From contig NZ_CP033831.1 of assembly GCF_003812745.1 (NCBI RefSeq), forward strand, positions 310,001 through 374,000: a DNA stretch of 64,000 nucleotides, read 5' to 3'. Position numbers and translations under genes: made by a program. Of this stretch, positions 1 through 64,000 are shown piece after piece (the first letter of the stretch is position 1; each line of letters opens with the position of its first letter). The notes under the pieces were generated by a model that was given only the letters and a program-made list of their open reading frames with translations, ran no database searches and was not told where the DNA came from. This stretch comes from Serratia sp. FDAARGOS_506. GTDB taxonomy: Bacteria > Pseudomonadota > Gammaproteobacteria > Enterobacterales > Enterobacteriaceae.

Positions 1-265
1 TCATGCGTTTGATGGAGCTGACGGTATTGGCCGGATCCTGCGCCGCCTGTTGGCGCGCCTCCCAACCGACGCGCTGCGCGTCCGCCTGATAATGCACCAC
101 CGAAGGCAGCAAATGGCGGCCCTGTTCGTCGGCCAGCGTTTCCGCTTGCCCGCTGCGCACCGTGGCGACCAGCGAGTTGGTGGTGCCTAAATCGATGCCG
201 GCGGCCAGACGTCGCTGGTGCGGCGCGGCGCTGAGGCCAGGCTCACTAATTTGTAATAAGGCCAT
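1..265 (-). CDS. hscA: HscA, Hsp70-type chaperone for Fe-S assembly (5' part only)
   Basis: HscA is the specialised cytoplasmic Hsp70 that, with HscB, helps transfer Fe-S clusters from the IscU scaffold. Only about the first 88 codons lie in the window; the rest runs off the left edge. The visible N-terminus begins [10 protein letters not shown] and contains the Hsp70 phosphate-binding motif [10 protein letters not shown] at roughly residues 22-31. The start is the ATG at 263-265. It lies 32 bases downstream of hscB in the same direction, in the usual isc order. Identity is firm because of the motif plus context; nothing can be said about the missing C-terminal part. Confidence 0.93.
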
Positions 266-297
266 GTTGAAGCTTCCACAATCAGAATCAGAAGGTG

Positions 298-819
298 TTA
301 CTCAAAACCCAGCAGTTTTTCTTCGAGTTGTTCAACCTGTTGCTGGAGTTTGTCCAAAAAGCGCAGCTTGCGCACGGTGTCGGCGGCGTCCGCCCATTGC
401 TCGCCATCCAGCTGCTGCAGCATCAGCGCACTGCGCTGTTTGATGGAGACGGCCAGCCGCGCGCCGAAATCGGCCAGCAGGCGCTCCGCCTCCGGCTTGC
501 GCTCAATGGCGTCGAGCTCTTCGCGCAGTTCCAGCTGTTCCATCAGGAACGCGGTGTCGCGCATCGTATGCTGTTCGTTGCCCAGATCGAAGCCGTGCAA
601 AGATAGCATATACTCCGCGCGTTTTAACGGGTGCTTCAGCGCCTGGTAGGCTTCATTGATGGTCGCCGCCTGCTGCAACGCCATCAGGCGTTCGCGCTCC
701 GGCTGGTTGGCGAAACGATCGGGGTGGAATTGGCGCTGCAGATCCTGGAAGCGGGACGCAAGCAGGCTGCCGTCCACGGTGTAGCGAACTGGCAGCCCGA
801 ATAAAGTAAAGTAATCCAT
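298..819 (-). CDS. hscB: HscB, J-domain co-chaperone for IscU
   Basis: HscB is a DnaJ-type co-chaperone that delivers IscU to HscA and stimulates its ATPase. The 173-residue length is normal for the family. The N-terminal J-domain carries the HPD tripeptide inside FHPDRFA (near residue 32), and the C-terminal half is the helical region that contacts IscU. It starts [10 protein letters not shown], as HscB proteins do. It sits between iscA and hscA in the isc operon on the same strand, so it is probably co-transcribed with them under IscR. Confidence 0.96.
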
Positions 820-881
820 AGCGTGCTCTGGGCGTTAGCGGATGAAGTTCCCCCGCCGAAACGGGGGAGCACGATGGACTG

Positions 882-1205
882 TCAGACGTTGAAACTCTCG
901 CCGCAGCCGCATTCGCTTGAGACGTTCGGGTTGTTGAACTTGAAGCCTTCGTTCAGGCCTTCCTTAACGAAATCAAGCTCGGTGCCGTCAAGGTAGACCA
1001 GGCTCTTGCCGTCGATGATCACCTTGATGCCTTTGTCTTCAAACACGATGTCGTCATCGTTGGCTTCGTCAACAAATTCCAGCACGTACGCCATCCCGGA
1101 GCAGCCGGAAGTTCGCACTCCCAGACGCAGGCCGAGACCTTTGCCGCGGTTCGTCAAAAACGCCTGAACACGCTGCGCAGCGCTGTCGCTCATGGTAATA
1201 GACAT
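882..1205 (-). CDS. iscA: IscA, A-type Fe-S carrier
   Basis: IscA accepts or carries Fe-S clusters or iron for target apoproteins. The three conserved cysteines are visible: one in SGCSG and two in the C-terminal CGCGESF. I place the start at [10 protein letters not shown] (ATG at 1203-1205), giving 107 residues as in other IscA proteins; a GAGG ribosome-binding site precedes it. An upstream in-frame ATG at 1223 would add six unusual residues and is less likely. Gene order iscS-iscU-iscA-hscB is conserved. Confidence 0.96.
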
Positions 1206-1259
1206 CACAACCTCACACTTCAAATCAAAGCCCGGCGCAGCCGGGCCGACTCAGACAAA

Positions 1260-1646
1260 TTACTTGGCGCTATGCTTGCTCTTATAGTCGGCAATCGCTG
1301 CTTTGATGGCATCTTCAGCCAGGATCGAGCAGTGAATTTTGACCGGCGGCAATTCCAGTTCTTCGGCGATCTGGGTGTTTTTGATCGCTTCTGCCTGATC
1401 CAGCGATTTACCCTTCATCCATTCGGTCACCAGCGAGCTGGAGGCGATGGCAGAACCGCAGCCGTAGGTTTTAAAGCGCGCGTCTTCGATGATGCCTTCA
1501 TCGTTAACCTTGATTTGCAGCTTCATGACGTCGCCGCAGGCCGGCGCCCCTACCATGCCGCTGCCGACGGTAGGATCTTCGTTGTCGAAAGAACCCACAT
1601 TACGCGGGTTTTCATAATGATCGATTACTTTTTCGCTGTAAGCCAT
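1260..1646 (-). CDS. iscU: IscU, Fe-S cluster scaffold
   Basis: IscU is the scaffold on which IscS-derived sulfur and iron are built into a [2Fe-2S] cluster. The 128-residue protein has the three ligand cysteines in the contexts GAPACGD, YGCGSA and HCSI, and the LPPVKIHCS stretch contains the HscA recognition motif LPPVK. It starts MAYSEKVIDHYENPRN, which is diagnostic. It lies 24 bases after iscS on the same strand. Confidence 0.98.
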   Translation of the reverse strand: MAYSEKVIDHYENPRNVGSFDNEDPTVGSGMVGAPACGDVMKLQIKVNDEGIIEDARFKTYGCGSAIASSSLVTEWMKGKSLDQAEAIKNTQIAEELELPPVKIHCSILAEDAIKAAIADYKSKHSAK

Positions 1647-1670
1647 GACCTTGCTCCTGAAACCTGAGAA

Positions 1671-2885
1671 TTAATGATGCGCCCATTCGATGCTGTTGAT
1701 GTCCACGCCCTGCTTGAACATCTCCCACAGCGGGGACAGATCGCGCAGACGGCCGATGGATTTACGCACCAGCTGAATGGTGTAGTCGATCTCTTCTTCC
1801 GTGGTGAAACGCCCCAAGGAGAAACGGATCGAGCTGTGCGCCAGTTCATCGCTCATGCCCAGCGCACGCAGCACGTAGGACGGCTCGAGGCTGGCGGAGG
1901 TACAGGCTGAACCGGAGGAAACGGCCAGGTCTTTCAGCGCCATGATCAGCGACTCGCCTTCAACGTAGTTGAAGCTGACGTTCAGGATGTTCGGTGCGCC
2001 GTGCTCCAGATCGCCGTTCAGATACACTTCTTCCATATCTTTCACGCCGTTCCACAGACGATCGCGCAGGGTGCGCAGACGTGCCATCTCTTCGGTCATC
2101 TCTTCTTTGGCGATGCGGTAAGCTTCGCCCATGCCGACGATCTGGTGGACTGGCAGGGTGCCGGAACGCATGCCGCGCTCGTGACCGCCGCCGTGTACCT
2201 GCGCTTCGATGCGGATACGCGGCTTGCGGCGCACGTACAGCGCGCCGATGCCTTTCGGGCCATAGATTTTGTGGCCGGAGAACGACATCAGGTCAACTTT
2301 CAGCTTGCTCAGATCGATAGGCAGTTTGCCCACGCTCTGGGTGGCGTCAACGTGGTAAATGATACCGCGCGCGCGGCACATTTCGCCGATCGCTTCGATA
2401 TCCTGCACCACGCCGATTTCGTTGTTGACGTGCATGATGGAGACCAGAATGGTGTCATCGCGCATCGCCGCTTCGAGATCCTGCAGGCTGATGATGCCGT
2501 TGCTCTGCGGCGCCAGGTAGGTCACTTCAAACCCTTCGCGCTCCAGCTGACGGCAAGTGTCCAGCACGGCTTTGTGTTCGGTTTTGCTGGTGATGATGTG
2601 CTTGCCTTTTTTCTGGTAGAAATTGGCAGCGCCTTTGATCGCCAGGTTGTCGGATTCGGTCGCCCCGGAGGTGAAGACGATTTCGCGTGGATCGGCGCCC
2701 ACCAGTTCGGCAATTTGGTTACGGGCGATGTCTACCGCCTCTTCCGCCTGCCAACCGAAACGGTGGGAACGGGAAGCCGGGTTGCCGAAAGTGCCGTCCA
2801 AGGTCAAAAACTGCATCATCTTCTCAGCAACGCGCGGGTCAACCGGCGTCGTTGCTGAGTAATCCAGATAAATCGGTAATTTCAT
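1671..2885 (-). CDS. iscS: IscS, cysteine desulfurase
   Basis: IscS is a PLP enzyme that converts cysteine to alanine and hands the sulfane sulfur to IscU, ThiI, TusA and others. At 404 residues it has the normal length. The PLP-lysine lies in [10 protein letters not shown] (about residue 206), and the active-site cysteine lies in the mobile loop [10 protein letters not shown] (about residue 328). The first residues [17 protein letters not shown] match the family. It is the second gene of the isc operon, 54 bases after iscR. Confidence 0.98.
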
Positions 2886-2939
2886 TGCTCTTGTGCTCCG
2901 TACATCACTTCCAAAAACTAAAATAATTTCGCCAGCTGC

Positions 2940-3434
2940 TTATGCGCGCAGATTAACGTTGATAGTTTCTTGCGGACGACCGTTGGCCGTGCGGCGCGTA
3001 TCGTTGTTTTGACGATCCGCGACCATCAGCACTTCCTGGTTGTTGACCAGTTCAGCCAGCGTAATGTTGTTCAGGAACCCGCTGATGCGCTCGCTCAGAT
3101 CGCGCCACAGGGCATGGGTCAAGCAGCGATCGCCGCCCTGACAGCCTTCTTTGCCCTGGCAACGGGTTGCATCTACCGATTCATCGACGGCAGTGATGAC
3201 AGCGCCAACGGCGATCTCACCCGCGTCTTTACCCAGCAGATAACCACCGCCCGGTCCACGCACGCTGGCCACCAGGCCATTCTTGCGCAGACGGGAGAAT
3301 AATTGTTCCAGATAAGAGAGCGAAATACCCTGGCGTTCGGAAATGTCCGCCAGTGGCACCGGCCCTTCCTGGGAATGCAGCGCTACGTCGAGCATAGCGG
3401 TTACGGCATAACGGCCTTTGGATGTCAGTCTCAT
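2940..3434 (-). CDS. iscR: IscR, Fe-S-sensing transcriptional regulator
   Basis: IscR is an Rrf2-family DNA-binding protein that represses isc when it holds a [2Fe-2S] cluster. The N-terminal winged helix starts [20 protein letters not shown]. The ligand cysteines appear in the spaced set [13 protein letters not shown] (residues about 92-104), with the conserved histidine soon after in THALW. The 164-residue length is normal. It is the first gene of the operon, preceded by two IscR-like sites, consistent with autoregulation. Confidence 0.98.
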
Positions 3435-3478
3435 AGCTCAATGGTTACCTGTTGGTCAAATATGGCCGAAAGTCTGAC

Positions 3479-3528
3479 ATTCCTGAGTAAAACAGTCAAC
3501 TATTTAACCCAGTAATTAACTCAAGTAT
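3479..3528 (-). promoter_or_regulatory. Two IscR type-1-like sites in front of iscR
   Basis: Read on the minus strand, 3503-3479 gives ATAGTTGACT, five bases, CTCAGGAAT, a good fit to the type 1 IscR consensus. A second, weaker copy (3528-3504) starts ATACTTGAGT. The tandem arrangement directly upstream of iscR resembles the known E. coli promoter with two type 1 sites. The match was made by eye from a remembered consensus. Confidence 0.7.
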
Positions 3529-3627
3529 TAGCACGTTTTGAACTTAGCAAGAACAAAGGTATATAAAATACATGTTATAACCTTTGGATAACTAATACTA
3601 TTGTCGTCCATCGTTATGCCACATCAA

Positions 3628-4362
3628 TTAATTACCTTGATGTTTATCCTGTTTCTCGATCGACGTCAGCATACCGCGCAGGATATTCAGCTCCTGCCCT
3701 TCCGGGCGAGCGCGGGTGAACAGCCGGCGCAGGCGGCTCATCACCTGGCCCGGATGGGACGGGCGAATAAAGCCGGTACGCTGCAGCGTCTGCTCCAGGT
3801 GCTGATAGAAACGCTCGAGGTCGTCCACCAGCGGATACGGCGTCTCTTCCAGCTGCGGCGCGCCCGCCTGTTGGCGATCGAGGTAAGCCACGCGCACTTC
3901 GTACGCCAGGATCTGCACCGCCATCGCCAGGTTCAGCGAGCTGTAGTCCGGGTTGGCAGGGATGGCGACGTGGTAGTGGCATTTCTGCAGTTCATCGTTG
4001 GTCAGCCCGACGCGTTCGCGGCCGAACACCAGCGCCACCGGCGCGTGTTCGCCTTCGTGCACCGCGCGCACCCCGCATTCACGCGGCTCCAGCATCGGCC
4101 ACGGCAACGTGCGGGAACGTGCGCTGGTGCCCACCACCAGGCTACAGCCGGCGATGGCGTCGTCGAGGGTATCGACGATAGTGGCGTTGCCGATCACGTC
4201 GCTGGCGCCGGCAGCCAGGGCGATGGCCTGAGAATCGGGTTTGATCAGCGGATTAACCAGATAAAGGTTGGTTAAACCCATGGTTTTCATGGCTCTGGCG
4301 GTCGAGCCCATGTTGCCGGTATGTGAAGTCTCTACCAGAACAATGCGGATATTGTGCAGCAT
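3628..4362 (-). CDS. trmJ: TrmJ, tRNA (Cm32/Um32) 2'-O-methyltransferase
   Basis: TrmJ methylates the ribose of nucleotide 32 in several tRNAs. It is a SPOUT-class enzyme: the N-terminal [10 protein letters not shown] and the knot region ([14 protein letters not shown], then [17 protein letters not shown]) are visible. I use the ATG at 4360-4362 ([14 protein letters not shown]), giving 244 residues; the longer reading adds eleven residues with no family support. It is divergent from suhB and precedes iscR, as in E. coli. Confidence 0.95.
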
Positions 4363-4481
4363 ACAAACTCTGAGCGTGGCGGAAAATCGCAGCATCTTAA
4401 CACAGCCGTAGGCAATTTGCCGAACAGCTGCTATACTTCGCGCCGTTTCCTGTTCTTTAACATCCTAGTTGGAAGATACCC

Positions 4482-5285
4482 ATGCATCCGATGCTGACTA
4501 TCGCCGTGCGCGCTGCGCGCAAGGCCGGTAACCTGATTGCCAAAAACTACGAAACCCCGGACGCTGTAGAAGCGAGCCAGAAAGGGACCAATGACTTCGT
4601 CACCAACGTCGATCGCGATGCAGAGCATCTGATCATCGACGTCATCCGCAAGTCTTACCCGCAACACAGTATCGTGAGCGAAGAACGCGGTGAGCTGATC
4701 GGCGAAGATCGCGATGTGCAATGGGTGATCGATCCACTGGATGGCACTGCAAACTTCATCAAACGTTTCCCTCATTTCTCCGTTTCCATCGCCGTACGCA
4801 TCAAAGGCCGTACTGAAGTGGCCGTGGTCTACGATCCGATGCGCAACGAACTGTTCACCGCCACTCGCGGCCAGGGCGCACAGCTCAACGGCTACCGCCT
4901 GCGCGGCACCAACGCCAAAGATCTGGATGGCACCATCTTGGCGACCGGCTTCCCGTTCAAGGTCAAGCAGCACGCAACGCCTTACATCAACATCGTCGGC
5001 AAGCTGTTCACCCAGTGCGCAGACTTCCGCCGCACCGGTTCTGCAGCGCTGGATCTGGCCTATGTGGCCGCCGGCCGCGTGGACGGGTTCTTCGAAATCG
5101 GCCTGAAGCCGTGGGACTTCGCCGCGGGCGAACTGCTGGTGCGTGAAGCCGGCGGCCTGGTGACCGACTTCGTCGGTGGTCACAACCACTTCAGCTCCGG
5201 CAACGTGGTTGCAGGCAACCCGCGCGTAGTGAAAGCCATGCTGGCCACCATGCGTGAAGAACTGAGCGAAGCGCTGAAGCGTTAA
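4482..5285 (+). CDS. suhB: SuhB, inositol-1-monophosphatase / rRNA transcription factor
   Basis: SuhB has Mg-dependent inositol monophosphatase activity and in E. coli also takes part in the rRNA antitermination complex. The 267-residue protein shows the metal-binding motifs of the family: the acidic site SEERGE, the DPLDGTANF motif (about residues 84-92) and the C-terminal KPWDFAAGELLVREAGG. The start MHPMLTIAVRAARKAG is typical. It is divergent from trmJ and ends at a strong hairpin terminator. Confidence 0.97.
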   Translation: MHPMLTIAVRAARKAGNLIAKNYETPDAVEASQKGTNDFVTNVDRDAEHLIIDVIRKSYPQHSIVSEERGELIGEDRDVQWVIDPLDGTANFIKRFPHFSVSIAVRIKGRTEVAVVYDPMRNELFTATRGQGAQLNGYRLRGTNAKDLDGTILATGFPFKVKQHATPYINIVGKLFTQCADFRRTGSAALDLAYVAAGRVDGFFEIGLKPWDFAAGELLVREAGGLVTDFVGGHNHFSSGNVVAGNPRVVKAMLATMREELSEALKR

Positions 5286-5302
5286 TCGCCAGAAGCGAAT
5301 CG

Positions 5303-5335
5303 AAAAAAAAGCGCTGCCGATGCAGCGCTTTTTTT
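5303..5335. terminator. Bidirectional terminator between suhB and the NicO gene
   Basis: GCGCTGC (5311-5317) pairs with GCAGCGC (5322-5328) around the loop CGAT. Eight A residues flank it on the left and seven T residues on the right, so it can end both suhB (+) and the convergent transporter gene (-). Confidence 0.9.
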
Positions 5336-5342
5336 ATGCCCG

Positions 5343-6365
5343 CTAGCGGGAGAAGGGGCGGATGCCGCCGCCGAATTCCGGCTGCGCGCTGGCGTACAGC
5401 AGCAGCCCGGCGGCCAACAGGATCAGACCGCCGGCCAGCGCCAACGCCCCCCAAGCCACCGCGCTCCAGGCGGCGGGCGTGCGCGAACGGCTGAGACGCA
5501 CCGCCAACCGGCGGCTGTAATGTACCAGCAGCGCCAGCATCGAGATGGTCAACGAGGTGCCGAACGCCATCGCCAGCGCAGAGATCACTCCCCAGCCGAA
5601 CACGCCGATCACCTTGGAGAACAGCAACACCAAAATCGCCCCCGAACAGGGGCGCATGCCCATAGCCAGCACGATGGCGGTCTGGGTGCGCCAATCGCTT
5701 CCCGCCTGCAACTCGCTGTCGCTCGGCAGATGGCGGTGGCCGCAGCCGCAGTGGGCGCTGTGCACATGATCCGCCGCCAGCGGCGTCAGGCTGTTGATGC
5801 GCAGCGCCGGCGCCGGGCGCATCGCCTTGATCGCCGCAAACAGGCGTTTCAGCGCGCGCCAACTCAGCAGCACACCAAGCAGCATCACCAGAATAAAACT
5901 GCCCTTCTCCAGCCAGAAGCTGCTTTGGTGCAGCTGGCGCGAAGAGAGCTGCAATACCACCAGCATCAGCGTGACCAGTGCGATCGCTACCCCGCCCTGC
6001 ACCAGCGAGGCGGCGAAGGTCAGCTTCAGGCTGCTTTTCAGCCGGGCCGGATGGGTGGCCAGGTAGGTGGCGATCACCACTTTGCCGTGGCCGGGGCCGA
6101 GCGCATGCAAAACGCCATAACCGAGGCTGAACAACATCAGCGCCAGCCCGGCCTGCTGCGGCGCGGCCTTCACCTGTTGCAACAGCCCCGCCATCTGCTG
6201 ATGCAGCGCTTTTTGCCATACTACGCTCTGCATCAGCAGCTGCGGCCAATAGTGCCACGCCAGCAGCGCGGCGGCCGTCAGCGCCAGCGTGAACGGCAGC
6301 AGCGGCCACAGGCCGAAGGCCCAGTGGCGCCGGCTCGTCGTCGGTTGTGAGAGATTTAACGACAT
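5343..6365 (-). CDS. NicO-family metal transporter, ZevB-like
   Basis: This is a polytopic inner-membrane protein of the NicO (nickel/cobalt exporter, RcnA-like) family. The first helix (about residues 20-40) is followed by the family motif HALGPGHGK (about 87-95), and a cytoplasmic or periplasmic loop near residues 199-212 holds a His/Cys-rich cluster HVHSAHCGCGHRH likely to bind metal. The start at 6363-6365 (MSLNLSQ) overlaps the upstream gene by ten bases, so the two are probably translationally coupled. Known relatives include H. influenzae ZevB, part of a zinc-acquisition pair. Ni, Co or Zn as substrate cannot be decided from sequence. Confidence 0.8.
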   Translation of the reverse strand: MSLNLSQPTTSRRHWAFGLWPLLPFTLALTAAALLAWHYWPQLLMQSVVWQKALHQQMAGLLQQVKAAPQQAGLALMLFSLGYGVLHALGPGHGKVVIATYLATHPARLKSSLKLTFAASLVQGGVAIALVTLMLVVLQLSSRQLHQSSFWLEKGSFILVMLLGVLLSWRALKRLFAAIKAMRPAPALRINSLTPLAADHVHSAHCGCGHRHLPSDSELQAGSDWRTQTAIVLAMGMRPCSGAILVLLFSKVIGVFGWGVISALAMAFGTSLTISMLALLVHYSRRLAVRLSRSRTPAAWSAVAWGALALAGGLILLAAGLLLYASAQPEFGGGIRPFSR

Positions 6366-6988
6366 TGCAGCGTCACCCGCTGGGCGAACTGTTGCCCCAG
6401 CGCCAGGTCTTCGCCAGGCGAGTCGTTCTTGTCGAGCGACAGCGCATAGGCCTGCAGCGACGCATTCGGCTTCGGCGTCATCAGCTTGTAGCTGCACAGC
6501 TGCGCCATCTCCGGCGGCAGATGCAGCGCATTTTGGTCTTTATAGGTCATATCCACGAAATAAGTCGGATCGTAAGTAGAAAGTTCGAACGGCTTGCCCG
6601 CCAGCGGCTGCGGTTCGGCCAACGGCAGCACGAACTCCAACACCGCCTGATTGCCCTGGCGCGACAGGTGATATTCGCTGGGCAAGTTCAGGTATTTCAC
6701 CGGCTTGCCGTCGCGGTAAAGATCGGTGAAATAGTGCTGCCCCAACACGTTGGCCATCACTTCCGCCGCCAGCTTTTTCCACACTTCCGAATCGCTCTTG
6801 GCATTTTTCGCATCGTAGAGCAGATCCGCCGAGGTGATTTCATCCATCACCCACACCATTTTCAGACCGACCAGCCGCTGGTCTTTGGCGACGAAGGTGG
6901 TGTTCATGTCGATAAAGCTGTGCGGATGAGCGAGCGCACCGGCGCTGAACACGACGCCGAAGGCAGCCAAAAGACGACGTAACTTCAT
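6356..6988 (-). CDS. Periplasmic DUF1007 protein, ZevA-like
   Basis: The protein of about 210 residues has a signal peptide (MKLRRLLAAFGVVFSAGALA) and a mature N-terminus HPHSFIDM that is typical of DUF1007 proteins; the HPH start is a plausible metal site. In H. influenzae the relative ZevA is a periplasmic zinc-binding protein acting with ZevB. Two adjacent ATGs exist; the second (6986-6988) is better spaced from AGGA. It is followed, with ten bases of overlap, by the NicO transporter gene, so the two form one operon. Confidence 0.8.
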   Translation of the reverse strand: MKLRRLLAAFGVVFSAGALAHPHSFIDMNTTFVAKDQRLVGLKMVWVMDEITSADLLYDAKNAKSDSEVWKKLAAEVMANVLGQHYFTDLYRDGKPVKYLNLPSEYHLSRQGNQAVLEFVLPLAEPQPLAGKPFELSTYDPTYFVDMTYKDQNALHLPPEMAQLCSYKLMTPKPNASLQAYALSLDKNDSPGEDLALGQQFAQRVTLQCR

Positions 6989-7172
6989 CATTATCCTGTC
7001 ATACCTGCATTTGTTATAACGTAACACAAATAAGCGTCGGACGGCCCGCCTATCCCGGCGATATTTGTGACGAAAGTTGTAAGCCGAAGTAAAAGCCGCG
7101 CGGTAACCCTGCCGTCACAAAGCCTTTTGCTATGCTTAGGCATAATCGCAACCTTTTATGCCGGAAGGTGAT

Positions 7173-8438
7173 ATGAGCCTGGACACCTCTCCCGTGCCTG
7201 AGCTCTCCGGACAACAACGGCGCTGCCATCTGCTGCTGATGCTGTACACGCCGGAGCCCGAGTTACAGCTGGAGACTCTAAGCCGAATCAATGGCGTTCC
7301 CCCCCCGATAGCCCGGCAAGATATAGCCGAGGTGGCCAGTGAAATCCAGCGTTTCCACCACCTGGAGATCGCCGTCGATCCCGATCGTGGTTACCAGCTG
7401 CGAGGCAGCGCGCTCAACCAACGCCTGTGCCTGCTCCATTGGCTACGGCGAGCCCTGCGCTGCAGCCCACAGTTCGTCGAAGGCGATTTCGCGCCGCGCC
7501 TGCGCCAAGCGTTGGCGGCCGATGCCGCTCCGGCGTCTGCGCTGGCGGAGGCGATCGATGCCTGCGAGCCGCTGCTTAACCGCCGCTTCGATGCGCGCGA
7601 CCGCCAATTCCTGCAGCATTATCTGCTCTACTGCGCCTGGCAAAATCGCCTGCAGCAGCATCCGCATTTCGACACCGTTCAGCGCGACTGGTTGCGGCAA
7701 AAACCGGAGCAGCAAGCCGCCGCCTGGCTGCATCAGGCCTGCAACCGGCTGTTTAACCAGCCGCCGCAGGCAGACGAACGCGATTTTTTGGCGCTGACGT
7801 TTACCATGTTGAAAAATCACAGCTATCACAGCAACGACTCCGCGCAGGAACAGCGGCTGATGGCGGCTATCGACAGCATGGTTGAGCGCTTCCAGCAACT
7901 TTCCGGCATGGCCTTCAGCAGTAAGGCCGAGTTGGTCAGCCAGCTGTTCGCCCACCTTGCGCCGGCGCTGGAGCGCTGCCGTTTCGCCATCGGCATCGAC
8001 AATATGCTGCTGGAAGAAGTGGTGCGTAAATACCCGCGGCTGATGCGCACCACGCAGGAGGCGCTGAAACCGCTGGAGCAGGAGTACGGCGTGCATTTTT
8101 CCAACGAGGAGGCGGGCCTGGTGGCCATCAGCTTCGGCGCCTGGCTGATGCAGGACAATGCGCTGCAGGAAAAACAGGTGCTGCTGCTGACGCTGGACAA
8201 CCCGCAGTTGGAAGAGGAAGTGGAATATCAGATCCGCGAGCTCACGCTCTTGCCGCTGAACATCAAATACCTGCCGCTGAGCGACTATCTGCGCGGCGGC
8301 GCGCCGCAGGGCGTCATGCTGGTGATCACCCCTTATCCGGCGGTGCACAGCGATCCGCACCCGCCGCTGATCTATACCGAACTGCCGCTGGAACCCCGGC
8401 AGCGCCAAGCCATCCGCGCGCTGCTGGAAGCACCTTAA
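7173..8438 (+). CDS. csiE: CsiE, stationary-phase-inducible PRD-domain protein
   Basis: The 421-residue protein matches CsiE, which in E. coli is induced in stationary phase. It has an N-terminal winged-helix-like part (about residues 20-70) and PTS-regulation-domain-like helical regions further on; the conserved stretch around HLAPALERCRFAIGIDNMLLEEVVRKYP is PRD-like. The ATG at 7173 has AAGGTGAT in front and is preferred over the in-frame ATG at 7158. Its stop codon abuts the stop codon of convergent hcaT, the same pairing as in E. coli. The molecular function is not established. Confidence 0.85.
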   Translation: MSLDTSPVPELSGQQRRCHLLLMLYTPEPELQLETLSRINGVPPPIARQDIAEVASEIQRFHHLEIAVDPDRGYQLRGSALNQRLCLLHWLRRALRCSPQFVEGDFAPRLRQALAADAAPASALAEAIDACEPLLNRRFDARDRQFLQHYLLYCAWQNRLQQHPHFDTVQRDWLRQKPEQQAAAWLHQACNRLFNQPPQADERDFLALTFTMLKNHSYHSNDSAQEQRLMAAIDSMVERFQQLSGMAFSSKAELVSQLFAHLAPALERCRFAIGIDNMLLEEVVRKYPRLMRTTQEALKPLEQEYGVHFSNEEAGLVAISFGAWLMQDNALQEKQVLLLTLDNPQLEEEVEYQIRELTLLPLNIKYLPLSDYLRGGAPQGVMLVITPYPAVHSDPHPPLIYTELPLEPRQRQAIRALLEAP

Positions 8439-9584
8439 TCAGCGGCTGACACTGACCGCCGGCGGCCGGATGAACAAGGCCGGCACCGCGACCGCCGCCA
8501 TCACCCAGAATACCCCACCCTGCCAATGTTCGAACAGGAACCCGGCAATGACCGTCATGACGGCGATGCCGCCGCCCATCGCCAGCGCCGAATACACCGC
8601 CTGCAGCCGGATCACTTCTTGCCCCTGGCGCGCGGCGATAAAGCGCATCGCGGCCAGATGGCAGACGGTGAAGGTGCCGCAGTGCAGGATCTGGATCAGC
8701 AGCAGCCAGCCCAGCTCGGTGCTATAGGCCATCAGGCTCCAGCGCAGCACGCCGCAGCAGGCGGAGAGCAACAGCAGGTTGCGCGCATTCCAGCGGCGGA
8801 ACAGCACGTTGCTGCTGGCGAAGATAATCACTTCCGCCACCACGCCCAGCGACCACAGATAACCGATGGTCGAGGCCGAATAGCCGGCCTCCTGCCAGTA
8901 AATGGAACCGAAGCTGTAGTACCCGGCGTGCGCGCCCTGCAGCAACGTGACGCACAGCAGGAAGCGCCAGACCGGCCCTTCTTTCAGCAGTGCCCACAGC
9001 GAACGCTCGGTATCGCTGCGCGTGCGCGCTTCCCCCTGCGGCATGACGCTCGGCTTCAGCAACATGCCCAGCAGCATCGCCAGCACGCTGAAGATCAGGC
9101 TGTAGAGGATGGCATTATGGCCCCACACCGCCACCAGCTGCCCGGTCAGCGCTGAGCCGATGACGAACGCCAGCGAGCCCCACAGCCGCACCCGGCCGTA
9201 GTCCATGCGGATCTGCTTTTGCCAGGTGGCGGCCAGCGCGTCGGTCAACGGCACCAGCGGCGAGAAGAACAGGTTGAAACCCGCTATCACCAGCATCAGC
9301 CAGCCCCAGCCGTTGCCGAAGCAAAAGCCAACCGCGAAGGCCAGGGTCAGCAGCGCCAGCAGGCGCAGGGCGGAGACTAAATGAGAGGGATCTTTAACGC
9401 GGGGTGCAATCAGTAAACTGCCGAGGAAACGGGCCACCAAGCCGGCGCCGAGCAACATGCCGATCGTTTCGGGCGCGATGCCCTCGCCTTTCAGCCACAC
9501 GCCCCAGAACGGTAAGAAGATGCCATAGGAAAAGAAGTAGGTGAAATAACTGAGAGCGAGCCAACGCGTTGATTGCAGAACCAT
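8439..9584 (-). CDS. hcaT: HcaT-like MFS transporter
   Basis: This is a 12-helix major facilitator protein of 381 residues resembling HcaT, the putative 3-phenylpropionate transporter next to csiE in E. coli. It starts MVLQSTRWLALSYFTYFFSYGIFLPFWGVWL after a strong GGAGGGATC ribosome-binding site. No phenylpropionate catabolic genes are present here, so the real substrate is uncertain; the name rests on sequence and on the csiE neighbourhood. The family also includes LacY-like nucleoside and sugar transporters. Confidence 0.85.
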   Translation of the reverse strand: MVLQSTRWLALSYFTYFFSYGIFLPFWGVWLKGEGIAPETIGMLLGAGLVARFLGSLLIAPRVKDPSHLVSALRLLALLTLAFAVGFCFGNGWGWLMLVIAGFNLFFSPLVPLTDALAATWQKQIRMDYGRVRLWGSLAFVIGSALTGQLVAVWGHNAILYSLIFSVLAMLLGMLLKPSVMPQGEARTRSDTERSLWALLKEGPVWRFLLCVTLLQGAHAGYYSFGSIYWQEAGYSASTIGYLWSLGVVAEVIIFASSNVLFRRWNARNLLLLSACCGVLRWSLMAYSTELGWLLLIQILHCGTFTVCHLAAMRFIAARQGQEVIRLQAVYSALAMGGGIAVMTVIAGFLFEHWQGGVFWVMAAVAVPALFIRPPAVSVSR

Positions 9585-9698
9585 GATCCCTCCGGAGTGA
9601 GGGCAATACTTTGACAGAGCTCACACCGCCCCGCAATCGTCATTCCACTTCAATGCGTTAGAGTGCCAGACAGTTCACAGTTTACTGCTGGCAGGCAT

Positions 9699-9723
9699 AA
9701 AAAAACCCGCCGCAGCGGGTTTT
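9699..9723 (-). terminator. Rho-independent terminator of glyA
   Basis: On the minus strand ACCCGC, loop TGCG, GCGGGT is followed by a run of T residues; it lies 18 bases after the glyA stop codon. Confidence 0.9.
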
Positions 9724-9740
9724 GTCGGGCAAAAGCGGGA

Positions 9741-10994
9741 TTATGCGTAAACCGGCAGGCGGGCGCAGATATCCAGCACTTTCTTCTTGGTGCGTTCGAT
9801 GGTGGCTTCATCGTTGATGTTGTCCAGCACATCGCAGATCCAACCGGCCAGTTCGCGCACGTCGGCCTCTTTGAAGCCGCGACGGGTCACGGCCGGGGTG
9901 CCGATACGCACGCCGGAGGTGACGAACGGGCTCTTCGGATCGTTCGGCACGCTGTTTTTGTTGACGGTGATGTTGGCGCGGCCCAGGGCAGCGTCCGCTT
10001 CTTTACCGGTCAGATTTTTGTCGACCAGATCCAGCAGGAACAGGTGGTTATGGGTGCCGCCGGAGACCACTTTGTAGCCGCGCTGCAGGAACACTTCCAC
10101 CATCGCCTTGGCGTTGACCGCCACTTGCTGCTGGTAAACCTTGAACTCAGGCTCCATCGCTTCTTTCAGCGCCACCGCCTTGCCGGCGATCACGTGCATC
10201 AGCGGGCCGCCCTGGCCGCCAGGGAATACGGCGGAATTCAGTTTTTTGTACAGCTCTTCGTCGCCGCCCTTCGCCAGGATCAGGCCGCCGCGCGGGCCCG
10301 CCAGGGTTTTGTGGGTGGTGGTGGTGACGATATGTGCGTGCGGTACCGGGTTCGGGTACACGCCGGCGGCGATCAGGCCGGCCACGTGCGCCATGTCGAC
10401 AAACAGGTAAGCGCCGATGCTGTCGGCGATTTCGCGCATCTTGGCCCAGTCAACCACGCCGGAGTAAGCGGAGAAGCCGCCGATGATCATTTTCGGCTTG
10501 TGGGTTTGCGCCTGCTTGGCCAGATCGTCATAGTCGATTTGGCCTTTGTCGTCGATGCCGTAAGGCACTACGTTATACAGTTTGCCGGACAGGTTGACCG
10601 GGGAACCGTGGGTCAGGTGGCCGCCGTGCGCCAGGTTCATGCCCAGAATGGTGTCGCCCGGCTGCAGCAGCGCGGTGTACACGGCGAAGTTAGCCTGGGA
10701 GCCGGAGTGCGGCTGCACGTTGGCGTAATCGGCGCCGAACAATTCTTTGGCACGATCGATAGCCAGCTGCTCAACGATATCCACGTATTCGCAGCCGCCG
10801 TAGTAACGCTTGCCCGGATAGCCTTCAGCGTATTTGTTGGTCAGCTGGGAACCCTGAGCCTGCATTACGCGCGGGCTGGTGTAGTTCTCAGACGCGATCA
10901 GCTCGATGTGCTCTTCCTGACGCACCACTTCCTGCTCCATGGCACGCCACAGTTCCGCATCGTAATCGGCAATGTTCATTTCACGCTTTAACAT
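9741..10994 (-). CDS. glyA: GlyA, serine hydroxymethyltransferase
   Basis: GlyA interconverts serine and glycine with tetrahydrofolate, the main source of one-carbon units. The 417-residue protein has the PLP lysine in [14 protein letters not shown] (about residue 230) and starts [16 protein letters not shown], as in E. coli. It is divergent from hmp, and its promoter region carries a PurR-like box, consistent with purine control of C1 supply. Confidence 0.99.
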
Positions 10995-11114
10995 CCGGCA
11001 TCTCCTGACTTAAATCAGCTAACTAAAAAATCACCAAATAACTACCCGTTTGGGGTCTGGGTCACAGTGTAAACCGTTTCGCCCTACCGAAGATAGGTCT
11101 TGACAGAGGTTTTT

Positions 11115-11130
11115 ACGCAAACGATTGGCA
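11115..11130 (-). promoter_or_regulatory. PurR box upstream of glyA
   Basis: The 16-mer ACGCAAACGATTGGCA matches the PurR operator (consensus ACGCAAACGTTTGCGT) at 12 of 16 positions, with the left half perfect. It lies 121 bases upstream of glyA. PurR regulation of glyA is established in E. coli; the site here is a by-eye match. Confidence 0.75.
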
Positions 11131-11289
11131 TAAGGTGGCGCAAGGCTTTGATCCGCGAAACGCTGTCGTTTATCAACGGACATTTCCTCATGCGAATCCC
11201 GCGCTTTTTTCATGTTCTGTGAACCCGATCGACGCCCGGAGAACACCGCAACGAAAACAAGGGTATTTACAAGCGACGCAGAACCCAAT

Positions 11290-11312
11290 AAGATTCATTT
11301 AAAATACATCAT
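11290..11312 (+). promoter_or_regulatory. NsrR site in the hmp promoter
   Basis: AAGATTCATTT, one base, AAATACATCAT forms the 11-1-11 near-palindrome characteristic of NsrR, the nitric-oxide-sensing repressor. It ends 39 bases before the hmp start codon. The remaining bases of the 357-bp glyA-hmp intergenic region (10995-11351) show only the PurR box and general promoter-like sequence. Confidence 0.85.
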
Positions 11313-11351
11313 TAAAATTCTCGTCAAGAGCCTAACCCAAGGAGCGCTTCC

Positions 11352-12542
11352 ATGCTGGATAGCCAAACCATCGCCACCGTAAAATCTACCATTCCCCTGT
11401 TGGCTGCGACCGGGCCGAAGCTGACCGCCCACTTTTACGATCGCATGTTCGCGCACAACCCGGAATTGAAAGACATTTTCAACATGAGCAACCAGCGCAA
11501 CGGCGATCAGCGTCAGGCGTTGTTCGACGCCATCTGCGCCTATGCCGCCAACATCGAGAACCTGGCGGCGCTGCTGCCGGCGGTGGAGCGCATCGCGCAG
11601 AAGCACACCAGCTTCAATATCCAGCCGGAGCAGTACCAAATCGTCGGCGGTCACCTGCTGGCGACGCTGGACGAAATGTTCAGCCCGGGCCAGGAAGTCC
11701 TGGATGCCTGGGGCAAAGCCTACGGTGTGCTGGCCAACGTATTTATCCAGCGTGAAGAGCAGATTTATCAGCAGAGTGAAACCGACAACGGCGGCTGGCG
11801 CGATCTGCGCGCGTTCCGCATTCTGAAGAAACAGCCGCAGAGCGACGTGATCTGCAGCTTCGTGCTGGCGCCGGTGGACGGCGGCCGGGTAGCGGACTTC
11901 AAACCGGGGCAATACCTGGCGGTCTACATCAAGCACGACAGCCTGGAACATCAGGAAATTCGCCAGTACTCGCTGACCACTTCGCCGAACGGCGAGTTCT
12001 ACCGTATCGCCGTGAAGCGTGAAGATCAGGGGAAAGTGTCCAACTACCTGCACCAGCAGGCGCAGGAAGGCGACGTGATCTACATCGCCCCGCCGCACGG
12101 CGACTTCTTCCTCGACGTGGCGCCGACCACGCCGGTGGCGCTGATCTCCGCCGGCGTCGGCCAAACCCCGATGCTCGGCATGCTCAATACCCTGCACGAC
12201 AACCAGCATCAGGCGCAGGTCCACTGGCTGCACGCGGCAGAAAACGGCAGCGTGCACGCCTTTGCCGGTGAAGTGGCGGATATTGCCGAACGCATGCCGA
12301 ATCTAAGCCGCCATGTGTGGTACCGCGAGCCAAGCGCCGATGATGTGGAAGGCCGCGATTACCACAGCCGCGGATTGATGGATTTGAGCGCGCTGCAAGG
12401 CAGCCTGGCCGATCCGCAGATGCACTATTACTTCTGCGGCCCGGTGGCCTTCATGCAGTTCGTGGGCAAACAGCTGTTGGAGATGGGCGTAGAGGCCGAA
12501 CGCATCCACTACGAATGCTTCGGCCCGCATAAAGTGCTGTAA
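11352..12542 (+). CDS. hmp: Hmp, nitric oxide dioxygenase (flavohaemoglobin)
   Basis: Hmp converts NO and O2 to nitrate using NAD(P)H and FAD in the cytoplasm. The 396-residue protein has an N-terminal globin domain (about 1-140; proximal His in QKHTSFNI), an FAD-binding domain with RQYSLTT (about residue 206), and an NAD domain with [11 protein letters not shown]. The start [17 protein letters not shown] and a GGAGCG ribosome-binding site fit. An NsrR site in front predicts induction by nitric oxide. Confidence 0.98.
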
Positions 12543-12549
12543 TGCTTGC

Positions 12550-12588
12550 GGAGCGCGGCCCTCAAGCCGCGCTCCATACTCATTTTTC
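12550..12588 (+). terminator. Terminator after hmp
   Basis: GGAGCGCGG (12550-12558) pairs with CCGCGCTCC (12567-12575), and a T-rich stretch follows (TTTTT at 12583-12587). It overlaps the 3' end of the convergent cytochrome gene. Confidence 0.75.
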
Positions 12589-13764
12589 CTGGAGTTTGCG
12601 CGCGTCCTGCACCTGCTGCACCGTCACCGGCGCCGCCTGGTTGCCCCAGCTTCCCCGCAGATAACTCATCAGATCCGCCGCTTGCCGATCGTTCAACGCC
12701 CAGCCATAAGCCGGCATATCGAACGCCATAGCGTGCTGCGTGGCCGGAGTATGCGCCCCTTCCAGCACCACCCGCAGCGCGGTCAGCGGATTGTCCGCCG
12801 TTACCGTGGCATTGCCCGCCAGCGCCGGAATGGCGAAATCGGTGCCTTCGCCCTTGTTGCCGTGGCAGGTCGAGCAGTACATCGCATAGGTCGCCTGGCC
12901 GCCCGGATTATTCGCCTGCACGGCAGGCGCTGCGGCTACGGCGGCGGTGTCCGGCGCCAGGCTGCGCAGGTACACCGCGATGGCGTTCAGATCGCCGTCG
13001 CTGAGGTACTGCGTGCTGTGGGTCACCACCTCGCTCATCGGCCCGGCGACCGCCGCATGGCGGCTGCGGCCGGTTTTCAGCAGCGCCGTCACCTCTTCCG
13101 GCGCCAGGCCGCGCAGATTGGAGGCGTACCAGCCGTCCAGCTCGGCGCCGCTCAGGAACACCGGCTCCTTACCGTCCAGCCCCTTCTCCTGCATCGCCCA
13201 GCCGCGCGGCGTGTGGCAGCTGCCGCAATGGCCCGCGCCCTGAACCAGGTAGGCGCCGCGGTTCCACTCGGCGCTTTGCTGCGGATCCGCCTGATACGGC
13301 TGGTCGTCGTGGAACAGCTGGTTCCACACCGCCAGCGGCCAGCGCATCGACAGCGGCCAGCTGATGTCGCTGTCACGGTTGGCGACGTTCTGCGCCGGCA
13401 CCTCATTCATCAGATAGTCATACAGCGCGCGCATGTCTTCCGCGCTCATTTTGGCGTACGAGGTGTACGGCATCGCCGGGTAGAGCCGGTGGCCGTCTTT
13501 GGCCACCCCCTGGCGCATGGCGCGGTCAAACTCCTCGAACGAGTAGGCGCCGATACCGTGCAGCTTGTCGGGCGTGATGTTGGTGGCGTAGATAGCCCCG
13601 AGCGGTGTCGGGAACTTCATGCCTCCCGCCAATTCAGCGCCGCCCGGCGCGGTATGGCAGGCGGTGCAGTCGCCGGCTTTGGCGACGTATTCCCCGGCCG
13701 ACATCGCCTGGGCCGAACCAGCGGCCGCCAACAGGCTCAACAGGTACAGCGAACGCAAACTCAT
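12580..13764 (-). CDS. Tri-haem cytochrome c, likely electron acceptor of spermidine dehydrogenase
   Basis: The 394-residue protein has a signal peptide (MSLRSLYLLSLLAAAGSAQA) and three c-type haem motifs: CTACH (33-37), CGSCH (180-184) and CSTCH (297-301). This three-domain layout is that of the cytochrome subunits of membrane alcohol/aldehyde dehydrogenases, which pass electrons from a periplasmic dehydrogenase to quinone. Its ATG overlaps the spdH stop codon as ATGA (start at 13764), which indicates translational coupling. The role as partner of SpdH is inferred from that coupling. Confidence 0.85.
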   Translation of the reverse strand: MSLRSLYLLSLLAAAGSAQAMSAGEYVAKAGDCTACHTAPGGAELAGGMKFPTPLGAIYATNITPDKLHGIGAYSFEEFDRAMRQGVAKDGHRLYPAMPYTSYAKMSAEDMRALYDYLMNEVPAQNVANRDSDISWPLSMRWPLAVWNQLFHDDQPYQADPQQSAEWNRGAYLVQGAGHCGSCHTPRGWAMQEKGLDGKEPVFLSGAELDGWYASNLRGLAPEEVTALLKTGRSRHAAVAGPMSEVVTHSTQYLSDGDLNAIAVYLRSLAPDTAAVAAAPAVQANNPGGQATYAMYCSTCHGNKGEGTDFAIPALAGNATVTADNPLTALRVVLEGAHTPATQHAMAFDMPAYGWALNDRQAADLMSYLRGSWGNQAAPVTVQQVQDARKLQEK

Positions 13765-15671
13765 GCTCCCTCCTTGGCGGCAAGCTTGCCGTAGGCCAGT
13801 TCGTTCACCGCACGCCACGCCTGATCGATCGCCGAGTTGGCGTACGGGCTCCAGTCGGAATCGGAGTTGGCGATAACGATCTTGCCGATCGGCTGCCGCG
13901 CCGTTTCGATGATTTTCTTGGCTTCTTCTTCGTCGTCAAACAGCCCGTTGAGGAAGTAGGAATAACCGTGCGACCAGCGGTTAACAGTGATCGCCTGAAT
14001 ATCGCGCTGATGGTCGAAACCCGCCTCGCCCAGCATGCCCTGCAGCTGTTCGCGGATCATCTGCTCATGCACCTCGAACGGCGTGCCCAGCAGCAGCGCG
14101 CGCCCTTTGCGCGACTGCTCGCGCGGGCTGAGGCCGCTGCCCGGCAGCGTCGGCACATAGACCATATGCAGGCCGATTGGCCGCTCCGGATCGCGCGGGT
14201 GCTGATACCCACCCATGCTCACCGGGTAGTCCAGCTTCACGCGGCTGTACGGCGCGGCCGGCGAATAAATTTCGTGCACGCCCAGCTTGATGAATGGCTG
14301 CCAGTTGCGGATCACCACCTTGCTGTACACCAGCGGCGCCTTGACGTTCTGCTTGAGCGCCTCCTGCTGCTCGTGCGACATCTCCGGCACCAGGTACGGG
14401 ATCATCATGTTGTAGCCGGCCATGACCACCTGCCCGGCGCGCACCTTGGTCATCTTCTCGCCGGTCATGTAGGTGACTTCCACCTTGTCGCCGACGTTAG
14501 CCGCGTGCAGCCCGGTGCTGTTCAAACGCAGCTTCACCGGCGATTCCGGCCGATCGAGCTGGCTGTAGTCGAATTTGGCCAGCACCACGTCATTCATGTC
14601 TTTGCCGGCTGGCGCCACCGCCGGGATCAGCTTGCGCACCATCAGGCGCGTCAGCGTGGCGTTGCCGTCCGGGAAGTGGAACACGTAAGGATCGTCGAGA
14701 TCCGCCTGCGACTCTTCGTCCAGCGGCGGCAGATTCATGCCGCCGAGGCCCGGCAGATCGCAGATGCGCGCATCGCTGCACGACGTGCCGTCGATGCCCA
14801 CCGCCTGGAAGTCGTTGGTGGTCTGTTGGAAATAACGGATAGCCAGCTCGCTCAGGCCCACTTTTTCACGCAGGAACTGGGTGTAGCTGTGGGTATCGAG
14901 CCATTCGACCTTCTGCTCCAGCGTCATCTCCGGCAGATAATCTTTCTCCACCGTATGCAGCGCGATCAGCGCCTGGCGATCGCTTTCCGGCAGCGGAAAA
15001 TCACCGATGAACGCTTCATAAGAGCGGCCGTTGAGGCGATCGCGCGGAATGTCGTCCGCCACCGTGCGGCCCGGATCGCCGCTCACCACCTTGTCGACGC
15101 CGAAGTTCTTGCGATCGAAGTAAACCCCGCGGCTCAGGTTCAGATCCGGGTAGAAGGTGGTGTCAAACGCCTGCTCCAGTTGGTCGATATCGACGCCGAG
15201 CTTGCGCAGCAGCCCCATCGCCACCGGGCTGAAGTTGGAGCGCGGCGACTGCAGCGATTCGCTGCCGCCGTAGCCGAGCAGCATGCCGTCGTCGGTGTTG
15301 AATTCGTTGCGCTTGGCGTGGCCGCCGAAGTCGTCATGGTTGTCGATCAGCAAAATGCGCTGCTGCTCGCCTTTCAACTGCTGCCAGAAACAGGCGGCCG
15401 CCAGCCCGCTGATGCCGGCGCCGACCACCACCAGATCGAACTCTTCAACGGCGGGTACGCTGCCGAAATCAAAGGTTTTACCGTCGCGCCCCAGTTGATG
15501 CGCATGCTCGAACGAGCCCGGATGGTTGCCCCGCAGCCCGGTCAACGCCGGCGGATAGTACAGGGTTTGATTGGCGGTTTGCGGCGACGCGCGCAAGATT
15601 TGCAGCGGCGTCAACCCGGCGGCAATGGTGATCGCCACCCCGTTGAGAAAATCGCGTCTGGTGATACCCAT
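13761..15671 (-). CDS. spdH: Spermidine dehydrogenase SpdH, Tat-exported FAD enzyme
   Basis: SpdH oxidises spermidine to 1,3-diaminopropane and 4-aminobutyraldehyde; a FAD- and haem-containing enzyme of this kind was purified from S. marcescens decades ago, and P. aeruginosa has a homologue. The 636-residue protein begins with a twin-arginine signal (TRRDFLNG, residues 4-11, then a hydrophobic stretch) and has the dinucleotide-binding motif VVVGAGISGLAA (81-92) followed by the FAD region DNHDDFGGHAKRNEF. The start at 15671 has GGAAG in front. Neighbours (cytochrome c, aminobutyraldehyde dehydrogenases, polyamine ABC importer) support polyamine specificity. Generic tools may call it only an NAD(P)-binding or FAD-dependent protein; substrate is inferred. 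Confidence 0.78.
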   Translation of the reverse strand: MGITRRDFLNGVAITIAAGLTPLQILRASPQTANQTLYYPPALTGLRGNHPGSFEHAHQLGRDGKTFDFGSVPAVEEFDLVVVGAGISGLAAACFWQQLKGEQQRILLIDNHDDFGGHAKRNEFNTDDGMLLGYGGSESLQSPRSNFSPVAMGLLRKLGVDIDQLEQAFDTTFYPDLNLSRGVYFDRKNFGVDKVVSGDPGRTVADDIPRDRLNGRSYEAFIGDFPLPESDRQALIALHTVEKDYLPEMTLEQKVEWLDTHSYTQFLREKVGLSELAIRYFQQTTNDFQAVGIDGTSCSDARICDLPGLGGMNLPPLDEESQADLDDPYVFHFPDGNATLTRLMVRKLIPAVAPAGKDMNDVVLAKFDYSQLDRPESPVKLRLNSTGLHAANVGDKVEVTYMTGEKMTKVRAGQVVMAGYNMMIPYLVPEMSHEQQEALKQNVKAPLVYSKVVIRNWQPFIKLGVHEIYSPAAPYSRVKLDYPVSMGGYQHPRDPERPIGLHMVYVPTLPGSGLSPREQSRKGRALLLGTPFEVHEQMIREQLQGMLGEAGFDHQRDIQAITVNRWSHGYSYFLNGLFDDEEEAKKIIETARQPIGKIVIANSDSDWSPYANSAIDQAWRAVNELAYGKLAAKEGA

Positions 15672-15751
15672 ATAGGCTTCCTTTTTTATTATCATCGGCC
15701 GGCCGAGGCCGGCCCGAAGGCCGCGCTATTGTGCGGATAATTATTGTAAAA

Positions 15752-17176
15752 TCAATGTTTGAACATCACATGACGAATGGCGGTGTAATCCTCCAGCCCG
15801 TACATCGACATATCCTTGCCGTAGCCGGACAGTTTTTGGCCGCCGTGCGGCATTTCGCTCACCAGCATGAAGTGGGTGTTCACCCAGGTGCAGCCGTATT
15901 GCAGGCGGGCGCTTAAGCGATGCGCGCGGCCCACGTCGCGGGTCCACACGGACGACGCCAGCCCGTAGTTGGATTCGTTCGCCCAGGCCAGCACCTGCTC
16001 TTCGTCGTCGAACGCCGTCACCGTCACCACCGGGCCGAACACTTCGCGCTGCACGATCTCATCCTCCTGGCGCGCACCGGCCAGCAGCGTCGGCTGGAAA
16101 TAGTAACCCGGCCCTTTTACCTTCTCGCCGCCGGTCACCACTTGCACGTGCGGCAACGCTTTGGCGCGCTCGACAAAACCGGCGACCCGCTCCAGATGCT
16201 GGGCGGTAATCAACGGCCCCAGCTCGGTACTCTCGTCGTCCGGCGCGCCGATCTTCAGGCTGGCCACCGCCTCGCCCAGGCGTTTCACCAACTCGGGATA
16301 AATGTTTTTCTGCGCGTAGATGCGACAGGCGGCGGTGCAATCCTGCCCGGCGTTGTAGAAACCGAAGCCGCGAATGCCATCGACCACCTGCTGCAGGTCG
16401 GCATCATCGAACACCAGCACCGGCGCCTTGCCGCCCAGCTCCATATGAGTGCGCTTAATGCCGGCGGCGGTGTGGGCGATGATGTGCTCGCCGGTGGCGA
16501 TAGAGCCGGTCAGCGACACCATGCGCACCTTGTCATGCCCGGTCAACCGATCGCCGACGCTGGCGCCACGGCCGAACAGCACGTTGAGCACGCCCGGCGG
16601 GAACAGTCCGGCAGCCAGTTCGGCCAGTTTAAAGGTGGTCAGCGGCGTCTGCTCCGAAGGCTTGATCACCACGCAGTTGCCTGCCGCCAGCGCCGGCGCC
16701 AGTTTCCAGGCCGCCATCATCAGCGGGTAGTTCCACGGCGCGATCGAGGCCACCACGCCGAGCGGATCGCGGCGGATCATCGAGGTATGCCCGGCCAGAT
16801 ACTCACCGGCAGCCATGCCGGTCAGGCAGCGGCTGGCCCCGGCGAAGAAGCGAAACACGTCGGCCACCGCCGGCAGTTCGTCGTTCAACACGCAGTGATA
16901 AGGTTTGCCGCAGTTGAGCGACTCCAGCCTGGCGAAGGTCTCGGCATGCTCGTCGATCAGATCCGCCAGCTTGAGCAGATGTTCGGCGCGCTCCTTCGGC
17001 GTGGTTTGCCCCCAGGCGGCAAACGCGGCGTCCGCCGCCAGCACCGCGCGGTCGACCTGCTCCGGGCTGGCCTCCGCCACCTGCGCGATCACTTCGCCGG
17101 TCGCCGGGTTATACACCGGCTGGGTCACGCCCTGGCCGTTCACCAGTTGGCCGTCAATCAACAGTTGGCTTTGCAT
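15752..17176 (-). CDS. patD: PatD, gamma-aminobutyraldehyde dehydrogenase
   Basis: PatD (YdcW/Prr) oxidises 4-aminobutyraldehyde to GABA with NAD+ in the cytoplasm. At 474 residues it is the same length as the E. coli enzyme and similar along its whole length, including the start (M-x4-I-x-GxLVxGxG) and the end (YxxIRHVMxKH). The catalytic glutamate lies in HMELGGKAP and the nucleophile cysteine in [11 protein letters not shown]. It sits between the ABC transporter genes and spdH, whose product is its expected substrate. Confidence 0.93.
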
Positions 17177-17211
17177 AGGGTTATCCTTTTATCAGAGATC
17201 GGGTAAGGAAA

Positions 17212-18018
17212 TTATTTACCGCTGCCGGCGACGCTTTCCCCACCTTTGGTCAGGTAGTAAGCGCCGAGTATCGGCAGCATGGTCAGCAGCATCACCGACA
17301 GCGCCACCACGTTGGTGATCGGCACGTCGCGCGGGCGACCGAGCTGGTTCAGCAGCCACAGCGGCAGCGTGCGCTCGTGGCCGGCGGTAAAGGTGGTCAC
17401 GATGATTTCGTCGAACGACAGCGCGAACGCCAGCATGCCCCCGGCCAGCAGCGCCGAGCCGAGGTTCGGCAAGATCACGTAACGGAAGGTTTGCCAGCCG
17501 TCGGCGCCGAGATCCATCGACGCTTCGATCAGGCTGTACGAGGTGCGGCGGAACCGGGCGATGACGTTGTTGAACACGATCACCACGCAGAACGTCGCAT
17601 GGCCGACGACGATAGTCAGGATGCCCGGCTCGATGTTCAGCGCCTTGAACGCCGCCAGCAGCGCCAGACCGGTGACGATCCCCGGCAGCGCGATCGGCAG
17701 CAGCAACAGCAGAGAAATGCTGTCCTTGCCGAAGAAATCGCGCCGATACAGCGCCGCCGCAGCCAAGGTGCCAAGCACCAGCGCGATGGCGGTCGCCAGG
17801 CAGGCGATCTGCGCCGACAGCAGCACCGCATCGATGATGTCCTGCCGCCCGGCGGCGACGTTGAACCAGTGCAGCGTGAAGCCCTTCGGCGGGAAGCTGA
17901 AGGCGGCATCCTCGGTGTTGAAGGCGTAGATGGCGATGATCGCCAACGGGAAATGCAGGAAGACAAGTCCGCCCCAGGCGGCCAGCTTCAGCCCTAAGGG
18001 CGCGCGTTCAGAGTGCAT
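17212..18018 (-). CDS. ydcV: YdcV-like ABC transporter permease
   Basis: This 268-residue inner-membrane permease is of the PotC/YdcV type, with about six helices and the permease loop [23 protein letters not shown] that contacts the ATPase. It overlaps ydcU by eleven bases, so the two permeases are translationally coupled. In E. coli ydcSTUV lies beside patD, and the same linkage is seen here. The substrate is likely a polyamine or a breakdown product, inferred from neighbours. Confidence 0.88.
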
Positions 18019-18952
18019 CGAAAGCCCCCAGACGTTTGACGATGGAAAGATAGATGGCGATCAGGACGATCGGCACCAGCGTAAAGGCCGCGGCCATCGG
18101 CATATTGCCGATCGCGCCCTGCTGGGCGTACACCATGCTGCCGATGAAATAGCCCGGCGGCCCCACCAGCTGCGGCACAATAAAGTCGCCCAGCGTCAGC
18201 GAGAAGGTGAAGATCGACCCGGCGGCGATGCCCGGCACCGCCAGCGGCAAAATGACGTGGCGGAAGGTCTGCGCCGGTCGCGCGCCCAGATCCGCCGAGG
18301 CATGCAGCAACGAAGGCGGCAGGCGCTCCAGCGCCGCCTGGATCGGCAGGATCATGAACGGCAGCCAGATATAGACGAATACCAAAAAACGCCCCAGTCC
18401 CGAGGTCGACAGCGTGTTGCCGCCCACGCCTGGCACCATCAGCAGCGAGGCCAACAGCGACTCCAGCCCCAGGTGCTGCAGAAACCACTGCGCCACGCCG
18501 TCTTTCGCCAGCAGCAGGGTCCAGGCATAGGCTTTGACGATATAACTGGCCCACATCGGCATCATTACGGCGATGTAAAAGAACGCTTTAACGCGGCCGC
18601 TGGTGTAGCGCGCCATGTAATAGGCGATCGGGAACGCCAGCGCCGCGCTGGCCAGCGACACCAGCACCGCCATGGTCAGCGTGCGCAGGATGATGTCGTA
18701 GTTGGCCGGGTTGAACAGCGCCACAAGGTTGGCGAAGGTCAGATCCGGCGTCACCGCCATGGTGAAATCGTCGAAGGTGTAAAACCCTTGCCACAACAGC
18801 GTCAGCAGCGAACCGAGGTACACCGCGCCGAACCACAGCAGCGGCGGCACCAGCAGCAAAAGCAGATACAGCGTCGGCCGGCGATAGAGCCAGGTCGACA
18901 GCGCGCGCACGCTACCGCCGCGCGTCGAGGGGGAATCGATGCTCATGTCCAT
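18008..18952 (-). CDS. ydcU: YdcU-like ABC transporter permease
   Basis: The partner permease of PotB/YdcU type has 314 residues, with an N-terminal helix near residues 28-50 and the coupling loop [22 protein letters not shown]. The first ATG (18952) lies one base after the ydcT stop; a second ATG at 18946 is better spaced from GAGGTG, so the true start may be two codons in. It forms the membrane channel together with YdcV. Confidence 0.88.
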
Positions 18953-18953
18953 C

Positions 18954-19982
18954 TCACCTCTCCTCCAGCAGCGGTACCATCGCCGCGCGCGGCCAGCAGG
19001 CGACGATCGGCTGGCCGATCTGCCGCTGTTGCCCTTCGGCGATCCACTGCGGATTGGCCTGACTGACCAGCAGCTTTTCGCCGCCGTTCAGCGCGATTTC
19101 ATAACGCGTGGCCGCGCCCTGGTAATGGATTTCCTGCAGCGTGCCCTGCACCTGGATCTCGTCCTGCGCCGCGCCGCCCTGCTCCAACAGGCGGATATGC
19201 TCCGGCCGGATCGAGAAGGTCCGGCTTTCACCGAGCAGACGCTGCGCCAGTTCGCTGCGCACCACGTTGGAGGTGCCGACGAACTCGGCGACGAACGGCG
19301 TCTTCGGCCGCATGTAAAGCTCGCGCGGCGTATCCACCTGTTCTATGCGGCCGTTATTGAACACCGCCACCCGATCGGACATCGACAGCGCTTCGCTTTG
19401 ATCGTGGGTGACGAAGATAAAGGTGATGCCCAACTGGCGCTGCAGCTTCTTCAGCTCGCCCTGCATCTGCTCGCGCAGCTTGAGATCCAGCGCGCCGAGC
19501 GGTTCGTCCAGCAGCAGCACCCGTGGCCGATTGACCAGCGCGCGCGCCAACGCCACGCGCTGACGCTGGCCACCCGACAGATGCGCCGGCTTGCGTTCGG
19601 CAACGAAACCGAGCGCCACACTCTCCAGCGCCTCTTGCGCCCGCGCCAGCCGCTCACGCTTGGCGACGCCCTTCACCATCAGGCCGTAGGCGACGTTTTC
19701 CAGCACCGACATGTGCGGGAACAGCGCGTAATCCTGAAACACCGTATTCACGTCACGCTGATACGGTGGCAGGTTGGCGGCTTCCTGGCCGTGGATGCGA
19801 ATCGAGCCGGAAGTGAGCTGTTCAAAGCCGGCGATCAGGCGCAGGCAGGTGGTTTTGCCCGAGCCGGATGGCCCGAGCATGGAGAAAAATTCCCCGTCCT
19901 GAATGTCGATGGATACCCGATCCACGGCGCGAACATCGCCGAAAGTCCGCGAAACATCGATGAATTGCACGGCAATGGTCAT
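18954..19982 (-). CDS. ydcT: YdcT-like ABC transporter ATPase
   Basis: The ATPase of the polyamine-type importer has 342 residues. Walker A is GPSGSGKTT (about 38-46), the signature is LSGGQRQRVALARAL, Walker B is RVLLLDEPLGALD, followed by the switch histidine in FVTHDQSEALSMSDR. The C-terminal third is a TOBE-like regulatory domain. It is related to PotA/YdcT and lies between the binding-protein gene and the two permease genes. Confidence 0.9.
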   Translation of the reverse strand: MTIAVQFIDVSRTFGDVRAVDRVSIDIQDGEFFSMLGPSGSGKTTCLRLIAGFEQLTSGSIRIHGQEAANLPPYQRDVNTVFQDYALFPHMSVLENVAYGLMVKGVAKRERLARAQEALESVALGFVAERKPAHLSGGQRQRVALARALVNRPRVLLLDEPLGALDLKLREQMQGELKKLQRQLGITFIFVTHDQSEALSMSDRVAVFNNGRIEQVDTPRELYMRPKTPFVAEFVGTSNVVRSELAQRLLGESRTFSIRPEHIRLLEQGGAAQDEIQVQGTLQEIHYQGAATRYEIALNGGEKLLVSQANPQWIAEGQQRQIGQPIVACWPRAAMVPLLEER

Positions 19983-20035
19983 TTTCTGTGCTCCATACTG
20001 ATGTAGTTCGGGCGCAGCGGGCTGCGCCCCGCGGC

Positions 20036-21190
20036 TTAGCGGCCGCCCATGATGGCGATGTAATCCTGGGTCCAGCGGCTGTACGGCACGAACTTGCCGG
20101 CCTGTGCCTGCGGCGTTTTCCAGAAGGCGATTTTGTCGAACTGGTTGAAACCGTTGGTTTCGCAGCCCTTCTCACCCAACAGCGCGCTGGCCTTGCAGCC
20201 CGCCGGTGAAGCCGGCACCGATCCGAACCAGGCCGCTACGTCGCCCTGCACCTTCGGCTCCAGCGACCAGTTCATCCACTGGTAGGCGCAGCTCGGGTGC
20301 TTGGCGTCGGTATGCAGCATGGTGGTGTCCGCCCAGCCGGTCACGCCCTCTTTCGGGAACACGGTGGCGATCGGCTGCCCCTCGCCCTTCAGGGCGTTGG
20401 CCTGATACGGCCAAGCGCTGGAGGCCACCACGCCTTCGTTTTTGAAGTCGCTCATCTGCACCGAGGTGTCGTGCCAGTAGCGGTGAATCAGCGCGTGCTG
20501 GCTGCGCAGCAGTTTCAGCGCCGCCTGATACTGCTCTTCGTTGAGCTGGTAAGGATCGCTGATGCCGAGCTGCGGCTGGGTGGCCTTCAAGAACAGCGCC
20601 GCGTCGGCGATGTAGATCGGGCCGTCGTAAGCCTGCACCCGGCCCTGGTTACTCTTGCCGTCCGGCAGGTTCTGCTGCTGGAAGATCACCGCCCAGCTGT
20701 CCGGCGGCGTCGGGAAGGTTTTGGTGTTGTACATCAGCAGGTTCGGCCCCCACTGGTACGGCGTGCCGTAGGTTTTGCCGTCCACGGTGTACCAGGCACC
20801 GTTCAGCAGGCGCGGATCGATGTTCTTCCAGTTAGGGATCAGCGCGGTGTTGATCGGCTGCACCCGCTTGCCGAAGATCAAACGCAGCGAGGCGTCGCCG
20901 GAGGCGGTCACCAGATCGTAGCCGCCCTTGGCCATCAGGCTGACCATTTCATCGGAGGTCGCGGCGGTCTTCACGTTCACCGCGCAGCCGGTTTGCTTTT
21001 CAAACTGGGTGACCCAGTCGTAGTTTTTGTCGGACTGGCCGCGTTCGATGTAGCCGGGCCAGGCGATGATATCCAACCGGCCCTCGCCTTTGCCCAGAGA
21101 CTGCGGCAGATCGGCCGCCTGGGCCAGGCCGCACAGCACGGTGAGACAGAGCGCGGAGACGGTGGTGGTGACTGCGGTAGTTTTTCTCAT
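20036..21190 (-). CDS. ydcS: YdcS-like periplasmic substrate-binding protein
   Basis: The 384-residue protein starts with a Sec signal peptide ending near GLAQAADLP and continues as a PotD/YdcS-type family 1 binding protein (IIAWPGYIERG is typical of this group). It would capture the ligand for the ydcTUV transporter. It is 53 bases upstream of ydcT and 73 bases downstream of the second aldehyde dehydrogenase gene. Ligand identity is not readable from sequence; putrescine or spermidine is inferred from context. Confidence 0.88.
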   Translation of the reverse strand: MRKTTAVTTTVSALCLTVLCGLAQAADLPQSLGKGEGRLDIIAWPGYIERGQSDKNYDWVTQFEKQTGCAVNVKTAATSDEMVSLMAKGGYDLVTASGDASLRLIFGKRVQPINTALIPNWKNIDPRLLNGAWYTVDGKTYGTPYQWGPNLLMYNTKTFPTPPDSWAVIFQQQNLPDGKSNQGRVQAYDGPIYIADAALFLKATQPQLGISDPYQLNEEQYQAALKLLRSQHALIHRYWHDTSVQMSDFKNEGVVASSAWPYQANALKGEGQPIATVFPKEGVTGWADTTMLHTDAKHPSCAYQWMNWSLEPKVQGDVAAWFGSVPASPAGCKASALLGEKGCETNGFNQFDKIAFWKTPQAQAGKFVPYSRWTQDYIAIMGGR

Positions 21191-21263
21191 CGTAATTACC
21201 CCTGTGTTGCGTATCTGTGTGCGGCAGGGAACGGCTGCCGCCTGATTTTGCTTTATAGAACCG

Positions 21264-22727
21264 CTAGAAGCTGGCTTTGAACTTCGCCATTACGTGCCTG
21301 ACAACGCTGTAATCCTGCAGCGAATCGCTGGACAGATCCTTGCCGTAGCCGGAGCGTTTCAGGCCGCCGTGCGGCATCTCGCTCGCCAAGGTGAAATGGG
21401 TGTTGATCCAGGTGCTGCCGTACTGCAGATGGGCAGCAATGTGCAACGCCCGGTCGATATTTTGCGTCCACACCGACGAAGCCAGGCCGTATTCCGAGTC
21501 GTTGGCCCACTCAACCGCCTGCTCCAACTGCTCGAAGCGCGTGACGCTGACCACCGGGCCAAACACCTCGCGCTGCACGATTTCGTCGCTTTGCAGGCAG
21601 CCCGCCAGCAGGGTCGGCTGGTAGTAAAACCCAGGCCCGGAGTGGGCCGCGGCGCCGGTGATCAATTCGATATGCGGTTGGCTGAGCGCCCGCTCGACAA
21701 AGCTGGCGACGCGATCGCGCTGGCGGGCACTTATCAACGGGCCGATCTCGTTATCCTGATCGCGCTTGCGGGCGAAGCGCAGGCTGGCAACCGCCTCACC
21801 CAACGCATCCACCAGTTTGGGGTAGATGCCCGCCTGCGCGTAGATACGGCAGGCGGCGGTGCAGTCCTGGCCGGCGTTGTAATAACCGTAGGTGCGAATG
21901 CCGTTAACCACCTCGTCGAGATCGGCGTCGTCGCAGACGATCACCGGCGCCTTGCCCCCCAGCTCCAGGTGGGTGCGCTTGACGCTTTTGGCCGCCGCCT
22001 GAAGAATTTTTTGCCCGGTGACGATATCGCCGGTGACCGACACCAGCCGCACCTGCGGGTGCCCCACCAGCTGGCTGCCGACCCCTTCCCCGCCGCCGTA
22101 GACGATATTCAGCACGCCCGGCGGCAGGATCTCCTGCAGCGCCGGCACCAGCGCCAGAATGGTCAGCGGCGTATGCTCGGACGGTTTGAACACCACGGTA
22201 TTGCCCGCCGCCAACGCCGGCGCAATCTTCCACGCCGCCATCATCAGCGGATAGTTCCAGGGGGCGATCGAGGCCACCACGCCGATCGGATCGCGGCGGA
22301 TCATCGAGGTGTGGCCCGGCACATACTCGCCGGCCAGCTGCCCTTGCTGCGTGCGCACCGCGCCGGCGAAGAAGCGGAACACGTCGACCGCCGCCGGCAG
22401 ATCGTCATTGAGCGCCTGATGCAGCGGTTTACCGCAGTTGAGGGCTTCCAGCTGTGCCAGCTGCGGCGCCTGCCGCTCAATGGCGTCGGCGATGCGCAGC
22501 AACAGAGCGGCGCGCTGGGCCGGCGTGGTGCGCGACCAGTGGCCGAACGCCTGCTGCGCGGCTTTTACCGCGCCGCCGACCTGCGCCGACGAGGCTTCGG
22601 TAAGGGCGATCAGCGTCTCACCGTTGGCCGGATTGACGATGCACTCCTGCTGGCCTTCGCCGTCGATAAGCTGACCGTTAATGAACTGCTGACAGGACAA
22701 ACCCGAGAGAACCTGCACATCTGCCAT
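21264..22727 (-). CDS. Second aminoaldehyde dehydrogenase (PatD paralogue)
   Basis: This 487-residue NAD-type aldehyde dehydrogenase is a paralogue of the PatD encoded in the same block. The catalytic glutamate is in [10 protein letters not shown] and the cysteine in [11 protein letters not shown]. The two share long stretches such as TSMIRRDP and [18 protein letters not shown]. It may act on 4-aminobutyraldehyde as well or on 3-aminopropionaldehyde, which would arise from 1,3-diaminopropane, the other SpdH product. That division is a hypothesis. It is the first structural gene after the LysR regulator. Confidence 0.85.
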
Positions 22728-22842
22728 CGCCTGACGCCCCTAAGTGACAAAAACGTTAACTAAATGTGAATAAGTTAGTTTTAATCAGCCTAAGCGAGCC
22801 TCTGGCGGGCAACAAATTCTAAATACTGAACGCCGCGTTCGA

Positions 22843-23766
22843 TTAAATCGAATGCTTAAGCCCGGCGGCGTGTTTGCTGCCGTTCTCGCGCGCGATGGTA
22901 AGGAACGGCGTCACCAGCTCAGGCCGTGCGCTGCCGCGCCGCCACGCCAACCCGATATCCAGCGGCTCCAGCAGATCGTCCAGCTTGCGCGCCTCAATCA
23001 TGTTGCCCTCAAGCGACCAGGCGCGGTACGCCATGTCCGGTTGGATGGAGACCCCCATCCCCGCCGCCACCAGGCTGCGCACCGCCTCGGTCGAGGCGGT
23101 CTTCATGGCGATCTCCGGCTTCAGCCCGGCGCGCGACCAGATGCGCCGCGCGTGCACGTCCATTTCATCGGCGTTGAGCTGGATCAGCGGCTGTTTGGCC
23201 ACGTCCGCCAGGCTGATGCTCTCGTGTTCCAGCAGCGGGTGCAGCGGCGGCAGCCACAGGCGATACGGCGAATGCATCAGCACCTCGGTCTGCAGCGCGT
23301 CGCGGTCTTCGATGTTCGACAGGATCAGCACGCCGATGTCGATCTCGCCGCTGACCAGCAGATGCTCGATATACGGGCGCTCGTCCTCAACCACCTGCAC
23401 GGTGACGTTGGGATAAGCCGATTTAAAGCGCGTGAGCAGCTCCACCAGAAAGTAGCCGGCCACCAGGCTGGTGACGCCGACGGTCAGCTTGCCGGTCAGG
23501 CTTTCGGTGCCGATCTGCAGGCTGCGCTTGGCGTTGTCCACCGTCGCCAGGATCAAATACGACTGGCGCAGGAACTGATGCCCCTGATGGGTCAGCGTCA
23601 TGCCCTTGGCATGGCGATCGAACAGCCGTACGCCGATCTCGGTTTCCAACTGCTGGATCGCCAGCGTCAGCGAAGACTGGGAGACAAACACCGCCTGGGC
23701 GCCGGCGGAGATCGACCCGGTTTCCGCCACGGCGATGAAGTGGCGGATTTGGCGTAACGTCATCAT
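22843..23766 (-). CDS. LysR-family regulator of the polyamine block (probable)
   Basis: A 307-residue LysR-type regulator: the N-terminal helix-turn-helix (LRQIRHFIAVAETGSISAGAQAVFVSQ region) is followed by a periplasmic-binding-protein-like effector domain. Three in-frame ATGs (23772, 23766, 23763) are possible; I favour 23766 because it is best spaced from AAAGG. It faces the same way as the downstream catabolic genes, 115 bases before the first aldehyde dehydrogenase, so it could be part of the transcript or act on the internal promoter. An ERIC repeat ends exactly at its start region. Confidence 0.85.
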   Translation of the reverse strand: MMTLRQIRHFIAVAETGSISAGAQAVFVSQSSLTLAIQQLETEIGVRLFDRHAKGMTLTHQGHQFLRQSYLILATVDNAKRSLQIGTESLTGKLTVGVTSLVAGYFLVELLTRFKSAYPNVTVQVVEDERPYIEHLLVSGEIDIGVLILSNIEDRDALQTEVLMHSPYRLWLPPLHPLLEHESISLADVAKQPLIQLNADEMDVHARRIWSRAGLKPEIAMKTASTEAVRSLVAAGMGVSIQPDMAYRAWSLEGNMIEARKLDDLLEPLDIGLAWRRGSARPELVTPFLTIARENGSKHAAGLKHSI

Positions 23767-23887
23767 CCCCATCGCCTTTCAAGCCGCTGCGTTGTTGTCT
23801 GCGTGCGCTTACCCCAGTCACTTACTTGAGTAAGCTCCTGGGGATGCACGCCCTTGCCGCCTAGCCGCAACTTGAAATTCATTGGGG
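23767..23887. repeat. ERIC intergenic repeat
   Basis: The 121-bp element contains CCCCAGTCACTTACT and AGTAAGCTCCTGGGGATG back to back, the diagnostic core of the enterobacterial repetitive intergenic consensus, and has complementary ends (CCCC...TTTCAAG at the left, CTTGAAATT...GGGG at the right). The left end overlaps the possible first start codon of the LysR gene and supplies its AAAGG ribosome-binding sequence on the minus strand. Confidence 0.92.
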
Positions 23888-24045
23888 ATCACCTCAATCA
23901 AGATAGTTAGATTGATTGTAGATCCCGCGAGAAAAGCGATCGGGAAAAGTATCAAAAACGCGATAGCGTTCGCTTTTTTAGAATGCCTACAGGCAAAAAT
24001 GGGGAGAACAGTGTGGCGAAGAAGTGCGATGTGTGGGGGACAAAA

Positions 24046-24072
24046 ATGACAAGGGCGCAGCACGCTGCGCCC
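24046..24072 (-). terminator. Terminator of nadE-glnB
   Basis: On the minus strand GGGCGCAG, loop, CTGCGCCC is followed by TTGTCATTTTTG. The 325-bp stretch 23773-24097 otherwise holds the ERIC repeat and a 43-bp imperfect inverted repeat (GGGATC...GATCCC, 23885-23927) with no gene. Confidence 0.8.
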
Positions 24073-24097
24073 TGATGGCCGAAGTTCTTGCGGAGGA

Positions 24098-26070
<1,973 letters not shown>

Positions 26071-26200
26071 TTGTGTACGATCCCGCTTAATACGTTCCAT
26101 GGTGCTCTACGCCGGGGCGCGCCGCGGCAAAGAGAACGGAGTGTAAATCATTCCGCCGGATTTGTTGAGAACCTGCGTGGCAGGCACCGGCGGGAAACTG

Positions 26201-27537
<1,337 letters not shown>

Positions 27538-27541
<4 letters not shown>

Positions 27542-28410
27542 TGCGCGTGGGACTCCTTATTGGCTGGGTGCGGCGTATAGGTGTCTTCCGGTTCTACCGG
27601 CAGCGCGGTGCCCTTTTCCGGTTCGTCCTGCGATTCGGCCCCTTTGGCAGCCGCGCCGTTTTTACCGGCGGCCTCGCCCTTCTGCGAGCCTGCGCTGTTT
27701 TCCGGGATTTCCCCTTGCAGCTGCTTACGCGAAGAGAGCTGGCGCTCGATATCGGTCAGGTTCTCCAGCTTGCGCGAGGTGTCCTGCAGTTGCGATTGCA
27801 AACGCGCCTGGCTCTGGCGCAGCGAATCGATCTGGCTGTCGCTGCTCTCCTGCAAATGCTGATAGCGCGCTTTCTCATCGAACAGCGTGATCTGCAGCAG
27901 TTGCTGCTGGCGCCACAGCTGCGTCAGCGGACGCAGTGAACCGGGGAATTCCATTCGATAGCTGTTGATTCGATCGATTATCTGACGGCGTTCGCCGGAG
28001 GTCGGCTGTGCGCTGCCCAGCAGGATGCTCTGTTTAAAAACGCCGGACCAGCTGTCGCCAGGCACCGTTTTCGCCAGCGCGCGCGCCTGGGTCGACCCGA
28101 TGCGATCGGCGCAGTCCATCGCGCGCAGCCAGTAGAGCGAGTTATCCAGCGCGTCCTTATCGTCCAACTGCCACAGGGTATCGCAAGCCGCGGTGCGGTA
28201 ATCGATCACCTTGGTATCCGGGATCGCCTCTTGCTGCTGAGGGTTCAAGCCGCCGCTGACGGCGCGATCGACGCAGCCCGCCAGCAACAGCGGCATAAAG
28301 AAGACGGCGCCCAACCAGCTGATCGGGCGTTTGCCGAGCGGCGCTCTGTGCGTGGCACGCGGTGAACGTTCGGTCTGTGAAAGACGAAGGCGTTTAGACC
28401 ATGTGTACAT
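27538..28410 (-). CDS. qseG: QseG, outer-membrane lipoprotein of the GlrKR system
   Basis: The 290-residue lipoprotein has a hydrophobic stretch ending in the lipobox LLAGC (about residues 42-46), then a soluble region with a coiled-coil-like segment (SQARLQSQLQDTSRKLENLTDIERQL region). The family member in E. coli interacts with GlrK. The N-terminus is longer than in E. coli and contains about 30 basic/polar residues before the signal, so the true start may be internal. It sits three bases after glrK and overlaps glrR by four. Confidence 0.9.
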
Positions 28411-28413
28411 TAT

Positions 28414-29850
28414 TTATTCATTCTCGGCGGTTAACGGCAGTTCAATGCGGAAGCAGACATCTGCACCGGCGACCGTCGCCAGTTGCAGCTCACCGCGCAT
28501 GCGACGGATACAGTCCTGAGCGATGCTCAACCCCAGTCCGCTTCCTTTTACCGCCCCTTTTCGCTGGTGACTACCCTGGAAAAAAGGCTCGAAAATCATG
28601 GCTCTTTCAGCCTCGGGGATCGGCGTGCCGGTATTGGCGACGTCGATTTGCACCCGTTGTCCAACCTGACGGCTGCGGATCCAAATGTTACCGGATTCCT
28701 TGCCGTAGTGCACCGCATTGGAGTAGAGATTATCCAGCACGCGCATTAATAGCGTAGGCTCTGCCCAGCAGATTTCCGCCTCCAGCGTAATTTCGGTGGA
28801 AATCATCTTCGCCCGCGCCGGCAAACTGTGCGCGGCGACCACCAAATCGACCATTTCGCGCAGCTCAACGTTCTCGTGTTCCGCCGGGCCGTCGGCCAGC
28901 TTGCGGTTGTAATCCAACAGCTGTTCAATTAGCTGCTGCAGATGGCGGCTGCTGTTGTCGAGGATCGCCACCACCTCTTTCTGATCGGAAGTCAGCGGCC
29001 CCGCCACCTCGTCGGCCAGCAGCTCGGTGCCTTCACGCATGCTGGCCAGCGGCGTTTTCAGCTCGTGCGAAATATGGCGCAAGAATTCGTGGCGCTGCGA
29101 CTCCAGCCACGCCAACCGCTCGCTCAACCAGATGATGCGTTGCGCCAGCGAACGCAGCTCGCGCGGCCCTTTGAACGACGCGGTGCTGCCCAGCGCGCGC
29201 CCTTCCCCCAGGCGGTTGATCATTCGTTCCACGGCCTTGACCGGCCCGATGATCATGCGGGTGAACAGCACCACCAGCAGCACGCTGACCAGGAACAGCA
29301 GCAGCGCCTGCCAGCCGAAGAACTGGCCGCGCTCAGCAATGGCCTGCTGCAGCTGTTGGCCGCGCGAGAACACCACCGCGCGCGTGGCCTGCACCATTTC
29401 GGCGTTGGAACGGGAGAACGACTCGAGCAAGGCGGAAGCCTCTTGGTCCGGCCCGCTGTTATGGCATTTGATCGCCGCCAGCTGAGTCAGCAACTGGCGC
29501 AGCGTTTGGTAGTAGCGCTCGTCCGGCAGGATCGGCGCGTGGGCGTCCAGCATCTGCGAATACTGCTTGCGCTGGTTCTGGTACAGCTTCTGCAGCGTAG
29601 GATCGACCAGTACGCAGTACTGACGATAGCTGCGCTCCATTTCCAGCGCCACGCTGGTCATCGCCTCGCTGCGCCGCGCGTCCACCAGCGTGGTGCGGTT
29701 GATGTCCGCCGCCTGCGCACTGAGGTGATCCAGACTCTGGTAAGCCTGGTAGGCCAGCACCAGCAGCGGCAACAGCACCAACAGGAACGCCAGCAGCACC
29801 AATTGCCGCAGCGAACGGGGGAATAAACGCCATTTTTTCAACGAAATCAT
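28414..29850 (-). CDS. glrK: GlrK, sensor histidine kinase
   Basis: GlrK (QseE) is the membrane histidine kinase for GlrR. The 478-residue protein has two transmembrane helices (about 15-37 and 170-192), a HAMP-like linker (RMIIGPVKAVERMINRLGEG), the H-box HEFLRHISHELKTPLAS and ATP-binding motifs ending in GSGLGLSIAQDCI. It is the first gene of glrK-qseG-glrR, downstream of glmY. Confidence 0.97.
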   Translation of the reverse strand: MISLKKWRLFPRSLRQLVLLAFLLVLLPLLVLAYQAYQSLDHLSAQAADINRTTLVDARRSEAMTSVALEMERSYRQYCVLVDPTLQKLYQNQRKQYSQMLDAHAPILPDERYYQTLRQLLTQLAAIKCHNSGPDQEASALLESFSRSNAEMVQATRAVVFSRGQQLQQAIAERGQFFGWQALLLFLVSVLLVVLFTRMIIGPVKAVERMINRLGEGRALGSTASFKGPRELRSLAQRIIWLSERLAWLESQRHEFLRHISHELKTPLASMREGTELLADEVAGPLTSDQKEVVAILDNSSRHLQQLIEQLLDYNRKLADGPAEHENVELREMVDLVVAAHSLPARAKMISTEITLEAEICWAEPTLLMRVLDNLYSNAVHYGKESGNIWIRSRQVGQRVQIDVANTGTPIPEAERAMIFEPFFQGSHQRKGAVKGSGLGLSIAQDCIRRMRGELQLATVAGADVCFRIELPLTAENE

Positions 29851-29933
29851 CTCATTCTCTCAGCTCTGTCACGATGCTAACTGACTCGCCGGAAAGAGAA
29901 AAGCCCGGCAAGGGAGAATCCTGAACGCACAAG

Positions 29934-29961
29934 GAAAAAGCCGCGGGTTCGGTTACCCGCG
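29934..29961 (-). terminator. Hairpin terminator between glmY and glrK
   Basis: On the minus strand CGCGGGT, a six-base loop, ACCCGCG is followed by GCTTTTTCC. It lies about 85 bases before glrK, so transcripts entering from glmY should largely stop here and glrK needs its own promoter. The stretch 29962-30204 has another perfect hairpin (GGGGCAA/TTGCCCC, 30099-30117) but no gene I can support. Confidence 0.8.
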
Positions 29962-30204
29962 CCCATAGGCCTGGCCTGCCGACGGCATGCGGCCTCGGCA
30001 GCATAAACCGGTGCGAAAGCGAGAGTGGGGGGATAGCGTCTGCGTTCGAGGGCATAGGCAACGAAACAGGGATAAGCGCAGCGTTGAGAATTGACGCCGG
30101 GGCAAGCAGTTTGCCCCGCCGCAAGGAAAGTGTGGATGCCCTTAAGTCTCGTCCCCAGGGTGATGTAGCGCAGCGGCTGGCATCGAACAGGACGAATAGC
30201 ATCC

Positions 30205-30415
30205 GTAAGTATCCAGGATTGATGAACCCTTCATCACAGTTGGATACAGGCGGTGCCTCACTCCACGTGTCGCCCGATGCTTGATAAAGCCGTTTGCACG
30301 GTCTGTTATCGGTTTGGTTGGACGATAGGCACCATTTCTTTGGCATCATTCGGAGGCTTATGAGGCGATTTGCCGTCTAATTACGGCGCCGTCATAAAAA
30401 GGTGAATGAGCAACC
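30205..30415 (-). ncRNA. glmY: GlmY small RNA
   Basis: GlmY is an RNA decoy for RapZ that protects GlmZ and thereby raises GlmS synthesis. The predicted 5' end (minus strand, near 30415) reads GGTTGCTCATTCACC, closely matching the start of E. coli GlmY (GCTCATTCACC), and GAGTGAGGCACC occurs near the 3' part as in GlmY/GlmZ. A nested hairpin follows (GTATCCA/TGGATAC, 30209-30247, enclosing TGATGAA/TTCATCA) but without a clear U-tract, so the exact 3' end is uncertain. Position between purL and glrK and the promoter architecture support the call. Confidence 0.85.
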
Positions 30416-30426
30416 GACGAGAATAA

Positions 30427-30442
30427 TGCACTTTACGTGCCA
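30427..30442 (-). promoter_or_regulatory. Sigma-54 promoter of glmY
   Basis: On the minus strand TGGCACGTAAAGTGCA has the -24 GG and -12 GC separated by ten bases, a near-consensus sigma-54 element. It places the transcript start near 30415, where the GlmY sequence begins. Confidence 0.85.
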
Positions 30443-30549
30443 ACTTTGCAATAAAAATAATAACCATATGATTTTATTAAAAAATAAAATTACATCAGCA
30501 GATTTTTTTGCGCATCACGCCCCGATGAGCGATGAAAAAAACGCCGTGC

Positions 30550-30662
30550 TGTCGCCAAATGCAGACAACTAAAGCCAAACCCGTTTACCATCAATAAAAT
30601 CAATCAGTTAAATGTCTCTATTTAGCGACAGGGAAAATGGCGCTTGTCGCAAAATGCAGACA
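30550..30662 (-). promoter_or_regulatory. Three GlrR boxes and an IHF site upstream of glmY
   Basis: TGTC-N10-GACA occurs three times: 30550-30567, 30613-30630 and 30645-30662. This is the GlrR activator site, and three copies occur in front of glmY in E. coli. AATCAATCAGTTA at 30598-30610 is a perfect match to the IHF consensus (WATCAANNNNTTR), fit to bend DNA between activator and promoter. Confidence 0.9.
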
Positions 30663-30690
30663 CTGCCGCCAAACGGCGAACGCCGGCCAT

Positions 30691-30716
30691 AAAAAAGGGC
30701 GCAATTGCTTGCGCCC
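30691..30716 (-). terminator. Terminator of purL
   Basis: On the minus strand GGGCGCAA, loop, TTGCGCCC is followed by six T residues; it lies 21 bases after the purL stop. Confidence 0.9.
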
Positions 30717-30737
30717 TCTATACGGCAGTAGCCGTTT

Positions 30738-33700
30738 TTAGCCCAGTTGCTTACGGGCGTTGCGGAACATGCGCATCCACGGGCTGTCCTCGCCCCACTC
30801 TTCCGGGTGCCAGGAGTTGCTGACGGTGCGGAACACGCGTTCCGGGTGCGGCATCATTACCGTAGCGCGCCCGCTGGCGCTGGTCACGGCGGTAATACCG
30901 TTCGGCGAACCGTTCGGGTTAGCCGGGTAAGCTTCCGTTACCTGGCCGGCGTTGTTGACGAAACGCAGCGCTACCAAACCGTGGCTTTCCAGCGCCGCCA
31001 GATGCGCCGCATCACGCACTTCGACATGCCCTTCACCGTGGGAAACGGCGATCGGCATACGCGAACCGGTCATGCCCTGCAGGAACAGCGACGGGCTGGC
31101 CGCCACTTCCACCAGGCTGAAGCGCGCCTCGAAGCGATCCGACAGGTTGCGCACGAAGCGCGGCCAGTGTTCTGCGCCCGGGATCAACTCACGCAGGTTG
31201 GACATCATCTGGCAGCCGTTGCACACGCCCAGCGCCAGCGTCTGCGGACGGTGGAAGAACGCTTCGAACTCGTCACGCACCCGCTCGTTGAACAGGATGG
31301 ACTTCGCCCAGCCTTCACCGGCGCCCAGGACGTCGCCGTAAGAGAAGCCGCCGCAGGCCACCAGCGTGTGGAAGTCCTGCAGATCGCGGCGCCCTGCCAG
31401 CAGATCGCTCATATGCACGTCCACCGCGTCAAAGCCGGCGCGGTGGAACGCTGCCGCCATTTCAACGTGGGAGTTCACCCCCTGCTCACGCAGCACCGCC
31501 ACTTTCGGGCGAGCCCCTTTGGCGATGTACGGCGCGGCGATGTCTTCCTCCGGTGCGAAGGTCAGCTTCACGTTCAGACCAGGATCTTGTTCATCCTGCT
31601 TGGCCTGATGTTCCTGATCGGCGCACGCCGGGTTGTCGCGCAGACGCTGCATCTGCCAGGTAGTTTCCGCCCACCAGGTGCGCAGCGTATTGCGGCTTTC
31701 GCTGTACAGCGCTTTGCCGTGTTGGGTGATGACGAAACGATCGCCGGCCTGCACGCTGCCGATGTGATGCACGTTGTCGGTCAAACCGTGCTGAGCGAAC
31801 GCCTGCTTCACGCCGTCGAGACGTTCGGCGCTCACCTGGATCACCGCGCCCAGCTCTTCGTTGAACAGCACCGCCAGCGCGTCGTCGCCGAGGCCGTCGA
31901 GATTGACGTCTACACCACAGTGACCGGCGAAGGCCATCTCCGCCAGCGTCACCAGCAGGCCGCCGTCGGCGCGGTCGTGATAAGCCAGCAGCGCGCGATC
32001 GGCCACCAGCTGCTGCATGGCGTTGAAGAAGCCCGCCAGTTGCGCGACATCTCGCACATCGGCCGGTTTGTCGCCCAGTTGGCGATAAACCTGCGCCAGC
32101 GCGGTAGCGCCCAGTGCGTTATGGCCGTTGCCCAGGTCGATCAACAGCAGCGCGCTGTCGCCCTTATCGGTGCGCAATTGCGGCGTCACGGTGTGGCGCA
32201 CGTCTTCCACGCGGGCGAAGGCGGTGATAACCAGCGACAGCGGCGACGTCATCTCGCGCTGTTCGTTGCCTTCCTGCCAGCGGGTTTTCATCGACATAGA
32301 GTCCTTGCCCACCGGAATGGTGATGCCCAGCGCCGGACACAGCTCTTCGCCCACCGCTTTCACCGCTTCGTACAGGCCGGCATCTTCGCCCGGGTGGCCG
32401 GCGGCGGCCATCCAGTTGGCGGATAGCTTCACGCGTTTCAGGCTGCCGATTTCCGTGGCAGCCAGGTTGGTCAGCGCTTCCCCGACCGCCAGGCGGCCGG
32501 AGGCGGCGAAGTCCAGCAGCGCTACCGGCGCACGTTCGCCGAGCGACATCGCTTCGCCGTAGTAGCTGTCCAGGCTGGCGGTGGTCACCGCGCAGTCGGC
32601 CACCGGGATCTGCCACGGGCCGACCATTTGGTCGCGCGCCACCATGCCGGTAACGGTGCGATCGCCGATGGTGATCAGGAAGGTTTTCTCCGCAACGGCC
32701 GGCAGGTGCAGCACGCGTTTCACCGCGTCGGCCAGCGTGATGTTCTCACGCTGCACCGCCTCGCCATGCGCCTGCAGGCGGGTAACGTCGCGGGTCATTT
32801 TCGGCGTCTTGCCGAGCAGCACGTCCAGCGGCATGTCAATCGGCTGGTTGTCGAAGTGGCGATCGTTCAGCGTCAGGTGCTGCTCTTCGGTCGCTTCGCC
32901 GATCACCGCGTAAGGCGCGCGCTCGCGGCGGCAGATCTCATCGAACTGCGCCATCTGCGCCGGGGCAATCGCCATCACGTAACGTTCCTGCGATTCGTTG
33001 CACCACACTTCCAGCGGGCTCATGCCCGGCTCGTCGTTGAGGATATCGCGCAGCTCGAAACGGCCGCCGCGGCCGCCGTCGCTCACCAGTTCCGGCATGG
33101 CGTTGGACAGGCCGCCGGCGCCGACGTCATGAATAAACAGAATCGGGTTCTCATCACCCAGCTGCCAGCAGCGGTCGATCACTTCCTGACAGCGGCGCTC
33201 CATTTCCGGGTTGTCGCGCTGCACCGAGGCGAAGTCCAGATCGGCATCGGACTGGCCGGACGCCATCGACGAGGCAGCGCCGCCGCCCAGGCCGATATTC
33301 ATCGCCGGGCCGCCCAGTACCACCAGCTTGGCGCCGACGGTGATTTCCCCTTTCTGCACGTGATCGGCGCGGATGTTGCCAATGCCGCCCGCCAGCATGA
33401 TCGGTTTGTGGTAGCCGCGCAGCTCGACGCCGTTGTGGCTGTTGACGCGCTCTTCATAGGTACGGAAGTAGCCCAGCAGCGCCGGACGACCGAATTCGTT
33501 GTTGAACGCCGCGCCGCCCAGCGGGCCTTCGGTCATGATATCCAGCGCGGTGACGATGCGTTCCGGCTTGCCAAAATCCTGCTCCCACGGCTGTTCAAAG
33601 CCGGGAATACGCAGGTTGGATACCGAGAAGCCCACCAGGCCGGCTTTCGGCTTGGCGCCGCGGCCGGTTGCCCCCTCATCGCGGATCTCGCCGCCGGAGC

Positions 33701-34628
33701 CGGTCGCGGCGCCCGGCCACGGCGAGATCGCCGTCGGGTGGTTGTGGGTTTCCACCTTCATCAGGATGTGCGCTTCTTCCTGATGGTAATCGTACTTGCC
33801 GTTCTCCGGCGCGGCGAAGAAGCGGCCGACCTGCGAGCCTTCCATCACGGCGGCGTTGTCTTTATACGCCGAGAGCACGTAGTCCGGCGTCTGCTCATAG
33901 GTGTTCTTGATCATCTTGAACAGCGATTTAGGCTGCTGTTCGCCGTCGATGATCCAATCGGCGTTGAAAATCTTATGGCGGCAGTGCTCGGAGTTGGCCT
34001 GCGCGAACATATAAAGTTCGATATCCGTCGGGTTGCGCCCCAAACCGGTAAAGGCATTCAGCAGGTAGTCGATCTCATCCTGCGCCAGCGCCAGGCCGAG
34101 CCGGACGTTGGCCTGCTCCAGCGCGGTGCGCCCTGCGCCCAGCACGTCGACCGACTGATACGGCGCCGGCTGATGATGCGCGAACAGCTGTTCGGCCTGT
34201 TGCAACTCGCTGAAGACGGTTTCCATCATGCGATCGTGCAGCAGCGCGGCGAGCTGGCGCCACTGGGTTTCCGTCAGCTCAGGTGCCTTGACGTAGAACG
34301 CCAGGCCGCGCTCCAGGCGCACCACCTGTTGCAGACCGCAGTTATGGGCGATGTCTGTCGCTTTGGAAGACCAGGGAGAAATGGTGCCCGGACGCGGCGT
34401 GACCAGCAGCAACCGGCCTTCAGGGGCATGTTCGGCGAGAGAAGGACCGTACTTGAGCAGCCGCTGAAGTTTGGCGTGTTCTTCGGCACTTAGCGGTGCG
34501 CTAACATCGGCAAAGTGGACATACTCGGCGTAGATATCACTGACAGGCAGGTGGGCATCCTGGCAGCGGGACAGCAGTTTGGTAATGCGAAAAGCCGATA
34601 AAGCGGGCGAACCACGCAGAATTTCCAT
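30738..34628 (-). CDS. purL: PurL, phosphoribosylformylglycinamidine synthase
   Basis: PurL catalyses the fourth step of purine synthesis, FGAR to FGAM with glutamine and ATP. The 1296-residue protein is the large single-chain form with a C-terminal glutaminase: the nucleophile cysteine is in [13 protein letters not shown] and the catalytic His/Glu near HGEGHVE. The start [14 protein letters not shown] at 34628 matches the family; the open frame extends further upstream without support. A PurR box lies about 95 bases upstream. Confidence 0.98.
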
Positions 34629-34723
34629 AATCAAAGTTCTCTCGTCTTCGAAGCGGCGGATAAGACGCTTCATTGGGCGCAACAGGGGAAAACGCGCGTC
34701 ATTATAGAGAATCCTCGGCGCCG

Positions 34724-34739
34724 ACGAAACCGTTTGCGT
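34724..34739 (-). promoter_or_regulatory. PurR box upstream of purL
   Basis: ACGAAACCGTTTGCGT differs from the PurR consensus ACGCAAACGTTTGCGT at two positions and, as I recall it, is the same sequence as the E. coli purL operator. Confidence 0.85.
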
Positions 34740-34849
34740 AGGGATTATTGATAAAAGCGTGCCGCACCGTCGAATTGTCATAACGTGTCAATAAAGTTGC
34801 ACACTGGCGTTTTGTTGCGCAAAATGCCCCCCGCACTGGTGATTTAACC

Positions 34850-36367
34850 ATGAGAAAAGTCGCGGTTGTCGTCGCCGGTGTACCTGTGCCACCACTGGAT
34901 AACTATTTGAAACGTCTTAAAATAAACTACATCCTCATCGGCGTTGTCACCCTGCTTCTGGCTCTCGCGCTGTGGCCCAATATCACCTGGCGCAGCGGCC
35001 AGGGCGGGCAACTCCAGGAGATCATTTCCCGCGGCGAGTTGCGTATCAGCACGCTGAATTCACCGCTGACCTATTTCAACACCAAGCAAGGGCCAGGTGG
35101 GCTCGACTACGAACTGGCGAAACGCTTCGCCAACTACCTCGGGGTGAAGCTGGTGGTGATCCCCCATCAGAATATCAATGACCTGTTCGACGACCTTGAT
35201 GACGACGATGCCGACCTGCTGGCGGCGGGCCTGATCTACAACCAGGAGCGCCTCAGCCGCGCACGCACCGGCCCCGCCTACTACTCCGTTTCGCAACAGC
35301 TGGTGTACCGGCTGGGCACCCCGCGGCCGAAAAACTTCGCCGACATTAAAGGCAAACTGGCGGTCGCCTCCGGTTCTGCGCACGTCAGCACGCTAAAGCA
35401 GCTCAAGCAGGATAAATACCCGGATCTCGCCTGGGAGTCCTCCAGCGATCTCACCTCCAAAGAGCTGCTGGAGCGGGTGGCCGACGGCAAACTGGACTAC
35501 ACCCTCGGCGATTCGGTAACCATCGCGCTGCTGCAGCGCATCCATCCGCAGCTGGCGGTGGCGTTCGACGTCACCGACGAAGAGCCGGTCACCTGGTACC
35601 TCAAACGCGACGGCGACGACAGCCTGTACGCGGCGATGCTGGATTTCTACAGCCAGATGGTGGATGACGGCACCCTGGCGCGGCTGGAAGAGAAGTACCT
35701 CGGCCACGTCGGCAGCTTCGACTATGTGGACACAAAAACCTTCCTGTCAGCCATCGACTCGGTGCTGCCCAACTTCCGCCCGCTGTTTGAGAAGCACGCC
35801 AACGAGATCGACTGGAAGCTGCTGGCGGCCATCGCCTATCAGGAATCGCACTGGAATCCGCAGGCTACTTCGCCCACCGGCGTGCGCGGCCTGATGATGC
35901 TGACCCGCGCCACCGCCGACGGCCTGGGGGTCAACGACCGCCTCGATCCGGAAGAGAGCATTCAGGGCGGCGCCCTTTACCTGCAACGGCTGATGGCCAA
36001 GGTGCCGGACAGCGTGCCGGAAGACGAGCGCATCTGGTTCTCGCTGGCGGCCTACAACATGGGCTGGGGCCACATGCTGGACGCGCGCAAGCTGACCAAG
36101 ACGCAAAAAGGCAACCCGGACAGCTGGGTCGACGTCAAACAGCGCCTGCCGATGCTCAGCCAGAAGCGCTACTATCCGCAGCTGACCTACGGCTATGCGC
36201 GCGGGCGTGAAGCCTACAACTATGTAGAAAACATCCGCCGCTACCAGGTCAGCCTGGTGGGCTATCTGCAGGAAAAAGAGAGAAAGGCGGCGCAGGCGGC
36301 CGCCGAGCAGGAGGCGTTGGGGAAAGGCTATCCGACGGTGATGCCGGAACTGGCGCTCAACTACTGA
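34850..36367 (+). CDS. mltF: MltF, membrane-bound lytic transglycosylase F
   Basis: MltF cleaves the MurNAc-GlcNAc bond to form anhydroMurNAc ends. The 505-residue protein has an N-terminal hydrophobic segment (about 25-45), an ABC-type solute-binding domain (about 65-300) and a C-terminal lysozyme-like domain with the catalytic glutamate in AYQESHWNP and [13 protein letters not shown]. Its N-terminus is about 20 residues longer than E. coli MltF; a TTG at 34910 would restore the usual start, but the ATG has GGTGAT in front. Its stop codon abuts the tadA stop. The turnover product links to the MurNAc genes downstream. Confidence 0.95.
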
Positions 36368-36907
<540 letters not shown>

Positions 36908-36991
36908 TTATACACACTACCCTCCCTTTGTCGTAGCCGCCCGCCAATGGCTATACTGGCCGAATCAGCGTGTGATTCAGGGACAAGAAGC

Positions 36992-38044
36992 ATGAAACTC
37001 AGTAAAAAGAACGCCGTCGTGGTGCACAAGGCGCTGGACGGCTGGGTGGGAGAAGGCGCCTTGACGCCCGAACAACGGCAGCAATTGCTGCAGCATGTGG
37101 CCGTGCAGCCTTTCGACTGGCGGCGGCTGGCGCGCTATGCGTTTCTCGCCGCGCTGGCCTCGCTGCTGATCGCCGTCACCAGCCTGTTCGCCGACAGTAA
37201 ACTGCTTGCATGGCTCAGCGGCCTGTTCCGCTTCGACGCGCCGGTACGTATGGCGATCGCCGGGGTACTGGCGGCGCTGGCCTACGCCTGGGCGCTGCGT
37301 CGCCGCCGGCGCCACCCGGAAAAACGCTACAGCAATGAGGCGGCGCTGTTTGTCGCCGTGTTGCTTACCGCCTGCGCCTTATGGCAGTTGGGGGTCTGGC
37401 TGGATAACGGCAGCGGCCGGGTTTCCGTGCTGCTGCTGTTCGCCGCGCTGCTGTACGGCGCGATCGGCTGGTTCAGCCGATCCGGGCTGGTGTGGTGGTT
37501 CGCCCTGCTGTCGCTGGGCAACGCCTTCGGCGCCGAGACCGGCTACCTGTCCGGCTGGGGCGCCTACTGGCTCGGCATGAGCTACCCGATTCGCTTTATC
37601 GCCTTTGGTGCGGTGCTGATCGCCGCCGCGCTGCTGTTGCGGCCGCTGTTGGCGCAGCGCGGCCTGCAGCGCGTATCGCTGGCGATGGGGCTGCTGTACC
37701 TGTTTATCGCCCTGTGGCTGCTGTCTATCTTCGGCAACTACGGCGATCTCGACAGCTGGTACAGCGCGCGCCAGATTGAGCTGTTCCACTGGAGCCTGCT
37801 GTTCGGGCTAGCCGCCCTCGCCGCCATCTGGCTGGGGTTGAAGCATGACGACGCCATGCTGCGCGGTTTCGGGCTGACCTTTCTTGGCATTAACCTGTAT
37901 ACCCGTCTGTTCGAGTTTTTCTGGGACAGCATGCCGAAGGCGATTTTCTTCGTGCTGCTCGGCCTGAGCCTGTGGGCGCTGGGACATTATGCGGAGAAGA
38001 TTTGGCAGCTGGGGCGCAAGCCGCACGACGTGAACGACGACTGA
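36992..38044 (+). CDS. DUF2157 membrane protein
   Basis: The 350-residue protein has a soluble N-terminal stretch of about 55 residues (MKLSKKNAVVVHKALDGWVG) followed by about ten hydrophobic helices, the pattern of DUF2157 membrane proteins. The ATG at 36992 has GGGACAAG in front; the in-frame extension to 36497 is antisense to tadA and is not credible. No function is known to me. It ends at a hairpin shared with the convergent pgpC. Confidence 0.8.
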   Translation: MKLSKKNAVVVHKALDGWVGEGALTPEQRQQLLQHVAVQPFDWRRLARYAFLAALASLLIAVTSLFADSKLLAWLSGLFRFDAPVRMAIAGVLAALAYAWALRRRRRHPEKRYSNEAALFVAVLLTACALWQLGVWLDNGSGRVSVLLLFAALLYGAIGWFSRSGLVWWFALLSLGNAFGAETGYLSGWGAYWLGMSYPIRFIAFGAVLIAAALLLRPLLAQRGLQRVSLAMGLLYLFIALWLLSIFGNYGDLDSWYSARQIELFHWSLLFGLAALAAIWLGLKHDDAMLRGFGLTFLGINLYTRLFEFFWDSMPKAIFFVLLGLSLWALGHYAEKIWQLGRKPHDVNDD

Positions 38045-38068
38045 TCGCGGTCTCGATAAAAGCAACAA

Positions 38069-38095
38069 GGGCGGAATCCTCCGCCCTTTCTTTAT
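38069..38095 (+). terminator. Terminator between the DUF2157 gene and pgpC
   Basis: GGGCGGA (38069-38075), loop, TCCGCCC (38080-38086), then TTTCTTTATT. It reaches the pgpC stop codon. Confidence 0.85.
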
Positions 38096-38748
38096 TCCAG
38101 CTGCTGCAGCTCGCCCTGCTTGCTTACCCGCCAGCGATGCTCGCAAAAGAACAGCAGCGGATTATCCTGCTTGCTGTCGCTGTAACCGCTGTACAACTTC
38201 AGCGGCGCACCGAGCCGCTGCTCCAGTTGCACCACTTTTTGCGTCCCCAAACAGCGCAGGGTCACGACCCAACCGCCGCAGCGGCGCGTGATGCGGCTGC
38301 CGATCAACCGCACCTGCGGCAGAAACGCCGAATCGCGATACACCTGTTCCACCAGGCGTTCCGGCGAGCCGGTAATCAGCCATACTTCGGCATCGTGCTC
38401 GTCCAGGTACTGCCGCAGCCGCATTTGCACCACCGGAAATGCGGTCACTTTCTGGCGAAAGGCCTCGATAAACTGCCGCTCCAGCGCCTGCAGCTTCGCT
38501 TCGGAACGCCCGAAGGTGATCGCCCACAGCAGCAGGCTCATCGGCCAACGCGCGGCGCGGCCCAGCAGCAGTAGCGCCAGGCCGATCGGCAGCAGCAGCG
38601 GTATCACCAGCAACAGGTTCAGCGGTAAGCGGCGCAGCAGAAAACGCAAGAAACTGCCGAACATATCCTCCTGATGCAGGGTGCCGTCCAGATCGAAAAA
38701 GACCACGCGGCGCCCCTCTGCGGCCGGTTGTTGCTGCTTGTCGCTCAA
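38092..38748 (-). CDS. pgpC: PgpC, phosphatidylglycerophosphatase C
   Basis: PgpC (YfhB) is a HAD-family phosphatase that removes phosphate from phosphatidylglycerol-phosphate at the inner membrane. The 218-residue protein has the nucleophile motif FFDLDGTL (about 17-24), a hydrophobic membrane segment (about 43-65), WLITGSPE as motif II and a downstream acidic motif near SGYSDSKQDNP. Its start is three bases after the murP stop, so here it seems to be the last gene of a murQ-murP-pgpC transcript, unlike E. coli. Confidence 0.9.
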   Translation of the reverse strand: MSDKQQQPAAEGRRVVFFDLDGTLHQEDMFGSFLRFLLRRLPLNLLLVIPLLLPIGLALLLLGRAARWPMSLLLWAITFGRSEAKLQALERQFIEAFRQKVTAFPVVQMRLRQYLDEHDAEVWLITGSPERLVEQVYRDSAFLPQVRLIGSRITRRCGGWVVTLRCLGTQKVVQLEQRLGAPLKLYSGYSDSKQDNPLLFFCEHRWRVSKQGELQQLE

Positions 38749-38751
38749 ACG

Positions 38752-40119
38752 CTACTCCTCGGGATCGTTGAACCCCATCATCCAGGTGAAGAGGAAACCG
38801 GCGATAATCGTAATCAGCATCCCCGCCAGATACAACATCACCTTACCTGAGACGATGGTCAACGCCAAAGGCAGCCCCGAAATGCCGAAGGTGATTACCG
38901 TCGCCACCTTCCAGTAGCTGATCAGCGCGCCGCCAACGGCACCGCCGAGGCAGGCGCCGATAAACGGCCGGCCCAGCGGCAGCGTCACCCCGAAGATCAG
39001 CGGCTCGCCGATACCGAGAATGCCGACCGGCAACGCCCCTTTGATCACCTTCTTCAGCCGCGCGTTACGGGTTTTCAACAGCACCGCCAGCGCTGCCCCC
39101 ACCTGACCGACGCCGGCCATCGCCAGGATCGGCAACAACGGGTTGGAGCCGTGCGCCTGCACCAGCTCGACGTGGATCGGTACCAGCCCCTGATGCAAGC
39201 CGGAGAGCACCAGCGGCAGGAACAGCCCCGAGAGCAATGCCCCCACCAGCAGCCCGCCCTTGTCGATCGCCAGATTGGCGCCGTGGGCGATGGCATCGGA
39301 AATATAACCCCCGATCGGCTGCAGAATCAGGATCGCCAGCGAGGCAGTGACCAGCGTGGTCAGCAGTGGGTTAAGGATCAGTTCGACCGATTCCGGCAGC
39401 AGCGTGCGCAGGCGTTTCTCCACCCAGCACATCAACGCCACCACCAGCAGCACGGCGATCACCCCGCCGCGCCCCGGCTGCAACGCCTCGCCGAACAAGG
39501 TGATCTGCGCCAGCGCCGGACTGGAGAGAATGCCGGCCATTACGCCGCCCATCGCCTGAGAGCCGCCGAATACCCGCGCGGCGTTGACCCCGACCAAAAT
39601 GTTCATGATAGCGAACACCGCGCTGCCGAAGATCGCCAACAGCCCCAGCACGTTCGGGTAGTCTACCGCCAGCTGGCCGGCGATGTCGGGCCGTTTCAGC
39701 AGGTTGATGATGCCGGTGATCAGGCCCGAGGCAATAAACGCCGGGATCAGAGGAATAAAGACATCGGCCAGCTTTTTCAGCGCGCCGCTCATCGGCGCAG
39801 CGTATTTCTGTTTGGCCTGCGCTTTGGTGCGGGCGGCGTCACCGACGGCGGCGACCGATTGCACATCACCGCTCAACAGCCCGCGCATGGCGTCCACCAC
39901 CTTGGCGGCGGCGCCCGGACCGACGATAAACTGATGCTGCTCACCCTGTTTGATATAGCCCTTCACACCGGGCAACAGCTTGAGAGCGGCCAGATCCAGG
40001 CGCTGCTCGTCGCTGACCTCGACGCGTACCCGCGTCATGCAGTTCTCCAGCTTGAGGATATTGCCCTCGCCCCCTACGCCCGCCAGGATCTGTGTCGCCA
40101 ATGTCGTTGTCTTGTCCAT
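38752..40119 (-). CDS. murP: MurP, PTS enzyme IIBC for N-acetylmuramic acid
   Basis: MurP imports MurNAc as MurNAc-6-phosphate. The 455-residue protein has an N-terminal IIB domain with the phospho-cysteine in KLENCMTRVRV (about residue 28), then a IIC membrane domain of about ten helices with the GIGEPLIFGVTLP motif. There is no IIA domain, so it should use the glucose IIA (Crr) as in E. coli. It follows murQ by 18 bases and precedes pgpC. Confidence 0.92.
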   Translation of the reverse strand: MDKTTTLATQILAGVGGEGNILKLENCMTRVRVEVSDEQRLDLAALKLLPGVKGYIKQGEQHQFIVGPGAAAKVVDAMRGLLSGDVQSVAAVGDAARTKAQAKQKYAAPMSGALKKLADVFIPLIPAFIASGLITGIINLLKRPDIAGQLAVDYPNVLGLLAIFGSAVFAIMNILVGVNAARVFGGSQAMGGVMAGILSSPALAQITLFGEALQPGRGGVIAVLLVVALMCWVEKRLRTLLPESVELILNPLLTTLVTASLAILILQPIGGYISDAIAHGANLAIDKGGLLVGALLSGLFLPLVLSGLHQGLVPIHVELVQAHGSNPLLPILAMAGVGQVGAALAVLLKTRNARLKKVIKGALPVGILGIGEPLIFGVTLPLGRPFIGACLGGAVGGALISYWKVATVITFGISGLPLALTIVSGKVMLYLAGMLITIIAGFLFTWMMGFNDPEE

Positions 40120-40137
40120 CGCCGCCCCCAGTGTGGA

Positions 40138-41031
40138 TTAACGCGCCAATGCAGCGCGCAGGTAGCCATCGTGCCGCTGCAGCCGCTGCTGCGCCTCTTC
40201 GGCGCTGACGCCGGCTAAAATCATCAGGATTGCCGGTTTGACCTCGAAGCCGGTCTGCGCCAGCGCCGCCTCCGCCTGAGCGCGTTCGGCGCCGGTCGCC
40301 TCCACCACGATGCGGCAGGCGCGATCCACCAGTTTGACGTTGGTGGCCTTCACGTCCACCATCAGGTTCTGGTAGACCTTGCCCAGCTTGACCATCGCGC
40401 CGGTCGACAGCATGTTGAGCACCAGCTTCTGTGCGGTGCCGGATTTCAGGCGCGTCGAACCAGTCAGGGCCTCCGGCCCCACCACCGGCGAAATTGCCAC
40501 CTGCGCTTCGTGCGCGATCGGCGAGTCCGGGTTGCAGGAGATGGCCGCCGTCGGGCAGCCCAGCGCACGCGCATAGCGCAGCGCACCGATCACATAAGGC
40601 GTGCGCCCGGAGGCCGCCAGCCCCACCACCATATCGACGGCGGTGAGGTTAAGCGCCCGGAGATCGGCTTCGCCCAGGGCTTCATCGTCTTCCGCTCCTT
40701 CCACCGCTTTAAGCAGCGCGCCCGGCCCGCCGGCGATCAGCCCCACCACCACACCGTGCGGCACGCCGAAAGTCGGCGGGCACTCGGAGGCATCCAGCAC
40801 CCCCAGGCGGCCGCTGGTGCCGGCGCCCAAATAAATCAGCCGCCCACCGGCCTTCAACGCCGCCGCCGCCAAATCGACCGCCTGCGCGATCGCCGGCAGC
40901 ACCTTTTCGATCGCCTCCGGCACCTTGCGATCTTCCTGGTTAAAGCAGCGGACCATCTCCAGCGTCGACATCTCATCCAGCCCCATGGTGGCCGGGTTGC
41001 GGGTTTCCGATACCAATGCGCCTAAGTTCAT
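40138..41031 (-). CDS. murQ: MurQ, MurNAc-6-phosphate etherase
   Basis: MurQ cleaves the lactyl ether of MurNAc-6-phosphate to give GlcNAc-6-phosphate and D-lactate. The 297-residue SIS-domain protein has [23 protein letters not shown] and [11 protein letters not shown], with the catalytic glutamates of the family in place (E in ASECPP; E in DEALGEADL). It starts [19 protein letters not shown]. It is divergent from the RpiR regulator, with two inverted repeats between them. Confidence 0.95.
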
Positions 41032-41042
41032 CTGTTCACCTT

Positions 41043-41091
41043 TGAATTTTTAATTCACAAAATTAAATCAATATTTGAATATATTATTCAA
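41043..41091. promoter_or_regulatory. Tandem inverted repeats, candidate operator for murQP
   Basis: TGAATT-TTT-AATTCA (41043-41057) and TTGAATA-TAT-TATTCAA (41075-41091) share the half-site TTGAAT/ATTCAA. They lie between the divergent murQ and RpiR-family regulator genes, 12 bases from the murQ start. RpiR-type MurR is known to bind paired inverted repeats in the equivalent E. coli region; the specific sequence here is a prediction. Confidence 0.65.
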
Positions 41092-41198
41092 CAAAGCGAG
41101 CGCTATTTGCTATTTTAACGGCGAGCTCACAAAAATTTTCACCGCGCGTTTTCGCCGCCTGCATGGCAAAATGACCGCTGGTTTCCAGGGAAAGATCA

Positions 41199-42047
41199 AT
41201 GAGTACCCTTCTGCGCATTCGCCAGATGTATCCGACACTGGCGCAAAACGACCGCAAGCTGGCGGATTTTTTGCTGAACAACGCCGAGCAGGCGCGCCAT
41301 CTCAGCTCGCAAAAGCTGGCCCAGCTGGCCGGCGTCAGCCAGTCGAGCGTGGTCAAGTTCGCCCAAAAGCTGGGTTATAAAGGCTTTCCGGCGCTGAAGC
41401 TGGCATTAAGCGAGACGCTGGCCCAGCCGCAGGCCGAACCGGTCGTGACCGTTCACAACCACATCCTCAGCAGCGATACGCTGAAAATCGTCGGTGAAAA
41501 ACTGCTGGCGGAAAAGCAGGCGGCGCTGCGCGCGACGCTGGACATCAACAGCGAAGAGCGGCTGCATCAGGCGCTGGACATGCTGCGCCAGGCGCGCCGG
41601 GTAATGCTAATCGGCATCGGCGCCTCCGGGCTGGTGGCCAAGGATTTTTCCTTCAAGCTGCTGAAAATCGGCGTGATGGCGGTGGCCGAAGCGGACATGC
41701 ACGTCCAGCTGGCGGCGGTGCAGGCGCTGGACAAACGCGATCTGCTGCTGGCTATCTCATTCAGCGGCGAACGGCGTGAAATCAATCTGGCAGCGGAAGA
41801 GGCGCGCCAGGCCGGCGCCAGGGTATTGGCGCTGACCAGCTTCTCTCCCAACGGCCTGCAGCAGCGCGCGGATCACTGCCTCTATACCATCGCCGAAGAA
41901 CCTCATACCCGCAGCGCGGCCATCTCCTCCAGCACGGCCCAGTACGCCCTCACCGATCTGCTGTTTATGGCGCTGATCCAACACGATCTGGATCATGCGC
42001 GCGACCGCATCAAGCACAGCGAACAATTGATGAAAAAGTTGGTTTGA
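41199..42047 (+). CDS. yfhH: RpiR-family regulator, YfhH-like, likely MurNAc regulator
   Basis: The 282-residue protein has an N-terminal HTH_6 domain (about 1-77; LAGVSQSSVVKFAQKLGYKGFPALK) and a C-terminal SIS sugar-phosphate domain (about 120-250; GIGASGLVAKDFS, ISFSGERREI). It has the same length as E. coli YfhH and, in my comparison, resembles it more than MurR; its place between pgpC and yfhL is also that of yfhH. Here it is divergent from murQP, so it probably controls those genes, binding MurNAc-6-phosphate in the SIS domain. Automatic annotation may name it MurR. Confidence 0.85.
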   Translation: MSTLLRIRQMYPTLAQNDRKLADFLLNNAEQARHLSSQKLAQLAGVSQSSVVKFAQKLGYKGFPALKLALSETLAQPQAEPVVTVHNHILSSDTLKIVGEKLLAEKQAALRATLDINSEERLHQALDMLRQARRVMLIGIGASGLVAKDFSFKLLKIGVMAVAEADMHVQLAAVQALDKRDLLLAISFSGERREINLAAEEARQAGARVLALTSFSPNGLQQRADHCLYTIAEEPHTRSAAISSSTAQYALTDLLFMALIQHDLDHARDRIKHSEQLMKKLV

Positions 42048-42131
42048 GGCGTATAATGGCGGCCGATAAAACGCCGCCAGCTCAATTATTTCCATTCTAT
42101 GCATTCGAAAAATAATGTGCGGGCGGTGACC

Positions 42132-42159
42132 TGCTTAATTATCAATCAATAATTAAGCA
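42132..42159. repeat. 28-bp inverted repeat upstream of the phosphoethanolamine-transferase-like gene
   Basis: TGCTTAATTAT and ATAATTAAGCA are perfectly complementary 11-mers separated by CAATCA. The repeat ends 31 bases before the ATG of the downstream gene. It could be an operator or an mRNA hairpin; it has no T-tract, so a terminator for yfhH is less likely. Confidence 0.55.

Positions 42160-64000: not shown

Follow-up and report, generated by a model that had tools for sequence, protein, structure and literature searches.

A nine-gene Serratia block with a probable role in the respiratory use of spermidine and spermine

Analysis of a 64,000-nucleotide stretch of the Serratia sp. FDAARGOS_506 genome (hereafter, the window) revealed nine co-oriented genes which probably constitute a LysR-controlled unit for the respiratory use of spermidine and spermine. 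In the proposed pathway, the Tat system would export the dehydrogenase SpdH to the periplasm, where spermidine would be cleaved to 1,3-diaminopropane and 4-aminobutanal/1-pyrroline, and spermine to spermidine and 3-aminopropanal. Electrons would pass from FAD to haem b (His66/His576), then to the three c haems of the cytochrome Cyc and probably to the quinone pool. The importer YdcSTUV would take up one of the products, perhaps the aminoaldehyde, and PatD and Ald2 would oxidise aminoaldehydes. The resulting GABA or beta-alanine could be carried further by the GABA transaminase/SSADH and AptA/MMSDH pairs encoded elsewhere in the genome. LysR would control the unit together with a putative ligand.

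Each part taken singly belongs to a known kind, but the arrangement as a whole and the cytochrome partner look undescribed, no account of an SpdH cytochrome partner or of the nine-gene block having been found among the open-access papers listed, which does not establish absence from print. An FAD- and haem-containing spermidine dehydrogenase was reportedly purified from S. marcescens by Tabor and Kellogg in 1970, and the present analysis provides this enzyme with a likely gene and a likely electron-transfer partner, as well as a candidate promoter and downstream pathway. A preliminary description of this DNA had recognised the block correctly, and its metabolic reading also held for the most part.

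Layout and conservation of the block

All nine ORFs, as listed for the window, lie on the minus strand between positions 12580 and 23766, in the order lysR, ald2, ydcS, ydcT, ydcU, ydcV, patD, spdH and cyc, with glnB/nadE on one side and the convergent hmp followed by glyA on the other. The features of the locus are as follows.

12543..12579, minus strand: strong hairpin where cyc and hmp converge (12-bp stem, z -4.15; no clear T run)
12580..13764, minus strand: cyc, predicted periplasmic tri-haem cytochrome c (three CXXCH; start codon overlaps the spdH stop)
13761..15671 (long ORF to 15695), minus strand: spdH, spermidine dehydrogenase with FAD and haem b, predicted to be exported by Tat (homology to PDB 7D9F)
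15697..15714, minus strand: hairpin between patD and spdH (script search; fold z only -1.83)
15752..17176, minus strand: patD, aminobutyraldehyde dehydrogenase (TIGR03374)
17212..18018, minus strand: ydcV, ABC permease (family profile matches)
18008..18952, minus strand: ydcU, ABC permease (family profile matches)
18954..19982, minus strand: ydcT, ABC ATPase (TIGR01187, 361.2 against a cut-off of 355.6)
20036..21190, minus strand: ydcS, periplasmic substrate-binding protein (NF041888, PDB 6NLP)
21264..22727, minus strand: ald2, second aminobutyraldehyde-type dehydrogenase (NF010000 match; Cys289 and Glu255 motifs)
22787..22842, minus strand: putative promoter footprint (27-bp operator-like element 22816-22842, -35 TTGTTG 22810-22815, 17-nt spacer, -10 TAGGCT 22787-22792)
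22843..23766, minus strand: lysR, LysR-type regulator gene (Pfam HTH_1 and LysR_substrate; another in-frame ATG at 23772)
24052..24073, minus strand: terminator-like site between glnB and lysR (9-bp stem, T-rich tail; fold z -1.48)

The nine same-strand genes of the preliminary description are thus all present, and its upper limit of 115 bases for the gaps stands (lysR-ald2 115, ald2-ydcS 73, ydcS-ydcT 53, ydcT-ydcU 1 and ydcV-patD 35), but its 'several' overlaps come down to two, namely, 11 bases between ydcU and ydcV and four between spdH and cyc. The most likely start of SpdH is 15671, codon 9 of the long ORF, rather than 15695, because AAGGAAG precedes the former and the relatives align from that methionine; the gap between patD and spdH then measures 80 bases.

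Among the 30 Serratia genomes searched, 26 encode SpdH and 25 encode YdcS at 95% identity or more, and the four with neither are genomes of 1.5-3.6 Mb. The nine genes occur in the same order in 25 of the 26 SpdH-bearing genomes (in one of these, G403, two contig ends each hold part of SpdH), which rules out chance as the cause of their grouping and upholds the earlier claim of a co-oriented block conserved across Serratia. The sole exception, S. inhibens, retains spdH-cyc alone at the same site, preceded by a patD stub: the gap before spdH encodes PatD residues 421-474 at 68.5% identity, lysR, ydcS, ydcT, ydcU and ydcV found no match in the locus, and Ald2 matched only the same stub. Because this stub persists, S. 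inhibens must have lost the seven-gene module while SpdH-Cyc stayed, and the retention of spdH-cyc without importer, Ald2 or PatD means that the periplasmic step can stand alone. Three Erwinia loci likewise carry spdH-cyc at the same glnB-hmp site. Insertion of the module at a pre-existing SpdH-Cyc site in Serratia was considered and found unsupported, the S. inhibens arrangement being a deletion and the Erwinia gaps, by eye, holding no remnant.

Incomplete oxidation in acetic acid bacteria offers a model for a stand-alone periplasmic system. SpdH-Cyc could by analogy serve energy capture or polyamine removal, with its neighbours merely sharing the site; the module-free S. inhibens and Erwinia loci fit such an arrangement, as does the kinship of Cyc with the cytochrome subunits of periplasmic dehydrogenases. 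We nevertheless consider it improbable, in view of the 25 Serratia genomes with all nine genes together, the Pseudomonas loci, of which 14 of the 17 fetched carry this module ahead of an SpdH of another lineage, and the Citrobacter and Buttiauxella SpdH loci, which also lie beside aldehyde dehydrogenase and permease-like genes.

Co-occurrence extends beyond Serratia. Across 394 genomes of the order, as grouped by the tool, YdcS (E value of 1e-80 or better) was found in 13 of the 14 genomes with an SpdH of at least 60% identity versus 22 of the 380 others, or, by genus, in 6 of 7 versus 6 of 108 (Fisher test; the genomes are not independent); inclusion of two genomes with a 44%-identical SpdH changes the former count to 13 of 16. 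A Rahnella-like genome (SpdH 97.6% identical to that of R. rivi) has spdH-cyc on one contig and the seven-gene module on another. Conversely, 22 of the 35 YdcS-bearing genomes of this set lack SpdH, so that YdcSTUV cannot depend on it.

The dehydrogenase and its cytochrome

SpdH matches its P. aeruginosa counterpart (PDB 7D9F, reportedly from Che et al. 2022) from end to end (816.7 bits; residues 9-633 aligned with 1-619) and carries the Tat-type motif TRRDFLN. Its identity to SpdH of S. bockelmannii rounds, in the tool's output, to 100%, which places the genome in the S. marcescens group. The Tat-type motif, the FAD motif and both haem b histidines are common to the Serratia and P. aeruginosa proteins, in agreement with the Tat-exported FAD dehydrogenase of the preliminary description. 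The haem b ligands of the P. aeruginosa enzyme, given as His54 and His562 in the available part of PMC12564564, align with His66 and His576 of the Serratia protein, and histidines occupy these positions in all 61 aligned SpdH rows. Because both ligands are kept, the FAD/haem enzyme purified from S. marcescens needs no c-type haem, and its haem need not be tied to the tri-haem protein, as had been supposed. Judged from these residues, the tri-haem cytochrome is a separate partner of SpdH, itself a haem protein. The P. aeruginosa enzyme yields 1,3-diaminopropane and 4-aminobutanal/1-pyrroline from spermidine, and spermidine and 3-aminopropanal from spermine (PMC9397018, in the portion available). 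An amine other than spermidine, for example, one tied to local secondary metabolism, is a highly improbable substrate: SpdH does show a partial match to the model of the prodigiosin enzyme PigB, but with 46.2 bits (cut-off 850) and over the FAD-binding stretch only, whereas the match to SpdH is end to end and aminobutyraldehyde dehydrogenases adjoin.

Cyc, described earlier as a tri-haem cytochrome c, indeed contains three CXXCH motifs. It matches a glucose dehydrogenase beta subunit (316.9 bits) and is related to the cytochrome subunits of alcohol, glucose and fructose dehydrogenases. The tri-haem subunits of FDH, GDH and ADH (PDB 7W2J, 8HDD, 8GY2) share the three CXXCH motifs and are collinear with Cyc over at least 370 residues; Cyc differs from them in having as its partner SpdH, itself a haem protein, and in lacking their C-terminal 45-58 residues. 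Because the alignments end that far short of the closest solved relatives, membrane docking of Cyc lacks an explanation; a hydrophobic C-terminal tail was seen by eye in only one (L070) of the 35 Cyc rows. As for the electron acceptor, the genome encodes a CcmF/NrfE-type protein and no ccoN (ccoN being the oxidase gene that the search covered), which makes quinone the likelier candidate.

The start codon of cyc overlaps the spdH stop by four bases in the window and in many relatives. Among 80 SpdH loci, the best of at least 546 confirmed relatives, cyc follows spdH in 34 and Cyc is missing from 46; one 'phage' match (H15), an unverified record without annotation, was left out. Cyc is present in L033, L078, L081 and L082, though outside a strict distance rule, and absent from Aeromonas diversa (L066), which falls inside an otherwise Cyc-bearing group. 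SpdH and Cyc distances are correlated across the 34 pairs (r 0.91, inflated by relatedness; the highest of 1000 permutations reached 0.28), which include Commensalibacter, an alphaproteobacterium whose SpdH groups among the gammaproteobacterial ones. Whereas a tri-haem cytochrome gene comes after spdH in Serratia, none accompanies it in the Pseudomonas lineage of the SpdH tree.

Aldehyde dehydrogenases and the imported substrate

Both aldehyde dehydrogenases noted earlier in the block proved to be of the aminobutyraldehyde type. PatD exceeds the equivalog cut-off of TIGR03374 (955.2 versus 909.3 bits), whereas Ald2, which is 61% identical to PatD and contains catalytic-type Cys289 and Glu255 motifs, falls below it (743.8 versus 909.3) and exceeds that of the NF010000/PRK13473 subfamily (785.9 versus 615); its substrates would presumably be aminoaldehydes. 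Of 23 ALDH-like matches in the genome, only these two, both in the block, surpass the NF010000 cut-off. In E. coli, PatA supplies PatD in the putrescine route. PatA is absent from all 30 Serratia genomes (the E. coli control was positive), the seven genome matches to its model being ArgD, AstC, GABA transaminase, Dat, BioA, AptA and HemL. Serratia therefore departs from the E. coli PatA-PatD pathway, and E. coli putrescine breakdown, previously invoked, does not supply the context. Together, the NF010000 counts and the absence of PatA place dedicated aminoaldehyde dehydrogenases beside SpdH in a genome where the E. coli aldehyde source is missing; further aldehyde could come from AptA or by a path such as Puu, PatA being the putrescine route that the search covered. 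GABA transaminase adjoins SSADH, so that the genome has genes for the further use of the GABA proposed before, AptA adjoins an MMSDH-family dehydrogenase, and Dat adjoins a DABA-decarboxylase-like protein that scores below its model's cut-off.

The family matches also bear out the YdcS-, YdcT-, YdcU- and YdcV-like importer; YdcS scores 801.7 against the NF041888 equivalog cut-off of 725 and 746.4 bits to PDB 6NLP. The E. coli-type ydcSTUV-patD locus comprises the same five genes in the same order, and was found in 10 fetched Enterobacteriaceae-like genomes; it differs in that lysR, ald2, spdH and cyc had no match beside it in the fetched loci.

If SpdH is periplasmic, as its motif suggests, the aldehyde would be made outside the cytoplasm and would have to be imported, for which the adjacent YdcSTUV would be the natural candidate. 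Alternatively, YdcSTUV could be an ordinary importer of polyamines or diamines (putrescine, 1,3-diaminopropane, spermidine), with SpdH-Cyc and the cytoplasmic dehydrogenases forming parallel branches under one regulator. We regard this as a serious contender, although at somewhat less than an even chance. The available parts of two papers count YdcSTUV among the putrescine importers (PMC8674398) or call it a putative one (PMC10936423), and YdcS is related to PotF and to SpuD/SpuE-type chains and shares with PotF the aromatic box and D278 (W44, W260, W286 and D288, each in 59 of 59 sequences). In PotF, putrescine is bound by proximal S38, D39 and D247, the aromatic box and distal residues including E185 and D278, and the variant PotF_Prox, changed at S38, D39 and D247, lost putrescine binding (PMC8666671, in the part available). 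Only D278 of the four PotF carboxylates (D39, D247, E185, D278) is kept in YdcS: glycine replaces D39 in 59 of 59 sequences, E185 gives way to tyrosine, histidine or alanine, and the D247 position is not acidic; an aspartate invariant in YdcS (D99, 59 of 59) falls at PotF S87. The alignment, made against three near-identical Serratia PotF proteins and without coordinates, has about 31% identity and is no proof, but the YdcS pocket as aligned fits a one-amine ligand better than a diamine. These substitutions, along with the missing PatA, make the polyamine import assumed in the preliminary description doubtful.

The most specific form of the aldehyde reading, in which haem b of SpdH and the three c haems of Cyc would form a periplasmic four-haem respiratory complex whose aminoaldehyde/1-pyrroline is imported by YdcSTUV, is tentative, and we consider it rather unlikely in full. 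The question of the YdcSTUV substrate is nonetheless reduced to a short binding test, and if aldehyde import is true, the annotation of YdcSTUV for enterobacteria and pseudomonads would need changing.

Putative regulatory elements and history of the locus

The lysR-ald2 gap was compared in 34 distinct versions from Serratia, Rahnella and Pseudomonas, which are not independent of each other. It contains a 27-bp element whose identity is 86.1% between the 19 Serratia and 14 Pseudomonas gaps and 75.4% between Serratia and the single Rahnella gap. Next come TTGTYG and a 17-nt spacer in which Serratia and Pseudomonas agree at only 25.6%, then a TANNNT hexamer (92.0% Serratia-Pseudomonas) which lies exactly 17 nt on in 34 of 34 gaps and at no other offset from 12 to 23; the identity of this -10 to Rahnella (62.3%) does not exceed that at nearby offsets. 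The footprint reads as a promoter because conserved boxes flank a freely varying spacer, and it points to a LysR-controlled promoter with a start near 22780, in line with the operon reading of the preliminary description. The footprint is not among the sites of a sigma-70 scan, whose yield did not exceed that of shuffled sequences. Across the genome, the pattern found one exact match and one other with three mismatches, equal to the control count of 1; a wider LysR regulon, for which the latter was the sole candidate, was accordingly rejected.

Two linked operons, lysR/ald2-ydcSTUV-patD and spdH-cyc under its own promoter, are possible but on balance unlikely. By eye, a -10-like CACAATA precedes spdH in the window, in many Serratia sequences and in Mixta, two Erwinia loci without the module have TTGACA-17-ACAATA there, and the hairpin between patD and spdH recurs in 29 of 32 Serratia sequences (script search; both stem sides vary). 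An older promoter may thus persist ahead of spdH. However, a good -35 was not found by eye in the window, the consensus scan lists no promoter there, the patD-spdH gap is short and the hairpin lacks a T run; RNA fold z-scores were weak in four of the five stretches folded.

In Pseudomonas, the 14 loci mentioned above have lysR-ald2-ydcSTUV-patD ahead of spdH and the same promoter footprint as Serratia, but lack the cytochrome gene, and in some, patD and spdH are separated by an amino acid permease-like gene; the remaining three comprise one with Cyc but no module (L069), one with neither (L084) and one cut by a contig end (L088). Trees of YdcSTUV-PatD, SpdH and Cyc were built by a quick method, with SH-aLRT support only; in the SpdH tree, Serratia sits within a set of Cyc-bearing rows, separate from the module-bearing Pseudomonas rows. 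Mean Serratia-Pseudomonas identity is 59.9% for SpdH and 73-82% for the module genes, LysR being 73.7% identical to its Pseudomonas counterpart and 82.9% to that of Rahnella. Separate histories of SpdH and the module, brought together by a swap, do not follow from this gap, since SpdH also diverges faster within genera (about 1.5 times the module in one genus and 1.7 times in the other, with 1.7 times across genera, by arithmetic on the identity table). One ancestral union of module and SpdH followed by losses, and two independent unions, both fit.

Citrobacter and Buttiauxella differ from Serratia in their SpdH neighbourhoods, which combine SpdH-Cyc with another aldehyde dehydrogenase, an amino acid permease-like protein, a SnoaL-like protein and an aminotransferase. 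In the Citrobacter loci L072-L075, cyc follows spdH, which could explain membrane binding. The Pseudomonas, Citrobacter and Buttiauxella loci thus place SpdH recurrently beside an aldehyde dehydrogenase and a transporter.

Genes adjoining spdH in other genera

A gene for an amino acid permease-like protein (cluster 8) is a recurrent neighbour of spdH, the predicted spermidine dehydrogenase gene, being found near it at loci L086, L087, L088, L090, L071-L075, L077, L079, L080 and L091, and in some Pseudomonas loci it separates patD from spdH. The spdH neighbourhoods of Citrobacter and Buttiauxella encode, besides the amino acid permease-like protein, a SnoaL-like protein and an aminotransferase. 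Adjoining SpdH-like genes in tandem were observed on acidobacterial contigs (L117, L122 and L125).

Plasmid and phage records and a cytochrome variant

Matches were identified in three Duffyella plasmid records. The following pair lies on a 571-kb plasmid of Duffyella gerundensis:

L207:8001-11103, SpdH gene followed by an annotated cytochrome c gene

An SpdH-like gene (57.9% identical) is also present in an unverified record named Pseudomonas phage Y1 (L206), which possibly represents bacterial DNA inside a phage record. In a Neisseriaceae locus (L070), the tri-haem cytochrome c (Cyc) differs from the other Cyc sequences shown in having a hydrophobic, membrane anchor-like C-terminal tail.

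Repeats, remnants and RNA matches in Serratia

A dispersed repeat lies directly upstream of lysR and has 23 matches in this genome, its own copy included; repeat-like inserts are also present in the block gaps of other Serratia. In Serratia sp. Ag1 (L058), the glnB-lysR gap extends to 1104 bases and contains an additional ORF, the translation of which, judged by eye, reads like a Fic motif. In S. inhibens (L053), a patD stub precedes spdH. Rfam matches were obtained elsewhere in the window.

23777-23895, dispersed repeat
L053:9762-9923, patD stub, residues 421-474
2857-3039, IscS-1 thermometer model (Rfam)
30247-30415, GlmY (Rfam)
47584-47763, rncO (Rfam)
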